Assembly (NCBI RefSeq): GCF_002217475.1
Contig: NZ_MUHH01000017.1
Span: 484,991 to 548,990, forward strand
Length of the DNA stretch: 64,000 nucleotides
Source of the DNA: Flavobacterium tructae
Lineage (GTDB): Bacteria; Bacteroidota; Bacteroidia; Flavobacteriales; Flavobacteriaceae
Direction of reading: 5' to 3'
Shown: in pieces, positions 1 through 64,000 of the stretch
Layout of the letters: each line of letters begins with the position of its first letter
Numbering within the stretch: the first letter of the stretch is position 1
Position numbers and translations under genes: made by a program
The notes under the pieces: model-generated
Databases searched by the model: none
What the model was told of the DNA's origin: nothing
What the model saw: the letters and a program-made list of their open reading frames with translations, nothing else

Positions 1-657
1 TCCGAAGCGAACATTCAGTTTGAGTTTATGCCGAATCGTAAGACTATTGGTTTTGGAGTAGAGCGAAATATTGTTGACAGTCCGTTCAGTCATTTCTTTG
101 TAAACTTTAGCTATGGTTTAAAAGGGGTTTTAAACAGTGATTTTGCTTATCAAAAAGTCCAATTGTTTTATAAACAACCTATTATTATCGGCCCGTTAGG
201 AAGATCTAATATTATCATTGAAACCGGAAAAACCTTTGGTACAATTCCACTGGGATTAATGAGTGTAATACCAGGAAACCAGACTTATTTTACTATCGAG
301 AATACCTTCAGTAATTTAAATTTCTATGAGTTTGTGACCGATCAGTATACCACTTTACAATGGAATCATGACTTTGGAGGAAGGCTGTTTGCAAGAATTC
401 CTTTCATGAGAAAATTAAACTGGAGAGAATTTGTAGGAATCAGAGCAGTACACGGAACCATTTCGGATGCTAATCGTGCCATTAATGCTTCGGGCTTACC
501 TTATAATGCACCCGAAAATGTGTATTGGGAATACAATGCCGGAATTGGAAATATTTTCAAAGTATTCCGTCTTGACTTCTCATGGAGAGGGAATTATCTC
601 AATATGCCGGATGCAAGCAAATTTGCGATAAAAGGTTCATTTGGTTTTTATTTTTAG
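1..657 (+). CDS. DUF5686 / carboxypeptidase-regulatory-like family outer-membrane protein, C-terminal part
   Basis: The reading frame is open from the first base, so the start lies outside the window and only about 218 C-terminal residues are seen. The visible part consists of alternating aromatic/polar beta strands and ends in FGFYF, a typical terminal outer-membrane barrel strand. Wording such as WNHDFGGRLFARIPF and APENVYWEYNAGIGNIF resembles the C-terminal barrel of DUF5686 proteins, which usually carry an N-terminal CarboxypepD_reg-like domain in Bacteroidota. Location in the outer membrane is inferred. The substrate is unknown. A 34-base gap separates it from the next gene. Confidence 0.7.
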   Translation, partial: SEANIQFEFMPNRKTIGFGVERNIVDSPFSHFFVNFSYGLKGVLNSDFAYQKVQLFYKQPIIIGPLGRSNIIIETGKTFGTIPLGLMSVIPGNQTYFTIENTFSNLNFYEFVTDQYTTLQWNHDFGGRLFARIPFMRKLNWREFVGIRAVHGTISDANRAINASGLPYNAPENVYWEYNAGIGNIFKVFRLDFSWRGNYLNMPDASKFAIKGSFGFYF

Positions 658-691
658 ATAAATTGTCAGATTTTTTCTTAATTTAGTTTCT

Positions 692-1744
692 ATGAGTATA
701 ACTATAGAAAGTAAGAATCTAAATTGGACAAATAATCTCAGAGTTTTAGCCACCATCAGTGTGATCGTAGTGCATGTAGCCTGTGATATTCTGTATCAGT
801 ACGGTCATATATCCAATTTTACCTGGTGGACAGGTAATGTTTATGACGGTCTTGTCCGTTTTTGTGTGCCAGTTTTTTTGATGCTTACCGGAGCATTAAT
901 GCTGAACAAAAAATACGAACTGAATGATTTTTTGAGAAAAAAGTTCTCGAGAATTATTTTACCTTTCTTATTCTGGAGTCTTTTTTATGTTCTGCTAACC
1001 GTTAGAAGCGAATTTTTGTTAGAATCTGAAAAAGCATTTGTCGATATTTTTAAGCGTGCCTTTACACTTATTATCGGAGGGAGTTCCTTTCATTTATGGT
1101 ACATTTATATGGTAATTGGGATTTATCTTTTTATCCCGATTCTCAGCAAGTGGATTCAGAATGCCAATGAAAAGGAGATATTGTATTTTCTGGCCATTTG
1201 GATTTTTGCTCTAATGATCAATCAGCCCATTTTTTCTAAGTTCAGAATCAATGTTGATCTGACTTATTTTACAGGCTTTTTAGGATATCTGGTTTTGGGT
1301 TATTATTTGTCGGTCAAGTCATTTCAATATGATGCCCGAAGATTGAAACGAATTTCTGTACTCTTGCTTTCTTTTGGAGCTATTATTACCATTTTCGGAA
1401 CTTATTTTTTATCGATATCAGAAGATCGTTTTAATGAATATTTTTATGGTTACCTGACTTTTAATGTGATGCTGGTCTCTATTGGATTGTTTATTTTCTT
1501 CAAAAATTCAAAAATTTCAAATCCAACCCTCATTCGGGTTATTAATTTCATCAATAAATACAGCTACGGTATTTATCTGGTTCATATTCTGGTTTTACGG
1601 TTTCTGGTGTCTTCAGGAATCGATTATGATTTTATAAATCCGGTTTTGGCTATTCCGATTACAACGCTATTGTGTTTGTTCCTTTCTTCTTTTATTATTT
1701 ATGCGGTGAATAAACTTCCTTATGGGCAATACATTTCAGGATAA
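692..1744 (+). CDS. Acyltransferase family membrane protein (acyltransferase_3 / OafA-like)
   Basis: This 350-residue polytopic protein has about ten hydrophobic segments. It opens with the acyltransferase_3 pattern: NNLRVLATISVIVVHVACD near residues 15-33, where the His after the first membrane helix is the usual catalytic His, followed by FCVPVFLMLTGALML at about 57-71. The closing NKYSYGIYLVHILVL near 288-302 is also typical. The family O-acylates sugars or lipids at the inner membrane. The acceptor cannot be told from sequence. There is no glycan cluster around it, so its role is open. Confidence 0.8.
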   Translation: MSITIESKNLNWTNNLRVLATISVIVVHVACDILYQYGHISNFTWWTGNVYDGLVRFCVPVFLMLTGALMLNKKYELNDFLRKKFSRIILPFLFWSLFYVLLTVRSEFLLESEKAFVDIFKRAFTLIIGGSSFHLWYIYMVIGIYLFIPILSKWIQNANEKEILYFLAIWIFALMINQPIFSKFRINVDLTYFTGFLGYLVLGYYLSVKSFQYDARRLKRISVLLLSFGAIITIFGTYFLSISEDRFNEYFYGYLTFNVMLVSIGLFIFFKNSKISNPTLIRVINFINKYSYGIYLVHILVLRFLVSSGIDYDFINPVLAIPITTLLCLFLSSFIIYAVNKLPYGQYISG

Positions 1745-1791
1745 TTATTGCAGTAATTTTGTTTAATTTTGAGTATTCTTAAAACAAAGTT

Positions 1792-2391
1792 ATGCAGGAT
1801 GCCATTGATTTCCTATCTGCCAGAAACCCTGTTTTTCTGGATATTATAGATAAATACGGATTGCCGCCGATTCCAAAACGCCCGCAAGGTTTTGCGACTT
1901 TGGTATTGCTTATTTTAGAGCAACAAGTTTCGATAGATTCGGCGAAAGCAACGTTTTTAAAGATAAAAGCCTATACGACCTGCAGTCCTGAAAATATGGT
2001 GGAGTTATCGGATGAAGAGTTTCGAAATTTAGGAGTGAGCCGTCAAAAGACGAAATACATTAAGATATTGGCAGAAGCTGTTTTGAGTAAAGAACTGGAC
2101 ATCGAAAGTCTGGCTACAAAATCGGCAAAAGAAGTTCGGGAAGAGCTCATTAAGCTGAAAGGAATTGGAAACTGGACGATTGATATCTATCTCATGTTCT
2201 GTCTTCAGGAACCTGATTTGATTCCGTTGGGAGATATTGCAGTTGTCAACACCATTAAAGAATTATTGGATATTCACGACAAAAAGGAAATGGAAATTCA
2301 TGCAGAACAATGGAGTCCGTATAGGTCTTATGCCACCTATTTACTTTGGCATTATTATCTAAACAAAAGAAATAGAAAGATTACGTATTAA
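1792..2391 (+). CDS. DNA-3-methyladenine glycosylase II (HhH-GPD family)
   Basis: This 199-residue protein is an AlkA-like base-excision glycosylase that removes alkylated purines. The helix-hairpin-helix is seen as LKGIGNWTIDIYLMF near residues 122-136. The catalytic Asp is most likely the one in PLGDIAV near residue 147. It lacks the extra N-terminal AlkA domain of E. coli AlkA, so it corresponds to the compact form common in Bacteroidota. It stands alone between an acyltransferase and ppa. The family is clear; substrate preference is inferred. Confidence 0.85.
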   Translation: MQDAIDFLSARNPVFLDIIDKYGLPPIPKRPQGFATLVLLILEQQVSIDSAKATFLKIKAYTTCSPENMVELSDEEFRNLGVSRQKTKYIKILAEAVLSKELDIESLATKSAKEVREELIKLKGIGNWTIDIYLMFCLQEPDLIPLGDIAVVNTIKELLDIHDKKEMEIHAEQWSPYRSYATYLLWHYYLNKRNRKITY

Positions 2392-2438
2392 CTCCCTGTT
2401 TTTTAAAAGAAAAGTACATAGATAAATGCAGTTTTTTA

Positions 2439-2468
2439 TTGTAAAAAGGGATTCTTTAGTTACTTTTG
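2439..2468 (+). promoter_or_regulatory. Promoter of ppa
   Basis: TTG at 2439-2441 and TACTTTTG at 2461-2468 are separated by 19 bases, a perfect match to the Bacteroidota primary sigma consensus TTG-N17-23-TAnnTTTG. The start codon of ppa follows about 33 bases further on. Confidence 0.7.
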
Positions 2469-2501
2469 CAGTCGAAATTATAGAAACAATAAAAAACAAA
2501 A

Positions 2502-3032
2502 ATGACCGCAGACAAACTAACAACTTTCGATGTGTTGATCGAAATACCAAGAGGAAGCAGAAATAAATACGAGTACGATTTTGAAATTAAAAGAATGCGT
2601 TTCGACAGAATGTTATTCTCTTCAATGATGTACCCGGCTGATTACGGATTTATTCCGGAAACTTTAGCTCTTGATGGTGACCCTCTTGATGTATTGGTTT
2701 TAGTAAACGAACCAACTTTCCCTGGATGTGTTATGGAAGTAAAACCAATTGGTGTTTTCCACATGGCAGATGATAAAGGACCAGACGAAAAAATTATTTG
2801 TGTACCAGTTTCTGACCCAATCTGGAATTCATTAAATGATCTTTCTGATATCAACGGACACTTAGTAAAAGAAATCGAGCACTTCTTCCAGGTATACAAA
2901 GATCTTGAAAACAAAAAAGTAGACGTAGAAGGATGGGGAGACGTAAACGAAGCTTATGCTATTATTGCAGAGTGTACAAAACGTTTTGATGATATTGAAA
3001 ACAAACCGGAAGGATTATTTAGCATTAAATAA
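2502..3032 (+). CDS. ppa: Inorganic pyrophosphatase, family I
   Basis: Soluble pyrophosphatase of 176 residues, the usual bacterial length. It hydrolyses PPi to two phosphates in the cytoplasm and pulls biosynthetic reactions forward. The family signature DGDPLDVLVL lies at residues 58-67 with its metal-binding Asp residues intact. The conserved substrate-binding stretch YPADYGFIPETL precedes it at about 44-55. It has its own promoter and a strong terminator. A membrane pyrophosphatase gene follows, so two kinds of PPi hydrolase are encoded side by side but as separate transcription units. Confidence 0.95.
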   Translation: MTADKLTTFDVLIEIPRGSRNKYEYDFEIKRMRFDRMLFSSMMYPADYGFIPETLALDGDPLDVLVLVNEPTFPGCVMEVKPIGVFHMADDKGPDEKIICVPVSDPIWNSLNDLSDINGHLVKEIEHFFQVYKDLENKKVDVEGWGDVNEAYAIIAECTKRFDDIENKPEGLFSIK

Positions 3033-3053
3033 TTTATAAGCCGCCCAATTATA

Positions 3054-3090
3054 AAAAAAGCAATACTACCGTCAGGAGTATTGCTTTTTT
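3054..3090 (+). terminator. Intrinsic terminator after ppa
   Basis: A 14-bp perfect stem (AAAAAAGCAATACT at 3054-3067, AGTATTGCTTTTTT at 3077-3090) has a 9-base loop and ends in a T run. The A-rich left side allows it to work on either strand. Confidence 0.85.
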
Positions 3091-3154
3091 GTTTAAATTC
3101 GTTTGAGTTAGTTTATTGACTTTTAACTATTAACCAAAAAACCATTACTAGATT

Positions 3155-5707
3155 ATGAATGCATTTATGATTTATTTGCCAATCGTTATGGCAATTTTAG
3201 GATTACTTTTCATGGGAATAAAAAGGGCTTGGGTTTTAAAACAAGATGCGGGCGACGGAAAGATGAAAGAGATTTCAGAACACATTTACGAGGGAGCCCT
3301 CGCCTTTTTAAAAGCAGAATATAAATTATTGACCATTTTTGTAATTATTGCCAGTATTGCATTGGCCGGAATTACTTTTATTCCGGGAGTTAAAACGCAT
3401 TTATTAATAGTAGTTGCCTTTATATTTGGAGCCTTATTTTCAGCTTATGCCGGTAATATCGGGATGAAAATAGCGACAAAAACGAATGTTAGAACCACAC
3501 AGGCTGCCCGTACGAGTTTACCGCAGGCTTTGAAAGTTTCGTTTGGCGGAGGAACCGTAATGGGACTTGGCGTTGCAGGTTTAGCAGTGTTAGGACTTAC
3601 AGGGTTCTTTATTATCTTCTTTAATATTTTATCAGGAGGCGTATGGAAAGATACCGAAACGATGACGGTTGTTCTGGAAACACTGGCAGGTTTTTCACTT
3701 GGTGCCGAATCTATTGCTTTATTTGCCAGAGTAGGTGGTGGAATTTACACAAAAGCTGCCGATGTTGGTGCTGATTTAGTAGGTAAAGTAGAAGCCGGAA
3801 TTCCGGAAGATGACCCTCGTAATCCGGCTACAATTGCCGATAACGTTGGGGATAACGTTGGGGACGTTGCCGGTATGGGAGCCGATTTATTTGGTTCGTA
3901 TGTAGCGACAGTTCTAGCCGCAATGGTTTTAGGAAACTATGTGATTAAAGATATGGGAGGCAATATCGTGGATGCTTTTGGCGGAATCGGACCAATTTTG
4001 CTTCCAATGGCAATTGCCGGTTTTGGGATTTTATTCTCGATTATCGGAACTACACTGGTAAAAATAACAGATGATAATGCCAAAGAAGCACAGGTGCAAA
4101 AAGCATTAAATATAGGAAACTGGGTTTCTATTGTTCTTACAGCAATTGCCTGTTTCTTTTTAGTACAGCACATGTTACCGGAAGTAATGACAATGGAATT
4201 CTTCGGAGAAGGATCGCAGCAGATTTCTTCTATGCGAGTTTTCTATGCCACTTTGGTAGGTTTAGTAGTGGGTGGAGCAATTTCATCCGTTACGGAATAT
4301 TACACAGGATTAGGTACAAAACCGGTTTTAGCCATTGTACAAAAATCATCAACAGGCGCCGGAACAAATGTAATTGCAGGTTTGGCAACCGGAATGATTT
4401 CGACTTTTCCAACCGTTTTATTGTTTGCAGTAGCCATTTGGATTTCTTATGCTTTGGCAGGATTTTACGGAGTTGCTTTAGCGGCTTCTGCAATGATGGC
4501 TACAACAGCGATGCAATTGGCGATTGATGCTTTTGGTCCAATCTCTGACAACGCAGGAGGAATAGCCGAAATGAGTGAATTACCTAAAGAAGTACGAACC
4601 AGAACCGATATTTTAGATTCAGTAGGAAATACTACCGCTGCAACCGGAAAAGGTTTTGCTATTGCCTCAGCAGCTTTAACGTCTTTGGCATTATTTGCAG
4701 CTTATGTGACTTTTACCGGAATTGACGGAATCAATATTTTCAAAGCACCGGTTTTAGCCATGTTGTTTGTGGGGGGAATGATTCCCGTTGTTTTCTCAGC
4801 TTTAGCGATGAATTCTGTTGGAAAAGCGGCTATGGATATGGTTTATGAAGTACGTCGACAGTTTAAAGAGATTCCGGGAATTATGGAAGGAACCGGAAAA
4901 CCTGAATATGGTAAATGTGTTGAAATTTCAACGAAAGCTGCTTTGCGCGAAATGATGCTTCCTGGGATTTTAACGATTGGTTTCCCAATTGCAATTGTAT
5001 TATTAGGGAAACTGGTTTATGCAGACAACAATCAGTTAATTGCTGAGATGTTAGGAGGATATATGGCGGGAGTAACGGTTTCCGGCGTACTTTGGGCAGT
5101 TTTTCAAAATAATGCCGGTGGTGCCTGGGATAATGCGAAAAAATCATTTGAAGCCGGAGTTTTAATCAATGGCGAAATGACGTACAAAGGATCGGATGCG
5201 CACAAAGCAGCAGTAACCGGAGATACCGTTGGAGATCCGTTTAAAGATACTTCAGGCCCTTCTATGAATATCCTGATTAAACTGACTTGTTTGATCGGTT
5301 TGGTAATTGCACCTATTTTAGGAGAAGGACATTCGTCTTCAGGAATGATGGAAAAAGGTTCTTGCTGTAAAAAAATGGAAATCCACCTTGGAGGAGATTC
5401 TAAATGTGGAGATTTTTCGAAAATGACTAAAGAAGAATGTGTCAAAATGTGCAAAGAAAAAGGATGTTCTGCCGAAGAAACAGCAAAATGTCTGGCGCAT
5501 TATGATGCTAACGGAAAATACGTTCATCAAAAAACAGATTGTTTTGATACTACAAAATACAGTAAAAAAAGAGTAGAAGTAAACCTGTCTACAGTTAATG
5601 GGGTCACAGTGGGAACTGTAACCAAAACCGAAAATGGTAAAACCACTACAGAAGTTTTTGAAGGAACAGAAGCCGAAGTAAAAGCCAAAATTGAAGCTGT
5701 GAAATAG
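3155..5707 (+). CDS. hppA: Membrane-bound, ion-pumping pyrophosphatase with a Cys-rich C-terminal extension
   Basis: This 850-residue integral membrane pyrophosphatase couples PPi hydrolysis to Na+ or H+ export across the inner membrane. The signature DVGADLVGKVE lies near residue 207, with the metal-binding run EDDPRNPATIADNVGDN just after it. GNTTAATGK near residue 490 has Ala where K+-independent enzymes have Lys, so the K+-dependent class is predicted. Family members are usually 670-770 residues long. Here about 120 extra residues follow the last membrane helix, with eight Cys at 737, 738, 751, 762, 766, 771, 779 and 796 and then a charged, Thr/Glu/Lys-rich tail. The reading frame is uninterrupted, so the extension belongs to the protein. 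Its function is unknown. Confidence 0.93.
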   Translation: MNAFMIYLPIVMAILGLLFMGIKRAWVLKQDAGDGKMKEISEHIYEGALAFLKAEYKLLTIFVIIASIALAGITFIPGVKTHLLIVVAFIFGALFSAYAGNIGMKIATKTNVRTTQAARTSLPQALKVSFGGGTVMGLGVAGLAVLGLTGFFIIFFNILSGGVWKDTETMTVVLETLAGFSLGAESIALFARVGGGIYTKAADVGADLVGKVEAGIPEDDPRNPATIADNVGDNVGDVAGMGADLFGSYVATVLAAMVLGNYVIKDMGGNIVDAFGGIGPILLPMAIAGFGILFSIIGTTLVKITDDNAKEAQVQKALNIGNWVSIVLTAIACFFLVQHMLPEVMTMEFFGEGSQQISSMRVFYATLVGLVVGGAISSVTEYYTGLGTKPVLAIVQKSSTGAGTNVIAGLATGMISTFPTVLLFAVAIWISYALAGFYGVALAASAMMATTAMQLAIDAFGPISDNAGGIAEMSELPKEVRTRTDILDSVGNTTAATGKGFAIASAALTSLALFAAYVTFTGIDGINIFKAPVLAMLFVGGMIPVVFSALAMNSVGKAAMDMVYEVRRQFKEIPGIMEGTGKPEYGKCVEISTKAALREMMLPGILTIGFPIAIVLLGKLVYADNNQLIAEMLGGYMAGVTVSGVLWAVFQNNAGGAWDNAKKSFEAGVLINGEMTYKGSDAHKAAVTGDTVGDPFKDTSGPSMNILIKLTCLIGLVIAPILGEGHSSSGMMEKGSCCKKMEIHLGGDSKCGDFSKMTKEECVKMCKEKGCSAEETAKCLAHYDANGKYVHQKTDCFDTTKYSKKRVEVNLSTVNGVTVGTVTKTENGKTTTEVFEGTEAEVKAKIEAVK

Positions 5708-5754
5708 TTTAGTAATTTGTCGGCAGGTTTTCAAAACCTGTTAGGAAAATAACG

Positions 5755-5787
5755 AAAAATGCCTCTAAATATTTAGAGGCATTTTTT
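5755..5787. terminator. Palindromic terminator, left copy flanking higBA
   Basis: AAAATGCCTCTAAA (5756-5769) and its complement TTTAGAGGCATTTT (5772-5785) form a 14-bp stem with flanking A and T runs. It can end transcription from both hppA and higA. The last T residues belong to the higA stop codon. The same 30-base palindrome recurs at 6571-6600. Confidence 0.8.
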
Positions 5788-6154
5788 ATGGATTTAAAGC
5801 ATATTCTTTAATTAAGGTTGAAGCTGGAATATGAAGCGCTTCTGTCAAAATCCTGATTTGGTTTAAGGTTAAGGCTCTTTTTCGTTTAAAAATTTCGGAT
5901 ACTCTTGAGCGACTGTTTAAAATAACTCCTAAATCGGCGTCAGTAATTCCATTTTGTTCCATCATAAATTTAATGGCTTCAATTGGGTCAGGTTCCGGAA
6001 TAGGATAATTTATTTGTTCGTATTTTTCTATGAGTGTAACCAAGATATCTAATTCATCACCTTCATCCGTATTGGGTTTCGCATCAAAAATAGCATTTAC
6101 ACGTTCTAAAGCAAGATCATAATCGTGTTCCGTTTTAATAGGTCGTATTTCCAT
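5786..6154 (-). CDS. higA: HigA-like antitoxin, helix-turn-helix
   Basis: This 122-residue protein has an acidic N-terminal half and a C-terminal Xre-like helix-turn-helix around residues 70-115 (NGITDADLGVIL, then SRVSEIFKRKRAL). This is the arrangement of HigA antitoxins, which bind the toxin and repress the operon. It follows the toxin gene by 5 bases, giving the toxin-first order of hig modules. Palindromes upstream of and inside higB are probable binding sites. The stop codon overlaps the T run of the terminator. Confidence 0.85.
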   Translation of the reverse strand: MEIRPIKTEHDYDLALERVNAIFDAKPNTDEGDELDILVTLIEKYEQINYPIPEPDPIEAIKFMMEQNGITDADLGVILNSRSRVSEIFKRKRALTLNQIRILTEALHIPASTLIKEYALNP

Positions 6155-6159
6155 ATTAC

Positions 6160-6456
6160 TTATAAGTTTTTAATATCGTCAAGTTTGTCATAATCAGTGT
6201 GGGTACCTACAAATAGAATGTAGACAATTTGAGTCTCATAATTAATTTTTACAATTAAGCGATAATGATTTCCACAAATATTAAAAACGACTTTATTATG
6301 GCCAACAAAATCTGCAGAACCGAAGATTGATTTTATAGCATTCGAATTATCAAAATTATTTTTATCAAAGATTTGATACCATGATAACAACTGTTGTTTT
6401 GCATTTGGGAAACATTCCCAAAAATTTTGCAAGGTTCTTTTGGCTATTATTCTCAT
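6160..6456 (-). CDS. higB: HigB-like mRNA interferase toxin
   Basis: This 98-residue basic protein of the HigB/RelE-like fold is expected to cleave mRNA on the ribosome. Family features seen are RTLQNFWECFPNAKQQLLSWY at the start, VFNICGNHYRLIVKINY near residues 57-73 and FVGTHTDYDKLD near the end, where the His and Tyr match the conserved toxin positions. The antitoxin gene follows 5 bases downstream, so the two are co-transcribed. Confidence 0.87.
   Translation of the reverse strand: MRIIAKRTLQNFWECFPNAKQQLLSWYQIFDKNNFDNSNAIKSIFGSADFVGHNKVVFNICGNHYRLIVKINYETQIVYILFVGTHTDYDKLDDIKNL
6405..6421. promoter_or_regulatory. Candidate internal HigA operator
   Basis: TTGGGAA-ACA-TTCCCAA is a perfect inverted repeat inside the 5' part of higB. 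It shares the TTCCC half-site with the palindrome upstream of the operon, so a second HigA site is possible. This is inference from sequence similarity. Confidence 0.3.
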
Positions 6457-6482
6457 AATTGATCAGGCAAAGATAAGTGTTT

Positions 6483-6499
6483 TTTCCCAATTCGGGAAA
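6483..6499. promoter_or_regulatory. Candidate HigA operator upstream of higBA
   Basis: TTTCCC-AATTC-GGGAAA is a perfect 6-bp inverted repeat with a 5-base centre, 27 bases upstream of the higB start codon. It is the position expected for the autoregulatory operator of a toxin-antitoxin operon. Confidence 0.45.
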
Positions 6500-6570
6500 T
6501 GTTTTCAATAAATGAAACAAAAGTAGGTTATTATTTACAAATCAGAAAGTGTTAAAACTTTAAATAACAA

Positions 6571-6600
6571 AAAATGCCTCTAAATATTTAGAGGCATTTT
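6571..6600. terminator. Palindromic terminator, right copy flanking higBA
   Basis: This 30-base palindrome is identical to the core of 5756-5785 (14-bp stem, AT loop). It serves as the terminator of the leftward deoxynucleoside kinase gene, whose stop codon lies 31 bases away. Confidence 0.75.
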
Positions 6601-6630
6601 CATTGGTGTAAATTTGTGAAATTCGTATTT

Positions 6631-7245
6631 CTAAAACAGTCCGTTTAGCTCAGCATCAATTCTGTTAATGATGTTTCCCAGATCTTCCGGATTATCTACG
6701 AAATTAATATTGTCAACATCAATAATCAATAATTTCCCTTTAGTATAGGTTTGAATCCATGCTTCGTATCTTTCGTTCAGACGGCTTAAATAGTCAATTG
6801 AAATAGAATTTTCGTAATCACGTCCGCGTTTGTGAATCTGTCCTACCAGATTTGGGATAGAGCTTCTCAGGTAAATTAACAAATCAGGAGCTTTTACTAA
6901 TGACTCCATTAATTCAAAAAGAGAAGTGTAATTTTCGAAGTCACGACTTGTCATCAATCCCATAGAATACAGGTTGGGAGCAAATATATGGGCATCTTCA
7001 TAAATGGTTCTGTCCTGAATAATTTTCTTTCCGCTTTCGCGAATTTGTAATATCTGACGGAAACGACTGTTTAGAAAGTAAATCTGAAGATTGAACGACC
7101 AACGCTCCATTTGATGGTAAAAATCATCTAAATACGGATTGTCAACTACATCTTCGTAATGAGGCTCCCATTTAAAATGTTTCGCCAACAATTTAGTTAA
7201 AGTAGTTTTTCCGGCTCCTATATTTCCTGCTATCGCTATGTGCAT
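6631..7245 (-). CDS. Deoxynucleoside kinase
   Basis: This 204-residue protein of the deoxyadenosine/deoxyguanosine kinase family phosphorylates deoxynucleosides with ATP for salvage. The P-loop GNIGAGKTT is at residues 7-15. The Arg-containing substrate motif reads DRTIYEDAHIFA around residue 77, and a lid-like Arg-rich segment, HKRGRDYE, is near residue 139. Its start codon overlaps the stop of the upstream gene by one base (TAATG), implying coupled translation. Which base it prefers cannot be told. Confidence 0.88.
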   Translation of the reverse strand: MHIAIAGNIGAGKTTLTKLLAKHFKWEPHYEDVVDNPYLDDFYHQMERWSFNLQIYFLNSRFRQILQIRESGKKIIQDRTIYEDAHIFAPNLYSMGLMTSRDFENYTSLFELMESLVKAPDLLIYLRSSIPNLVGQIHKRGRDYENSISIDYLSRLNERYEAWIQTYTKGKLLIIDVDNINFVDNPEDLGNIINRIDAELNGLF

Positions 7246-8063
7246 TACGGTGTTACGATTTTATAATTTGTGATTTCTTTAGCTGTAAAAATAGATAAAA
7301 TTTGGTCTTTGTAATAGAATTTGTCGAAGGATTTTTCTAAAATCTCAATTTCAGAAAATGCATTGGAGTCCGGACTTGTAATGTCTTTAAAATACAACAA
7401 ATTAGCCTTGCTGAAAAGATATTGATGATGGTTCATAATTTCGACAGCGTCATAATCGGGGATTTTGCCCAAAGCCGTTATTTTTCCGAAAATGGTACAC
7501 GAGAACCAATTGTTTTTTTTGTCAATCCAATAAAAAGTATTGAAATCGGTCAGGTAATATTTTATAGGTTCTGTTAATGGTGTAGAAACCGTTTTATATT
7601 CATTATTCAGATAATCAAAAAGACCAATTTGTTGATTTAAAGAATTGTAAATCCACAATTGATTTTGCGCTGACATTCCAATTGCCGAAACGATAATTGG
7701 AGTGTTGTTAAACGAAAAATTAATTTCAGTAATTTTATTCAGCTGATTGTCGAGTAAAACCACCGTATTGAAGTCTTCGTAAAACAAAACTATTTTAAGC
7801 GGATTCTGTAAATCGACTTTCGTGATCGTTCCGAGAGAAACATTTTTATATTCGAAAATCTCTTTTTCTTTGATTTTGGAGAAGACATTATTTTTAATTT
7901 GATAGTAATATCCAAACGAATCATAGCCTAAAAATTGGTCGACTTTATTAGCAAACTGAGAGACTTGGACCGCTTTTATTTTTAGGTTTTGCGAAAACAC
8001 AGTCGGGAAAGAACAGATCACAAAAAGCAAGGATAAAAGAAAAGGATGTGTCGCTCTGTTCAT
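7245..8063 (-). CDS. Exported protein of unknown function, co-transcribed with the kinase
   Basis: This 272-residue protein is read from the ATG at 8063; an ATG eight codons earlier would place extra residues before the signal peptide. It has a clear signal peptide, HPFLLSLLFVICSFPTVFSQ. The mature part is rich in Asn, Lys and aromatic residues and has strand-like repeats of YxxN/WIxNxxxQxIGLFDYLNN type, which could form a beta-propeller. That fold is a guess. It belongs to no family I recognise. It overlaps the kinase start by one base, a pairing that probably reflects co-expression rather than shared chemistry. Confidence 0.7.
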   Translation of the reverse strand: MNRATHPFLLSLLFVICSFPTVFSQNLKIKAVQVSQFANKVDQFLGYDSFGYYYQIKNNVFSKIKEKEIFEYKNVSLGTITKVDLQNPLKIVLFYEDFNTVVLLDNQLNKITEINFSFNNTPIIVSAIGMSAQNQLWIYNSLNQQIGLFDYLNNEYKTVSTPLTEPIKYYLTDFNTFYWIDKKNNWFSCTIFGKITALGKIPDYDAVEIMNHHQYLFSKANLLYFKDITSPDSNAFSEIEILEKSFDKFYYKDQILSIFTAKEITNYKIVTP

Positions 8064-8286
8064 AATGTTTACGTTTCTAAGAGCCAAATTACAAAAAACT
8101 ACAGTAGAAATGGCGCAAAACGCTGATATTTAGATTTTACCACTTTTGAAATTGTAATGGTCTGATAAATAATTGATTTTGTCTATATCTTAAGGGAGTT
8201 GATCTATTTAATTTTCTGTATTTTAAAATAAACAATACATTTGAGTATAAGTTTATTAGACCAAATTCACTTTAAAAGCTAACACA

Positions 8287-9186
8287 ATGAAAAAAGCACT
8301 CTATTATATGTCGTTGATGCTTGTAATCACACAGATGCAGGCTCAGAAAGATTTTCAGGGAATGGCCGTTTACGAATCGAAAACACAGGCTCCAAAAATG
8401 GGAGAAATACGTGCGAATCGTGAAATTACACCCGAGATGCAAAAGAACATGGAAGAGCGAATGAAGAAAATGCTCGAGAAAACATTTGTTCTGAATTTTG
8501 ACAAATCGGCTTCTATTTATAAGGAAGAAGAAAAATTGGAAACTCCAGGGCAACAAGGAGGGGGGATGCGTGTGATGGTAAATTCGTTTATGGGCGGTGG
8601 CGGAACTTTTTACAAAGATGTCAAAGCCAAAACCTACACGGTAGATAAGGAATTTATGGGTAAAGAATTTCTGGTAATAGATTCCCTGCCGAAGCTAAAC
8701 TGGAAAATGGAATCTGAAACGAAACAAATTGGAGGATACACCTGCTACAAAGCCACGGCAGTAAAAGAAGCCAGCAAAACAGATTTTAGGAATCTCAGAC
8801 CTAAAAACAAAGAGGAGAAAAAAGATGATAGCGGGAAGGCTTCCGGAGAAACGAAGACCAATTTTGCAGATAATTTCGAAATGCCCAAAGAGATTATTAT
8901 AACTGCCTGGTATTCGCCGGAGATTCCGGTAAATCAGGGACCTGAGAATTATTGGGGATTACCGGGTTTAATACTTGAAGTAAATGATGGAAGAACCACT
9001 ATTCTATGTTCTAAAATAGTATTGAATGCAAAAGATAAAATTGAAATCAAACCTTCAAAAAAAGGGAAAGTGATTTCGCAGAAGGACTATGACGAAACGG
9101 TCATTAAGAAAATGGAAGAATTGAGAGAAATGAACCGTGGTCGCGAAGGCGGTCCTGGCGGCGGCCCTGTATTGATAAGACGTTAA
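8287..9186 (+). CDS. GLPGLI family secreted protein
   Basis: This 299-residue protein has an N-terminal signal peptide (ending near the Ala-Gln at residues 19-20) and the family name motif in NYWGLPGLILEV near residues 222-233. GLPGLI proteins are exported Bacteroidota proteins often encoded next to a TonB-type barrel, as here (the barrel gene starts 31 bases later). The role is unknown. The C-terminal tail is Gly/Arg rich (GREGGPGGGP). Confidence 0.85.
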   Translation: MKKALYYMSLMLVITQMQAQKDFQGMAVYESKTQAPKMGEIRANREITPEMQKNMEERMKKMLEKTFVLNFDKSASIYKEEEKLETPGQQGGGMRVMVNSFMGGGGTFYKDVKAKTYTVDKEFMGKEFLVIDSLPKLNWKMESETKQIGGYTCYKATAVKEASKTDFRNLRPKNKEEKKDDSGKASGETKTNFADNFEMPKEIIITAWYSPEIPVNQGPENYWGLPGLILEVNDGRTTILCSKIVLNAKDKIEIKPSKKGKVISQKDYDETVIKKMEELREMNRGREGGPGGGPVLIRR

Positions 9187-9217
9187 TCTTTAGCACATCA
9201 CCTTTAGTTTTTTTCCA

Positions 9218-11905
9218 ATGAAAAATATACTTGTCTTCGTTATTTTATTAATGACGTCTCTTTGTGTTGCCCAAACCGTACGTTTTGATGGTTTTATTCA
9301 GGACGAAAAAAAGAATCCATTGGAAATGGCCAATGTGATGGCGGTTAACACAGCTACAAAAGCTATGGATTCGTACGGAATTACCAATGACAAAGGGAAG
9401 TTTCAGCTGACATTGAAGCCTAACACTTCCTATTCCATCAAAATAAGTTACCTCGGGATGAAATCAAAAGAAATTACGATTTCAACTCAAACGACTAACA
9501 TCGCACAGAATATTGTTATGGACGATGCCGGAATTGAATTAGAAGGTGTTGAGATTGTTCGTGAAATGCCGGTGTCGATTAAAGGAGATACTATCGTTTA
9601 CAATGCGGATTCTTTTAAATCCGGAACCGAAAAAAAGCTGGAAGATGTATTGAAAAAACTGCCGGGTGTTGAGGTAAATGCCGATGGAGAGATTGAAGTT
9701 GAAGGCAAAAAAGTCAGTAAATTAATGGTCGAAGGAAAAGACTTTTTTGATGGGGACACGAAACTTGGGGTTAAAAATATTCCGGCGGATGCCATTGATA
9801 AAATTCAGGTTCTGAGAAATTACAATGAAGTCAAAGCACTAAAAGGTTTGGAAAACGATCAGGACAATGTGGCGATGAATATCAAACTTAAGGAAGGTAA
9901 AAAGAACTTTTGGTTTGGCGATGTGACCGCCGGAATTGGCGTTGCAGAACTTGACAGCCGTTATATCATCAACCCGAAATTGTTTTACTACAGTCCGGAA
10001 TACAGTATTAATCTGATTACCAATTTTAATAATATTGGGGAGTTGCCACTTACGGCACAGGATTATTTTAAGTTCACAGGAGGATTTAAAAACATGATGA
10101 AAAAAGGAGGAAGCAACTTTAATGTTTCGTCTAATGATTTGGGAATTTCGATTTTGAGAAACAATCGCGCTAAAGAAATTGAAACGAAATTTGGGGCAAC
10201 AAACTTTGCTTATACCATTACAAAAAAGTGGAACATAAGCGGTTTTGGGATATTATCTACTTCGAAAACTGATCTCGAAACCAAATCGAAAACAACTATT
10301 TTAGATTCCGGAAACGAACAAAAAAGGGACGAATTAACGCATCAAAAAAATAATTTGGGACTTTTTAAGCTCAGTTCGAGTTATAAACCCAACGAAAAAT
10401 TTCAGTTTGATTACGATATCTTAACCAAATTATCCAAACAAAATGAAGATGGTAATTTGTTGCGCGAATCGGTTGTGAGTAACATTTCGGCTTTGGAAAC
10501 CATTTTAACCAATAAAAGACAGGATCCAACTTCGGTAAATCAGGATTTGAGTTTGTATTACACCCAGAGCGACAAAAACATCTTTGCTTTCGAAATGCAG
10601 CATTTGTATCAGGATGAAAATCCGTTTTACAATGCCAATTTACGCACACAGCCCTTTGATCTGGCCGGTTATACTTCCGGACAAAACAGAAATGACCTGA
10701 ACCAGGAGCGGTTCGTAAAAACCAATAAAGTCGATGCTAAATTGGATTACTATTATATGGTGACGCCAAAAAGCAACATCAATATTACGCTGGGAAATAC
10801 ATTTTCGTATCAGGATTTTAATTCTCATATTTTTCAGATTTTGGACAATGGAACTAAAAATGATCTGAATGATCCCACGAATAACAATCAGGTACAGTAC
10901 AATTTTAATGATGCATTTCTGGGATTTCACTATAAAATACTGGCAGGTAAATTTACATTGACCCCTGGCGTCAGTGTGCATACTTACAACATGAAAAATA
11001 CACAATCAGGAACCGACTATTCGCAAAACTTTATGAAAGTACTGCCTGATTTTTTTGCCTTGTATCAAATCAAAAAATCAGAAACGCTTACCTATAATTT
11101 CTCTTTATCTAACGATTTCACCGATATCAATCAGTTGGCTTCGGGCTACGTTTTGTCCGATTACAGCAGTTTGTTCAGAGGAAACCGTTATTTGGAGAAT
11201 GCAACATCGCAGGTACACTCTTTGCGTTATTTCAAATACAATATGTTCAATTTTGAGAATATTTTTGCCAATGCAACCTACACTAAAAAAGTAGATGCCA
11301 TTAAAACGAAAGCAAATTTTGAAGGGATAAACCAGTCTTCATCACCTTATAACTCGAACCTGGCCGATGAAACTTTTACCGGAATGGGGAATTACGGACG
11401 TTCTTTCCTGAAAAATTATAAAGCTTCTGCCAATGCAACTTTCAATTGGTCAAAATTCAATAATATTCAGAACAATATTCTGGCAACAACGGAGAGTTTT
11501 AGTCAAAGTTATACTGTTAGAGCTTCAACAAATTATAAAAACTTTCCCAATATAGAATTTGGATACAATGCATTAATTAATAAATACAGCGGTTCAACGT
11601 TTTATACCGATAAGCCTTTTGCCCGATTGGATTATTACTTTCTGAAAAGTTTCTCGTTTGTTTCGGAATATGAATTTTATCATTATTACAACGCTGACAA
11701 AACAGTGGACAACGAATATGATTTTTTAAGTGCCAGTTTAATTTATCAAAAAAAGGACAGCAAATGGGAGTATAAAATCGCAGCGACGAACCTCTTAAAT
11801 ACAAAGTACCTCAATGATGACAGCTTCTCACAGTTTTCCACAAGGGTTTCACAATACACGGTACAGCCTCGTTACATTATCTTTTCAATGAAATATAATT
11901 TATAG
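9218..11905 (+). CDS. Outer-membrane beta-barrel protein with carboxypeptidase-regulatory-like domain (TonB-dependent receptor-like)
   Basis: This 895-residue protein has a signal peptide (residues 1-18), a CarboxypepD_reg-like beta-sandwich (about 22-105, with ITNDKGKFQLTLKP), a plug-like region (VLKKLPGVEVNADGEIEVEGK, about 143-163) and a long C-terminal barrel ending in YIIFSMKYNL. It matches the outer-membrane beta-barrel group found with GLPGLI proteins. An outer-membrane transport or assembly role is inferred; the substrate is unknown. It forms an operon with the GLPGLI gene. Confidence 0.83.
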   Translation: MKNILVFVILLMTSLCVAQTVRFDGFIQDEKKNPLEMANVMAVNTATKAMDSYGITNDKGKFQLTLKPNTSYSIKISYLGMKSKEITISTQTTNIAQNIVMDDAGIELEGVEIVREMPVSIKGDTIVYNADSFKSGTEKKLEDVLKKLPGVEVNADGEIEVEGKKVSKLMVEGKDFFDGDTKLGVKNIPADAIDKIQVLRNYNEVKALKGLENDQDNVAMNIKLKEGKKNFWFGDVTAGIGVAELDSRYIINPKLFYYSPEYSINLITNFNNIGELPLTAQDYFKFTGGFKNMMKKGGSNFNVSSNDLGISILRNNRAKEIETKFGATNFAYTITKKWNISGFGILSTSKTDLETKSKTTILDSGNEQKRDELTHQKNNLGLFKLSSSYKPNEKFQFDYDILTKLSKQNEDGNLLRESVVSNISALETILTNKRQDPTSVNQDLSLYYTQSDKNIFAFEMQHLYQDENPFYNANLRTQPFDLAGYTSGQNRNDLNQERFVKTNKVDAKLDYYYMVTPKSNINITLGNTFSYQDFNSHIFQILDNGTKNDLNDPTNNNQVQYNFNDAFLGFHYKILAGKFTLTPGVSVHTYNMKNTQSGTDYSQNFMKVLPDFFALYQIKKSETLTYNFSLSNDFTDINQLASGYVLSDYSSLFRGNRYLENATSQVHSLRYFKYNMFNFENIFANATYTKKVDAIKTKANFEGINQSSSPYNSNLADETFTGMGNYGRSFLKNYKASANATFNWSKFNNIQNNILATTESFSQSYTVRASTNYKNFPNIEFGYNALINKYSGSTFYTDKPFARLDYYFLKSFSFVSEYEFYHYYNADKTVDNEYDFLSASLIYQKKDSKWEYKIAATNLLNTKYLNDDSFSQFSTRVSQYTVQPRYIIFSMKYNL

Positions 11906-11996
11906 TATTTTAAGTACAAATGTTATATTTTTAGTACTCGATTTTAAATACAATACGGTATCTTTGCGCGTGATATTAACAACCAAAATTTTAGAC

Positions 11997-14237
11997 ATGC
12001 GCAATTTTACATGTAGTTTCTTAATGTTTTTTTGTTTCGTTTTTTCTTCTTTTTCTCAAACAAAAACTGTTGAAAAAGGAACTTATTTTTCGACGAACCG
12101 AGGGCAAAAAGTCAAATTAAATTTATTAGAGAATGGTAAGTACGAATTTATATTGTATTTCGGTGATTACAATGTAAAGGGGGATTCATTACTATTTTCT
12201 CAAAATAAGAGTGTTGAAGAAGGTTTTGATCTTTCCTTTATAACGGATAAAAAGGCAAAAAAAATTAAAATAAAGTTTGTAGATCCTTCTTTTTATCCCT
12301 TTTATGTAGGAACACAAAAAGGAAGTGAAGCAATTCAGTATAAAAAGCTTTCCGATATCAAGATTGAAACAGATCCGGAGTGGAAAGATCTTGATACAGC
12401 ATTTGATATTGATAAATGTGATTTTTTATATTTAGCTTTAGAAGGTTATGATACCGAAACCAAACTTTATAAGTATGCATTGCCAAAGGATGTTGCTGAA
12501 GTAACTATTAAATACAATTCGCTTACTGAGGGTGATTTAAAAATTTCCGGTCTCTGGGACAAAAAGACCAATCAACTCCGAATTTCAGATAAGGGAGGGA
12601 AGAACCCGCTGACTTTTGTAAATGAAAAAGAACAGAAGCCGGAAGCCAAAGAAGTAAAAGTTACCCCTATGGAGAGTCTGAACATTCCTAACTGGACTTA
12701 TCCGGGGAAAGATCCTGTGGTGGACGCAGATTTTGAAATGACAGTTGATTCTGCCGCTACTGCAGTTGTTGATTCTGCATATGTTCCTGAAATTTACGAT
12801 TTTAAATTCAAAATTCAGGACAATCTTAAAAGTGCACTTGCAGCAACTGCAGCCGATAAAACTAAATTCCTGGTTGTGGCAGTTGACACTAAAAACCCTT
12901 CTGCAAAAAAGGATTTTGATACTTTTATTCAAAAACAGGAATCCCTTTTGGGCGTTCATATGGCTACTGCTTATGACGCAGAAAATGATTCTTTTAATTT
13001 TTATCTGGCCAATGCCAATGATAAAAAATGGCTGAAGTCAATTAAAATTACAGATGATAAAAGTTTGATTGTCTTAAATGAGAATGGGGACGTTTTAGCA
13101 AGTGCAAAATCTACATTGTCGGAAAAAGAAGCACTTTTTGATGTTTATTCGGATTTTGCGAGAGAATTAAGAAGCGTGGATACTTTCTCTTCACTTGGTA
13201 AAGCGTTAAAAAATAAAAAAGTAACAGACGGAGAATTAATTTCCGCATTCCGAAAATCAGTAGTGTCTTATGATTTTGGGAGTTATGATGTAACGTATGC
13301 TCAAACCAATGAGCCTAATGAGGGAGATTTTAAGTATGCCAGTACCAAGCTGGACATAAAAGAGGCAACACAAGCGTGGAAAAAATTAATGGAACTGCAT
13401 CAAAAAGATACAAAACCTAATCTGTATTTGGTAGAGACAATTTTGAAAGAAATCAAAAATCAGGGATTCTCGAGACAAATTTCAAAAGTAGATAAAGTTT
13501 TAAACGATACTGATTTTCTTTCGATCGATTATTTAATCAAACATTATGATGCTATTGATGCGGAGCGTTTAGTATACAATGATAAAGAAGGAGAGAAACA
13601 CAGTATAGGAAGTCTAAACCAGGAAATTTCGAGCGCTTTACAGCAAAACAAGAATATCGTGGCAAATGAAACTTCCGCTGCAGGTAACCAAGACAAAACA
13701 ATCTCGATCTACAAAAAACTAATTGCGGCCGGAAAAGGAAACTTTGAGACCTATCAGAATTATTTAGCTTATTTAGCAGAAACAGCTGAAAACGATGGCT
13801 CTAATGGAGCTTATTTGAAGGAATTCAATGCTTATTTTAATACAAATCTGGGAGATAAAGGAAATGTAATCGAAAGATTGGATCAGATGTTTGGTTCATT
13901 GGGGACTGATTCTGAATATGGTTTCAATGGTTGGAACTGGTTTAAAGAATACCATTCTAACCTGTGTAATTCAGCAGCATGGACAGTAGTATCAAAACCT
14001 GGAAATACCGATTTTTTAAAATCAGCAATTGGATGGTCTGAGTATAGCCTTGCCGTTACAAAGAACAATCCTTATTATTTGGATACCCTGGCGCAGTTGT
14101 ATTATAAAGACGGACAAAAAAACAAAGCAATCGAGACGCAAATTTTGGCAGCTAAATATCTGAGCAGTGAGGTTGAAGAGCAGACAGCAGCTGAAATCAG
14201 AGAGACATTAACAAAAATGCAAAACGGAACATATTAA
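11997..14237 (+). CDS. Large exported protein with thioredoxin-like and helical-repeat regions, unknown function
   Basis: The start is placed at 11997 (signal peptide with FLMFFCFVFSSFSQ); an earlier ATG-like start at 11964 would lie inside the probable promoter element TATCTTTG at 11959-11966. The product is about 746 residues. The N-terminal part is strand-rich. The middle, around residues 285-400, has a beta-alpha pattern resembling a thioredoxin fold (TKFLVVAVDTKNPSAKKDF) but no CxxC. The C-terminus has TPR-like helices (YLDTLAQLYYKDGQKNKAI). Thioredoxin-like assignments without cysteines are uncertain. No enzymatic role can be given. Confidence 0.6.
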   Translation: MRNFTCSFLMFFCFVFSSFSQTKTVEKGTYFSTNRGQKVKLNLLENGKYEFILYFGDYNVKGDSLLFSQNKSVEEGFDLSFITDKKAKKIKIKFVDPSFYPFYVGTQKGSEAIQYKKLSDIKIETDPEWKDLDTAFDIDKCDFLYLALEGYDTETKLYKYALPKDVAEVTIKYNSLTEGDLKISGLWDKKTNQLRISDKGGKNPLTFVNEKEQKPEAKEVKVTPMESLNIPNWTYPGKDPVVDADFEMTVDSAATAVVDSAYVPEIYDFKFKIQDNLKSALAATAADKTKFLVVAVDTKNPSAKKDFDTFIQKQESLLGVHMATAYDAENDSFNFYLANANDKKWLKSIKITDDKSLIVLNENGDVLASAKSTLSEKEALFDVYSDFARELRSVDTFSSLGKALKNKKVTDGELISAFRKSVVSYDFGSYDVTYAQTNEPNEGDFKYASTKLDIKEATQAWKKLMELHQKDTKPNLYLVETILKEIKNQGFSRQISKVDKVLNDTDFLSIDYLIKHYDAIDAERLVYNDKEGEKHSIGSLNQEISSALQQNKNIVANETSAAGNQDKTISIYKKLIAAGKGNFETYQNYLAYLAETAENDGSNGAYLKEFNAYFNTNLGDKGNVIERLDQMFGSLGTDSEYGFNGWNWFKEYHSNLCNSAAWTVVSKPGNTDFLKSAIGWSEYSLAVTKNNPYYLDTLAQLYYKDGQKNKAIETQILAAKYLSSEVEEQTAAEIRETLTKMQNGTY

Positions 14238-14260
14238 AATAGAAGTGTTTCGTAAAGTAA

Positions 14261-14300
14261 TACCCCCGACAGTTTTCAGGAACTGTCGGGGGTATTTTTT
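14261..14300 (+). terminator. Strong intrinsic terminator
   Basis: TACCCCCGACAGTT (14261-14274) and AACTGTCGGGGGTA (14281-14294) form a 14-bp stem with a 6-base loop followed by a T run. It ends the rightward unit just before the leftward DUF4153 gene. Confidence 0.9.
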
Positions 14301-16066
14301 TATTTTTTAATTTGTACAAGTACGTTTATCATATAACGATTTACGGTTTTTTTATTGTCTTTAATTTTGCCATTGGCGCTGAGGTACGTAATCAGAATTT
14401 TATATTTTGAAGTTTGCACCTCCTGAGTTACTTTTTTATCATAATCGTGATCTCGTCTGAAATCAGGACTTGCATTAATAAAATCAGTAATTTTTAATGG
14501 AATGCTTTCCTTGTTAATCTCTAAATTTAATCCGTAATCTTCTACCGTAGAGGTAAGAGAATAGCTTTTATTCTCAATTTTTACACAATCATGACATTCA
14601 TAAGGATTGTCACTGGAAAGGTCAACCGAAAAGTCATATCCGTGAATGTTCAGTACCTCGTTTTGTTGGTAATAAAAGTAAAACGAATCATTGACTTTTT
14701 CTTCCCGGGCGTATGCTGACTGGTATTCATAGCCTAAAGCTTCCATGATTTCATAATCGCTTGGATCTTTCTCTTTTTTAAGCAGTGCTTCCAGCTTGGT
14801 TTTGGCATACGGAACCATAATTTCAACCCCATAATTGCGCTCTAAAAATGAAACAATACTGCTTAAATCCTGTTGTTGTTCGAAACTCAGTTTTTTAGCG
14901 GTTTTATTTTGCACATAACTTTCAAAACGGGCCAGCTGACTGTATTTTGAAATCGAATTAGCACTTTGCGGTCCTGCTATAGAAAACAAGCCTGCGAGAC
15001 ATAAACTTATCGGAATGAACTTTATTTTAGGGTGCTTTTGAATGAGAAAATACCCCACAACAAGGGATAACCATACCGACATTAACAGTACATAATAGCG
15101 TTCATGTGTAAAACCATACAGATTGATTCGGTACAAAATGGCCCAAAAAAGCAATACTAATAACGGAATTAATAAAAAATAAAACCATCGATTAAAAGTT
15201 CGCATCCAAAGATTTCCCGTTTCGGAAGCAATAGGGTGAACCAATAAAAAAGACAGGATTCCGAAAATAGCGAACACTAAAACGAGATAGGAAACCCAGC
15301 CAACGGGCAGTGAAAGTGTCAGCAGAATTTTTGCTTCATAACAGATTAAAATCACCAGATAAAGACTGATTAAGGGCAGTAACACAAATTGAGTGAAGTT
15401 TTTAAGTCCTTTCGGGTAATTCAGAACCAGAGGCGTCTGACTATTGTTAGTATCCGGAACGCCGCTTAAAAAGAAAGTGGTATTAAAAATCCCGGCAATC
15501 ACAAAAAAGACATGCATGTAAATGCGATCGTAAAAGTCAATATTAAAAAGCTTGTCAATCGCTAAAATAGCCAATGCCAGACCGGAATAAAGCACAATAC
15601 TGTACAAACCTGACGTTAAAATTCTCAGGAAAAGCTGTTTGTTGAATTCCCAAAACTCATCCTGATTGTAAGCTCTTGGCAGGAAACCGGCAAATGAAAC
15701 CAATAAATGAAATACAATATTCAGAACTATAAATTGCTGTATTTCGACATCTGTAGTGTACTTGTGAAAAGTATTGACAAAGAGAAAAACAAGACTTCCT
15801 AAGCCAATACTAATGGCAAAACGCAGGAGATTACTTTTTTTCGAAGCCAAAAAAAACAAACTGACAGAGAGAAATAAAACGAGACTCAAAGAGCAACTCA
15901 TTAAAGCTTTTTCATAGAATTCTTTGTTGGGACTGTTGTAATTTCCTTCGCTAAGAATTATAGCAAAGACAGTTCCTAGAATGGCGGTTAGTATTTCTAA
16001 AGGAAACCGAATAACGGTTTTCAGTGTTGCGTTCAGGACATTCTGTAACGATGGGAGTTTACTCAT
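14300..16066 (-). CDS. DUF4153 domain membrane protein
   Basis: This 588-residue inner-membrane protein has about ten to twelve hydrophobic segments in residues 15-360 and a soluble C-terminal domain of about 220 residues, followed by the stop. The layout and the loop around GFLPRAYNQDEFWEFNKQLFLRI (residues 127-149) resemble DUF4153 proteins of Bacteroidota. The function is unknown; the gene has no obvious operon partner. Confidence 0.7.
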   Translation of the reverse strand: MSKLPSLQNVLNATLKTVIRFPLEILTAILGTVFAIILSEGNYNSPNKEFYEKALMSCSLSLVLFLSVSLFFLASKKSNLLRFAISIGLGSLVFLFVNTFHKYTTDVEIQQFIVLNIVFHLLVSFAGFLPRAYNQDEFWEFNKQLFLRILTSGLYSIVLYSGLALAILAIDKLFNIDFYDRIYMHVFFVIAGIFNTTFFLSGVPDTNNSQTPLVLNYPKGLKNFTQFVLLPLISLYLVILICYEAKILLTLSLPVGWVSYLVLVFAIFGILSFLLVHPIASETGNLWMRTFNRWFYFLLIPLLVLLFWAILYRINLYGFTHERYYVLLMSVWLSLVVGYFLIQKHPKIKFIPISLCLAGLFSIAGPQSANSISKYSQLARFESYVQNKTAKKLSFEQQQDLSSIVSFLERNYGVEIMVPYAKTKLEALLKKEKDPSDYEIMEALGYEYQSAYAREEKVNDSFYFYYQQNEVLNIHGYDFSVDLSSDNPYECHDCVKIENKSYSLTSTVEDYGLNLEINKESIPLKITDFINASPDFRRDHDYDKKVTQEVQTSKYKILITYLSANGKIKDNKKTVNRYMINVLVQIKK

Positions 16067-16245
16067 TTTTTATCAGTTATTTTGTACTAAGGAAGGTAAA
16101 ATGTAAGAGATAAACAAATAAAAATAGTAATGCTAAAAAAAGAATACTGCCATTTTGCTGATTTTGCATTTCGGTAATGTTTAAGAGCCTGAGCCGCTTT
16201 TTATTCTCTTTAAATCACTAAGTTTGGAATACTAAATTTAAACGT

Positions 16246-17712
16246 ATGAAAAATAAAATGATGCTCGTTTTGATTGCTTACGGAGGAGTAGTTTTTTCGC
16301 AGGCAGTTAAGAAACCTTTAGTTTCAGCAATTACAGATAAAGATTTAAAAACCGATATGTACCAGATGGCCGGAGATCATTTTAACGGTCGTGAAGCTGG
16401 AACTTTAGATGAATTAAAAGTATCAATGTGGCTCGCCAATAAAGCCAAAGAAGCCGGAATGACTCCGGCAGGTGATGATGGAACTTATTTTCAGTTTTTT
16501 GATTTGTACAGGCATCAGGTAACACCCAATACAAAATTTAAAATTGGTCAAAAAGAATATAAACTGTGGAAAGATGTTCTGGTAGCAGAAACGACCAACA
16601 TTAAAGTAGATGCACCATTGCTTTATTTAGGTGCAGCCACAAAAGAAGCAATTGAAAAAGCGGATGTCAAAGGAAAGGCAGTTGTATTATTAGCTTCCAA
16701 AGAAGGAATAGCAGATGATATTTCGTTATTCGACAGACGTTACCCGGGTTTGGTTCGAAACAAATATTATGATCTTGTGGTAAAAAAGGGAGCAACAGCT
16801 CTGATTATGGTTGCTGATGAGTTAGCAGAACAAAGCTGGTCTCAGGTGGAACCACAAATGACAAGAGGAATTTATGGAATTGAAGGTTTTCGGGATAAAA
16901 TTGGTGCTACAATGCCAGTTTTTTGGGTTCACAACGATCAGTTAGAATACCTAAAAAACACTAAAGATCTTTTATCAACTGAAGTGATTTCAGAAACTTA
17001 TAAATATCCTTCGGTTAATGTTGTAGGTAAAATTGAAGGAACAGATCCTAAACTGAAAAACGAATTTGTTCTTTTTAGCGGACATCAGGATCACGACGGG
17101 GTAAGACAAAAATACGGACAGGACTCTATTTACAACGGAGCCGATGATAATGCCAGTACCTGTGTAGCTATGTTGGCCATTGCGAGAGCTTATAAAAAGC
17201 AGCCTGGTAAAAGAACTTCCTTATTTGTGTTTCATGGTTCAGAAGAAAGAGGATTATTAGGTTCAAGATGGTATGCTTCGCACACTACAGTTCCTGAAAA
17301 AGATATTGTTGCCGTATTAAACGGAGATATGATCGGAAGAAACAACGTCAATCAGGCAGCGCTATTGGGGTCTAGTTCTCCTCATGAAAACTCATCTGAT
17401 CTGGTTGCAATTGCCAAAAAAGCAAACGACGAGGGTCCTAAATTTGATCTGGATAAACTTTGGGACAGACCGGAACATCCGGAGTATTTTTATTTCCGTT
17501 CCGACCATTTGCCTTATGCAAGAAGAGGAATTCCGTCTGTTTTTTATACCAGTGTTTTGCACAGTCAATATCATACACCAATGGATGAGTCTGAAAACAT
17601 TGATTTTGTAAAATTGCACAAAATGACCGAATGGATGTATCGCACAGGCTGGATTTTATCGAATGATGCAGGTCGTCCGAAAACATTACCCAACGTACAA
17701 TTAGAACGATAG
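16246..17712 (+). CDS. M28 family metallopeptidase, exported
   Basis: This 488-residue zinc aminopeptidase-like protein has a signal peptide (residues 1-19). Two-metal-site motifs are in order: SGHQDHDG near 278 (first His/Asp), GADDNAST near 298 (bridging Asp), GSEERG near 331 (catalytic Glu-Glu), NGDMIGRN near 359 (Asp) and QYHTPMDE near 441 (last His). A PA-like insert lies between about residues 110 and 250. All ligands appear present, so it is probably active in the periplasm or outside the cell on peptides. Confidence 0.88.
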   Translation: MKNKMMLVLIAYGGVVFSQAVKKPLVSAITDKDLKTDMYQMAGDHFNGREAGTLDELKVSMWLANKAKEAGMTPAGDDGTYFQFFDLYRHQVTPNTKFKIGQKEYKLWKDVLVAETTNIKVDAPLLYLGAATKEAIEKADVKGKAVVLLASKEGIADDISLFDRRYPGLVRNKYYDLVVKKGATALIMVADELAEQSWSQVEPQMTRGIYGIEGFRDKIGATMPVFWVHNDQLEYLKNTKDLLSTEVISETYKYPSVNVVGKIEGTDPKLKNEFVLFSGHQDHDGVRQKYGQDSIYNGADDNASTCVAMLAIARAYKKQPGKRTSLFVFHGSEERGLLGSRWYASHTTVPEKDIVAVLNGDMIGRNNVNQAALLGSSSPHENSSDLVAIAKKANDEGPKFDLDKLWDRPEHPEYFYFRSDHLPYARRGIPSVFYTSVLHSQYHTPMDESENIDFVKLHKMTEWMYRTGWILSNDAGRPKTLPNVQLER

Positions 17713-17739
17713 GAAATAGTGGTTTGCGTTGAATTTTAG

Positions 17740-17906
17740 ACGCGGATGACGCGGATTCGCTATTGCGAAAACGCGGATAAAAACGGATTTTTTCTTGATT
17801 TTTAACTAGAAAAGAACTTAAAAAAGGCTTTCTAAAATTTCAGAAAGCCTTTTTTATTGTCAACTAATTCGATAGTTTTCAAATATTAAATCCGCGTCAT
17901 CCGCGT
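17740..17906. repeat. Inverted repeat around a bidirectional terminator, between the peptidase and metK
   Basis: An 18-base sequence at 17740-17757 (ACGCGGATGACGCGGATT) recurs inverted and perfect at 17889-17906. Between the arms lies a 13-bp hairpin (17821-17833 with 17842-17854) with A and T runs on both sides. It can stop both the rightward peptidase and the leftward metK transcripts. The rest of this 330-base gap shows no ORF I trust. Confidence 0.7.
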
Positions 17907-18042
17907 TGAAATAAAATGTGGATTTCGCCGAATAACGAAGGCCGTCAGCTATTAACATAAAAAAACCGGTTTTTTTATGTTTAAGAATAAATAGTTATTA
18001 TCTAACAATCTAAAAATCCAAGCTAGTCTAATAATCTAAGAT

Positions 18043-19293
18043 CTATAATCCGAAAGCAGCTTTTACCTGGTCAACAAAATCAAGTTTTTCCCAAGTAAAC
18101 AATTCAACAGTAACTGTTTTTTCGTTTCCACCCGGAGCAGAGAAAGTTTTAGTTACAGTTTCCGGTTTACGTCCCATGTGTCCGTAAGCAGCAGTTTCAC
18201 TGTAAATAGGGTTTCTCAATTTCAAACGCTGCTCGATAAAGTAAGGACGCATATCAAAGATAGCTTCTACTTTTTTAGCGATTTCACCATTTGTTAAGTT
18301 TACTTTAGAAGTTCCGTAAGTATCAATAAAAATACCCATTGGCTCAGCAACTCCGATTGCGTAAGAAACCTGTACTAAAATCTCATCAGCAATACCTGCT
18401 GCTACTAAGTTTTTAGCGATATGACGTGTTGCATAAGCCGCACTTCTGTCTACTTTACTTGGATCTTTTCCTGAGAATGCACCACCACCGTGAGCGCCTT
18501 TTCCACCGTAAGTATCCACAATAATTTTTCTTCCTGTTAAACCAGTATCTCCGTGAGGTCCTCCAATAACGAATTTCCCAGTTGGATTAATGTGGTAGTT
18601 GATTTTATCATTGAATAAATGCGCGTGAGCTGGATTTTTAGCAATGATTCTTGGAATCAAAATTTCGATAATATCTTTTTTGATTTTAGCAAGCATTGCC
18701 GCTTCTTCATCAAAATCATCGTGTTGAGTTGAGATTACAATTGCATCAATACGAGTTGGTTTATTATCGTCACTGTACTCTAAAGTTACCTGTGATTTTG
18801 CATCAGGACGTAAATAAGTGATCTCCTTATTTTCACGTCTTAAGATAGCTAACTCCTGTAATAATTTATGAGACAAATCAAGTGCCAATGGCATGAAGTT
18901 TTCAGTTTCGTTAGTTGCATAACCAAACATCATTCCCTGGTCTCCAGCACCTTGCTCTTCCGGCTTAGCTCTGTCAACTCCTTGATTAATATCTGCTGAT
19001 TGCTCATGAATTGCCGAAAGAATTCCACAAGAATTAGCCTCAAACATATATTCGCTTTTAGTATATCCAATTTTACGGATTACTTCGCGAGCAATTTGCT
19101 GCACATCAAGATAAGTATTCGATTTTACTTCACCAGCTAAAATTACCTGACCAGTAGTAACCAGAGTTTCACAAGCTACTTTTGAGTCAGCATCAAATGC
19201 CAAAAAGTTATCAATTAATGCATCCGAAATTTGATCTGCAACTTTGTCTGGATGCCCTTCACTAACAGATTCTGACGTAAATAAATAAGCCAT
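18043..19293 (-). CDS. metK: S-adenosylmethionine synthetase
   Basis: This 416-residue enzyme makes SAM from methionine and ATP. Signatures are [12 protein letters not shown] at 115-126 and [16 protein letters not shown] near 266-281; the ATP-site start [14 protein letters not shown] is at residues 7-20. Length and motifs are normal. It is transcribed leftward from a promoter at 19469-19497 through a 160-base leader that contains several stems and a terminator. It lies next to a run of methionine genes read the other way. Confidence 0.97.
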
Positions 19294-19337
19294 AATAATG
19301 TATTAAATTTAAAATTAAGCGAGAAAAAATAATTGCT

Positions 19338-19462
19338 AAAAAGGGCTAAAGGAGAATTTCTGCTTTAGCATTTTTTACTACCGAAATCTATGTTTCAGTA
19401 CCCATAACGAACCGTTTCATTATGAAGAGGTTGCAATCAGTTCAAATTTTTCCTCTTGTATT
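19338..19462 (-). promoter_or_regulatory. Structured metK leader with terminator, SAM-II-like
   Basis: On the minus strand the leader shows: an outer stem AAGAGG (19457-19452) with CCTCTT (19430-19425); a 9-bp hairpin (19424-19416 with 19411-19403, loop ACGG); an 8-bp hairpin (19400-19393 with 19386-19379); then GCTAAAG/CTTTAGC (19369-19363 with 19351-19345) followed by Ts, which looks like a terminator. The loop of the outer stem reads ATTTGAACTGATTGCAA and a later segment reads AATGCTAAAG. Both resemble the conserved L1 and GCUAAA parts of SAM-II riboswitches, but here hairpins are inserted between them. A SAM-sensing role is inferred; the SAM-I core is absent. Confidence 0.45.
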
Positions 19463-19468
19463 CGCGTG

Positions 19469-19497
19469 CAAAGGTATAAAACCATTTTGATTTGCAA
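19469..19497 (-). promoter_or_regulatory. Promoter of metK
   Basis: On the minus strand TTG (19497-19495) and TACCTTTG (19476-19469) are 18 bases apart, a full match to the Bacteroidota consensus. Confidence 0.65.
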
Positions 19498-19555
19498 ATT
19501 AAACTTTTCATTTTTTTGATTTTAGAAGCAGAAATTTAACATATCATACTATTTT

Positions 19556-19569
19556 GATAGGGTAATAGA
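19556..19569 (+). promoter_or_regulatory. Shared 14-base motif upstream of the receptor leader
   Basis: GATAGGGTAATAGA occurs here and, identical, at 34412-34425 in front of a sulfur-locus permease. Here it sits about 19 bases upstream of the -33 element of the receptor leader. It could be a regulator site; this is inference from two copies. Confidence 0.3.
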
Positions 19570-19587
19570 AATTATTTTGGTTTTTGT

Positions 19588-19618
19588 TTGGCTGATTAAA
19601 AAATAGTTCGCAAATTTG
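19588..19618 (+). promoter_or_regulatory. Probable promoter of the 19641 leader and TonB receptor
   Basis: TTG (19588-19590), 20 bases, then CAAATTTG (19611-19618). The -7 box departs from TAnnTTTG at its first base, but the identical element with identical spacing precedes the leader at 26275, both within TTCGCAAATTTG. Confidence 0.45.
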
Positions 19619-19640
19619 CCCCATCAAAATAAAACAAAAA

Positions 19641-19706
19641 ATGAAATTAACGATTTGCAATATGTCATGTATGATGCCGGAGCCTTCCGCAGAGACACTG
19701 TTGTAG
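19641..19706 (+). CDS. Met/Cys-containing leader peptide (21 aa) before a TonB-dependent receptor
   Basis: A 21-codon ORF starts at the ATG of 19641 and ends with TAG at 19704. Met codons are at 1, 8, 11 and 12 and Cys codons at 6 and 10, clustered as ICNMSCMMP. It is followed 25 bases later by an intrinsic terminator and then by the receptor gene. GCAGAG at 19689-19694 can pair with CTCTGC in the terminator 5' arm. This is the layout of a leader peptide in a transcription attenuator responding to sulfur amino acid supply. It is the weakest of the three leaders in this window because the pairing is only 6 bp. Confidence 0.55.
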   Translation: MKLTICNMSCMMPEPSAETLL

Positions 19707-19731
19707 TTTTTTTTAAGAAATATACATATAG

Positions 19732-19759
19732 AACCTCTGCCGCTCGCAGGGGTTTTTTT
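19732..19759 (+). terminator. Attenuator-type terminator before the TonB receptor
   Basis: AACCTCTGC (19732-19740) pairs with GCAGGGGTT (19746-19754), 9 bp including one U-G, loop of 5, then seven Ts. It lies between a short leader ORF and the receptor start at 19829, inside one transcript, so it is likely conditional. Confidence 0.75.
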
Positions 19760-19828
19760 GTTCCAAAAAGAAACCGGATTGTAAATCACTTTTTAAGTCA
19801 GAAAACAATATAAAACCAGAAAAAAGTA

Positions 19829-22675
19829 ATGAAAAAGAATGTAGTAGTAGCTTTAAGTCTTTTGACCTTTTCGGGCATTTATGCGCAGGAGAATAAAAAA
19901 GAACAGGACAGTTTAAAAAATAATGAATTGACCGAAGTGACCATTGTAGGGTCGCGCAGCAAAAACAGAGTAAAAACAGATGTACCGGTTCCGGTTGATG
20001 TTTTTAATATTTCGGAAATAACAAAAGGAGCACCCCAAACCAGCGTAACCCAAATTTTAAATTATGTGGCACCTTCTTTTACGAGTAACGCAACTTCTAC
20101 AGCAGATGCGACAGACCACGTTGATCCGGCACAGTTAAGAGGTTTAGGGCCGGATCAGGTTTTGATTTTGGTAAATGGAAAACGAAGACATACAAGTTCA
20201 TTAGTCAACATTAATGGATCGCCGGGAAGAGGATCTGTAGGAACAGATTTAAATGCCATACCTTCATTTGCCATTGAAAGAATCGAGGTTTTACGTGACG
20301 GTGCAGCGGCTCAGTACGGTTCGGATGCGATTGCGGGAGTTATTAATATCGTATTGAAAAAAAATGCCAACTATCTTTCAGGAGGCATACAGTATGGTAC
20401 CAACTTATCTTCGGGATCGAATAATTTTAAAGGAGGAGCCGATGGTCAAAATCTGCAAGTTGATTTAAATTACGGAACTTCTTTGGGTAAAGCAGGGAGT
20501 TTCCTTAATGTTACCGGTAGCGCTGTGACCAGACAGGCAACAAGCCGTGCGGGAATTAGAAGCAACGCAATTTTTAATGCCTACAATGCTGTCGAGAACA
20601 GAGCAGCTCAGAACGGTGTGAACATTAATTCATTTTTCAGTAATATTAATAATACCCCAAATTCAGCGCAAATTTTGAATTCGCTGAAACAGTATGCACC
20701 ACAGGTGGGTTATTTTACACCGGCACAGCAAAATGCTATTGCTTCGGCAGGTACTATTGCACAAATGCAGACTGCTTTGAATTTTGATGTAACCAATAAT
20801 GAATTGGCGTACAGAGGTCAGGAAAGAAGCGACTATAATATGAGTGTAGGTCAGTCGGAATTAGCATCTGGACAATTATATTACAATACAAAGTATCCGT
20901 TAACAGAAACAACATCTCTATATTCATTTGGAGGTTTGTCTTATAGAAATGGTAGATCGTATGCTTTTAACAGGCTTCCAAACGGTTCAGGAACTTTTAC
21001 ACAGGTATATCAAAATGGATTTTTACCGGAAATAGAATCTTCAATCTTAGATGCTTCTGCAGCAGTTGGAGCTACAACAGAATTATTCGGTTTTGACACC
21101 GATATCAGTACAAACCTCGGAACAAACTCTTTTAAATATGATGTGAACAATACTATTAATGCTACTTTGGGAACCAATTCGGCTTCGAGTTTTTATGCCG
21201 GTAAAGTTTCGTTTTTGCAAAGTACAACCAACTTGGATTTAAGTAAAAAGTACGATGTTTTAAACGGCCTGAATGTTGCCTTTGGTGGAGAATTCAGATA
21301 TGAAAATTATCAGATTCAACAGGGAGAAGAAGCTTCTTACGGATTGTATGATACCAACGGAAATTTGGTTCCTGGAATTTTGCCAAGCAATTCGCCTTTA
21401 ATCGTAACCGACTTTTTCGGGAATAAGCGTGGAGCCGGAGCACAAGGATTCTCGGGGTTTCAGCCTTCAGATGCTAAAGTTAAGGACAGAAAAAGTGGTG
21501 CGGCTTATGTAGATTTAGAATTAAATGCAACAGAAAACTGGCTTCTAAACGGAGCAGCGCGTTACGAGAACTATTCTGATTTTGGAAGTACCGTTACCTT
21601 TAAACTGGCGTCTCTTTTGAAATTAACAGACAATATCAACTGGAGGATTTCAGGACAAACAGGTTTTAGAGCTCCTTCCTTACAGCAAAAATATTTTGAA
21701 AGCAGTTCCACTCAGTTCATAAACGGTTCTCCTTATCAGGTGGGTTACTTTACAAACGATTCACAAGCAGCCAAAAGTATTGGGGTTGAAAACTTAAAAG
21801 CGGAGAAATCAAAAAGTATCAGTACCGGATTTACATTCAAGATTCCTGAAGCAAACATTACCATTGCAACAGATGCTTATTTTACCAGAATCGACGACAG
21901 AGTAGTATTAACCGGGCAGTATGCAAGACCAACAGATGCACAGATAAATGGAGCAACATCGCCGGAACAAAAAGATGCCTTAACTTTATTTCAACAGGCC
22001 TTTGATTTAAAAGGTGTGGAAAGAGCTTCGTTCTGGACCAACGGAATCAACTCTGAAACGAAAGGTATTGATGTTGTAATTTCACATAAATACAATGTTA
22101 TTCCGGATTTCACGATCAGAAATGATTTTGCGTTGAGCTACAATACCACCAAAAGGGTAGGAGAATTAAATGTTCCTCAATCGATCATCAATGCGGGTGG
22201 AGAGCCTTTTAAATATTCATTCTTTCCGGAGTCAAGCCGAATTTATTTAGAAGAAGCCATTCCAAAATTGAAAGCAAATTTGACGACTACGTTTAGTATC
22301 AAAAAACTGGACATTTATTTAAGAAACAGTTATTTCGGAGCAGTGACAGATCCGGGAGCAACAGATGTAAATTTAGACGGATCATCTTCTGTTTACGAAC
22401 ATCCTGAATACAGCGCTAAATTGGTTACCGATTTGTCTTTTGGATATCAGATTAACGAGAAATTCAGATTCACAGTTGGTTTCAATAATATAGGAGATGT
22501 TTATCCGGACCGAAATAATCCAGCAACACCTGCTTTTACCAATACAACGCCAACCTTGTCGCCTGCACCAAGTACAGATTTAAGCAACGCCAATCAGTTT
22601 GCTTATTCCAGAGCAGTATCACAATTTGGATTAAACGGAAGATTTGGTTTCGCCAGATTGAGTTTTAAGTTCTAA
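19829..22675 (+). CDS. TonB-dependent receptor, probably sulfur-regulated
   Basis: This 948-residue outer-membrane receptor has a signal peptide (ending near residue 20), a plug domain at about 35-175 (LRGLGPDQVLILVNGKRRH and IERIEVLRDGAAAQYGSDA are conserved plug motifs) and a 22-strand type barrel to the C-terminal RFGFARLSFKF. There is no CarboxypepD_reg domain. It imports a ligand with TonB/ExbBD energy. The preceding Met/Cys leader and terminator, and the methionine genes on both sides, suggest a sulfur-containing ligand or a cofactor of methionine synthesis; that is inference. Confidence 0.88.
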   Translation: MKKNVVVALSLLTFSGIYAQENKKEQDSLKNNELTEVTIVGSRSKNRVKTDVPVPVDVFNISEITKGAPQTSVTQILNYVAPSFTSNATSTADATDHVDPAQLRGLGPDQVLILVNGKRRHTSSLVNINGSPGRGSVGTDLNAIPSFAIERIEVLRDGAAAQYGSDAIAGVINIVLKKNANYLSGGIQYGTNLSSGSNNFKGGADGQNLQVDLNYGTSLGKAGSFLNVTGSAVTRQATSRAGIRSNAIFNAYNAVENRAAQNGVNINSFFSNINNTPNSAQILNSLKQYAPQVGYFTPAQQNAIASAGTIAQMQTALNFDVTNNELAYRGQERSDYNMSVGQSELASGQLYYNTKYPLTETTSLYSFGGLSYRNGRSYAFNRLPNGSGTFTQVYQNGFLPEIESSILDASAAVGATTELFGFDTDISTNLGTNSFKYDVNNTINATLGTNSASSFYAGKVSFLQSTTNLDLSKKYDVLNGLNVAFGGEFRYENYQIQQGEEASYGLYDTNGNLVPGILPSNSPLIVTDFFGNKRGAGAQGFSGFQPSDAKVKDRKSGAAYVDLELNATENWLLNGAARYENYSDFGSTVTFKLASLLKLTDNINWRISGQTGFRAPSLQQKYFESSSTQFINGSPYQVGYFTNDSQAAKSIGVENLKAEKSKSISTGFTFKIPEANITIATDAYFTRIDDRVVLTGQYARPTDAQINGATSPEQKDALTLFQQAFDLKGVERASFWTNGINSETKGIDVVISHKYNVIPDFTIRNDFALSYNTTKRVGELNVPQSIINAGGEPFKYSFFPESSRIYLEEAIPKLKANLTTTFSIKKLDIYLRNSYFGAVTDPGATDVNLDGSSSVYEHPEYSAKLVTDLSFGYQINEKFRFTVGFNNIGDVYPDRNNPATPAFTNTTPTLSPAPSTDLSNANQFAYSRAVSQFGLNGRFGFARLSFKF

Positions 22676-22687
22676 GACCATAATATT

Positions 22688-22765
22688 AGCCACAGATTAT
22701 AAGGATTAAACGGATTTACGTTGATCTGATAATCATATTAATCCCTTAATCTGTGGCTGTTTTTT
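22688..22765 (+). terminator. Imperfect long hairpin terminator after the receptor
   Basis: AGCCACAGATTA (22688-22699) pairs with TAATCTGTGGCT (22747-22758), with AAGGATTAA/TTAATCCCTT inside, then a T run. The sequence resembles a dispersed flavobacterial intergenic repeat reused as a terminator. Confidence 0.6.
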
Positions 22766-22819
22766 ATTTTTTTCATAACTATAATGCCTGCATTTACAGG
22801 GAGTAATAAAAATTTTACA

Positions 22820-22837
22820 TTAAATATTGATATTTAA
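22820..22837. promoter_or_regulatory. Candidate operator upstream of the 22922 leader
   Basis: TTAAATAT-TG-ATATTTAA is an inverted repeat with 8-bp arms overlapping a TAATTTGG -7-like box. A near copy lies at 26006-26024 upstream of the 26275 leader, where it touches TAATTTTG. The sequence is AT-rich, so chance is possible. Confidence 0.3.
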
Positions 22838-22921
22838 TTTGGTAGTTAGGAAAATACTTATTACATTTACTCTATAGAATTAGTAGAATTAAAAAAGACA
22901 TTAATTTTAAATAAAATAAAA

Positions 22922-23002
22922 ATGAAAACAATAGCAAATAGTATGATGATGTGTTGTGAGATGATGCAAATGTGCATCCCAAATTGCTGTTACCAAAAGT
23001 GA
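22922..23002 (+). CDS. Met/Cys-rich leader peptide (26 aa) before small protein and metY
   Basis: A 26-codon ORF runs from ATG 22922 to TGA 23000-23002. Twelve of the 26 residues contain sulfur: Met at 1, 8, 9, 10, 14, 15 and 17, and Cys at 11, 12, 18, 22 and 23 (core MMMCCEMMQMC). It has no other recognisable feature. A terminator follows 31 bases downstream, and the last codons (ACCAAAAG, 22992-22999) are exactly complementary to the 5' arm and loop edge of that terminator. Downstream genes are a small protein and metY. A leader peptide sensing Met and/or Cys through ribosome stalling is the simplest reading. Confidence 0.72.
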   Translation: MKTIANSMMMCCEMMQMCIPNCCYQK

Positions 23003-23068
23003 AAGAGTAAATCTTTGTTATAGTTAGAACTATAAGCCCTTTTGGTCGCCATCCGAAAGGGCTTTTTT
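22992..23068 (+). terminator. Attenuator: antiterminator segment plus terminator before metY
   Basis: The terminator stem joins 23034-23045 to 23053-23064 (12 bp with one U-G, loop of 7), then Ts to 23068. ACCAAAAG at 22992-22999 can instead pair over 8 bp with CTTTTGGT at 23039-23046 and prevent the stem. A small hairpin (TTATAG at 23018-23023, CTATAA at 23030-23035) sits between. A ribosome finishing the leader covers 22992-22999 and favours termination; one halted at the Met/Cys codons around 22943-22975 leaves it free. Stalling at Cys 22-23 would mask it. Confidence 0.68.
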
Positions 23069-23092
23069 AATTCCGAAACTAAAACAAGTATC

Positions 23093-23281
23093 ATGAAAAC
23101 ACTACATATTATAGTAAGAGAGATTTTATACAGATTGAAAACCGATTATAAACGATTTGCAGCTGCAGTTAAAAATAGAAAAGTGAATACAGCTAAAATA
23201 AAAGGAGAGCTTTATTCGAGTGAATCAAATTCTCTGCTTTTCCAAATGTACCTGCATGAAGAAGAAGATCTTTTTATTTGA
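23093..23281 (+). CDS. Small protein with C-terminal SLLFxMY...LFI signature, first copy
   Basis: This 62-residue protein is read from the ATG at 23093; an upstream in-frame start at 23042 lies within the terminator and is rejected. The N-terminal two thirds are basic (KTDYKRFAAAVKNRKVN). The C-terminus, NSLLFQMYLHEEEDLFI, matches the last residues of a second small protein at 26526-26726. It lacks Cys. It lies between a Met/Cys attenuator and metY (70 bases downstream). I recognise no family. It may be a regulatory or adaptor peptide co-controlled with methionine genes. Confidence 0.7.
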   Translation: MKTLHIIVREILYRLKTDYKRFAAAVKNRKVNTAKIKGELYSSESNSLLFQMYLHEEEDLFI

Positions 23282-23351
23282 GATATAAAAACGACTGTAA
23301 TAATTAAAGAATAAACCAAAAGCTATAAACAATACCTAAAACTAAGAAATC

Positions 23352-24656
23352 ATGAGCACACAAAAATTTGCCACAAACGCACTACACGCAGGACACGATG
23401 TTACTAAAAATGCAGGAACCAGAGCAGTTCCAATTTACCAGACATCATCGTATGTTTTTAACAATTCAGATCATGCAGCCAATTTATTTGGTCTTGCTGA
23501 AGCCGGATTCATTTACACCCGATTAAATAACCCTACAAATGATGTTTTGGAACAACGTCTTGCGGCGCTTGAAGGTGGAATTGGGGCAGTAGTTACAGCC
23601 TCAGGAGCCTCTGCAATTTCCACATCTTTATTGACTTTGCTAAAAGCAGGAGATCATATTGTGGCTTCAAATAGTTTGTACGGAGGAACGTATAATTTAT
23701 TGAGTGTAACTTTACCGCGGTTAGGGATCACAACTACCTTTGTAGATCCTTCAAAACCCGAAAATTTCACTAAAGCTGCCAAAGAAAACACACGGGCATT
23801 TTTTGTTGAATCTTTAGGAAACCCAAAATTAGATGTGCTCGATCTGAAAGCGATTTCAGCAGAAGCTAAAAAATTTAAGGTTCCTTTTATTGTAGACAAT
23901 ACAGTAGCTACTCCGTATTTATTAAATCCGATTGCTTACGGAGCAGACATTGTCATTCACTCCCTTACCAAATATATTTCAGGAAACGGAACCTCATTAG
24001 GAGGAGCCATTATCGACGCCGGAACTTTTGACTGGGCCAATGGTAAATTTCCTGAGTTCACAGAACCTTCACCGGGATATCATGGCTTAGTGTATCACGA
24101 AGCTTTAGGAAATGCCGCTTTCATTGCTAAAGCCAGAATCGAAGGATTACGTGATTTTGGAGCAGCTTTGAGTCCGTTTAATGCTTTCCAGATCATTCAG
24201 GGATTAGAGACTTTACCAATCCGAATTCAAAAACACAGCGAAAATGCTTTGGCTTTGGCTTCCTGGCTAGAAAAACAGGAAGAAGTAGCCTGGGTGAATT
24301 ATCCGGGCTTAAAAAACAATAAATATTATGACCTGTCACAGCAGTACTTGCCAAAAGGGCAAAGTGGTGTCGTTACCTTTGGATTAAAAGGAGGTTTTGA
24401 AGCAGCCAAAAAAGTGGTAGATGAAACCAAACTTTTCTCGCTTCTGGCCAACATTGGCGATACCAAGTCATTAATCATTCATCCTGCAAGTACAACGCAT
24501 CAGCAATTGTCTGATGCCGAACAATTAGAAACGGGAGTTTCAAAAGATCTGGTTCGACTTTCCGTTGGACTGGAAGATATAGAAGATTTAATTGCTGACT
24601 TGCAAACTGTTTTTGCAAGCGTGACCGAGTCACAATACAGCATTAATAAAAACTAG
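23352..24656 (+). CDS. metY: O-acetylhomoserine sulfhydrylase
   Basis: This 434-residue PLP enzyme of the Cys/Met metabolism family joins sulfide to O-acetylhomoserine, giving homocysteine. The internal aldimine Lys is in HSLTKYISGNG near residue 206. FIYTRLNNPTNDVLEQRLAALEG and VTASGASAISTSLLTLL at the N-terminal side are typical. Its length, about 430 residues, and the GSxSGxGTSLGGAIIDAG-like region place it with MetY rather than with the shorter cystathionine gamma-synthases. It is co-directional with metX and thrA, which supply its substrate. Confidence 0.92.
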   Translation: MSTQKFATNALHAGHDVTKNAGTRAVPIYQTSSYVFNNSDHAANLFGLAEAGFIYTRLNNPTNDVLEQRLAALEGGIGAVVTASGASAISTSLLTLLKAGDHIVASNSLYGGTYNLLSVTLPRLGITTTFVDPSKPENFTKAAKENTRAFFVESLGNPKLDVLDLKAISAEAKKFKVPFIVDNTVATPYLLNPIAYGADIVIHSLTKYISGNGTSLGGAIIDAGTFDWANGKFPEFTEPSPGYHGLVYHEALGNAAFIAKARIEGLRDFGAALSPFNAFQIIQGLETLPIRIQKHSENALALASWLEKQEEVAWVNYPGLKNNKYYDLSQQYLPKGQSGVVTFGLKGGFEAAKKVVDETKLFSLLANIGDTKSLIIHPASTTHQQLSDAEQLETGVSKDLVRLSVGLEDIEDLIADLQTVFASVTESQYSINKN

Positions 24657-24680
24657 GTTTTTTTGTTTTTTGTTTGAAAA

Positions 24681-24722
24681 ATTGCCTTTAGCAGCGTGAG
24701 TTCTGCTAGAGGTGATTTTTTA
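24681..24722 (+). terminator. Terminator after metY
   Basis: Fourteen base pairs including U-G pairs join 24681-24694 to 24703-24716 (core TTTAGCAG/CTGCTAGA), followed by Ts. Confidence 0.6.
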
Positions 24723-24745
24723 TAAAAAGCAAATCAGTATAAAAG

Positions 24746-24818
24746 TTTTAAACCTTATAGGTGTTGAGGTTTAATGTAGAGTGCTACAGTGTACTTAAAA
24801 TAGTTATAAGGTTTAAAA
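24746..24818 (+). promoter_or_regulatory. Long inverted repeat in the leader of the HSD-like gene
   Basis: TTTTAAACCTTATA (24746-24759) is repeated inverted and perfect as TATAAGGTTTAAAA (24805-24818). Inside lies a smaller hairpin, TGTAG-AGTG-CTACA. The repeat ends 16 bases before the start codon at 24835. The RNA could fold into a closed, branched leader acting on translation; it matches no riboswitch class I know. Confidence 0.4.
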
Positions 24819-24834
24819 ATTAAAAAGTAAAATT

Positions 24835-25923
24835 ATGTCAAAGCTTAAAATAAATATCATCCTTTTTGGAATTGGAAATATAGGGAGTACTTTGATCAAT
24901 CAAATTATTGAAAGTCAGGAGTTTTTTCTCAAAAGTAAGAATATCGATTTTCACTTTCCAATTATCACCAATTCAACTGTAGCTTTTTTCGAGAAAGAAG
25001 GCGTAGGATATGCTTGGGAAACCAATTTTCTGGAATTGGCCGTTCCTTTTAAGGTTCAGGATATTATTGAATTTGCCAAAGAAAATGAATTTGAAAATTT
25101 AATCGCTGTAGATGCCACTGCGAGCGATGAATTAATACATCACTACAACACATTGATCGAAAATGGGTTTAATATTGTAGCGGTAAATAAAAAAGCCAAT
25201 ACATTGCCGATTGATTTGTACAAAGAGATCAGGTCAAACCTTAAAAAGTACGACAAAGAGTTTTTGTATGAAACCTCAGTAGATACCGGATTCCCGGTTT
25301 TACAAACTTTGAGAGACTTGTATTATTCAGGCGAAAAAATCACAAAGATTCGTGGTGTTTTTTCAGATAATCTGAGTTATGTTTTTAATCGCTTTGCTGC
25401 CGAAGATACAACCTTCTCTTCTTTATTAAAAGATGCAAGTTTACTCGGTTTAATGCGTTCTACCTTTAAAGAGGATTTATCCGGAAATGATACAGCCCGA
25501 AAATTACTGATTCTCACGAGAGAAATTGGAAAAGATTTTGAGCTGTCAGATATAAAAATTAACTCCCTTATTAATGAAGAGCATCTGGAGCAAAACGGCA
25601 TTCTGAATAAAGAAGCAATCGATCGATCGTTTAAGATTGCTAAAATTAGTCAGGCAGATGATCATGTACTGCGATACGTGGGAGAATTTGATGTTGTAAA
25701 AAATACATTAGAAGTCAAACTGGTTTCAGAACCTATTACTTCAGCAATAGGTCAGTTGAAAGGCTCAGATACCATTTTCGAAATTTATACACAATCGTAT
25801 GCAGCTGTTCCAATTGTGATTCAAAGTGCTTCGGCCTGTAAGCAAGCCATTTCAAGGGGTGTAATTACAGATATTTTAAAAGTAGCCGAAAAGATCAAAA
25901 ATAAAGAAGCAGTCTGGTTGTAA
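24835..25923 (+). CDS. Homoserine dehydrogenase-like protein lacking catalytic residues
   Basis: This 362-residue protein is homologous to the dehydrogenase half of the ThrA encoded at 28086. The NAD(P)-binding start FGIGNIGSTLI (residues 11-21) and Asp/Lys residues of the active site (D214, D219, K223 in yeast-like numbering, within EDLSGNDTARK) are kept. The essential Glu of the GYxEPDP motif is replaced by Arg at 208 (GLMRSTF), and the usual SGT and GAGLP loops read SDN and DTGFP. Homoserine dehydrogenase activity is therefore doubtful. The frame is intact, so it is a retained paralog, perhaps regulatory or with changed substrate, rather than a decaying gene. Confidence 0.8.
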   Translation: MSKLKINIILFGIGNIGSTLINQIIESQEFFLKSKNIDFHFPIITNSTVAFFEKEGVGYAWETNFLELAVPFKVQDIIEFAKENEFENLIAVDATASDELIHHYNTLIENGFNIVAVNKKANTLPIDLYKEIRSNLKKYDKEFLYETSVDTGFPVLQTLRDLYYSGEKITKIRGVFSDNLSYVFNRFAAEDTTFSSLLKDASLLGLMRSTFKEDLSGNDTARKLLILTREIGKDFELSDIKINSLINEEHLEQNGILNKEAIDRSFKIAKISQADDHVLRYVGEFDVVKNTLEVKLVSEPITSAIGQLKGSDTIFEIYTQSYAAVPIVIQSASACKQAISRGVITDILKVAEKIKNKEAVWL

Positions 25924-26005
25924 GTGGTTTCGAAATACTAGTAAGTTGTTCTTTGATATAATGAAACAGGAAAGTTTTTAAGTTATTTTTCGTAGGATTT
26001 ATCTT

Positions 26006-26029
26006 TTAAATATTGATATGTTAATTTTG
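26006..26029. promoter_or_regulatory. Candidate operator and -7 box upstream of the 26275 leader
   Basis: TTAAATAT-TG-ATATGTTAA (26006-26024) is the same palindrome as at 22820, with one extra base. It overlaps TAATTTTG (26022-26029), a perfect -7 box. A second promoter closer to the leader lies at 26097. Otherwise the 25924-26096 stretch shows nothing I can interpret. Confidence 0.3.
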
Positions 26030-26096
26030 TAAGATGTTTTTTAACCTAAAAAGGTCGCTTTTTAACGTTTTTTGGGATTAATTTATTGAGTCTCAC

Positions 26097-26127
26097 TTGC
26101 GTAATTGATAAAATATTCGCAAATTTG
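26097..26127 (+). promoter_or_regulatory. Probable promoter of the 26275 leader
   Basis: TTG (26097-26099), 20 bases, CAAATTTG (26120-26127): same boxes and same spacing as 19588-19618. The 5' leader to the peptide start is about 140 bases and includes a 31-codon ORF (26169-26264) that ends ten bases before the leader peptide; whether it is translated is unknown. Confidence 0.45.
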
Positions 26128-26274
26128 TAAGACTTCAAAGCTAAAGAAGAAATAATTTAGTATTCTGAATGAAAGTTACATCGATTGAGGCAAAAGTTTT
26201 GTACTCTGTTGATTTAAAAAAGAGTAAATTAGAAATATTTCTAAAGTTTAAAGAAGTTTATTAAAATAGAAAAA

Positions 26275-26376
26275 ATGCAAGAATTTTTTAAAATAGCAAT
26301 TAAGTCCCAGATGAATAAGTCCCTACAGATGAACAAGATGTTTAACGTCGCACGTATTTGTGTATGCGTCTGTTGA
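26275..26376 (+). CDS. Met/Cys-containing leader peptide (33 aa) before the second small protein
   Basis: A 33-codon ORF runs from ATG 26275 to TGA 26374-26376. Met codons are at 1, 13, 19 and 22, and Cys at 29, 31 and 33, the ORF ending in ICVCVC. A perfect 11-bp terminator follows 33 bases after the stop. ACTAAAAG at 26378-26385, directly after the stop codon, can pair with CTTTTGGT of the terminator 5' arm (one G-U). The order leader, switch segment, small hairpin, terminator, small protein is the same as at 22922-23281. I infer an attenuator leader. Confidence 0.68.
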   Translation: MQEFFKIAIKSQMNKSLQMNKMFNVARICVCVC

Positions 26377-26377
26377 T

Positions 26378-26446
26378 ACTAAAAGTATATATAAGTTGTA
26401 AAAAACTTGAACCCTTTTGGTATTAAAAATCCAAAAGGGTTTTTTT
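26378..26446 (+). terminator. Attenuator: antiterminator segment plus terminator before the second small protein
   Basis: AACCCTTTTGG (26410-26420) pairs perfectly with CCAAAAGGGTT (26431-26441), loop of 10, T run to 26446. The competing segment ACTAAAAG is at 26378-26385, and a small hairpin AAGTT/AACTT (26393-26397, 26404-26408) lies between them. The core CCCTTTTGGT is shared with the attenuator at 23034. A ribosome at the stop codon would cover the competing segment; stalling at the Met codons would free it, stalling at the last Cys codons less clearly so. Confidence 0.68.
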
Positions 26447-26525
26447 ATTCCATTTGGTTACGATAACAAAGAAATAAACATAAAATAAAGATAATAACAC
26501 GCAAACTAACATAAACTTAAATGTC

Positions 26526-26726
26526 ATGAGCACAATAAACTACCTAACAAAGACTTTTTCAACATTGAAAAACATTAGAGCTAAAAGAAACAATGCACCG
26601 CCAACAAATGAATTGACCGATTCAAGATTCGGGGTGACTGAAACAAATAAAAAAGCGGAGAAAAAAAATCCGGATTCATTATTGTTTTTGATGTATTCAA
26701 AAGAAAATGAAACGCTTTTTATTTAA
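26526..26726 (+). CDS. Small protein with C-terminal SLLFxMY...LFI signature, second copy
   Basis: This 66-residue protein has a basic N-terminal half (TLKNIRAKRNN) and a polar linker, and ends in DSLLFLMYSKENETLFI. Compared with the 62-residue protein at 23093-23281, the ends share SLLF-x-MY-x(2)-E-x(3)-LFI while the rest has diverged, so the C-terminus is the constrained part. It has no Cys. It follows the second Met/Cys attenuator. A new promoter and a SAM-I riboswitch begin about 130-190 bases downstream, so it may be the only gene of its transcript. Confidence 0.68.
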   Translation: MSTINYLTKTFSTLKNIRAKRNNAPPTNELTDSRFGVTETNKKAEKKNPDSLLFLMYSKENETLFI

Positions 26727-26917
26727 ATCTAAAAGCATCATAAAATAGAGGGAAACCTGCTTAATTTTACTGGGCAAATTGTTCGGTAATTTTTTGCGTA
26801 CACTAGTTTTTGTTTGAATTATGTTTAAGAAATTGAGGAATCAGTTTCGATAAAATTTGTTTGTTTGAGAAATTAGTAGTTAATTTGCACCTTTAAGTTC
26901 AAAAACGTATTGAAATG

Positions 26918-27022
26918 TTATAAAGAAAGGACGAGGGATTAGACCCGATGAATCCTTAGCAACCCTTCGTTAAATCGAAGAAGGTGCTGCATTCTACCAC
27001 GCCCAAACGTGGAAAGATAACA
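26918..27022 (+). promoter_or_regulatory. SAM-I (S-box) riboswitch before metX-thrA
   Basis: Conserved SAM-I blocks are in order: GACGAGGGA (26931-26939), GACCCGATGAATCCTTAGCA (26943-26962), GAAGGTGCTGCATTCTACC (26981-26999) and AAAGATAAC. The outer stem pairs GTTAT (26918-26922) with ATAAC (27018-27022). A -7-like box TTAATTTGC (26881-26889) with TTG 18 bases before it gives the promoter. No terminator with a T run is seen behind it, so control of translation of metX is more likely. SAM is expected to lower expression of metX and thrA. Confidence 0.92.
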
Positions 27023-27094
27023 ACAAGAAATTTTCTGGTTTCACTCTAGACTTTCTTTCTAATATTTCCACATACAAATCAAAATTAAAAAGAT

Positions 27095-28084
27095 TTGAAA
27101 TTGGAAAATATACCAAATCCCATTATAATTCAGGAATTCATCACCGAAAGTGGTGTGTCCTACTCATCATTACCCTTAAGTTTTACACTTTCCGGTTTAC
27201 CATTGTATAGTGCGCCTATTGTTCTCGTTAATCATGCTTTGACAGGGAATGCAGAGGTCACCGGAGCAAACGGCTGGTGGAATGACCTTATTGGGGAAGA
27301 AAAAACAATCGATACCCATAAATTTACCGTACTGGCTTTTAATGTGCCGGGAAACGGAAATGATTCCTTTATCATCGAAAATTACCAGGATTTCACTACC
27401 AGAGATATTGCCCGTATTTTTATTAAAGGTCTGGAGCTTTTAAATATTCACCAACTACATACCATTATCGGAGGTTCTGTTGGTGGTGGCATCGCCTGGG
27501 AAATTCTTGCATTAGAACCCCATATTACTCAAAATCTAATTCCCATTGCAACAGATTGGAAGTCGACCGACTGGATGATCGCCAATTGTTATTTACAAGA
27601 GCAAATTTTGAACAATTCTTCAAAACCTATAGAAGATGCCAGAATTCATGCTATGTTGTGTTACAGGTCTCCGGAATCCTTCAAAGAGAAATTTCAACGT
27701 ACCATCAATACCAACCGTCCTGTTTTTAATATCGAAAGCTGGTTGGCACATCATGGTGAAAAACTACAGAAAAGATACCAATTGGCTTCTTACAAACTCA
27801 TGAACCAATTGCTAAAAACCATAGACATCACCAGAAACAGAGAGAATTTCGAGACTTTGTTATCTAAAACAGACGCTGCGATTCATATTATCGGAATCAA
27901 TTCGGACTTGTTTTTTATACCCAAAGAAAATCGGGAGACTTTTCAGGAATTAAAAAAGTTCAAAGACAATGTTTCTTACAGTGAAATAGATTCGGTTCAC
28001 GGACATGATGCTTTTTTAATCGAGTACAAACAATTAGATCATTTACTTGCCGATATTTTTAAGGCAGAAACAATAGAAAAATAA
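27095..28084 (+). CDS. metX: Homoserine O-acetyltransferase (alpha/beta hydrolase fold)
   Basis: This 329-residue enzyme acetylates homoserine with acetyl-CoA for direct sulfhydrylation. The nucleophile Ser is in GGSVGGGIAWE near residue 128. The catalytic His is in VHGHDAFLIEY near residue 302, the Asp in GINSDLFFIP near 270. The oxyanion region reads VNHALTGNAEVTG near residue 50. The start is a TTG at 27095; no in-frame ATG lies nearby upstream. It is slightly shorter than typical MetX. Its stop is one base before the thrA start, so the two form an operon under a SAM-I riboswitch. Confidence 0.88.
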   Translation: MKLENIPNPIIIQEFITESGVSYSSLPLSFTLSGLPLYSAPIVLVNHALTGNAEVTGANGWWNDLIGEEKTIDTHKFTVLAFNVPGNGNDSFIIENYQDFTTRDIARIFIKGLELLNIHQLHTIIGGSVGGGIAWEILALEPHITQNLIPIATDWKSTDWMIANCYLQEQILNNSSKPIEDARIHAMLCYRSPESFKEKFQRTINTNRPVFNIESWLAHHGEKLQKRYQLASYKLMNQLLKTIDITRNRENFETLLSKTDAAIHIIGINSDLFFIPKENRETFQELKKFKDNVSYSEIDSVHGHDAFLIEYKQLDHLLADIFKAETIEK

Positions 28085-28085
28085 A

Positions 28086-30500
28086 ATGAAAATATTAAAA
28101 TTTGGCGGTAAATCGTTATCAAACGGAGAAGGACTTAATAAAGTAGTTTCAATTATTACGGATAAAGTACAGCAGAATGAAAAAATAGCTGTTGTGGTTT
28201 CGGCCCGCGGAAATGCAACAGACGAGTTAGAATACATTTTAAAAATTGCTGCGAAAAACGGTAATTATAAACCGTTATTTGAGAATTTTAAAGCGTATCA
28301 GATCTCAGATTATCCTCAGGTCGATTTATCTGAAGAATTTAATGTGCTCGAGAAACTTTTTGAAGGAGTAAGCCTGATTGGTGATTACAGCAATAAAATT
28401 AAAGATCAGATTTTATCAAAAGGAGAATTACTTTCGGCTAAATTGCTGACAGCTATTCTAATCGGAAAAGGAGTTCCGGCAAATTTTGTCGATTCAAGAG
28501 AATTGTTGAAAACCGATTCTAAATTTGGTGATGCACAGCCTTTGGAACAGCTTTCTAAGAAAAATGTAATCAATTATTTTAAAGAACACAACGGTTCAAC
28601 GGTTAACATCGTAACTGGTTTTATTGGATCTAACAATAACAACGATACAACCACTTTAGGAAGAAACGGAAGTAACTATACCGCGTCGCTAATTGCAAAC
28701 TACCTGAATGCAGAAGAATTGCAGAATTTTACACATGTTGACGGAATTTACACCGCAAATCCTGATTTGGTTGCCGATGCTAAAAAGATAGAATTCCTGT
28801 CGTTTAATGAGGCGAATGAATTAGCCAATTTTGGCGCTACAATTTTACATGCGAAAACAATCATTCCGTTACTGGAAAAAAATATCCCGCTTCGTATTTT
28901 AAATACCTTTAATCATGAAAATCGCGGGACTTTAATTACCTCTGATTCAGCTAAAGAAGGAATTAAAACACTTTCTGTTTTAGAAAATGTGTCTCTGGTG
29001 AATCTGGAGGGCCGTGGATTACTTGGGAAAGCAGGTGTAGATGCCCGAATTTTTAAAGTAATGGGCGATCACAACATCAGTGTGAGTATTATTTCGCAAG
29101 GTTCTTCAGAGCGAGGCATTGGTCTCGTGGTGGCAACCGACAAGGCTACATTGGCAATGGTTGAACTGGAAAAAGAATTCGAAAATGACTTCTATTCTAA
29201 AGATGTAAATCAAATTACGGTAACCGATAATGTTTCGGTAATTTCGATTATCGGTCAGGATTTGAGTACTTTTCATAAACCCTATACGGCATTAATTAAA
29301 AATAAAATTGTTCCGATTTTGTTCAATAACACCGTTACGGGTAAAAATGTGAGTTTGGTTGTTAAAAAATCTGAACTACATAAAGCCTTAAACGTAATTC
29401 ACGGAGAGATTTTTGGAGTTTCCAAAAAAATCAATATTGCCATTATTGGTCATGGATTAGTGGGAGGAACTTTAATCAATCAGATTTTAGAATCGACTGA
29501 CGCTATCGAGAAAAGAAAAGATGTGAGACTGAATGTTTTTGCAATTGCCAATTCCAAAAAAGTACTTTTAGATAAAAACGGAGTAAGTTCGAACTGGAAA
29601 ACAGATATTGAAAAGGAAGGACTTGCCTATACTATTCAGGATATTATTGCTTATGCGAATCAACATCATTTAGAAAACCTGATTGCGATTGATAATACAG
29701 CCAGTGCAAAATTTGTTGAGAATTATATTCCGCTGGTGGAGAGCAGTTTCGATTTGATCTCTTCTAACAAAGTAGCCAATACACTAAGTTATGGTTTTTA
29801 TAAAGAATTGAGAAAATCTTTAGCCGAAAATCAGAAGAATTATTTGTACGAAACCAATGTTGGTGCCGGATTGCCATTAATTGATACTATTAAATTATTA
29901 CACCTTTCAGGAGAAAACATCACCAAAATAAAAGGAGTATTCTCCGGAACACTAAGTTATTTATTCAATAATTTTTCGGCAAAAGACGTTCCGTTTAGTG
30001 AGATTTTGCAGGAAGCGATTGATAACGGATACACAGAACCGGACCCTCGTGAGGATTTATGCGGAAATGATGTGGGAAGAAAATTATTGATTCTGGCAAG
30101 AGAATTAGACTTGCAGAATGAATTTGAAGAAATCTCGATTCAGAATTTAATTCCGGAGCATTTGCGTGAAGGAAACGTTGGTGATTTCTTAACGAAATTG
30201 AAAGAATTCGATCCGATTTATGAAAAAATAAAAGCCGATCAAAAGCCAAATCATGTATTGAGATACATTGGTGAATTGTCGGGAGATTTGCAAAGCGACA
30301 AAGGAATTTTGGAAGTAAAATTAGTTTCAGTGCCTTCTGATACTGCCTTAGGCGGATTAAAAGGATCTGATTCTTTCTTTGAAATTTATACAGAGTCTTA
30401 CGGAGACCGTCCAATCGTAATCCAGGGAGCAGGTGCAGGCTCTGCTGTAACAGCGAGAGGAGTATTTGGTGATATTTTGAGATTGTCAGATAAAGGGTAA
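28086..30500 (+). CDS. thrA: Bifunctional aspartate kinase / homoserine dehydrogenase I
   Basis: This 804-residue fusion makes homoserine from aspartate (first and third steps of the aspartate pathway). The kinase begins with KFGGKSLSNG (residues 4-13); ACT-like domains lie around 300-440 (VSLVNLEGRGLLGKAGVDAR); the dehydrogenase starts near 449 (AIIGHGLVGGTL) and keeps the full active-site motif GYTEPDPREDLCGND near 648-662. It starts one base after metX and shares the SAM-I control. Its complete motif contrasts with the altered paralog at 24835. Confidence 0.94.
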   Translation: MKILKFGGKSLSNGEGLNKVVSIITDKVQQNEKIAVVVSARGNATDELEYILKIAAKNGNYKPLFENFKAYQISDYPQVDLSEEFNVLEKLFEGVSLIGDYSNKIKDQILSKGELLSAKLLTAILIGKGVPANFVDSRELLKTDSKFGDAQPLEQLSKKNVINYFKEHNGSTVNIVTGFIGSNNNNDTTTLGRNGSNYTASLIANYLNAEELQNFTHVDGIYTANPDLVADAKKIEFLSFNEANELANFGATILHAKTIIPLLEKNIPLRILNTFNHENRGTLITSDSAKEGIKTLSVLENVSLVNLEGRGLLGKAGVDARIFKVMGDHNISVSIISQGSSERGIGLVVATDKATLAMVELEKEFENDFYSKDVNQITVTDNVSVISIIGQDLSTFHKPYTALIKNKIVPILFNNTVTGKNVSLVVKKSELHKALNVIHGEIFGVSKKINIAIIGHGLVGGTLINQILESTDAIEKRKDVRLNVFAIANSKKVLLDKNGVSSNWKTDIEKEGLAYTIQDIIAYANQHHLENLIAIDNTASAKFVENYIPLVESSFDLISSNKVANTLSYGFYKELRKSLAENQKNYLYETNVGAGLPLIDTIKLLHLSGENITKIKGVFSGTLSYLFNNFSAKDVPFSEILQEAIDNGYTEPDPREDLCGNDVGRKLLILARELDLQNEFEEISIQNLIPEHLREGNVGDFLTKLKEFDPIYEKIKADQKPNHVLRYIGELSGDLQSDKGILEVKLVSVPSDTALGGLKGSDSFFEIYTESYGDRPIVIQGAGAGSAVTARGVFGDILRLSDKG

Positions 30501-30548
30501 GGAGGTTTTAGATTTAAGAGTTTAGATTACAGATTTTAGATTTCTGAT

Positions 30549-30652
30549 TTGTCATTTCGATGTAAGGAGAAATCACACAAGGAATTCCGCAACGAAGAAT
30601 TCTAATCTTTGTCGACAATCTAATGTGATTTCTCTTTACATCGAAATGACAA
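30549..30652. repeat. Palindromic intergenic repeat
   Basis: A 29-base arm at 30549-30577 is repeated inverted at 30624-30652 with one mismatch; its outer part, TTGTCATTTCGA, is shared with another palindrome at 50146-50183. This is a dispersed flavobacterial repeat or small non-autonomous element. Confidence 0.7.
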
Positions 30653-30691
30653 GATTGCAAAGAATAAAAAATAAAAAAAAATAACAACACA

Positions 30692-31120
30692 ATGAAAGTA
30701 ACTTTGAACAGAGTAAATGACGCGTTTCATTTTAAACTTAAAAACGAACGTGGTCATGTAGTGGATGTTGACAGCAGAGCCGAATTTGGCGGAAGTGATT
30801 TAGGTCCAAGTCCAATGGAATTAGTATTGATGGGGGTTGCGGGATGCAGTGCCATTGATATGATTTCGATCTTAAAAAAACAACGTCAGGAAATCACTTC
30901 CTTTAACGCTGAGGTAGAAGGAGAGCGTGTGCAGGTAGGTGAAGCAAAACCTTTTAAGGAAATCAATGTGGTTTTTTATTTAGAAGGAGATATTAACCCT
31001 GAAAAAGCACAACGTGCAGCCCAGCTTTCTTTTGAGAAATATTGCTCCGTTTCCAAAACAATTGAGCCTACAGCTACCATAAAATATAAAGTGGTTCTGA
31101 ACAACGAAGAATTAAAGTAA
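30692..31120 (+). CDS. OsmC/Ohr family protein
   Basis: This 142-residue protein of the OsmC fold reduces organic peroxides with two conserved Cys, seen in MGVAGCSAIDM (near residue 54) and FEKYCSVSKTI (near 118). Length is normal. It sits between thrA and metZ; a link to thiol status is plausible but unproven. Confidence 0.87.
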   Translation: MKVTLNRVNDAFHFKLKNERGHVVDVDSRAEFGGSDLGPSPMELVLMGVAGCSAIDMISILKKQRQEITSFNAEVEGERVQVGEAKPFKEINVVFYLEGDINPEKAQRAAQLSFEKYCSVSKTIEPTATIKYKVVLNNEELK

Positions 31121-31409
31121 TTGGATAATTAATCAGTTTGATAATTAGATAATTTTTGGACCATTTTTATACAATGAAAATTCACATTAAACTTCTGGCG
31201 AAAAGCTGTGTTTGGCTTTGTGAATCTTTGTGAAATTTTATAAAAAAAGCGAATTAGTGCTAATTAGTGCAATTCGTGTTTTAGCCAATTTGAGAATTAG
31301 ATAATTTTCAAAATGAAGATTAATTAATAACGTTATACCGTTTAAATTTTAAGTTTTTGTTTTAAACAATGCTGAAAACTTGAAACTTGAAACAAGAAAA
31401 ACAAAAAAA

Positions 31410-32582
31410 ATGAACACAGAAGAATTTGGTTTTGAAACACAAGCCATTAGGACACAATTAGAAAGAAGTCAGTATCTAGAGCATTCAGTGCCATTATACT
31501 TATCATCAAGTTTTGTATTTGAAGATGCCGAAGACATGAGAGCTTCTTTTACAGAAGAAAAAGAAAGAAACATTTACAGCCGTTTCAGCAATCCGAATAC
31601 CACAGAGTTTGTGGACAAAATTTGTAAAATGGAAGGGGCAGAGGCAGGCTATGCTTTTGCCACCGGAATGGCAGCGGTATATTCTACTTTTGCGGCCTTA
31701 TTAAATTCAGGAGATCATATCGTGTCTGCGAGCAGTGTTTTTGGCTCGACACATGCTTTGTTTATGACGTATTTTCCAAAATGGAATATCGAAACTTCTT
31801 ATTTTGATATTAGCAAGCCGGAAACCATTGAAGGATTCATTAAACCGAATACAAAAATTTTATACGCAGAGTCGCCTACAAATCCGGGTGTTGATGTGAT
31901 CGATTTACAATTGTTAGGTGATCTTGCTAAAAAACACAACCTGATTTTAATTATCGATAACTGTTTTGCCACGCCTTACCTTCAACAACCTATAAAGTTT
32001 GGAGCACATTTGGTAGTACATTCAGCGACCAAATTAATTGACGGTCAGGGAAGGGTTTTAGGCGGAGTTACGGTTGGAAGCGAAGATTTAATCAGACAGA
32101 TTTACTTGTTCTCCAGAAATACAGGACCGGCTTTGTCTCCGTTTAATGCATGGGTTTTGTCAAAAAGTTTAGAGACATTGGCCGTTCGCGTTGAAAAACA
32201 CTGCGAAAATGCTTTAAAAGTAGCAGAGTTTTTAGAGGCACATCCAAATGTGAATAGTGTAAAATATCCGTTTTTGAAGTCACATCCACAATATGAAATT
32301 GCCAAAAAGCAAATGAAATTGGGTGGAAATATTATCGCTTTTGAAATTAAAGGCGGAATTGAAGCAGGAAGGAAATTTTTAGATAAAATAAAACTTTGCT
32401 CGTTATCTGCAAATATTGGCGATACGAGATCGATTGTGACGCATCCTGCTTCAACAACACACAGTAAGCTGTCTGAAGAAGATCAATTGGCAGTCGGAAT
32501 TACACAAGGTCTTGTACGTGTTTCTGTTGGTTTAGAAACCGTAGAAGATGTAATTGCTGATTTGAAACAGGCGCTTTCTTAA
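31410..32582 (+). CDS. metZ: Trans-sulfuration PLP enzyme, O-succinyl/acetylhomoserine sulfhydrylase type
   Basis: This 390-residue Cys/Met metabolism PLP enzyme is read from the ATG at 31410; an in-frame ATG 30 bases earlier lies in a repeat-like AT stretch. The aldimine Lys is in HSATKLIDGQGRVLGG near residue 207; YSRFSNPNTTEFVDKICKMEG near 50 and the C-terminal LVRVSVGLETVEDVIADL are typical. MetZ and cystathionine gamma-synthase are hard to separate by eye; the sulfide-assimilating context favours MetZ. It is the second sulfhydrylase in the window after metY. Confidence 0.85.
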   Translation: MNTEEFGFETQAIRTQLERSQYLEHSVPLYLSSSFVFEDAEDMRASFTEEKERNIYSRFSNPNTTEFVDKICKMEGAEAGYAFATGMAAVYSTFAALLNSGDHIVSASSVFGSTHALFMTYFPKWNIETSYFDISKPETIEGFIKPNTKILYAESPTNPGVDVIDLQLLGDLAKKHNLILIIDNCFATPYLQQPIKFGAHLVVHSATKLIDGQGRVLGGVTVGSEDLIRQIYLFSRNTGPALSPFNAWVLSKSLETLAVRVEKHCENALKVAEFLEAHPNVNSVKYPFLKSHPQYEIAKKQMKLGGNIIAFEIKGGIEAGRKFLDKIKLCSLSANIGDTRSIVTHPASTTHSKLSEEDQLAVGITQGLVRVSVGLETVEDVIADLKQALS

Positions 32583-32712
32583 AATAATTTTAGATTTCTG
32601 ATTTTAGATTTAACTCAGAAGTTGATTTAAAATAAATAACGATTTTTGACTCATAATGAATGCAGTTGAAAATCGTTTTTTATTAGGTTTTATTTAAACT
32701 ATATCAATTTGG

Positions 32713-32765
32713 TAGAATTTAAAATTTTGTTCTATTACTATTCTCGTTTAAAAAGTTTATTTTTG
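32713..32765 (+). promoter_or_regulatory. Promoter region of the Rrf2 regulator with a palindrome
   Basis: TAGAA (32713-32717) and TTCTA (32730-32734) flank an AT-rich near-palindrome of 22 bases, possibly an autoregulatory site. TATTTTTG at 32758-32765 matches the -7 box; no well-spaced TTG is seen. Confidence 0.35.
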
Positions 32766-32841
32766 TGGCAGAAAAACAAGACGATTGTTGTTTTGGGTTA
32801 AAAGTCTAAAATGAGCAATCAGTAATTAAAATATATACAAC

Positions 32842-33252
32842 GTGCTTTCAAAGAAAACTAAATACGGAATCAAAGCTTTAACTTATCTGGCCAGACGTGA
32901 AAACAATGAGCCGGTACAAATTGCTGAAATTGCGAAAAGTGAACATATTTCGATTAAATTTTTAGAAAGTATTTTGCTGCTGCTTAGGAATTCAGGATTT
33001 CTGGGAGCTAAAAAAGGAAAGGGCGGAGGTTATTATCTGATAAAGGATCCTAAAGATATCAGTATGGCTAAAGTCTATCGAATTTTGGAAGGGCCAATCG
33101 CATTGCTACCTTGTGCCAGTCATAATTTTTACGAAAGATGTGATGATTGTGATGATGAATCTACCTGTGCTGCACGCCGATTAATGACTGAAGTGAGAGA
33201 TAATACACTTAAAATACTGGAGAGTAACTCGTTAGCAGATATTGCATTTTAA
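32842..33252 (+). CDS. Rrf2 family transcriptional regulator
   Basis: This 136-residue protein starts with GTG at 32842. An N-terminal winged helix (residues 1-65, KKTKYGIKALTYLARRE then KFLESILLLLRNSGFLGAKKG) is followed by a C-terminal segment with Cys at 91, 100, 103 and 109. Rrf2 proteins include IscR, NsrR and the cysteine regulator CymR. The position before the sulfate-assimilation genes suggests a regulator of sulfur genes; Cys residues may hold a cluster or sense thiols. This role is inferred. Confidence 0.86.
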   Translation: MLSKKTKYGIKALTYLARRENNEPVQIAEIAKSEHISIKFLESILLLLRNSGFLGAKKGKGGGYYLIKDPKDISMAKVYRILEGPIALLPCASHNFYERCDDCDDESTCAARRLMTEVRDNTLKILESNSLADIAF

Positions 33253-33281
33253 TCAGATCTCCATTCCGGGATTTCCTATAA

Positions 33282-33318
33282 AAAAGACCATTTCAATATT
33301 TTAATGAAATGGTCTTTT
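33282..33318. terminator. Bidirectional terminator
   Basis: AAAAGACCATTTCA (33282-33295) pairs with TGAAATGGTCTTTT (33305-33318), 14 bp, loop of 9, with A and T runs. It separates the converging Rrf2 and permease genes. Confidence 0.85.
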
Positions 33319-33358
33319 CTTTTTAGATTCAGATTATATTTTAAAGAGCAGGAATATG

Positions 33359-34141
33359 TTAGAAAATCAATTTATATCCTGCCATAAAAAGCATTACAGC
33401 AATCGCATTTCTAAGGAATTGATCCGGAACTTTTCCGCTCAGCATACTTCCCATATAAATTCCCGGAAGCGAGCCCATCAATAATTGTCCTAATAAGACA
33501 AGATCTAAATTTCCCATTGAAGCGTGTCCGATTCCGGCAACTAATGTCAAGGGAACGGCATGTGCAATTTCAGTCCCGACTAAACGAGGGGTTGGCAGTA
33601 GCGGGTAAAGAAAAAATAAAGTGACAGTCCCTAAAGCTCCCGCACCAATTGAAGTTAGAGTTACAGTAGCGCCTAATAGAATACCTATAGCAATAGTTAG
33701 TGTGTTTTGAGTGGTGCTTTCGCTGTGAAATTTATCTCCGGCATGTTTTTGAGAGAATTCTAAAAGTTTCTTTTTAAAGATAATAGCAACTGAAGTAAAT
33801 AACAATGCCCAGCCTAAACTGTATTTGATAACATGATTTATAGTTTCAATGTCGGTTTTGATACTGCTCAGAATCCATAAAGTAATCAAAGCGGCAGGAA
33901 CACTTCCGAGAGTCAGCCAGCCCGTAATTTTCCAATTGATATTGCCTTTTTTGTTGTGAACGAACACCCCTCCGGCTTTAGTAAAAGCAGCATAAAGTAA
34001 ATCTGTTCCAACCGCTGTTGTTGGTGGTATACCAAACCACAACAAAATGGGAGTCATCAAAGAACCGCCTCCAACACCTGTTAACCCCACTATAAAACCT
34101 ACTGCTAAACCTGCAATTATAAGACCTATTTGGAAATCCAT
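33359..34141 (-). CDS. TauE/SafE family permease
   Basis: This 260-residue polytopic protein has about eight membrane segments. GLTGVGGGSLMTPIL near residues 20-34 and SIGAGALGTVTLFFLYP near 163-179 are the two halves of the TauE/SafE repeat. The family exports or imports sulfite, sulfoacetate or related anions. It is the leftward one of two such genes facing away from each other in the sulfur locus. Direction of transport is not known. Confidence 0.83.
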   Translation of the reverse strand: MDFQIGLIIAGLAVGFIVGLTGVGGGSLMTPILLWFGIPPTTAVGTDLLYAAFTKAGGVFVHNKKGNINWKITGWLTLGSVPAALITLWILSSIKTDIETINHVIKYSLGWALLFTSVAIIFKKKLLEFSQKHAGDKFHSESTTQNTLTIAIGILLGATVTLTSIGAGALGTVTLFFLYPLLPTPRLVGTEIAHAVPLTLVAGIGHASMGNLDLVLLGQLLMGSLPGIYMGSMLSGKVPDQFLRNAIAVMLFMAGYKLIF

Positions 34142-34363
34142 GGATAAATATTTGCCGTAAAAATAACAACATTTTTATAATTATCCTATGGATGTGGTAG
34201 ACTTTAAAAGTGCTATTTAAAAAAGAATGAAATTTTCACTGTTATAGTCCTGTAGCACAGTTTAATATGTTTTTCTGAGCCGTTTAACGATTGATGGAAA
34301 TTGTTATGGATTCCTTTTTGTTACTATTAAAATAAAGAGGATGTAAAAAAATCAAATATTGTT

Positions 34364-34427
34364 TTGATATTTAGAAATAAGTAGTAATTTTGCCATTCAA
34401 TCTACTAACCCGATAGGGTAATAGATT
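34364..34427 (+). promoter_or_regulatory. Promoter and 5' hairpin of the cys locus
   Basis: TTG (34364-34366) and TAATTTTG (34385-34392) are 18 bases apart. At about the transcription start lies a hairpin, AATCTA (34399-34404) with TAGATT (34422-34427), around CCC-GATA-GGG. It contains the motif GATAGGGTAATAGA also found at 19556. It may act as operator or RNA stem. Confidence 0.5.
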
Positions 34428-34451
34428 TTAAAGCTAAAACAAATCACAGGA

Positions 34452-35354
34452 ATGGAAAAGGAGCTTAAAATAAATACCGCAGCAATTAAGGCTGATGTCA
34501 CAATTAAAGAAAGATTGTGGGTTTTGGTACCGGCAGTTTTACTGATAGGTTTGTTGGCGACTTTGATTTACAATCATCATGCGGAATTTTCATGGAATGC
34601 ATTTGTTGACGGTTTTAATCAGGAATTTTTAGTATTTTTTGCTATTGGAGTTTTTGCACAATTGGTAGACGGAACTTTAGGAATGGGATATGGAGCAACT
34701 TCTACATCATTTTTATTAGCATACGGAGTTCCGCCGGTTATTAGCAGTACAGCGGTTCACGTTTCTGAAATGTTCACCACGGGAGCATCGGCACTTTCTC
34801 ACCACCGATTTGGAAATATCAATAAAAAATTGGTCAAACATTTATTAATTCCAGGGGTTTTAGGTTCAATAATGGGAGCTTATTTACTATCGGATGTGAT
34901 TAATGGAGATATTATAAAGCCTTTTATTGCAGTTTATATGATTGTTCTGGCGATTATAATTATTCGAAAAGCTTTAGTTAAAAAGATCATCAAAAAGAAA
35001 ACTAAAAAATTAGGATTTCTGGCCATCTTTGGAGGTTTTATGGATTCTGTTGGAGGTGGAGGCTGGGGGCCGATTGTGACTTCAACCTTATTAGGAAGAG
35101 GAAGAAACCCGAGATACACTATAGGTTCTGTAAATGCAGCTGAGTTTGCAATTTCATTTGCAAGCGGTTTAACCTTCATGCTTTTTGGTGGAATCCACGG
35201 CTGGCAGGTTATTATAGGTTTGATTTTAGGAGGTGTAATTGCAGCACCATTAGGAGCTTATCTTTTAAATAAAATCAGAAGAAAGCCAATGATGATTGCA
35301 GTTGGAATTTTAATAATACTATTGAGTTTTAAAACATTATCTAAATTATTGTAA
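34452..35354 (+). CDS. TauE/SafE family permease at the head of the cys genes
   Basis: This 300-residue membrane protein has eight predicted helices. The repeat halves are LVDGTLGMGYGATSTSFLL (near residues 75-93) and GGFMDSVGGGGWGPIVTSTL (near 195-214). It lies 27 bases upstream of cysH, in the same direction, so it probably moves sulfate, sulfite or another anion for assimilation; no other sulfate transporter is seen in the window. A hairpin at the transcription start may control it. Confidence 0.86.
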   Translation: MEKELKINTAAIKADVTIKERLWVLVPAVLLIGLLATLIYNHHAEFSWNAFVDGFNQEFLVFFAIGVFAQLVDGTLGMGYGATSTSFLLAYGVPPVISSTAVHVSEMFTTGASALSHHRFGNINKKLVKHLLIPGVLGSIMGAYLLSDVINGDIIKPFIAVYMIVLAIIIIRKALVKKIIKKKTKKLGFLAIFGGFMDSVGGGGWGPIVTSTLLGRGRNPRYTIGSVNAAEFAISFASGLTFMLFGGIHGWQVIIGLILGGVIAAPLGAYLLNKIRRKPMMIAVGILIILLSFKTLSKLL

Positions 35355-35381
35355 TATTTTTTAGAAGGAAAGAAAGAGAAT

Positions 35382-36092
35382 ATGAGTGCGACTATTATAC
35401 AATCATTATTAGATAAAACGAAAGATTTTTCACTGGATGAAACCTTAGCTTTCTTAGCAAATGAATACCCGGGGAAAGTAATTTTTTCGACATCTTTTGG
35501 ACAGGAAGATCAGGTTATCACTGATTTCATAGCAAAAAGCAATCAGGATATAGCCATTTTTACACTAGATACCGGAAGGTTATTTCAGGAAACGTATGAT
35601 GTTTTTCATAAAACATTAAAAAAATACAAAAAGCCAATTGAGGTTTATTTCCCGGAAGCAGCAGCCATAGAAAATTTACTTCAGTTAAAAGGGCCGAATA
35701 GTTTTTATGATTCGGTTGAGAACAGAAAAGAATGCTGTTTTATTCGAAAAGTAGTTCCATTGCGAAAAGCATTGGCAGGAAATTCGGTCTGGATTACGGG
35801 TTTAAGAGCAGAACAATCCGAGAATAGAAACGACTTACAATTGTTTGAATACGACGGAGGTTTCGAAATTATAAAGTTCAATCCCTTACTGAAATGGACA
35901 TTAGAAGAGGTTGAAACTTATTTGTCTGAAAACAATGTTCCTCAAAATGCTTTGCACAAACAAGGTTTTGTAAGCATCGGATGCGCACCCTGTACGAGAG
36001 CAATTTTTCCGGGCGAAGACATCAGAGCCGGAAGATGGTGGTGGGAATCCAGTCATAAAGAATGTGGATTGCATAGTGCTAAGAAAGAGTAG
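35382..36092 (+). CDS. cysH: Phosphoadenylyl/adenylyl sulfate reductase, Fe-S type
   Basis: This 236-residue reductase forms sulfite from activated sulfate. The Cys pairs needed for a [4Fe-4S] cluster are present: RKECCFIRK near residues 116-124 and SIGCAPCTRAI near 199-209. The catalytic Cys is in KECGLHS near the C-terminus. The cluster Cys pairs are typical of enzymes that use APS directly. No APS kinase is seen next to cysDN, which fits. Electrons would come from thioredoxin. Confidence 0.9.
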   Translation: MSATIIQSLLDKTKDFSLDETLAFLANEYPGKVIFSTSFGQEDQVITDFIAKSNQDIAIFTLDTGRLFQETYDVFHKTLKKYKKPIEVYFPEAAAIENLLQLKGPNSFYDSVENRKECCFIRKVVPLRKALAGNSVWITGLRAEQSENRNDLQLFEYDGGFEIIKFNPLLKWTLEEVETYLSENNVPQNALHKQGFVSIGCAPCTRAIFPGEDIRAGRWWWESSHKECGLHSAKKE

Positions 36093-36146
36093 GTAGAAGC
36101 TAGAGGCAAGAGAATAGATTAAAGAATAAAGAATAAAGATTTTTGA

Positions 36147-36194
36147 GTTCCGAAGGAACGACCCATATTGTAGCGTCGGATTTTAATCCGATGG
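36147..36194. repeat. REP-like 48-base intergenic element
   Basis: Two small hairpins, GTTCCGAAGGAAC and TCGGATTTTAATCCGA, joined by TATTGTAGCG. A second copy lies at 42382-42429. Confidence 0.65.
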
Positions 36195-36287
36195 AGAGTA
36201 AAGAAAGTAAAGAATAATAGTAGAAAGTTTTAGGAAACTCACAATAAACAACAACCTGAAACTTTAAACTTGAAACAAAAAAACAAA

Positions 36288-37187
36288 ATGAGTTCAGTAT
36301 TAAAAACAAACGCTTTAGAGAGCGAAGCAATATATATTTTCAGAGAAGTAATTTCACAGTTTGATAAACCGGTTTTACTTTTTTCTGGAGGAAAAGATTC
36401 GATAACATTAGTGCGTTTGGCACAAAAAGCATTCTTCCCTGCCAAAATCCCGTTTCCTCTTTTGCATGTTGATACCGGACATAATTTTCCGGAAACTATT
36501 GCTTTCAGAGACAAATTGGTAGAAGAGTTAGGGTTAGAATTAATCGTACGTAATGTTCAGGATGCTATCGACGAAGGAAAAGTGGTAGAAGAAACCGGTA
36601 AATATTCCAGTAGAAACAGTTTACAAACGACCACACTTTTAGATGCAATTGAAGAATTTAAGTTTGATGCCTGTATCGGAGGAGCACGTCGTGATGAGGA
36701 GAAGGCAAGAGCGAAAGAGCGTATTTTTTCAGTTCGTGACGATTTTGGTCAATGGGATGAAAAAAACCAACGTCCGGAATTATTTGACATTTTGAACGGA
36801 AAAATAGAGAATGGTCAAAACGTTCGTGTTTTCCCAATTTCAAACTGGACAGAATTAGATGTATGGAGTTATATCGAGAAAGAACATATCGAAATTCCAT
36901 CTATTTACTTCTCACATAAAAGAAAAGTTTTTTTGAGAGACGGTTTGATCTGGTCACATTCTCCTTTTGTGTACCAGGAAGAAGACGAACAAATCGAAGA
37001 AAGAATTGTTCGTTTTAGAACCGTTGGAGATATGAGCTGTACAGCAGCTGTTGAATCTTATGCCGCAACCATCGAAGAAGTAGTCGGAGAAATCAGAAGC
37101 TCTACGATTTCTGAAAGAGGAGCCAGAATTGACGATAAACGTTCTGAAGCCGCAATGGAAAAGAGGAAACAACAAGGGTATTTTTAA
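36288..37187 (+). CDS. cysD: Sulfate adenylyltransferase, small subunit
   Basis: This 299-residue PP-loop protein is read from the ATG at 36288 (18 bases after an unlikely earlier ATG). The PP-loop LLFSGGKDSITLVRLAQ is at about 30-46 and the downstream HVDTGHNFPETIAFRD is conserved. With CysN it forms APS from sulfate and ATP. The end KRKQQGYF is typical of CysD. The gene precedes cysN in the usual order. Confidence 0.95.
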   Translation: MSSVLKTNALESEAIYIFREVISQFDKPVLLFSGGKDSITLVRLAQKAFFPAKIPFPLLHVDTGHNFPETIAFRDKLVEELGLELIVRNVQDAIDEGKVVEETGKYSSRNSLQTTTLLDAIEEFKFDACIGGARRDEEKARAKERIFSVRDDFGQWDEKNQRPELFDILNGKIENGQNVRVFPISNWTELDVWSYIEKEHIEIPSIYFSHKRKVFLRDGLIWSHSPFVYQEEDEQIEERIVRFRTVGDMSCTAAVESYAATIEEVVGEIRSSTISERGARIDDKRSEAAMEKRKQQGYF

Positions 37188-37321
37188 TTGATAATTGACA
37201 ATTGATAATTAAAAAGTAGAATCAAGAAAACAAAAAAACATACAGCTTGAAACTTTAGTTCAAAGGAAATCAACTTGAAACCTGAAACTAAATTTTTAAA
37301 CCTGAAACAAAATAAAATAGA

Positions 37322-38566
37322 ATGGACGTTTTAAAAATAGCAACAGCAGGAAGTGTAGATGACGGGAAAAGTACTTTGATCGGAAGATTACTGTACGATA
37401 CAAAATCATTGACGACAGATAAGATTGAAGCAATCGAGAAAAGCAGCAAGCAAAAAGGATACGATTATCTTGATTTTTCACTGGCAACTGACGGATTAGT
37501 GGCGGAAAGAGAACAAGGAATCACAATTGATGTGGCTCATATTTATTTCTCGACTGCAAAGAAAAGTTACATTATTGCCGATACTCCGGGTCACGTTGAA
37601 TATACCAGAAACATGGTAACGGGAGCTTCGACTTCACAAGTATCGATCATCTTAATTGATGCGAGAAAAGGCGTAATCGAACAAACGTACCGTCACTTTT
37701 TTATCAATAATTTATTGAGAGTAAAAGAGGTGATTGTGGCGATCAATAAAATGGATTTAGTTGATTATTCAGAAGAAGTTTTCAATAAAATCAAAGCCGA
37801 TTTCCAAGCTTTAAATGCCAAAAGTACTTTCAAAGAACAAAACGTAAGTTACATTCCGTTAAGTGCCATCAACGGAGGAAATGTTGTGGATAAATCAGAG
37901 AACATGAAGTGGTACGATGGACAAACGGTGTTGGAGCACTTAGAAGGATTGCATTCTTCAGATGTTTTTGAAGCAGGAAAAGCACGTTTTCCGGTTCAGA
38001 CCGTAATTCGTCCAAAAACAGAAGAATACCATGATTTTAGAGGTTATGCCGGGAAATTATACGGAAACTCAATAAAAGTGGGAGATGCTGTAACAGTACT
38101 TCCTTCATTGACAGAATCAAAAGTTTCAAAAATTCACTTTTTCGACAAACAATTTGATGAAGCCGTTGCAGGTTCTTCGATCACCATCGAATTAGAAAAT
38201 GATATCAATGTGACAAGAGGTGATATGATTGTAAAATCGTCAGAACTTCCAAAAATTGAAAAAGAAATACACACAACAGTATGCTGGATGGACAGTAAAA
38301 AACTGGTTCCGGGTACAAAATATATCGTTCAGCACAACACCAATTCGGTTTTGGCAAAAGTAGAAAGTATTAAAAATACAATTGCAACAGATTATTCAGG
38401 AACAATACCGGCATCACAGTTAGCAATTAACGAGATAGGAGAAGTAAGCATTAAATTAAGCAAGCCGTTATATTTTGATGCCTATAATGACAATAAATCA
38501 AACGGTGCATTCATCTTAATTGATACTGCAACGAATACAACAGCAGGAGTAGGATTCATCAGGTAA
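37322..38566 (+). CDS. cysN: Sulfate adenylyltransferase, GTPase subunit
   Basis: This 414-residue EF-Tu-like GTPase couples GTP hydrolysis to APS formation by CysD. Nucleotide motifs are GSVDDGKST (residues 11-19), DTPGHVEYT (about 87-95) and NKMDLVDY (about 141-148). The length corresponds to CysN alone; the C-terminal APS kinase domain of NodQ-type fusions is missing. It agrees with the use of APS rather than PAPS. Confidence 0.95.
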   Translation: MDVLKIATAGSVDDGKSTLIGRLLYDTKSLTTDKIEAIEKSSKQKGYDYLDFSLATDGLVAEREQGITIDVAHIYFSTAKKSYIIADTPGHVEYTRNMVTGASTSQVSIILIDARKGVIEQTYRHFFINNLLRVKEVIVAINKMDLVDYSEEVFNKIKADFQALNAKSTFKEQNVSYIPLSAINGGNVVDKSENMKWYDGQTVLEHLEGLHSSDVFEAGKARFPVQTVIRPKTEEYHDFRGYAGKLYGNSIKVGDAVTVLPSLTESKVSKIHFFDKQFDEAVAGSSITIELENDINVTRGDMIVKSSELPKIEKEIHTTVCWMDSKKLVPGTKYIVQHNTNSVLAKVESIKNTIATDYSGTIPASQLAINEIGEVSIKLSKPLYFDAYNDNKSNGAFILIDTATNTTAGVGFIR

Positions 38567-38805
38567 ACCTGCTATAAGCAATAAGCAATAAGCTTTAGGC
38601 TGTAAGCTTTAAGCGAAAATGTATAACAAGGTATTTTAAAAAGCTTATGGCATATAGCCTAAAGCCTAAAGCTTAAAGCTAAAAAAAAGCCTAAAGCATA
38701 AAAAAAATCAGGTATTTAGGGAAGCTTAAAGCTTATTGCCTAAAGCCTAAAGCAAGAAAGTCAAAAAGCTTATAGCCTAAAGCTTAAAGCCTAAAGCGTA
38801 AATAA
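38567..38805. repeat. Heptamer-type repeats between cysN and the sulfite reductase gene
   Basis: The 240-base gap is made almost wholly of short near-repeats such as CCTAAAG, TTAAAGC, ATAAGCA and AAGCTTA with a period near 7, in both orientations. They run up to a few bases before the next start codon. No ORF or known RNA is seen. Confidence 0.7.
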
Positions 38806-38807
38806 GA

Positions 38808-40898
38808 ATGGAAAGTTTTAGAACAGAAATAGAAAATCCGGTAGTTCAGAAAGAGATTATCGAGTTAGAAAAAAAGATTCATTTGTTCCGTGGAGGAAAA
38901 ATTGATGATGAGCGTTTTCGTAGTCTTCGTTTAGCACGTGGAATCTATGGACAACGCCAGGAAGGTGTTCAAATGATTCGTATTAAACTGCCTTATGGTA
39001 AAGTAACCAGCGAACAATTGATCCGTATTACAAAAGTTTCTGATGAATATTCTACGGGGCGTTTGCACATTACAACACGTCAGGACATTCAGATTCACTA
39101 TGTAAGTCTGGACAGAACTCCAGAACTTTGGGCAAATTTGGCCAAAGACGATGTTACTTTGCGTGAAGCATGTGGTAACACTGTTCGAAACATTACAGGA
39201 AGCGAATTGGCAGGTGTGGATGTAAACGAACCATTTGACGTTTCGCCTTATGCACATGCCCTATTTCAATATCTTTTAAGAAATCCTATCTGTCAGGAAA
39301 TGGGACGTAAATTCAAAATTTCGTTCTCGTCCTCTGATGAAGATACCGCTTTGAGTTATTTGCATGACTTAGGATTTATTCCAAAAATTGTAAATGGTGA
39401 GCGTGGTTTCAAAATTATGTTTGGGGGAGGTTTAGGTTCTCAACCTGCTCATGCCGAATTACTTTCCGAATTCGTTCCGGCAAATCAGATCATTCCAACA
39501 GCAGAAGGAATCGTTCGTATTTTTGATAGATACGGTGAACGTGCTAAGAGAATGAAAGCTCGTATGAAATTCCTGATCAAAGAAATGGGAAGAGATGTTT
39601 TCCTTGATTTGGTTGAAAAAGAGAAAAAAGCAATCGCTTTTGAAACGTACGAAATTGATACCACAGCTTTTGACGGACCAATTCCGGAACCGTTATTAGA
39701 AGTGCCACAAGTAACAATTGAAGATCAGGCAGCATACGAAGCCTGGAAAAAATCAAATGTAATTGCTCAAAAGCAGGAAGGTTATTATGCTATTGGAATC
39801 AAAGTTTTATTGGGAGATTTTTACACCGATAAAGCCCGATTATTAGCCGATTTAATTAAAAATTACGCCGCAAATGAACTTCGTTTTTCATTGCGTCAGA
39901 ATATTGTAATACGTCATGTGAAAGAAGCGAATTTACCTTTCTTCTATCAGGAATTGGCTAAACTGAACTTTGTTCACTTAGGATATAATTCAACGGCAGA
40001 TATTACAGCTTGTCCGGGTACAGATACTTGCAATTTGGGGATTGCAAGTAGTACCGGAATTGCAGAAGAATTAGAGAAAGTATTAAGTGCCGAATATCCT
40101 CAATATTTGAACAACCGCGAAATTGAAATCAAAATCAGTGGTTGTATGAATGCTTGCGGACAGCACAATATGTCGGCAATTGGATTTCAGGGAATGTCAA
40201 TCAATTCCGGAAAATTGGTAGCTCCGGCTTTACAGGTTCTGTTAGGCGGAGGAAGATTAGGAAACGGAGCAGGTCGTTTTGCCGATAAAGTAATTAAAGT
40301 ACCTAGCCGTAGAGGACCGGATGCGTTGCGTACGATCTTAAATGATTTTGATGCCAATGGAAGCGGACAAAAGTTTCTGGATTATTATGATTCAAAAGGA
40401 GAGAAGTATTTCTATGAAATCTTAAAGCCTTACGCTGATGTAACCAATTTAACCGAAGCTGATTTTGTAGACTGGGGTAATGCAGACAATTACGTAAAAG
40501 CAGTAGGAGTTGGAGAATGTGCCGGAGTGGTAATTGATTTGGTGGCGACGTTATTGTTAGAAGCCAAAGACAAATTAACATTCGCACAGGAATCTTTCGA
40601 CGAAAATAAATGGTCGGATGCTATTTACCATGCTTACGCCGGATTTGTAAATGGTGCAAAAGCTTTATTGCTTTCTGAAAATGAAAAAACAAACAATCAT
40701 GCAGGAATCGTTGATTTGTTTGATACCGTTTTCATTGCAACCGGTAAAATTGAACTGGCAACATCATTCAGAGAATTAGTGTATCAAATCAATGCAATAC
40801 AACCTTCAGAAGCATTTGCAAAACAATACATTCAGGAAGGAATTGCATTTTTTGATACGATCGAAAAATATAGAGCTCAACAATTAGAAAATGCTTAA
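38808..40898 (+). CDS. Siroheme/[4Fe-4S] sulfite reductase with HEPN-like C-terminus
   Basis: This 696-residue nitrite/sulfite reductase has two ferredoxin-like halves. The cluster Cys are in TACPGTDTCNLG (about 399-410) and SGCMNACGQH (about 443-452). About 130 extra helical residues from 560 onward (WSDAIYHAYAGFVNGAKALLL) resemble a HEPN-like domain. It reduces sulfite to sulfide, probably with ferredoxin. Its position after cysN and before siroheme genes supports sulfite rather than nitrite as substrate. It overlaps cobA by 8 bases. Confidence 0.88.
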   Translation: MESFRTEIENPVVQKEIIELEKKIHLFRGGKIDDERFRSLRLARGIYGQRQEGVQMIRIKLPYGKVTSEQLIRITKVSDEYSTGRLHITTRQDIQIHYVSLDRTPELWANLAKDDVTLREACGNTVRNITGSELAGVDVNEPFDVSPYAHALFQYLLRNPICQEMGRKFKISFSSSDEDTALSYLHDLGFIPKIVNGERGFKIMFGGGLGSQPAHAELLSEFVPANQIIPTAEGIVRIFDRYGERAKRMKARMKFLIKEMGRDVFLDLVEKEKKAIAFETYEIDTTAFDGPIPEPLLEVPQVTIEDQAAYEAWKKSNVIAQKQEGYYAIGIKVLLGDFYTDKARLLADLIKNYAANELRFSLRQNIVIRHVKEANLPFFYQELAKLNFVHLGYNSTADITACPGTDTCNLGIASSTGIAEELEKVLSAEYPQYLNNREIEIKISGCMNACGQHNMSAIGFQGMSINSGKLVAPALQVLLGGGRLGNGAGRFADKVIKVPSRRGPDALRTILNDFDANGSGQKFLDYYDSKGEKYFYEILKPYADVTNLTEADFVDWGNADNYVKAVGVGECAGVVIDLVATLLLEAKDKLTFAQESFDENKWSDAIYHAYAGFVNGAKALLLSENEKTNNHAGIVDLFDTVFIATGKIELATSFRELVYQINAIQPSEAFAKQYIQEGIAFFDTIEKYRAQQLENA

Positions 40899-41664
40899 TA
40901 TCAAACCAAAAGTAACTTTAGTTGGTGCGGGTCCCGGTGATCCGGATTTGCTTACGCTGAAAGCTGTAAAAGCACTTGCTGGAGCGAATGTGGTTTTGTA
41001 CGATGCATTGGCCAATGAAGAGATATTAGCACACGCTCCTAAAAATGCGATTCGGATTTTTGTTGGAAAAAAAATAGGCAATCATGCTTATACGCAGGAT
41101 CAGATCAATCAATTGATTGTGGATAATGCTTTGACCTACGGAAATGTAGTCCGTTTAAAAGGTGGTGATCCCTTTATTTTTGGACGTGGAAGTGAAGAAA
41201 TTGAATTCATCGAAAGTTTTGGAATCGAGACGTTCGTGGTTCCCGGAATATCTTCGGTAGTGGCAGTTCCGGCAAGCCAAGGCATATCAATTACCAAAAG
41301 AGGTGTCTCCGAAAGTTTTTGGGCCATTACAGGTACAACTTCTGATAGGAAATTATCTTCAGACGTTGCTTTGGCTGCACAGTCATCTGCAACAGTTGTA
41401 ATTTTGATGGGGATGCACAAGCTGCCGCAGATTATTGATTTGTTTCAAAAAGAAAACAAAGGAAATTTGCCCGTTGCGATCATTCAAAATGGAACAATGC
41501 CCGATGAAAAAGTAGGTGTAGGAACCGTAAATTCGATTCTGGAAATTGTAAAAGAAAAGAAACTGAGTTCGCCGGCAATTATTGTGCTTGGAGAAGTTGT
41601 TCGCGAAAGCAATAAACTAAAAGGATTTTACGAAGAATTTCTGTCCAAAGAAATGGTGAGATAA
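40891..41664 (+). CDS. cobA: Uroporphyrinogen-III C-methyltransferase
   Basis: This 257-residue SAM-dependent enzyme methylates uroporphyrinogen III to precorrin-2 for siroheme. Motifs: GAGPGDPDLLTLKAVKAL (residues 11-28) and GGDPFIFGRGSEE (about 90-102). It starts 8 bases before the stop of the sulfite reductase gene, so the two are translated together and the cofactor supply is matched with the apoenzyme. Confidence 0.93.
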   Translation: MLNIKPKVTLVGAGPGDPDLLTLKAVKALAGANVVLYDALANEEILAHAPKNAIRIFVGKKIGNHAYTQDQINQLIVDNALTYGNVVRLKGGDPFIFGRGSEEIEFIESFGIETFVVPGISSVVAVPASQGISITKRGVSESFWAITGTTSDRKLSSDVALAAQSSATVVILMGMHKLPQIIDLFQKENKGNLPVAIIQNGTMPDEKVGVGTVNSILEIVKEKKLSSPAIIVLGEVVRESNKLKGFYEEFLSKEMVR

Positions 41665-41794
41665 AGTGCAGTAAAAATGATTCTTTAGATAATCTTGATT
41701 TTCAGTCCGTAAAATGTCTTGGGTATAAAATTGGGTTTTTAACCTGATGAAAGCAAAAAATCATCTAATTTTGATTGGATGAAATTGAATTAAA

Positions 41795-42376
41795 ATGGAA
41801 CAAAACGAATTATATCCAGTATTCCTGAAGCTTCACAATCTAAAAGTTCTTATTGTTGGCGGAGGAAATGTAGGATTGGAAAAGCTCTCTTTTTTATTAA
41901 AGTCGAGCCCTAATGCAAATGTTGAGGTGGTAGCGCCAAATTTTCATTTAGAAATAAAGGTTTTGGCCGAGAAACATCCTTCGATTACATTGACAAAATC
42001 GAAGTTCAAAAAGAAAATGCTCAAAAAACGCCACATAGTAATTGCCTGTACCGATGATTTAAAAGTCAATAAAAAGGTATACGAATTATCCCGAAAGCGC
42101 TACTTGATTTGCAATATTGCAGACACACCGGATTTATGTGATTATTATTTAGGTGGAATTGTAACCAAAGGCAATGTGAAAATTGCCATTTCTACCAACG
42201 GAAAATCACCAACAACAGCCAAAAGACTTCGTGAGTTTTTTGAAGAGGTAATTCCGGAGGATATAAATAAAATGGTAGAAAACCTTAATGAATATCGAAA
42301 GACATTGAAAGGTAATTTTGAAGAGAAAGTGAAAAGAATGAACGAAATCACAGCTTCATTGAAAAATAAGGAATAG
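41795..42376 (+). CDS. Precorrin-2 dehydrogenase / ferrochelatase-like (CysG N-terminal type)
   Basis: This 193-residue protein has the NAD-binding motif GGGNVGLEKL (about 21-30) and CNIADTPDLCDYYLGGIV near 108-125. It oxidises precorrin-2 and may insert iron to give siroheme. It corresponds to the N-terminal part of CysG. Its last 12 residues are duplicated downstream at 42430-42468. Confidence 0.88.
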   Translation: MEQNELYPVFLKLHNLKVLIVGGGNVGLEKLSFLLKSSPNANVEVVAPNFHLEIKVLAEKHPSITLTKSKFKKKMLKKRHIVIACTDDLKVNKKVYELSRKRYLICNIADTPDLCDYYLGGIVTKGNVKIAISTNGKSPTTAKRLREFFEEVIPEDINKMVENLNEYRKTLKGNFEEKVKRMNEITASLKNKE

Positions 42377-42381
42377 TAATA

Positions 42382-42429
42382 GTTCCGTAAGAACGGTTCC
42401 TATTGTAGCGTCGGGTTTTAACCCGATGG
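42382..42429. repeat. REP-like 48-base element, second copy
   Basis: GTTCCGTAAGAACGGTTCC with TATTGTAGCG and TCGGGTTTTAACCCGA; same organisation as 36147-36194. It lies between the siroheme gene and a duplicate of its 3' end. Confidence 0.65.
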
Positions 42430-42468
42430 ATGAACGAAATAACCGCTTCATTGAAAAATAAAGAGTAA
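42430..42468 (+). pseudogene. Duplicated 3' end of the siroheme gene
   Basis: The 39 bases translate to MNEITASLKNKE plus stop, the same peptide as the end of the gene at 42338-42376. Five of the twelve sense codons and the stop differ, all without changing the amino acid (for example AAT-AAG-GAA-TAG against AAT-AAA-GAG-TAA at the end). The REP-like element lies between the two. It looks like a remnant of an earlier 3' end. Confidence 0.6.
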
Positions 42469-42564
42469 AAAATTCCGCAAGGAAATCAATGACAAAAATC
42501 ATTGAAATTAGAATAAATTATTCGTTCCTTTGCATTATTAAGAATGATTATAAACAACAACATA

Positions 42565-43617
42565 ATGATTAAAACAGATATACTTATAATTGGAGCAGGC
42601 CCAACAGGATTATTTGCCGTTTTCGAGGCAGGATTATTAAAATTAAAATGTCATATTTTAGATGCTTTACCACAAGCGGGAGGACAACTTTCGGAATTGT
42701 ATCCAAAAAAACCTATTTATGATATTCCTGGATTCCCTGAAGTATTGGCAGGAGATTTAATCGACGGCCTGATGGAGCAAATCAAACAATTTGAGCCTGG
42801 TTTTACGTTAGGAGAGCGTGCAGAAACAATCGAGAAACAAGAAGACGGAAGTTTTATTGTAACTTCAAATAAGGGGACTAAATTTCACGCACCGGTTATC
42901 GCTATTGCAGGAGGTTTAGGAAGTTTTGAGCCGCGTAAACCACTTATTGAAGATATCGAGTTTTATGAGGATAAAGGAGTTAAATATTTCATTAAAAATC
43001 CGGAGAAATTCAGAAACAAAAAGGTTGTAATCGCCGGAGGAGGAGATTCAGCCTTAGACTGGAGTATCTTTTTAGCGAATGTAGCTTCAGAAGTTACTTT
43101 AATTCACCGTAGAAATGAATTTAGAGGAGCTTTAGATTCTGTAGAAAAAGTACAGGAATTGAAGACAGCCGGAAAAATTAAATTAATCACACCGGCAGAA
43201 GTGATCGGAATCAATGGTGCTGAGCACGTTGAATCATTAGATATCGAAGAAAACGGAGCACACCGTAAAATCGAAACAGACTATTTTATTCCGCTTTTCG
43301 GATTAACACCTAAATTAGGACCAATCGGAGACTGGGGATTAGAAATCGAGAAAAATGCCATTAAAGTAAATAATGCATTAGATTACCAAACTAATATTCC
43401 GGGAATCTTCGCTATTGGAGACGTAAACACTTACCCAGGAAAATTAAAATTGATTCTTTGTGGATTCCACGAAGCTACTTTAATGTGCCAGGCAGCTTAT
43501 CAAATCATCAATCCGGGTAAAAAATACGTTTTAAAATATACTACTGTTTCAGGTGTAGATGGTTTCGACGGAACTCGTAAAGAAGCTCCAAAAGCAGTTG
43601 TTAAGGCGATAGTTTAA
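42565..43617 (+). CDS. Ferredoxin-NADP reductase, thioredoxin reductase-like
   Basis: This 350-residue flavoprotein is read from the ATG at 42565 (seven codons after an earlier possible ATG). FAD motif GAGPTGLFAVFEAGL (about 10-24), NADP motif GGGDSALDW (about 158-166) and GDVNTYPGK (near 287) are present. The redox CxxC of thioredoxin reductase is missing, as in YumC-type reductases. It probably feeds electrons to ferredoxin and the sulfite reductase nearby. Confidence 0.88.
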   Translation: MIKTDILIIGAGPTGLFAVFEAGLLKLKCHILDALPQAGGQLSELYPKKPIYDIPGFPEVLAGDLIDGLMEQIKQFEPGFTLGERAETIEKQEDGSFIVTSNKGTKFHAPVIAIAGGLGSFEPRKPLIEDIEFYEDKGVKYFIKNPEKFRNKKVVIAGGGDSALDWSIFLANVASEVTLIHRRNEFRGALDSVEKVQELKTAGKIKLITPAEVIGINGAEHVESLDIEENGAHRKIETDYFIPLFGLTPKLGPIGDWGLEIEKNAIKVNNALDYQTNIPGIFAIGDVNTYPGKLKLILCGFHEATLMCQAAYQIINPGKKYVLKYTTVSGVDGFDGTRKEAPKAVVKAIV

Positions 43618-43620
43618 TTC

Positions 43621-43950
43621 TAAGGGGCTGAGGTACTGAGGTGCTAAGGTTCTAAGATTTTTATATAGAGAAAGCTCAAACTTTTAGTTTGGGCTTTTTT
43701 TGTTAAATCCCGTAGAGATGCCATATATTTTGAGGTGCTGAGGTTCTAAGGTTCTAAGGCGCTAAGATTTTTATATAGAGAAAGCTCAAACTTTCAGTTT
43801 GGGCTTTTTTTGTTAAATCCCGTAGAGATGCCATATGTTTTGAGGTGCTGAGGTACTGAGGTTCTAAGGCGCTAAGATTTTTATATAGAAAGTCCAAACT
43901 TTTAGCTTGAGCTTTTTAAATCCCGAAGGGATGGTATATTTATAGATAAT
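43621..43950. repeat. Three tandem 110-bp repeats, each with a terminator hairpin
   Basis: The string GATTTTTATATAGA begins at 43656, 43766 and 43876, giving a period of 110 bases. Each unit holds a hairpin followed by Ts: AAGCTCAAACT/AGTTTGGGCTT at 43672-43696 and its copy 110 bases on; the third is degenerate. It therefore acts as a repeated terminator after the reductase gene. Confidence 0.75.
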
Positions 43951-44340
43951 AGATTTATCGAATTGATGGTGTTTGAAAAAAAAGCCCAGAGAGGCGATAC
44001 ATAGATAGAGGAAAGAAAGATAATGCCGCTCCGTTGGAGCTTTCATGTGTATGGTGATTGTTTTGTTATAAATATTATGCTCCTCTGGAGCTAAACTATT
44101 TTAAACTTTTTGTTAAATCCCGTAGGGATGACATATTTATAGAATTGATGGTGTTTGTAAAAAAAGCCCCAGCGGGGCGGCATATAATTAAAAACCAGAA
44201 TGGCAATGTTGTTCCGTTGGAGCTTAAAGACATTTGGTAAAATAGTAGAAAAGCACAAAGTAATTTCAAACTTAGCATCTCAGCTTCTTAGCCTCTTAAA
44301 AAAGAAACTTAGAACCTCAGAACCTTAGCATCTCAGAAAC
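43951..44340. repeat. Degenerate dispersed repeats
   Basis: Two related blocks begin with AAATCCCGAAGGGATG (43918) and AAATCCCGTAGGGATG (44115) and share GAATTGATGGTGTTTG and CCGTTGGAGCTT. Short CTTAGAACCTCAG-type words follow. No coding sequence is supported here. Confidence 0.5.
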
Positions 44341-44406
44341 TTTAAAAAACACTTGCAATTGTTGAGACTATGTCTTTACTTTGCACTGTTCTTAAAATTA
44401 TTGAAA

Positions 44407-44517
44407 GTTATCACGAAAGGCGGAGGGAAAGACCCAATGAAACCTTAGCAACCCTTTATCATAAAGAAGGTGCTACATTCTACTTAATACAACATCTTTG
44501 TATTCAAGATAGATAAC
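44407..44517 (+). promoter_or_regulatory. SAM-I (S-box) riboswitch before metH
   Basis: The outer stem pairs GTTATC (44407-44412) with GATAAC (44512-44517). Conserved blocks: GGAGGGAAAGACCCAATGAA (44422-44441), CCTTAGCAACCC and AAGAAGGTGCTACATTCTAC (44464-44483). A -7-like box TTACTTTGC (44376-44384) precedes it. The RNA is followed by about 240 bases before metH, with a 21-codon ORF at 44590-44655 of unknown status. SAM should repress the split metH genes. Confidence 0.9.
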
Positions 44518-44760
44518 ACAAATACATTACACGTATTTCTCAAACTTTTCCTGACAACCTTACAATATTATTTTACTGAATTCAGTATCATGAGCGAATC
44601 ATTAACGCATTTTTTTGTGCTTAATCTTTCTCGCTTTTTGTTACAAACTTTTTAGATCTGACAGCTTTTTTTAAACTGTTGGATTTAAAGTGAAAATAGA
44701 ATTAATAAAAAACTTAGCACCATAGAACCTCAGTGTCTTAGTGGCTAAAAGAATAAAGAT

Positions 44761-45765
44761 ATGTCAATAACAATTCAGGAAGCAATAAAAAAAAATATCC
44801 TAATCCTTGATGGAGCAATGGGAACGATGTTGCAGCGCTATAATTTCTCGGAAGAAGACTTTAGAGGAGAGCGTTTCAAAGATTTTCCGCATCCGTTAAA
44901 AGGAAACAACGATTTACTATCCATAACACAACCACAAGCAATCCGCGATGTTCACGCTGCTTATTTTGAAGCTGGTGCAGACATCGTAGAAACCAATACT
45001 TTTTCAGGAACTACGATCGGGATGGCCGACTATTTCCTGGAAGATTTGGTTTATGAACTGAACTATGAATCGGCGAAAATTGCCCGTGAAGTAGCAGATG
45101 AATTCACCGCTAAAAATCCGGATAAACCACGTTTCGTAGCGGGTTCTATCGGACCAACAAACCGTACGGCAAGTATGTCACCGGACGTAAACGACCCGGG
45201 GTACAGAGCTGTAACGTTTGATGATTTGCGAATTGCCTACAAACAACAAGCTGAAGCCTTAATGGATGGTGGATGTGATTTATTATTAGTAGAAACGATT
45301 TTCGACACCTTAAATGCAAAAGCAGCACTTTTTGCCATCGAAGAAGTAAAAGAAGAGCGCAATCTGGATATCCCAATCATGGTTTCAGGAACTATTACAG
45401 ACGCTTCAGGAAGAACACTTTCAGGACAGACGGTTGAAGCATTCCTGATTTCAGTATCACATATTCCGTTATTGAGTGTAGGATTCAATTGTGCTTTAGG
45501 AGCCGATTTGCTAAAACCATACCTGAAAACATTATCACAACATACGCAGTTTAATGTTTCGGCACATCCAAATGCAGGTTTGCCAAACGCTTTCGGACAA
45601 TACGATGAAACTCCGGAACAGACTCAAGCCTTAATTAAAGAATACTTAGACGATAACTTAATCAATATTATTGGAGGCTGTTGCGGAACTACTCCGGATC
45701 ATATTCGATTAATTGCTGAGGTGGCTAAGGATTATAAACCGAGAGTGGCACCGGTTTTTGTGTAG
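44761..45765 (+). CDS. metH: Methionine synthase, homocysteine-binding part (split MetH)
   Basis: This 334-residue protein corresponds to the N-terminal domain of cobalamin-dependent MetH. The zinc Cys residues are seen in GFNCALG (near 243) and [11 protein letters not shown] (near 306-316). [15 protein letters not shown] opens the domain. On its own it binds and activates homocysteine; the methyl-carrying domains are encoded by the gene at 46350. A SAM-I riboswitch precedes it. Confidence 0.93.
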
Positions 45766-45797
45766 AAAGTTGTCTTAAAAAAAACAAAGATATTACG

Positions 45798-46223
45798 TTG
45801 GTGAACACAACTGATCAGTGGAAAAATATTTTATTTCTTGCAATTATTGGTTTACTAATGTACTTAGTGTATCAAAACGAACAGCAGGATGATTATGGAA
45901 AATCTTTTAAAGGAGAAACAATAGGGTTATTAACCAGGTTAAAAAGTAATGATGAACACGGATATACTTTGCAATATTACTTTTATACCGACAAAAAAAA
46001 CCGAGCGGTAGTTTTTGTTAAATCGTATGACAGAAAAGATTTTAATAAATTCTTTAAAGTGAAATATGATATTGATAAGCCTGAGGAAAACTATATAGAT
46101 TTAAAAGAAGAATTACTGCCTGATTCGATTACACTAGTCAAAGCGGGTTTTACCAAAATAAAATATTACATATATGATGCAGGTGTAACCTGCAAATACA
46201 TAGAAAAATCAAAATGGAAGTAA
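45798..46223 (+). CDS. Small membrane-anchored protein of unknown function between the two metH parts
   Basis: This 141-residue protein has a hydrophobic helix at about residues 11-25 (ILFLAIIGLLMYLVY) followed by a soluble, Lys/Tyr/Asp-rich domain. The start is TTG at 45798 or GTG at 45801. No family is recognised. It is co-directional with both metH halves and lies within the same unit, but nothing in it suggests a role in methionine synthesis. Confidence 0.6.
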   Translation: MVNTTDQWKNILFLAIIGLLMYLVYQNEQQDDYGKSFKGETIGLLTRLKSNDEHGYTLQYYFYTDKKNRAVVFVKSYDRKDFNKFFKVKYDIDKPEENYIDLKEELLPDSITLVKAGFTKIKYYIYDAGVTCKYIEKSKWK

Positions 46224-46349
46224 ATATTCCGTTAGGAACAACATATCGGTAACGAATATACCTACAAGTTTTTAAAAACCTTGCAGAAAAGAAAATAGAA
46301 TAAAAAACTTAGAATCTAAGCATCTTAGACTCTCAGTAACTTAAAGAAA

Positions 46350-49025
46350 ATGACAGAAAATAGAAGAGACCTTGTATTATCAGGATTAGAACCGTTAATT
46401 ATTACACCTACCAGTGTTTTTGTTAACGTTGGAGAACGTACAAACGTTACCGGTTCAAGAAAATTCCTGCGTTTAATCAAGGAAGAGAAATATGACGAGG
46501 CACTTGATATTGCAAGACAACAGGTAGAAGGAGGGGCGCAAATCATCGATATTAATATGGATGAAGGAATGCTTGATGGCGTTCAGGCAATGACTAAATT
46601 TTTGAATTTAATTGCATCAGAACCGGACATTTCGAGAGTGCCTATTATGATCGACAGCTCGAAATGGGAAATCATTGAAGCGGGTCTTAAAGTAGTACAG
46701 GGAAAAAGCGTTGTAAACTCGATCTCGTTAAAAGAAGGAGAAGAAGCCTTTATTCATCATGCCAAATTAATCAAGCGTTACGGAGCGGCAGCCATTATTA
46801 TGGCTTTTGACGAAGTAGGTCAGGCTGATAATTATGACCGAAGAGTGGAAATTTGTCAGCGTTCGTATGATATATTAGTCAACAAAGTTGATTTTCCGCC
46901 TCAGGATATCATTTTTGATTTGAATATTTTTCCGGTTGCGACCGGAATGGAAGAACATCGCCTCAATGCGATTGACTTTTTTAGAGGAACAAAATGGGTT
47001 CGTGATAACTTACCACATGCACATATTAGTGGGGGAGTAAGTAACGTTTCGTTTTCTTTCAGAGGAAATGACACCGTTCGTGAAGCGATGCACTCGGTAT
47101 TTTTGTACCATGCGATCAAGAACGGAATGACGATGGGAATCGTGAATCCGGAAATGCTTTCGATTTATGATGACATTCCAAAAGATTTACTGGAGCACGT
47201 TGAGGACGTAATTCTGGACAGACGTGACGATGCAACGGAACGACTTTTAGATTTTGCCGAGAACGTAAAAGGAGAAGTAAAATCTGATGAAAAAGCGGTT
47301 CAGGAATGGCGTTTGGGAACCGTTCAGGAACGTATTACGCACTCACTGGTTAAAGGTGTGGATGCTTTTATTGAAGAAGATGTAGAAGAAGCACGTTTGG
47401 CTGCTACAAAACCAATTGAAGTTATCGAAATCAATTTGATGACTGGAATGAATGTCGTGGGAGATTTGTTCGGAAGTGGAAAGATGTTCCTGCCACAGGT
47501 AGTAAAATCGGCACGTGTAATGAAAAAAGCCGTAGCCTATTTATTGCCTTATATTGAAGCCAGTAAACAGGCCGGAGACAAGCAAGGGAATGGAAAAATC
47601 CTGATGGCTACTGTAAAAGGAGACGTTCACGACATTGGTAAAAACATTGTTTCGGTGGTTTTGGCCTGTAACAATTACGAGATTGTAGATCTTGGTGTTA
47701 TGGTGCCTCCGGAGAAAATTATTGCTGCTGCGATAGAACACAATGTAGATATCATTGGTCTAAGCGGATTGATTACGCCTTCGCTTGACGAAATGGTGTA
47801 TTTGGCTAAAGAATTAGACAAACAAGGAATTAAAATTCCGATTATGATTGGTGGAGCAACCACTTCAAGGGCGCATACCGCCGTGAAAATTGCACCGCAA
47901 TACAGAGAGACGGTTATTCACGTAAACGATGCTTCGAGAGCTGTTACCGTTGCCGGAAATCTGTTAGATCATAACCGTAAAATATATGCAAGCGATATTC
48001 GTGCAGAGTACGATTCTTTTAGAGAAACATTTTTGAATCGTTCGAGAGATAAGAATTTCTTAAGTATTGAAGACGCGCGTAAAAACAAATTACAATTGGA
48101 TTGGGAAAATTTCAATCCGGTGAAGCCAAATATCATTGGTGAACAAATTGTTGAAGTGGAGCTGGATGTTTTGGTTCCGTATATTGACTGGACACCGTTT
48201 TTCAGAACCTGGGAATTGTTTGGTAAATATCCGGCAATTTTAACAGATGAGGTTGTGGGGAAAGAGGCGACTTCTGTTTTTGCAGATGCGCAGGCGATGC
48301 TGAAAGTAATTTTAGCAGAGAAAAAACTATCTGCAAAAGGGATCTACGGAATATTTCCGGCCAATCAGATCAATGATGATGATATCGAATTGACAGATGA
48401 AAACGGAAAACCGTTACAGACATTTTTGACTTTACGCCAGCAATCGCAAAAAACAAAAGGTGCACCCAATATTGCATTAGCCGATTTTATCGCTCCGAAA
48501 GAAAGCGGGAAAGTGGATTATATGGGAGCATTTTGTGTAACAACCGGTTTTGGTGTTGATGAATGGGCAGCTGAATTTGAAAAAGATCTGGACGATTACA
48601 ATTCGATTATGGTGAAAGCATTAGCGGATCGTTTTGCCGAGGCTTTCGCTGAATATCTTCATGAAAAAATACGTAAAGAAATCTGGGGATATTCATCAGA
48701 GGAGAACTTAACTAACGAAGAAATGATTTCTGAAGAGTACAAAGGAATCCGTCCTGCTCCGGGTTATCCGGCATGTCCTGACCATTTGGAGAAACCAACA
48801 ATCTGGAAACTTTTAAATGTAGAAAAAGAAATAGGCGTAACATTAACTGAAAGCATGGCGATGTGGCCGGCTTCATCCGTTTCAGGATACTATTTTGGAA
48901 ATCCGGAAAGTAAATATTTCGGACTTGGGAAAATAAAAGAGGATCAGGTAGTCGACTATGCCAAACGACGCAATGTTTCAACCGACTATGCCATGAAATG
49001 GTTGAACCCTAATATAGCAGATTAA
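46350..49025 (+). CDS. metH: Methionine synthase, folate/cobalamin/activation part (split MetH)
   Basis: This 891-residue protein holds the pterin-binding domain (start, [18 protein letters not shown] near 27-44), the cap and cobalamin domains with the cobalt-ligand motif GDVHDIGKN (about 425-433), and the SAM-binding reactivation domain at the end ([12 protein letters not shown] near 802-813). It transfers methyl from methyltetrahydrofolate to homocysteine bound to the separate N-terminal protein. Vitamin B12 is required; no B12-independent MetE is seen in the window. Confidence 0.94.
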
Positions 49026-49029
49026 CTAA

Positions 49030-49083
49030 AAGTTTCAGGTTTCAGGTTTCAGGTTTTCTACAGTAACCTGAAACCTGAAACTT
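49030..49083. repeat. Inverted heptamer repeat after metH
   Basis: AAGTTTCAGGTTTCAGGTT (49030-49048) is repeated inverted and perfect at 49065-49083. Each arm is made of 7-base units (TTTCAGG). No T run follows, so a terminator role is uncertain. Confidence 0.7.
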
Positions 49084-49172
49084 GAAACAACCAATATTTG
49101 ATTTATGTTTTTTGATTCAGATTTTTTACACCATTTTTTCAAAACTCATAATTCATAACTCATAATTAAAAA

Positions 49173-50129
49173 ATGAAAGTAACAGAACATATAGAAAACG
49201 CGAAAGGAAATACATTATTCTCGTTTGAACTTATTCCGCCTCAAAAAGGGAAGAGCATTCAGGAGTTGTATGATAATATTGATCCGTTGATGGAATTTAA
49301 ACCGCCATTTATTGATGTAACCACTTCGCGTGAAGAATATATCTATATTGATAAAGGAAACGGACTGTTAGATAAAAAGCTAACGCGTATGCGTCCGGGA
49401 ACGCTTGGAATTTGTGCTTCTATAAAACATAAATACAATGTTGATACGGTGCCACATTTGCTTTGCGGAGGATTTACGCAGGAAGAAACCGAATACATGC
49501 TGGTAGATTGTCAGTATTTAGGAATCAATAATGTAATGGCACTTCGCGGTGACGCTATGAAAGACGAACAATCTTTTGTGCCAAAAGCCGGTGGGAATAG
49601 TTACGCTATTGATTTGGTACGCCAGATCAACGACTTAAACAGCGGAAAATACCTTCATGAATTAATGGATGCTGATAATAAAGCCGATTTTTGTATAGGT
49701 GTTGCGGGTTATCCGGAAAAACATTTGGAATCTCCTTCTTTACAATCTGACTTAAAAAGACTAAAAGAAAAAGTAGATGCGGGAGCCGATTATGTGGTGA
49801 CCCAAATGTTTTTTGATAATGCTAAATATTTTGCCTTTGTAGAAAAAGCAAGAGAAATTGGTATCACAATTCCGATTATTCCGGGAATCAAGCCAATTGC
49901 GGTTCAACGACATTTACAGATTTTACCACAGATTTTCAGAATCGATTTGCCGGAGGATTTAATTGATGCTGTAGATAAATGTAAAAATAATGCCGAAATC
50001 AAGCAAGTCGGAATCGAGTGGGCCATTCAGCAATCATTAGAATTAAAAGCTGCCGGAGTCCCTGTTTTGCATTATTATTCAATGGGGAAATCAGAGAATA
50101 TCCGCCAGATTGCAAGACAGATTTTTTAA
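49173..50129 (+). CDS. metF: 5,10-methylenetetrahydrofolate reductase
   Basis: This 318-residue TIM-barrel flavoenzyme makes methyltetrahydrofolate for MetH. Recognised stretches: FSFELIPPQKGKSIQELY (16-33), NNVMALRGDAMKDE (near 122-135), ADYVVTQMFFDNAKYF (near 207-222) and IPIIPGIKPI. The catalytic Glu is the one in FELIPP. It follows metH by 148 bases of repeat sequence and completes the one-carbon branch. Confidence 0.94.
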   Translation: MKVTEHIENAKGNTLFSFELIPPQKGKSIQELYDNIDPLMEFKPPFIDVTTSREEYIYIDKGNGLLDKKLTRMRPGTLGICASIKHKYNVDTVPHLLCGGFTQEETEYMLVDCQYLGINNVMALRGDAMKDEQSFVPKAGGNSYAIDLVRQINDLNSGKYLHELMDADNKADFCIGVAGYPEKHLESPSLQSDLKRLKEKVDAGADYVVTQMFFDNAKYFAFVEKAREIGITIPIIPGIKPIAVQRHLQILPQIFRIDLPEDLIDAVDKCKNNAEIKQVGIEWAIQQSLELKAAGVPVLHYYSMGKSENIRQIARQIF

Positions 50130-50145
50130 GAGTTTAAGCATATAG

Positions 50146-50183
50146 TTTGTCATTTCGACTGAAGGGAGAGTCGAAATGACAAA
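50146..50183. repeat. Palindromic repeat after metF
   Basis: TTTGTCATTTCGACT (50146-50160) and AGTCGAAATGACAAA (50169-50183) form a perfect 15-bp stem with loop GAAGGGAG. Its outer part is shared with 30549-30652. It may act as terminator of metF, though only a short T run follows. Confidence 0.7.
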
Positions 50184-50232
50184 ATTTTACCGATAATTAC
50201 TTTTTAGGACTAATTTTGAATTTATTTTAAAG

Positions 50233-50892
50233 ATGATGAAAAAAGAAGAATTACAGGCAATAGCCTCTCAGCTAAAGCATCCTACAGGAGAAAAAGGAAT
50301 TGAAATGGCGAATATGATGCATGAAACCAACATCAATATGACGCGCCATTCCGTTCAAAATCTCCACGTAATATCGGGAAATACAATTTTAGAATTAGGT
50401 CACGGAAATGCCGGACATTTAGAGTATGTACTGGAGCAAGCGGAGGATCTGACTTACTATGGACTTGAAATGTCGGAGTTAATGTGTCAGGAAGCACAGC
50501 AAATTAATGCCGCTTTTGTAGCTAAAAAACAAGCCCACTTTTCTCTTTATAACGGAACTGATATTCCATTTGAAGAAGCCTCTTTTGATAAAATATTCAC
50601 GGTAAACACCATTTACTTTTGGCAGGAACCGGAGAAGTTACTCTCGGAAATTTACAGAGTTTTAAAACCGGAGGGGACTTTTTGCATCACCTTTTCCGAA
50701 GAAAGTTTTATGAAACAGCTTCCTTTTACTCAGTTCGAATTCAATCTTTACAGTACTGAAAAAGCGGAAAGTTTGATTGAAAAAACAGCTTTTCAAGTTG
50801 TGTGTAAAGAAACGCTGACTGAAAAAGTAAAAAGTAAAATGGGTGAATTGGTAGACAGAGCTTTTACTACTTTGGTTTTAGGAAAACGTTGA
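50233..50892 (+). CDS. Class I SAM-dependent methyltransferase
   Basis: This 219-residue protein has the SAM motif ILELGHGNAGHLEYVL (about 51-66) and the second region FDKIFTVNTIYFWQEPEKLLSEIYRVLKP near 116-144. It is of the Methyltransf_11 group. The substrate is unknown; it is separated from metF by a palindromic repeat, so it is probably a separate unit. Confidence 0.83.
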   Translation: MMKKEELQAIASQLKHPTGEKGIEMANMMHETNINMTRHSVQNLHVISGNTILELGHGNAGHLEYVLEQAEDLTYYGLEMSELMCQEAQQINAAFVAKKQAHFSLYNGTDIPFEEASFDKIFTVNTIYFWQEPEKLLSEIYRVLKPEGTFCITFSEESFMKQLPFTQFEFNLYSTEKAESLIEKTAFQVVCKETLTEKVKSKMGELVDRAFTTLVLGKR

Positions 50893-51058
50893 TCACTTGA
50901 TCATCTTCACAGTATTTTTTTGAATATTTTTATAGATTCCGGAGTAATTTGACTCTTTGGAATTAAAAAATTGTACAGTTAATTTTAGTACTTATTTTTT
51001 GAGTAATTTAATTGACTTTATTTTATGTTGCTATTTCTGAATGTAATCCTTTAAAATT

Positions 51059-52282
51059 ATGGAGATTAAAAAGATCGATTTTCTAAAAAGTTACAGCAGT
51101 ATTCTATTGCTTTTAGGTGGAATCCTGCTTGGAAGTATTTTAGGATTAGTTTTCAAAGAAAAAGTTGAGGTCATAAAACCATTGGGAGATATTTTCCTCA
51201 ACCTGCTCTTTACGGCTATTATCCCTTTGATTTTCTTTACCATTGCGTCTTCAATTGCCAGTCTGGAAAGAACAGAGAAATTAGGAAAACTGTTTGTAAT
51301 CATGGTTTTGGTTTTTTTAAGCACCATTTTAATTTCGGCAATTGTAATGATTGTGGCAGTATATCTTTTTCCAATCCATCAGAATATTATAGTGTCTAAA
51401 GTCCCGATAGAAAACATCCAATCAGGAAGTATTGGCGAGCAAATAGCACAGTTGGTTACCGTAAATGATTTCTTTGAATTACTGTCCCGAAAAAGTATGC
51501 TGGCGCTTATTATCTTTTCTTTTTTAATTGGTTTTGCGAGTCTGCAATCCGGAGAAAAAGGAAGCGCTTTCAGAAGTTTTCTGGATTCAGGTAACGAAGT
51601 CATGAAGCAGCTTTTGAACCTCATTATGAAATTGGCTCCAATTGGTTTGGGGGCTTATTTTGCCTATCAGGTTGGAGTTTTTGGTCCGCAATTGTTTGGC
51701 GTTTATGCCAAGCCTTTAGGGGTTTATTATGCGGCCTGTATATTCTATTTCTTTGTGTTTTTCAGTTTGTACGCCTTAGTGGCCGGAGGGAAAAGAGCTT
51801 TTGTGGTATTTTGGAGCAATAACATTACGCCGGCTTTAACTGCGGTTGGAACCTGCAGCAGTATTGCCACCATCCCTGCGAATCTGGAAGCCGCTGAGAA
51901 GATGAACATTCCTAAGCACGTTCGCAATTTGGTCATTCCGCTTGGAGCGCCCTTGCATAAAGACGGTTCGAGTATGTCTTCTATCCTTAAAATAACCGTT
52001 CTTTTTGCCATGTTTGGAAAAGATTTCACGGCACCTTCGACCATACTTTTAGCGCTCGGAATTACTGTAATCGTTTCAATTGTAGAAGGAGGAATTCCAA
52101 ATGGAGGTTATATCGGAGAAGTTCTGGCCATTACAGTTTACGGCCTGCCAATGGAACAAGCCCTGCCGGTCGCTATGATTTTAGGAACTCTGGTCGACCC
52201 GATAGCGACTTTGCTAAATGTCAATGGCGATCTCATTTGTTCGATGGTGGTCTCGAGGTTTTCCGAAAAAACGAAGTGGTAG
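51059..52282 (+). CDS. Dicarboxylate/amino acid:cation symporter (DAACS family)
   Basis: This 407-residue transporter has about eight helices and two re-entrant loops. Family motifs: SIATIPANLEAAEK near 267-280 and APLHKDGSSMSSILKI near 297-312, and GIPNGGYIGEVLA in the last third. It takes up glutamate, aspartate or a C4-dicarboxylate with Na+ or H+. The next gene encodes a PLP decarboxylase in the same direction, which may act on the imported amino acid. Confidence 0.88.
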   Translation: MEIKKIDFLKSYSSILLLLGGILLGSILGLVFKEKVEVIKPLGDIFLNLLFTAIIPLIFFTIASSIASLERTEKLGKLFVIMVLVFLSTILISAIVMIVAVYLFPIHQNIIVSKVPIENIQSGSIGEQIAQLVTVNDFFELLSRKSMLALIIFSFLIGFASLQSGEKGSAFRSFLDSGNEVMKQLLNLIMKLAPIGLGAYFAYQVGVFGPQLFGVYAKPLGVYYAACIFYFFVFFSLYALVAGGKRAFVVFWSNNITPALTAVGTCSSIATIPANLEAAEKMNIPKHVRNLVIPLGAPLHKDGSSMSSILKITVLFAMFGKDFTAPSTILLALGITVIVSIVEGGIPNGGYIGEVLAITVYGLPMEQALPVAMILGTLVDPIATLLNVNGDLICSMVVSRFSEKTKW

Positions 52283-52410
52283 CTTTAGTCTTCCAAAGCA
52301 AATAAATCTAATATTAAAATCAGCGTTAATCTGCTTAACCTGTAAAATCCGTGTGCTAATTTTTTAGCAGCAAGGAAATCTTATAGCGAGGCATAAAAAA
52401 GTAGTTTACA

Positions 52411-53820
52411 ATGAATTCAATACTTCAAAATGATCTGAACGATCTTGAAAACATTCTGGAAAAAGCAAAACAGCACGGAATAGCGTTTTTGGACAATCTT
52501 GAAAACGTTCCAACTTCCAGTAAAAACACAATTGATCCAACCCGAAAACTAGACGAGACAGGCTTAGGATCATTGGGGGCTTTGGAAGAATTTAAGGAGA
52601 GACTGGCACCATTGATGGTAGCTTCTCCGGGGCCAAGATATTTAGGTTTTGTAACCGGAGGATCAACGCCAGCTTCTATTGTGGGCGACTGGTTGTCTAC
52701 CGTATACGATCAGAATACTCAGGCGGTAAAAGCGCAGGGAGGAACTTCGGCCCTAATCGAGTTTGAGACTATTCATTTATTGCGACAGTTATTGGGGCTT
52801 CCCGAATCTTTTTTAGGGGGATTTGTGACTGGAGCAACCATGTCAAATTTTACCTGTTTAGGGGTGGCAAGACAATGGATTGGTGCTCAGTCAGGAAAAG
52901 ATTTTGCTAAAAACGGAGTTTCCGGGGCCATACCTATCTTAACTGCAACACCTCATTCGTCATCCATAAAAACATTATCGATGCTGGGGATTGGAAGTAA
53001 CAATTATACGGTGCTTAAAACCGCAGAAGGCAATAGAGAAGCTATTGATATCGACGATCTTCAGAAGAATATAGAAAGTTTAAACGGAGAGCCATTTATC
53101 CTGATTTCGAGTGCAGGAACTGTTAATACAGCCGATTTTGATGATTTTGCGGCTATTGCAAAACTTAGAGAAAAATACAATTTCTGGTGGCATATTGATG
53201 CCGCTTTTGGTGGTTTTGCTGCGGTTTCTGAAAAATTCAAACACCTTACAGAAGGCTGGGAAGGTGCAGACAGTATTACAATTGATTGTCACAAATGGTT
53301 AAACGTGCCTTATGAAAGTGCTTTTTATTTAATTAAAAAAGAGCATGTTGGACTGCAAATCGAGACGTTCCAAAATTCTAATGCGCCTTATTTAGGGAAT
53401 CCTCTGGAGAATTTTAACTACCTGAACGTATTGCCTGAAAATTCACGCCGATTAAGAGCCTTACCGGTTTGGTTTTCTTTATTGGCTTACGGAAAAGAAG
53501 GATTTAAAGACATCATAGAGAAAAGTACGGCACTGGCACTGCATTTTGCAAACGCCCTTATCGAAGACGAGAACTTCGAACTGTTGGCTCCAATCCGACT
53601 AAATAACGTTTGTTTCACATTAAAAGGAGACCATAATCAGGAGAATGTAAGTACGTTTTTGACGCATTTAAATGACACAGGAAAGGTGTTTATGACGCCA
53701 ACGGTTTATCAAAACCGAAAAGGAATTAGAGCATCTTTTGTCAATTGGCGCACTACTGAAAATGATATCAAAATAATTATCGAAGAGATAAAAAAGACCA
53801 TTTCTGAATTGGATTTTTAA
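52411..53820 (+). CDS. PLP-dependent group II decarboxylase
   Basis: This 469-residue enzyme has the aldimine Lys in DCHKWLNVPYES near 294. HIDAAFGGFAAVSEKF near 269-284 holds the cofactor Asp, and TPHSSSIKTLSMLGIG near 181-196 holds the stacking His. It belongs to the glutamate/aromatic/2,4-diaminobutyrate decarboxylase group; the amino acid acted on cannot be read from sequence. It follows a dicarboxylate/amino acid symporter. Confidence 0.86.
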   Translation: MNSILQNDLNDLENILEKAKQHGIAFLDNLENVPTSSKNTIDPTRKLDETGLGSLGALEEFKERLAPLMVASPGPRYLGFVTGGSTPASIVGDWLSTVYDQNTQAVKAQGGTSALIEFETIHLLRQLLGLPESFLGGFVTGATMSNFTCLGVARQWIGAQSGKDFAKNGVSGAIPILTATPHSSSIKTLSMLGIGSNNYTVLKTAEGNREAIDIDDLQKNIESLNGEPFILISSAGTVNTADFDDFAAIAKLREKYNFWWHIDAAFGGFAAVSEKFKHLTEGWEGADSITIDCHKWLNVPYESAFYLIKKEHVGLQIETFQNSNAPYLGNPLENFNYLNVLPENSRRLRALPVWFSLLAYGKEGFKDIIEKSTALALHFANALIEDENFELLAPIRLNNVCFTLKGDHNQENVSTFLTHLNDTGKVFMTPTVYQNRKGIRASFVNWRTTENDIKIIIEEIKKTISELDF

Positions 53821-53842
53821 TTCGATAGTCTAAATTTTTTAT

Positions 53843-53872
53843 GTCCGATTAGATGCTAATCGGGCTTTTTTT
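53843..53872 (+). terminator. Terminator after the decarboxylase
   Basis: GTCCGATTAG (53843-53852) pairs with CTAATCGGGC (53856-53865), 10 bp including one U-G, loop of 3, then eight Ts. Confidence 0.8.
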
Positions 53873-54026
53873 TGCCTTTTTTTGAAAATTTGAGGAGCGG
53901 TCAGTCTGGATTTTTTAATTTTTATCTCATGATTTCTTAAGGAAAGCTTAAGTAAAATTTAATTATTCTTTAAGGATTGATCTGTTTATTATGTTTTCTT
54001 TTATTTAAAAGTTAATTACTATTCTT

Positions 54027-54079
54027 ATTTAGAATAATTAAAAATAACTTGGAAAAAACCTTTTGAGAGCCTAATTTTG
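54027..54079 (+). promoter_or_regulatory. Promoter of the receptor operon with a possible Fur-like site
   Basis: TTG (54049-54051) and TAATTTTG (54072-54079) are 20 bases apart. Just upstream lies TTAGAATAATTAAAAATAAC; the same string with one change occurs at 63903-63922 before another outer-membrane gene. It is AT-rich and part-palindromic, which would suit an iron regulator, but this is a guess. Confidence 0.4.
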
Positions 54080-54113
54080 TTGCTAATTTAATTTTCAAAC
54101 CAAAATTTATTAG

Positions 54114-56459
54114 ATGCAAATAAGTAGATTAATGCTCTTGATCGCCATTTTTTTTATTTCACTTCAAGGGTATTCACAAAAGGACAAAGTAAATTTAACA
54201 GGAGTTATTGTTAATCATCTTGGGAAAACTGCCGAAGGAGTTTCGGTAGCTTTAAAAGGAACAGAATACAGTACACTGACGAATAATAAAGGGGAGTATA
54301 AAATTAGTGCCAAGCCGGGAAATTATGTTTTGCTTGTTACCCATGTGGGTTATAAAACCACAGAAACTGCAATTTTTCTGAAGCTGGGAGGAAAGCCTAC
54401 TCAGAATATTATGATGGAAGAAGATATGGCAGCTTTAAAAGAAGTTGCAGTAACGGGAAAGTCCAAAGTTCAAAGAGTACGAGAACAGGCGTATAATATT
54501 ACAGCCATAGATTTAAAGAAAACCTACAATACGTCTGCCGATTTAAATCAGGTGTTGAATAAAACCACTGGAGTCCGCATTCGGGAATATGGAGGATTGG
54601 GATCGGCTTTTAATTTTTCACTGAATGGATTCTCCGGGAATCAGGTTAAATTCTTTTTGGACGGTGTACCTATGGACAGTTATGGTTCAGCTCTTACGCT
54701 GAATAATATTCCGGTAAACATGGCTGAACGTATTGATGTGTACAAAGGTGTTGTTCCTATTGAGTTAGGAGCGGATGCACTTGGGGGAGCTGTTAATATC
54801 GTAACCAATAAAAATGTAAACCGTTACATCGATGCTTCTTATAGTTATGGATCGTTTAACACGCACCGGGCAGCAATAAATACGAGATTCTCCGGTCGGG
54901 ATGGTTTTATTGCCAACATTAACGCTTTTGCAAATTATGCCGACAATGATTATAAGGTAGACGTAAGTGTTGTGGATAAAAATACCTCGAAGTTTTTACC
55001 GGAACAAAAATACAAGCATTTCCATGATGCCTATAAATCAGGAACCATAATGGCAGAAGCAGGATTTAAAAACAAGAGTTTTGCTGATTATCTGCTTGTT
55101 GGTTTTGCCGTTGCAGGCAATAAAAAAGAAATTCAACAGGGAAGAACAATGCAAAAAGTAGTAGGGCAGGCTTTTACAGATAGTGAAAGTTTTATTACCT
55201 CTTTGAAATTCAAAAAAAGTGATCTTTTTACTAAAGGATTGTCTTTAAGCATTAACTCCACTTATGCTTTAGTAAACAACCGTTCGATAGATACTTCTTC
55301 GCGAGTGTACGACTGGACAGGGAATTATATATACAGACAATTTGCAGGAGCAAATGATAAAGGCGAATTAGGAAACAAAACCATATACGTTTACGATGAG
55401 GCTAATGCACAGGTGACAACAAACTTAAAATACCAGTTCAATGAGCAGCATTCACTAGCGGTAAATTACTCTTATTTGGGCTACAAACGTAAAGAAACAA
55501 ACGAGTATTTAAAAGTTGTACAACTGGGAGAACCTACTATTGACAAAAATATTCTGGGTTTAAGTTATAATTTTAGCGGTCTCGATAATCGACTGGCTGT
55601 TTCAGGTTTTGGTAAAATGTTTGATTTAGCAACTCAAATGATCGCCAATAACATAACGCAATCTTCTTCATCAACAAATTATGGTTATGGCGCTACTTCA
55701 GCATACCATTTGACCGATAAATTTCAAATTAAAGGTTCTTATGAACATGCATATCGTTTACCTTCTGCTACAGAAATGCTGGGTGACGGACTTACGATAA
55801 ACAGCAATATCGGATTAAGACCTGAGAGTAGTGATAACGCAAATCTGGGAATGGCTTTTAATACTCAGAACAGCAAAAATCATTTTAATGTTGAGACGAG
55901 TATCATTTACAGAGAAGCAAAAGATTTTATCAGAGAAAAGCAGGAGGGAGACAAAACGGTTTTTGAAAATCTTCAAAACGTGCAAATAACAGGTATTGAC
56001 GGTGTTTTTAGATACGGGTACAAAGACTTAATAAATTTTGAAGTAAACGGAACGTATCAAAAGAGCCTTAACAAAAACAAATATAAAGCAGGAACAACCA
56101 GCCCTGATGCCTTGTATGACGCACAATTGCCTAATGTTCCAATCTTCTACGGAAACGCTGATCTGACTTTTAACTTTAAAAACATCAGACATCAGGACGA
56201 TAGACTTTCTTTAAATGTAAGTGCCAATTATATAGATGCTTTTTATCTGACCTGGCCGGTACTGGGAAGTCTGGAAACCAAAAAAGCTATTCCGGAACAA
56301 TTTACACAGAATGCTATGGTTGCCTATTCTTTTTTAAACGGCAAATACAATTTGGCTTTCGAGTGTAGAAATATTACCGACATAAAAGTGTACGATTATT
56401 TTAAGGTTCAAAAACCGGGACGTGCTTTTTCAGTGAAGTTCAGATACTTTCTACAGTAA
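54114..56459 (+). CDS. TonB-dependent receptor with carboxypeptidase-regulatory-like domain
   Basis: This 781-residue outer-membrane receptor has a signal peptide to about residue 21, a CarboxypepD_reg-like domain at about 25-105 and a plug at about 115-240 (VFFLDGVPMDSYG-like FFLDGVPMDSYGS, then GAVNIVTNK). The barrel ends in RAFSVKFRYFLQ. With the DUF4374 lipoprotein and PepSY membrane gene behind it, it forms a likely iron or siderophore uptake operon; the ligand is inferred, not seen. Confidence 0.88.
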   Translation: MQISRLMLLIAIFFISLQGYSQKDKVNLTGVIVNHLGKTAEGVSVALKGTEYSTLTNNKGEYKISAKPGNYVLLVTHVGYKTTETAIFLKLGGKPTQNIMMEEDMAALKEVAVTGKSKVQRVREQAYNITAIDLKKTYNTSADLNQVLNKTTGVRIREYGGLGSAFNFSLNGFSGNQVKFFLDGVPMDSYGSALTLNNIPVNMAERIDVYKGVVPIELGADALGGAVNIVTNKNVNRYIDASYSYGSFNTHRAAINTRFSGRDGFIANINAFANYADNDYKVDVSVVDKNTSKFLPEQKYKHFHDAYKSGTIMAEAGFKNKSFADYLLVGFAVAGNKKEIQQGRTMQKVVGQAFTDSESFITSLKFKKSDLFTKGLSLSINSTYALVNNRSIDTSSRVYDWTGNYIYRQFAGANDKGELGNKTIYVYDEANAQVTTNLKYQFNEQHSLAVNYSYLGYKRKETNEYLKVVQLGEPTIDKNILGLSYNFSGLDNRLAVSGFGKMFDLATQMIANNITQSSSSTNYGYGATSAYHLTDKFQIKGSYEHAYRLPSATEMLGDGLTINSNIGLRPESSDNANLGMAFNTQNSKNHFNVETSIIYREAKDFIREKQEGDKTVFENLQNVQITGIDGVFRYGYKDLINFEVNGTYQKSLNKNKYKAGTTSPDALYDAQLPNVPIFYGNADLTFNFKNIRHQDDRLSLNVSANYIDAFYLTWPVLGSLETKKAIPEQFTQNAMVAYSFLNGKYNLAFECRNITDIKVYDYFKVQKPGRAFSVKFRYFLQ

Positions 56460-56489
56460 TTTAAATAATAATCCTAAATAATAATAATC

Positions 56490-57734
56490 ATGTTTGTAAA
56501 CAAATTCGCAAAATGCTTTGCATTGGCTTTTCTGTCATGCTCTATCTTTTCATGCAGCAGTGATGATTCCTCTAAAGATGAAACACCAACTGTAAACGGA
56601 ACTAAATATGTAGCATCTTATTGGCTGGCCGATTATACGCAGTATATATTAGACTTTAATTCTACTGATCAGTTAATGACCGGAGAAATTAGTGCAAAAG
56701 GAGTTGGAATTGAGCAGGGAGGAAGTTGTTTTCCTGTGAACAATACATTTTTTGCCTTAAGTACAGAAGACGAAGGATCGGTATCGTTTCGTCTAAACAA
56801 TTCCGGAAAGCTGGGGGCGGGAGATAAGATTTCTTTCGAGTCATCTTATGCTGTAGGTTATACAGATGATAAAAAACTGATCAATATTGGTGCTACCTGG
56901 GACGGTAGTTCATCTGATTACGAATTGATGATTTACAACCCTGCTACCGTTTCCATCGATGCCCGTAAGTTCAATGATTTTAGTGTGAATCCAGCCAATA
57001 AAAAAATATTATACTGGCCAACAGGAGCGGCAGTTTCAGGAGATAAACTTTTTGTTCCGGTGTATACCAAAGATGTAAGCGACGGGACCAATAAAGTATT
57101 GTCATCTGATGCTACTATGAGAGTCTACAAATACCCTTCTTTAGAATATGTAAGCACCATAAAAGATGCCAGAACAACTGCAATTGGTCTTTATTATACC
57201 AATACCGGAATTGTTCAGACAGAATCAGGGGATATTTATACGTTCTCGTCTAATGCACGTGCAGGAGGTTATCCGGTTACGGGTGTTTCATCAGGAGTTT
57301 TACGTGTTAGAAAAGGTGATGCTAAGTTTGATCCGGGGTACTTTTTCGATCTTCAGTCAAGTACGTTAAAAGGTAAAGTTCTCGCCGCTTATCCTTTAGG
57401 AGGAGAGAAAGTTTTCATCTCCTATATCCCTACCGAAGTTGATGCTGTCAATTCTGTGTACAGCTTCCTTAACACAAAAACAATTTTCAAATCGGCAATA
57501 TTGGATTTATCTGCCAAAACAATCTTAGCAGTTACAGGATTACCGGATCATGGCGGAGATGAATTCTTCGGATTGGGAAGTATGTTTGTAGAGAACGGAA
57601 AAGCATACAAAAGTTTTGTAACAGGCGATCAGGCTCGTGTGTACCAAATTGATATTGCAACCGGTACTGCAAAAGCGGGTGCACTTATTAAAGAAGGTCT
57701 TTATTTGCCTTCAATTGGTAAACTTACCTATTAA
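56490..57734 (+). CDS. DUF4374 domain lipoprotein
   Basis: This 414-residue protein has a lipoprotein signal (FLSCSIFSCSSDDSS near residues 16-30). The mature part is strand-rich with repeated WxxGxxV and ATIY-type edges, like a beta-propeller. It matches DUF4374 proteins encoded with TonB receptors in Bacteroidota. It starts 30 bases after the receptor and precedes a PepSY gene. A surface or periplasmic binding role is inferred. Confidence 0.8.
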   Translation: MFVNKFAKCFALAFLSCSIFSCSSDDSSKDETPTVNGTKYVASYWLADYTQYILDFNSTDQLMTGEISAKGVGIEQGGSCFPVNNTFFALSTEDEGSVSFRLNNSGKLGAGDKISFESSYAVGYTDDKKLINIGATWDGSSSDYELMIYNPATVSIDARKFNDFSVNPANKKILYWPTGAAVSGDKLFVPVYTKDVSDGTNKVLSSDATMRVYKYPSLEYVSTIKDARTTAIGLYYTNTGIVQTESGDIYTFSSNARAGGYPVTGVSSGVLRVRKGDAKFDPGYFFDLQSSTLKGKVLAAYPLGGEKVFISYIPTEVDAVNSVYSFLNTKTIFKSAILDLSAKTILAVTGLPDHGGDEFFGLGSMFVENGKAYKSFVTGDQARVYQIDIATGTAKAGALIKEGLYLPSIGKLTY

Positions 57735-57751
57735 ATTACCACAGTTTTAAG

Positions 57752-57790
57752 CGGTTTGAGGATTACTAAAAATCCTCAAACCGTTTTATT
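57752..57790 (+). terminator. Hairpin between DUF4374 and PepSY genes
   Basis: CGGTTTGAGGATT (57752-57764) pairs perfectly with AATCCTCAAACCG (57771-57783), loop of 6, then TTTTATTT. It may lower expression of the downstream gene rather than end the operon fully. Confidence 0.7.
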
Positions 57791-57825
57791 TATAAATTTT
57801 GTCTTAGTTTCAAATTACTATTTTA

Positions 57826-58983
57826 ATGAATATTATTAAAAACCGCACAGGTAAACCGCCCAATAAAGGAAAATCACGCTTTAGTAAAATCAATGCCTGG
57901 CTGCACTTATGGCTGGGGCTCGCTTCCGGAATAATTGTATTTATCATGGCAATTACCGGTTGTATTTTGGTTTTTGAACACGAAATCAAAGAGTTTACCT
58001 CTCCCTGGCTCAATGTCGAGGCTCAAAGTCCTGAGCACTTATTGCCCCCTTCTCAAATTTATGCAGCAGTTCAAAAAGTACTGCCCAACAAAGAAATTCA
58101 TGGTTTCTGGTATAATGGTTTAGACAAATCAGTTAAAGTCGATATCGAATCGGATTCGTTGATTTATGTAAACCCCTATAACGGTAAAATTACCGGGATG
58201 GTTGATCATGAAGATTTCTTTCACATAATCGATGAAGGACATCGGAATCTTTGGCTGGAGCGGGATATTGGAGCACAGATAACCGCCTGGGCAACCTTTA
58301 TTTTCTTCTTTTTATTGATTAGCGGACTACTATTGTGGTTTCCGAAAAAGTGGAACAAAACAACCATTAACAGCAGTTTTAAAATAAAGTGGGAGGCTAA
58401 GTTCAAACGCCTCAATTATGATTTGCACAATGTAATGGGGTTTTATGTACTCATTTTGGCAGTATTGATTTCTTTTACCGGATTGTTAATGAGTTTTCAT
58501 TGGCTAAGGGAAAGTACTTACTGGATTAGTGGAGGATGGGCAGAGGTAAAAGAGCAGACAGTTTCGGTTAAAAAAGTGCCCTTGTCCAAAGAGCAATTAG
58601 ACAAACTGACTGCTGTTGATTTTATTTGGAAAAAGGTTCGAACGGAAATTGCTAAAGAAAACAAAGAAGCAGTTATCATTCATTTTCCCGATGATCCGAA
58701 AGAAGATTTTTACGCCTGTACGGACATGTACAAAGGCATTTGGAGAGATCTGTATTTTGACTCCAAAACGCTTGAATTACTTCCAAAATCAGAAAAATAT
58801 ATTGGTAATGAACGTTTTTCAGATTGGTTGATGCGATCCAATTACAGCCTTCATATTGGGGCAATAGGAGGATTGTCGACCAAAATAATTTATTTCATCG
58901 GCAGTTTAATCTGCGCCAGTTTGCCAATTACCGGATTTTACATCTGGTGGGGCAGAAAGAAAAAGCAAAAATCAAAAGCTTAG
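57826..58983 (+). CDS. PepSY-associated transmembrane protein
   Basis: This 385-residue protein has four membrane helices (near 30-50, 145-170, 205-225 and 355-375) and PepSY regions. NAWLHLWLGLASGIIVFIMA near 23-42, HDFFHIIDEGHRNLWLERDIG-like EDFFHIIDEGHRNLWL near 128-143 and the conserved His residues match PepSY_TM proteins, which are linked with ferric-siderophore reduction. It closes the receptor operon. Confidence 0.85.
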   Translation: MNIIKNRTGKPPNKGKSRFSKINAWLHLWLGLASGIIVFIMAITGCILVFEHEIKEFTSPWLNVEAQSPEHLLPPSQIYAAVQKVLPNKEIHGFWYNGLDKSVKVDIESDSLIYVNPYNGKITGMVDHEDFFHIIDEGHRNLWLERDIGAQITAWATFIFFFLLISGLLLWFPKKWNKTTINSSFKIKWEAKFKRLNYDLHNVMGFYVLILAVLISFTGLLMSFHWLRESTYWISGGWAEVKEQTVSVKKVPLSKEQLDKLTAVDFIWKKVRTEIAKENKEAVIIHFPDDPKEDFYACTDMYKGIWRDLYFDSKTLELLPKSEKYIGNERFSDWLMRSNYSLHIGAIGGLSTKIIYFIGSLICASLPITGFYIWWGRKKKQKSKA

Positions 58984-59025
58984 TGTTGATTTGATTTTAG
59001 CAGTTTTGTATTAGTTAGTTTCCTT

Positions 59026-59067
59026 AAAGTCTTTTGTGCGAAGTAAAATTCCTCAAAAGACTTTTTT
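59026..59067 (+). terminator. Terminator after the PepSY gene
   Basis: AAAGTCTTTTG (59026-59036) and CAAAAGACTTT (59054-59064) form an 11-bp stem followed by Ts. Confidence 0.75.
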
Positions 59068-59478
59068 CTTGCTTTGTGGGACTTCGACTTCGCTCAGTCT
59101 GACACGTCAGGCAAAGCGAAGTCGATTTTTTGTATGCAGGACCACTTTTTTTTGGGGGGGACTTCGGCTTCGCTCAGTCTGACGAAGTTTTAAATATCGT
59201 TTTCAAGGTCTTTTTACTTGTGGCAGTATGCTGCAGGATAAATAATCTCAACAAGATGTTAAGTGCCAGAAAATTAAACTTTGCATCTCTGCGTCTTTGC
59301 GAGCAAAAATACTATACTTGCTTTGCGGTTAACTTCGCAACCTCAAGATTTTTTTAGTTGTGGCAGTGTGGTACAGGATAAATAATCTCAACAAGATGAT
59401 AAGTGCCAGAAAATTAAACTTTGCGTCTCTGCGTCTTTGCGAGCAAAAATACTATACTTGCTTGCGGTTAACCCCACA
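59068..59478. repeat. Intergenic repeats, including a 140-bp tandem duplication
   Basis: TTCGCTCAGTCTGAC occurs twice (near 59090 and 59169). From 59219 a unit beginning TGTGGCAGT repeats with a period of 140 bases (second copy from 59359), sharing GATAAATAATCTCAACAAGATG and TCTGCGTCTTTGCGAGC with few differences. No gene is supported in this stretch of about 575 bases; a 75-codon frame across it is judged spurious. Confidence 0.7.
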
Positions 59479-59483
59479 AACAA

Positions 59484-59514
59484 AAAGAGCCTGCTAACTA
59501 CAAACAGGCTCTTT
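59484..59514. terminator. Terminator of the leftward receptor
   Basis: AAAGAGCCTG (59484-59493) pairs with CAGGCTCTTT (59505-59514); on the minus strand a run of Ts follows. Confidence 0.75.
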
Positions 59515-59558
59515 CATTCAAAAAAAAAACAAAAACAAGGAAACTAAAGATCCAAATA

Positions 59559-61682
59559 TTAAATTCTGTACGTAAACGCTATAGTAGCAATACGGTTGTC
59601 CAGATCATATCTTTTATTGATGCTCGTTTGAGCTATGACTGAATTGATGTGAAAATTATTGGTATTAAAAATGTCTGTAATATTAAATTTGATACTTCCT
59701 TTCTTAGCCAGTACCTGTTTCGAGATTCCAATACTAAAATCAAAAAAAGCATCTCTTTCATAAATACCAAGATTCGATTTGGATTGATATTGTGCGTTAA
59801 CTTCAGCTTTTAGGCTCTCGCTGATCGTAAAGGAGTTCTGTACACTTAGATTTAAAGTAACAATAGGATCAATTTTATCCATATTAACTACATTTCCCAT
59901 GAACTTATTTTCGAAAATGTTGAATAGCGTATTCACCGACCACCATTTGTAAATTTCGGCTGTGTTGGTAATATTTGCACCATAATTAAAGGATTTGCTC
60001 ACGTTAATTTGGGAAGTTATAGTCGTGTTATTGGCGGGATTGTAATCGTAAACCTCTGTAAAAACATCTTTGGTTTTACTGAAATACAACGAAGCCATAA
60101 AAGCACTTTTCCAGGCGTATCCAATTTCTGTCGAATGTGTAATCTCCGGAACCAAATTCGGATTCCCTTGTGAGTAATTAAAAGAATCATCGTAAAAACG
60201 AAACGGATTCAAATCAAACTGACTCGGTCTGTTGATTCTTTTACTGTAGGAGGCGTGCAAAGAATGGTCGTTGCTTAGCTCATATTTCAAAGAAACACTT
60301 GGAAACCATTTTAAATAATCGTCTTTATGGGTTTCATTTAAGGTTTTTTGTAGTATCTCAATCGCAGTATATTCCGTTCTTAACCCTCCCTGAATATTTA
60401 AATTTTCCAGTTGGTATTTGTAATTAGCATAGGCAGCATAAATTTGTTCTTTGTACTCAAAATGATTGGTTGAGTTAGGATCAACGATCCACTGATTATT
60501 GTCGTAATACTCGTAAACCGATGGATTGTCATTGTTTTTAACGCTGGCTTTAGCGCCCCATTCGATAGACTGCTTTTCCTTTAACGGATTGACGAAATCA
60601 ATTTTTCCTGTAAAAACACTCAATTGCGACGGAATAAAACCCCTGCGGTCATTAATGTTAGCAGCAATAGCAGGATCTGTATTTTTTGCACTCTGGAACT
60701 GATTCGATCTGAATTTTGACGTTTCATACTCCAAATCAAAAGACATGTTTTTGCCCTCGGTATTAAATTTATGAACTCCAGAAAAGCCATACGTATAATC
60801 ATTCCACTTTTCTTTACTGTCGTTGAAGGTCAAAGCATCAAATTGTACCTGATTTGAAGTATTTAGCAATGTGTTTCTACCATTAGCGATGTTCTCGTAA
60901 CGCCCCAGTTTGGCATCAACATAAACTTCTAAATTCGTTTTAGGAGAAACTTCATAGGTAGTTCCAATTTTAAAATTATTAGAAGTCAGCGGTTCGTCTG
61001 TAACCGAGGTCTGATGGTTTTTTGTTGAAATAGTTTGACGTGTGTTGTCAGTATATTGAATCTGATCGAATTCTTTACGTTCTTCCTCACCTCTAAAGGT
61101 GTAACTGTAGTTTCCGTAAACGCCAAATTTATCTTTGTTGTAACTTAAGTTAACACCTGAATTGGTTCTGTTCTTACGGGCTCTTCCGTAATTGGTGAAC
61201 ACCGTTCCTTTAAGTCCGCCTGCATTAGGTTTCTTTAAAATAATATTAATAATTCCGGCTTTGCCGGTCGCATCATATTTAGAAGAAGGATTCGTAATCA
61301 CTTCAATTTGTTTGATATTGGATGAGGTAGTTGACTTTAAATAATTGGCTAGTTCTTTTTGCGAAAGCTGTGTTAACTTGCCATTAATCATCACTCCGAC
61401 ACCTTGTTGTCCGCGGATCGATAATTCGCCGTCCTGAGAAACGACAACGCCCGGAGCACGTGATAAAACATCTAAAGCAGTGCCGCCTTCAGAAACAATG
61501 CTGTTTTCTACATTAAAAACCAGTCGATCTGATTTCTGCGTATATAAAACCTTCTTTTTTGTGATTACAATTTCATCTAAAGCATTAATCGAAGTTTCGA
61601 CAATGCTGTCTCTTCCTTTTTCTGTCTGCGTATATCCGTAGACTGAAAAGGCAAGTACAATAGATGTTATAATATTCTTCAT
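59559..61682 (-). CDS. Outer-membrane beta-barrel protein, TonB-dependent receptor-like
   Basis: This 707-residue protein has a signal peptide to residue 18 and then a plug-like domain (ALDVLSRAPGVVVSQDGELSIRG-like APGVVVSQDGELSIRGQQ near 70-87, and IEVITNPSSKYDATGKAGI near 127-145). The barrel follows to the C-terminal DNRIATIAFTYRI. There is no CarboxypepD_reg domain. Its family (outer-membrane barrel 3) is common in Flavobacterium; the ligand is unknown. Confidence 0.82.
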   Translation of the reverse strand: MKNIITSIVLAFSVYGYTQTEKGRDSIVETSINALDEIVITKKKVLYTQKSDRLVFNVENSIVSEGGTALDVLSRAPGVVVSQDGELSIRGQQGVGVMINGKLTQLSQKELANYLKSTTSSNIKQIEVITNPSSKYDATGKAGIINIILKKPNAGGLKGTVFTNYGRARKNRTNSGVNLSYNKDKFGVYGNYSYTFRGEEERKEFDQIQYTDNTRQTISTKNHQTSVTDEPLTSNNFKIGTTYEVSPKTNLEVYVDAKLGRYENIANGRNTLLNTSNQVQFDALTFNDSKEKWNDYTYGFSGVHKFNTEGKNMSFDLEYETSKFRSNQFQSAKNTDPAIAANINDRRGFIPSQLSVFTGKIDFVNPLKEKQSIEWGAKASVKNNDNPSVYEYYDNNQWIVDPNSTNHFEYKEQIYAAYANYKYQLENLNIQGGLRTEYTAIEILQKTLNETHKDDYLKWFPSVSLKYELSNDHSLHASYSKRINRPSQFDLNPFRFYDDSFNYSQGNPNLVPEITHSTEIGYAWKSAFMASLYFSKTKDVFTEVYDYNPANNTTITSQINVSKSFNYGANITNTAEIYKWWSVNTLFNIFENKFMGNVVNMDKIDPIVTLNLSVQNSFTISESLKAEVNAQYQSKSNLGIYERDAFFDFSIGISKQVLAKKGSIKFNITDIFNTNNFHINSVIAQTSINKRYDLDNRIATIAFTYRI

Positions 61683-62083
61683 GGTATTTTGGAATGATGG
61701 GGGTAAAGTAATTTTTGATTTTGGGTACGGAAGCTGTATGCTACTGTAGAACGAGTTGTTCGAGTTTATCAGAAAGTGTATTTTGAAGAAGTGTCAATCG
61801 GTTTGAGAGCTTATATATCGAGGCTTTTATAGGAAGGAGTATTGAAAACATGAGTGATTATTTGAAGTTTCAGTTGTCAAATATAACACTATTTATAATA
61901 AGTCTAAATAAATATAGTTAAAATTTACGACAAATAATGTAAGGCCTTGATATTGAAGGGTTCCTGTTTTGAATGAAAAGTATAAAATCTGGTAAAATAT
62001 TAAAAATTTGAGAAAAATGCCTGTGAAAACAAGACTTCACAGAGTTTGAGAAAATGGAAAAACAGGCGAGGAATAAAAGCAGA
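61683..62083. other. Intergenic stretch without recognised genes
   Basis: This is AT-rich sequence between two leftward genes. It must hold the promoter of the barrel gene, but no clear TTG/TAnnTTTG pair is seen on the minus strand. No ORF or structured RNA stands out. Confidence 0.5.
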
Positions 62084-62120
62084 AAAACCAACTTATTCTA
62101 TAACAGAACAAATTGGTTTT
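62084..62120. terminator. Terminator of gldA
   Basis: AAAACCAA (62084-62091) pairs with TTGGTTTT (62113-62120), with an inner TTCT/AGAA stem; on the minus strand it ends in Ts. Confidence 0.55.
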
Positions 62121-62148
62121 ATTTTAAAATGAAGTAAGGCTGGAACTC

Positions 62149-63045
62149 CTACTTTGTAATTTCTCTGAAAACTGCTTCGAGATTTTTATTTTTCTGGTTC
62201 AGTTGTAATGTTTTTAAACCATTTTCATTGGCAAAATCAAAAATAGCCGGACGCATGTCTTTTTCAGAAACAAAAGTTAGTTCCCAGGTCATATCGTGTG
62301 TGTTCTTGTAGGCCGTAATATTTTCAAGTTTAGCCAGAAGCTGTTCTTCTACCTGATAATCAAATTCTACTTCGATCACTTGCTCCGCATTTTCAGATAC
62401 CAGATGGTCTAATTTTTTGTCGGCAACAATTTGTCCTTTGTCAATAATAATGACACGATCGCAGATGGCTTCGACTTCCTGCATGATATGAGTAGACAGA
62501 AAAACGGTTTTATCTTTCCCTACATTTTTGATCACATTTCGAATTTCCATTAACTGATTAGGGTCCAGTCCGGTAGTGGGTTCGTCCAGAATTAAAACCT
62601 CCGGATTGTGCAATAAAGCATTGGCAAGTCCCACACGCTGACGGTATCCTTTAGAGAGCTGTCCTATTTTTTTATGACTTTCACCTGACAGCCCTGTCAG
62701 TTGTATGACTTCTTCAATTCTTGATTTCGGAACCTGATAAACATCGGCATTAAAAGCCAAATATTCACGAACATACAAATCCAGATACAACGGATTATGT
62801 TCCGGTAAATAGCCAATAGAACGTTGAACTCCCTTTGCGTCCGTCATGACATCATGACCGTTTACAAGGGCTGAGCCGTTATCTGCCAGTAAATAGGTCG
62901 TCAAAATTTTCATTAATGTAGATTTTCCTGCTCCGTTTGGACCCAAAAATCCGACGATTTCTCCTTTTTCAATAGAGAATGAAATTTCATTTAGCGCTTT
63001 TTGGGTTCCGTAACTTTTTGATATGTTGTTTACTGCTATCGACAT
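62149..63045 (-). CDS. gldA: Gliding motility ABC transporter ATP-binding subunit
   Basis: This 298-residue ATPase has Walker A GPNGAGKST (35-43), signature LSKGYRQRVG near 134-143 and Walker B VLILDEPTTGLD near 154-165. It is close to GldA of flavobacteria in length and wording (RSIGYLPEHNPLYLDLYVREY-like LPEHNPLYLDLYVREYL). GldA works with GldF and GldG, which are not in the window. GldA is required for gliding in some species. A plain DrrA-like ATPase is the alternative. Confidence 0.8.
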   Translation of the reverse strand: MSIAVNNISKSYGTQKALNEISFSIEKGEIVGFLGPNGAGKSTLMKILTTYLLADNGSALVNGHDVMTDAKGVQRSIGYLPEHNPLYLDLYVREYLAFNADVYQVPKSRIEEVIQLTGLSGESHKKIGQLSKGYRQRVGLANALLHNPEVLILDEPTTGLDPNQLMEIRNVIKNVGKDKTVFLSTHIMQEVEAICDRVIIIDKGQIVADKKLDHLVSENAEQVIEVEFDYQVEEQLLAKLENITAYKNTHDMTWELTFVSEKDMRPAIFDFANENGLKTLQLNQKNKNLEAVFREITK

Positions 63046-63189
63046 GACTTTTTATTTGCTACAAAAGTAAACAGAAATACGCTCGATTACTACATTTTTA
63101 TCTTTTAAAGAAATCATAAAAAAAATATAAAAGCCAGTCGTTACGGCATCGTTCTTGTTAAAGGGATATCAAATTTAAAATAATTTATA

Positions 63190-63768
63190 ATGAAAAAAAT
63201 GTTGGTGGTTCTTGCATTAGCTATGGTTAGCTTTGCAAACGCACAAAAAGGAACAATCTTAGTTGGTGGTGGTATTGGTTACACTTCTCAAACCAGAACT
63301 TTAGGAAACAATGAGGTTAAAACGAATGAATTTGATTTTTCTCCAAAAGTAGGTTACCAATTTCACGACAACTGGACTGTAGGGGGTGAGGCTTCTTTTG
63401 GTTCTAGCAAAACTGAGCAAGGAGTAAATGAAGTGAAAAACAACACTACTAAATTAGGTGCATTTTTACGTTACACTATGCCATTAAACCAAACTTTCGC
63501 TTTCTTCGCTGAATTAGGAACAGGTTTTCAAAGTGCAAAAGACAAAACGTACACAGGACCAATGACTTCAACTGCTAAAGCTGACGGTATGTACATTGGT
63601 ATTACACCAGCTCTTTTCATCGACATGAAAAAAGGTTTTGGTTTAAACTTTAACATTGGTGGTTTAGGGTACAACACTTTAAACTATGATAACAATGGAC
63701 CAGAAGTTAAAAACTTCAATTTTAATTTTGGTAGAACATTTAACATTGGAGTTTCTAAAAACTTCTAA
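63190..63768 (+). CDS. Small outer-membrane beta-barrel protein
   Basis: This 192-residue protein has a signal peptide MKKMLVVLALAMVSFANA and about eight amphipathic strands ending in RTFNIGVSKNF, an OmpW/OmpX-like small barrel. Its codons are highly regular, which suggests high expression. A gene starting at 63969 opens with a near-identical signal peptide, so the two may be tandem paralogs. The role is unknown. Confidence 0.82.
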   Translation: MKKMLVVLALAMVSFANAQKGTILVGGGIGYTSQTRTLGNNEVKTNEFDFSPKVGYQFHDNWTVGGEASFGSSKTEQGVNEVKNNTTKLGAFLRYTMPLNQTFAFFAELGTGFQSAKDKTYTGPMTSTAKADGMYIGITPALFIDMKKGFGLNFNIGGLGYNTLNYDNNGPEVKNFNFNFGRTFNIGVSKNF

Positions 63769-63792
63769 TCTTAAATAGTATTCAATTTCAGA

Positions 63793-63822
63793 AAAGCATC
63801 CGCCACGGCGGGTGCTTTTTTT
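63793..63822 (+). terminator. Strong terminator
   Basis: AAAGCATCCGCC (63793-63804) pairs with GGCGGGTGCTTT (63807-63818), 12 bp with one U-G, followed by Ts. Confidence 0.85.
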
Positions 63823-63968
63823 GTTTTAATGAAAAGCAGATTCTAAAGTGTGTGTTTTTTAGCGATTTAAAAGATTGAACGTTAGTTGTTTATATTTCTA
63901 TTTTAGAATGATTAAAAATAACGGCATTGTTGTTGTGAAATAGGATTAAATTTTAAATAATAACAACT

Positions 63969-64000
63969 ATGAAAAAAATGTTACTTATTCTTGCACTAAC
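63969..64000 (+). CDS. Start of a probable outer-membrane protein gene (cut by the window end)
   Basis: ATG at 63969 opens a frame reading MKKMLLILAL, matching the signal peptide start of the barrel gene at 63190. Only ten codons are visible. A motif shared with the promoter region at 54027 lies upstream. Confidence 0.5.
   Translation, partial: MKKMLLILAL

Follow-up and report, generated by a model that had tools for sequence, protein, structure and literature searches.

How is metY controlled in Flavobacterium, where a short open reading frame (ORF) crowded with Met and Cys codons lies between a receptor gene and metY? Bacterial methionine control, as far as known, relies mostly on riboswitches, T-boxes and repressors. 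A first-pass annotation of this DNA had proposed a leader-peptide attenuator, consisting of a 26-codon ORF with 12 Met or Cys residues followed by a 12-bp terminator. Both parts were recovered in the window (the whole 64,000-nucleotide stretch of F. tructae DNA that was analyzed). The leader peptide, MKTIANSMMMCCEMMQMCIPNCCYQK, contains 12 Met/Cys among its 26 residues when the start Met is counted, and was an extreme outlier among the 377 ATG-initiated window ORFs of 15 to 45 amino acids, with 11 Met/Cys after the start (next highest, 7) and a Met/Cys fraction of 0.42 (next highest, 0.24). This richness was matched in 0 of 1,000 dinucleotide shuffles. The terminator hairpin, 12 pairs with a 7-nt loop and a T tract (hairpin at 23034-23064; 0.3 expected in shuffles), starts about 30 nt after the leader stop codon.

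The leader is followed by genes for a 62-aa protein, MetY and homoserine dehydrogenase, and then by a second small protein gene, a SAM-I riboswitch and metX (Table 1). The family to which the metY product belongs, TIGR01326, makes both homocysteine and cysteine. The gene for the 62-aa protein precedes metY in most close relatives. The 62-aa and 66-aa small proteins are related to each other, sharing the C-terminus SLLFxMYxxExExLFI, and one stands behind each of two attenuators (A, before metY, and B); neither belongs to a Pfam or NCBIfam family. This one sulfur gene cluster holds riboswitches and leader-peptide attenuators together. In addition, a near-palindrome lies just upstream of the leader; its form CTATCRAATTAGTAG had four matches in the window with at most 2 mismatches, against 0.37 expected. 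It is possibly the operator of a DNA-binding regulator or part of a promoter region.

Table 1. Features of the metY leader region and of related elements (positions in the window; B2 instances, positions in the respective loci of relatives)
Feature	Position	Strand	Basis or remark
Near-palindrome CTATCRAATTAGTAG near sulfur genes	22872-22886, 17861-17875, 19546-19560, 34402-34416		
SAM-II riboswitch	19355-19461	-	before metK
Third attenuator, C	19641-19756	+	before TonB-dependent receptor
C leader MKLTICNMSCMMPEPSAETLL	19641-19706	+	
C strand GCAGAG	19689-19694	+	
C terminator	19730-19756	+	with CTCTGC at 19735-19740
Near-palindrome CTATAGAATTAGTAG	22872-22886	+	just upstream of leader; kept as CTATCRAATTAGTMG in most relatives
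Leader peptide ORF MKTIANSMMMCCEMMQMCIPNCCYQK	22922-23002	+	26 aa; conserved in relatives
Region 1, 5' arm of helix 1:2	22930-22937	+	covariation; RNAalifold
Sensing zone, Met/Cys codons 8-18 (MMMCCEMMQMC)	22943-22975	+	masked-ribosome folding
Helix 1:2, 3' arm, within late Cys codons	22984-22991	+	covariation; RNAalifold
Region 2, antiterminator 5' strand ACCAAAAG	22992-22999	+	99.8% paired in 58 distinct sequences
Hairpin AAAGA/TCTTT enclosed by antiterminator	23002-23016	+	98.6% paired; one compensatory change
Hairpin ATAG/CTAT enclosed by antiterminator	23020-23033	+	helix cells 100% paired; 4 sequences with compensatory change
Intrinsic terminator, 12 bp and T tract	23034-23068	+	99.9% of cells paired
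Region 3 CTTTTGGT, common to antiterminator and terminator	23039-23046	+	
62-aa small protein, uncharacterized	23093-23281	+	conserved C-terminus SLLFQMYxxEExxLF
metY, O-acetylhomoserine/O-acetylserine sulfhydrylase	23352-24656	+	TIGR01326, 648.9 bits (cut-off 495.1)
Homoserine dehydrogenase	24835-25923	+	PF00742, PF03447
Second attenuator, B	26311-26447	+	before second small protein, SAM-I riboswitch and metX
B leader MNKSLQMNKMFNVARICVCVC	26311-26376	+	longer start at 26275
B region 2 TACTAAAAG	26377-26385	+	
B terminator	26410-26441	+	followed by T tract
66-aa small protein	26526-26726		
SAM-I riboswitch	26915-27023	+	before metX; RF00162, 76.4 bits
SAM-I riboswitch	44405-44519	+	before metH
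B2 instances	L015 5896-6031; L029 5862-5999; L045 5785-5918		

The first-pass annotation had proposed conservation in relatives as a check, and the leader peptide, antiterminator and terminator were all kept there with compensatory changes. By BLASTN, the leader, conserved in more than 100 species of the genus, was detected at E<1e-9 in 112 of 399 Flavobacterium genomes, its own included; this was the only threshold used, the tally at E<=1 (399/399) being meaningless in AT-rich DNA. In a genome collection at species level, the regions upstream of the 80 metY loci closest to this one were inspected; the nearest were those of Flavobacterium species, and nearly all 80 loci carried a Met/Cys-rich ORF just before a terminator. 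The model R1 detected the type-A element in about 70 of these 80 loci, most of them members of the R1 training set; outside that set, L064, L068, L074, L075, L078, L080 and L081 matched at E 7.5e-14 or better.

Within alignment A1 (59 sequences), peptide lengths differed by whole codons, most being 25 to 27. Residues beside the Met/Cys codons varied freely, codon 13 being E, D, S, K, Q, R or absent, and most sequences retained their MM, CC and MC pairs. Leaders outside the alignment were still Met/Cys-rich despite greatly differing sequences. In two leaders, L039 and L065, an extra base after the sensing zone shifts the frame so that the late CCC becomes LLL, with the RNA TTGCTATTGCCAAAAG retained. 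These leaders keep the late RNA and lose the late peptide. Constraint thus falls on codons in the early part of the leader and on RNA in the late part.

The RNA itself contains a conserved covarying helix between the start and the end of the ORF (helix 1:2), which the first-pass annotation had not described. In this helix 95.2% of cells were paired, and six pairs were changed on both sides, giving 34 double-change cells against 8.0 in shuffles. When the partner was slid by 1 to 3 columns, pairing fell to 20-57%, and RNAalifold recovered the helix unaided. The antiterminator had been noted from the start as an exact 8-nt complementarity between the end of the ORF and the terminator, and this was confirmed: ACCAAAAG, in the last codons, is the perfect complement of CTTTTGGT, which forms the inner part of the terminator 5' arm plus one loop base. 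Almost fully paired, the antiterminator is yet nearly invariant within the close set, and the sequence evidence for co-change comes mainly from distant members, with the pairs TTCCAAAAG/CTTTTGGA, TTACCAAAA/TTTTGGTAA and TGCCGAAAG/CTTTTGGCA. One clade has replaced both region 2 and region 3 (GCAGAG/CTCTGC). Across 18 leaders (types A, B and C plus L142), native region 2/3 duplexes summed to -213.0 kcal/mol, compared with -149.0 (sd 11.1) for swapped partners, and 0 of 20,000 permutations reached the native value. Sequence and conservation establish the parts and the codon positions, and show that the parts exclude one another and have co-evolved.

The effect of ribosome position was modeled on RNA ending at the terminator loop, folded with 30 nt masked by the ribosome. 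The antiterminator probability was 0.98-0.99 with the A-site at any codon from 2 to 20 and dropped to at most 0.01 from codon 21, and the switch fell at codon 20-22 in 59/59 sequences. The first-pass annotation had expected stalling within 22943-22990; the end of that stretch has to be drawn in, because in these foldings stalling acts only to about codon 20 (22981). Every internal Met codon and the early Cys codons precede the switch point. The late Cys codons lie behind it, in a blind zone, and are constrained as RNA, a property beyond the earlier description. By this model, every Met codon and the first three Cys codons would be able to sense supply, and the late Cys codons would not.

At full-length equilibrium the terminator was more stable even with an early stalled ribosome, so the decision to antiterminate must be kinetic. 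The antiterminator also formed in truncated RNA without a ribosome, because helix 1:2, although present and covarying, abuts the antiterminator and did not compete with it in the foldings. The foldings thus suggest readthrough as the default of an untranslated leader, and helix 1:2 would not act in the textbook way; by analogy with trp, it may be a hairpin at which polymerase pauses and so stays in step with the ribosome.

The locus thus combines a short upstream ORF rich in codons for the pathway product, an intrinsic terminator before the first structural gene, and an antiterminator, conserved by co-change, of which one strand also belongs to the terminator; in the foldings, an early-stalled ribosome leaves region 2 free, and a ribosome at the stop codon covers it. 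All four are marks of ribosome-mediated attenuators. Collectively, these data support the attenuator interpretation of the first-pass annotation, and this real, conserved locus is, on the sequence evidence, most likely a Met/Cys-responsive attenuator. We put at roughly 0.86 the probability that it is a ribosome-mediated transcription attenuator of the trp/his type, reading the supply of charged tRNA-Met and/or tRNA-Cys upstream of metY. When Met and Cys are plentiful, a ribosome at the leader end would cover ACCAAAAG, and the nascent RNA would fold the terminator. Under shortage of either amino acid, the ribosome would stall at MMMCC or MMQMC and leave ACCAAAAG free. Before synthesis of the terminator 3' arm, ACCAAAAG would then pair with CTTTTGGT around the two small hairpins, and RNA polymerase would read on into the gene for the small protein, into metY and probably into the homoserine dehydrogenase gene behind it. 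Translation, stalling, readthrough and the dominance of either amino acid are what we infer. The organism also appears to use classical attenuation elsewhere, since hisG in the same genome (L173), which served as a positive control, is preceded by a classical His leader, MISNQLHHHHFHYCSQAMC, and a terminator; a poly-His pattern scan for this control returned only unrelated runs.

Two sibling attenuators, B and C, are present in the window, and in relatives such elements are often arranged in tandem. Attenuator B was an R1 match in its own genome (E=1.2e-5), and its Met/Cys content was reached in 1 of 1,000 shuffles. Its TACTAAAAG pairs with CTTTTGGTA, giving a 13-bp antiterminator duplex, and it is found at the corresponding place downstream of metY in most relatives. 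In other species, homologues of C stand before the receptor gene or immediately ahead of metY, or form a tandem with A, which then follows a few hundred nt downstream. Three C-type leaders (L074, L078 and L081) are shifted in frame after the Met/Cys part and keep the GCAGAG strand. The position of C suggests uptake of a sulfur source by the TonB-dependent receptor. A leader of a fourth type, B2 (MNLKVNKMFCAISV...), stands in tandem just upstream of B in many relatives, and its GAGGCT can pair with AGCCTC of its own terminator. Other candidates were rejected: the weak R1 matches L115, L117 and L120 of the same genome (E of 0.006 or higher) proved to be either coding sequence or look-alikes of a terminator, minus-strand R1 matches over the metY terminator were discarded, and a Met/Cys ORF at window position 56107 has no terminator behind it on the same strand.

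The siblings bear on which amino acid is sensed. It is possible, though we consider it the less probable case, that a single amino acid, most likely Met, gives the signal, with the Cys codons present by chance or for the sake of the RNA structure. The Met codons come first in the leader and would stall the ribosome first, the late Cys codons form helix 1:2 within the blind zone, and L142, from another family of the order, has a Met-only leader, MNYLNMYMRMLMPRLT, before metY (roughly 1320-1440), in which CTTAAAAGAG matches CTCTTTTAAG of the terminator as a 10-nt complement. This single case is suggestive. However, the CC pair at codons 11-12 lies inside the sensing zone and is kept in nearly all relatives, and Cys recurs in the B and C leaders. 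For the fuller scheme, in which the leader acts as an OR gate for Met or Cys shortage, serial leader pairs (C then A before metY; B2 then B before metX) tighten control, and the element in Flavobacterium occupies the position that a SAM-I riboswitch has before metY in sister genera, we see about even odds. If true, such a dual-input system would sense the charging of elongator tRNA-Met though every initiation also needs Met.

Sensing by the nascent peptide rather than by codons appears improbable. A Met/Cys-rich chain could bind a metal such as Cu(I), or sense redox, and so control stalling; the clusters MMMCC and MCCMMMMCMC resemble copper ligands, and a nascent exported protein that senses copper provides a precedent (PMC9973294). 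However, the genes downstream are sulfur amino acid genes, Met/Cys spacing and order vary freely among types A, B and C, and codon position alone suffices for the switch geometry.

Still less credible is a metabolite-binding riboswitch of the SAM kind that holds an ORF by chance, even though SAM-I and SAM-II elements occur in the window and a SAM-I riboswitch lies directly before metY in five genomes of other genera, four of the same family (L131, L133, L135, L137) and one of another family of the order (L149). Over 22922-23068 the Rfam SAM aptamer models gave no match, nothing in the leader region passed an Rfam gathering score, and below-threshold matches were at chance level; the Rfam T-box model likewise had no match at the gathering score in the whole window. 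Moreover, the Met/Cys codons and helices explain most of the conserved nucleotides. At metY, the leader attenuator and SAM-I may have replaced one another. The reading as an ordinary 3' terminator preceded by a chance ORF, which the location between the receptor gene and metY might have suggested, is already refuted by conservation, as well as by the shuffles for Met/Cys richness (0/1000), the permutations for co-evolution (0/20000) and the position of the terminator, about 360 bp past the end of the receptor gene and just behind the leader.

A conserved Met/Cys leader-peptide attenuator in Bacteroidota would show that bacteria can use the translation of Met codons for sensing although each initiation event needs Met as well. 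It would also show that one genus has swapped SAM sensing for sensing of tRNA charging at the same gene, and would offer a compact system that can be tested in soil and water bacteria amenable to culture. The first-pass annotation knew of no such attenuator described in Bacteroidota, and none was found in the full-text literature, a coverage that takes in few subscription journals.

In the trp and his attenuators of enterobacteria, a short ORF carries control codons, one strand serves both the antiterminator and an intrinsic terminator, and region 2 is masked once the ribosome reaches the stop codon. The Flavobacterium leader resembles them in all three respects. However, it uses Met and Cys, its antiterminator closes two small hairpins, its helix 1:2 abuts the antiterminator and does not compete with it, and it belongs to another phylum. 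Among candidate systems, metL before metNIQ in Streptomyces lividans is likewise a Met/Cys leader (CMCRRMC) before a methionine gene, but in the parts of that report available it is leaderless, lacks a typical intrinsic terminator, serves another gene in another phylum, and is presented without covariation (PMC8079986). For uORFC-8-2 of Rhodobacterales, ribosome-mediated attenuation has been proposed from two tandem Cys codons and an intrinsic terminator before cysS; it differs in using Cys only, in controlling an aminoacyl-tRNA synthetase gene and in belonging to the alphaproteobacteria (PMC8632094). The mycobacterial polycysteine ORFs are Cys-rich leader peptides that control sulfur genes (PMC1262725; Canestrari 2020, as cited by other papers), a control described in the citing literature as translation attenuation, but they use Cys only and conserved terminator hairpins are missing (PMC1262725). 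Closest in lineage is Flavobacterium psychrophilum, the same genus, for which the same mechanism was proposed in general terms from clues to leader-peptide attenuation before amino acid operons; the main text names no Met or Cys leader, and the metY locus may be listed within that leader set (PMC9723704, main text). The classical mechanism is already known, and specificity for Met/Cys in a ribosome-mediated attenuator is, in the literature found, elsewhere described only for candidates.
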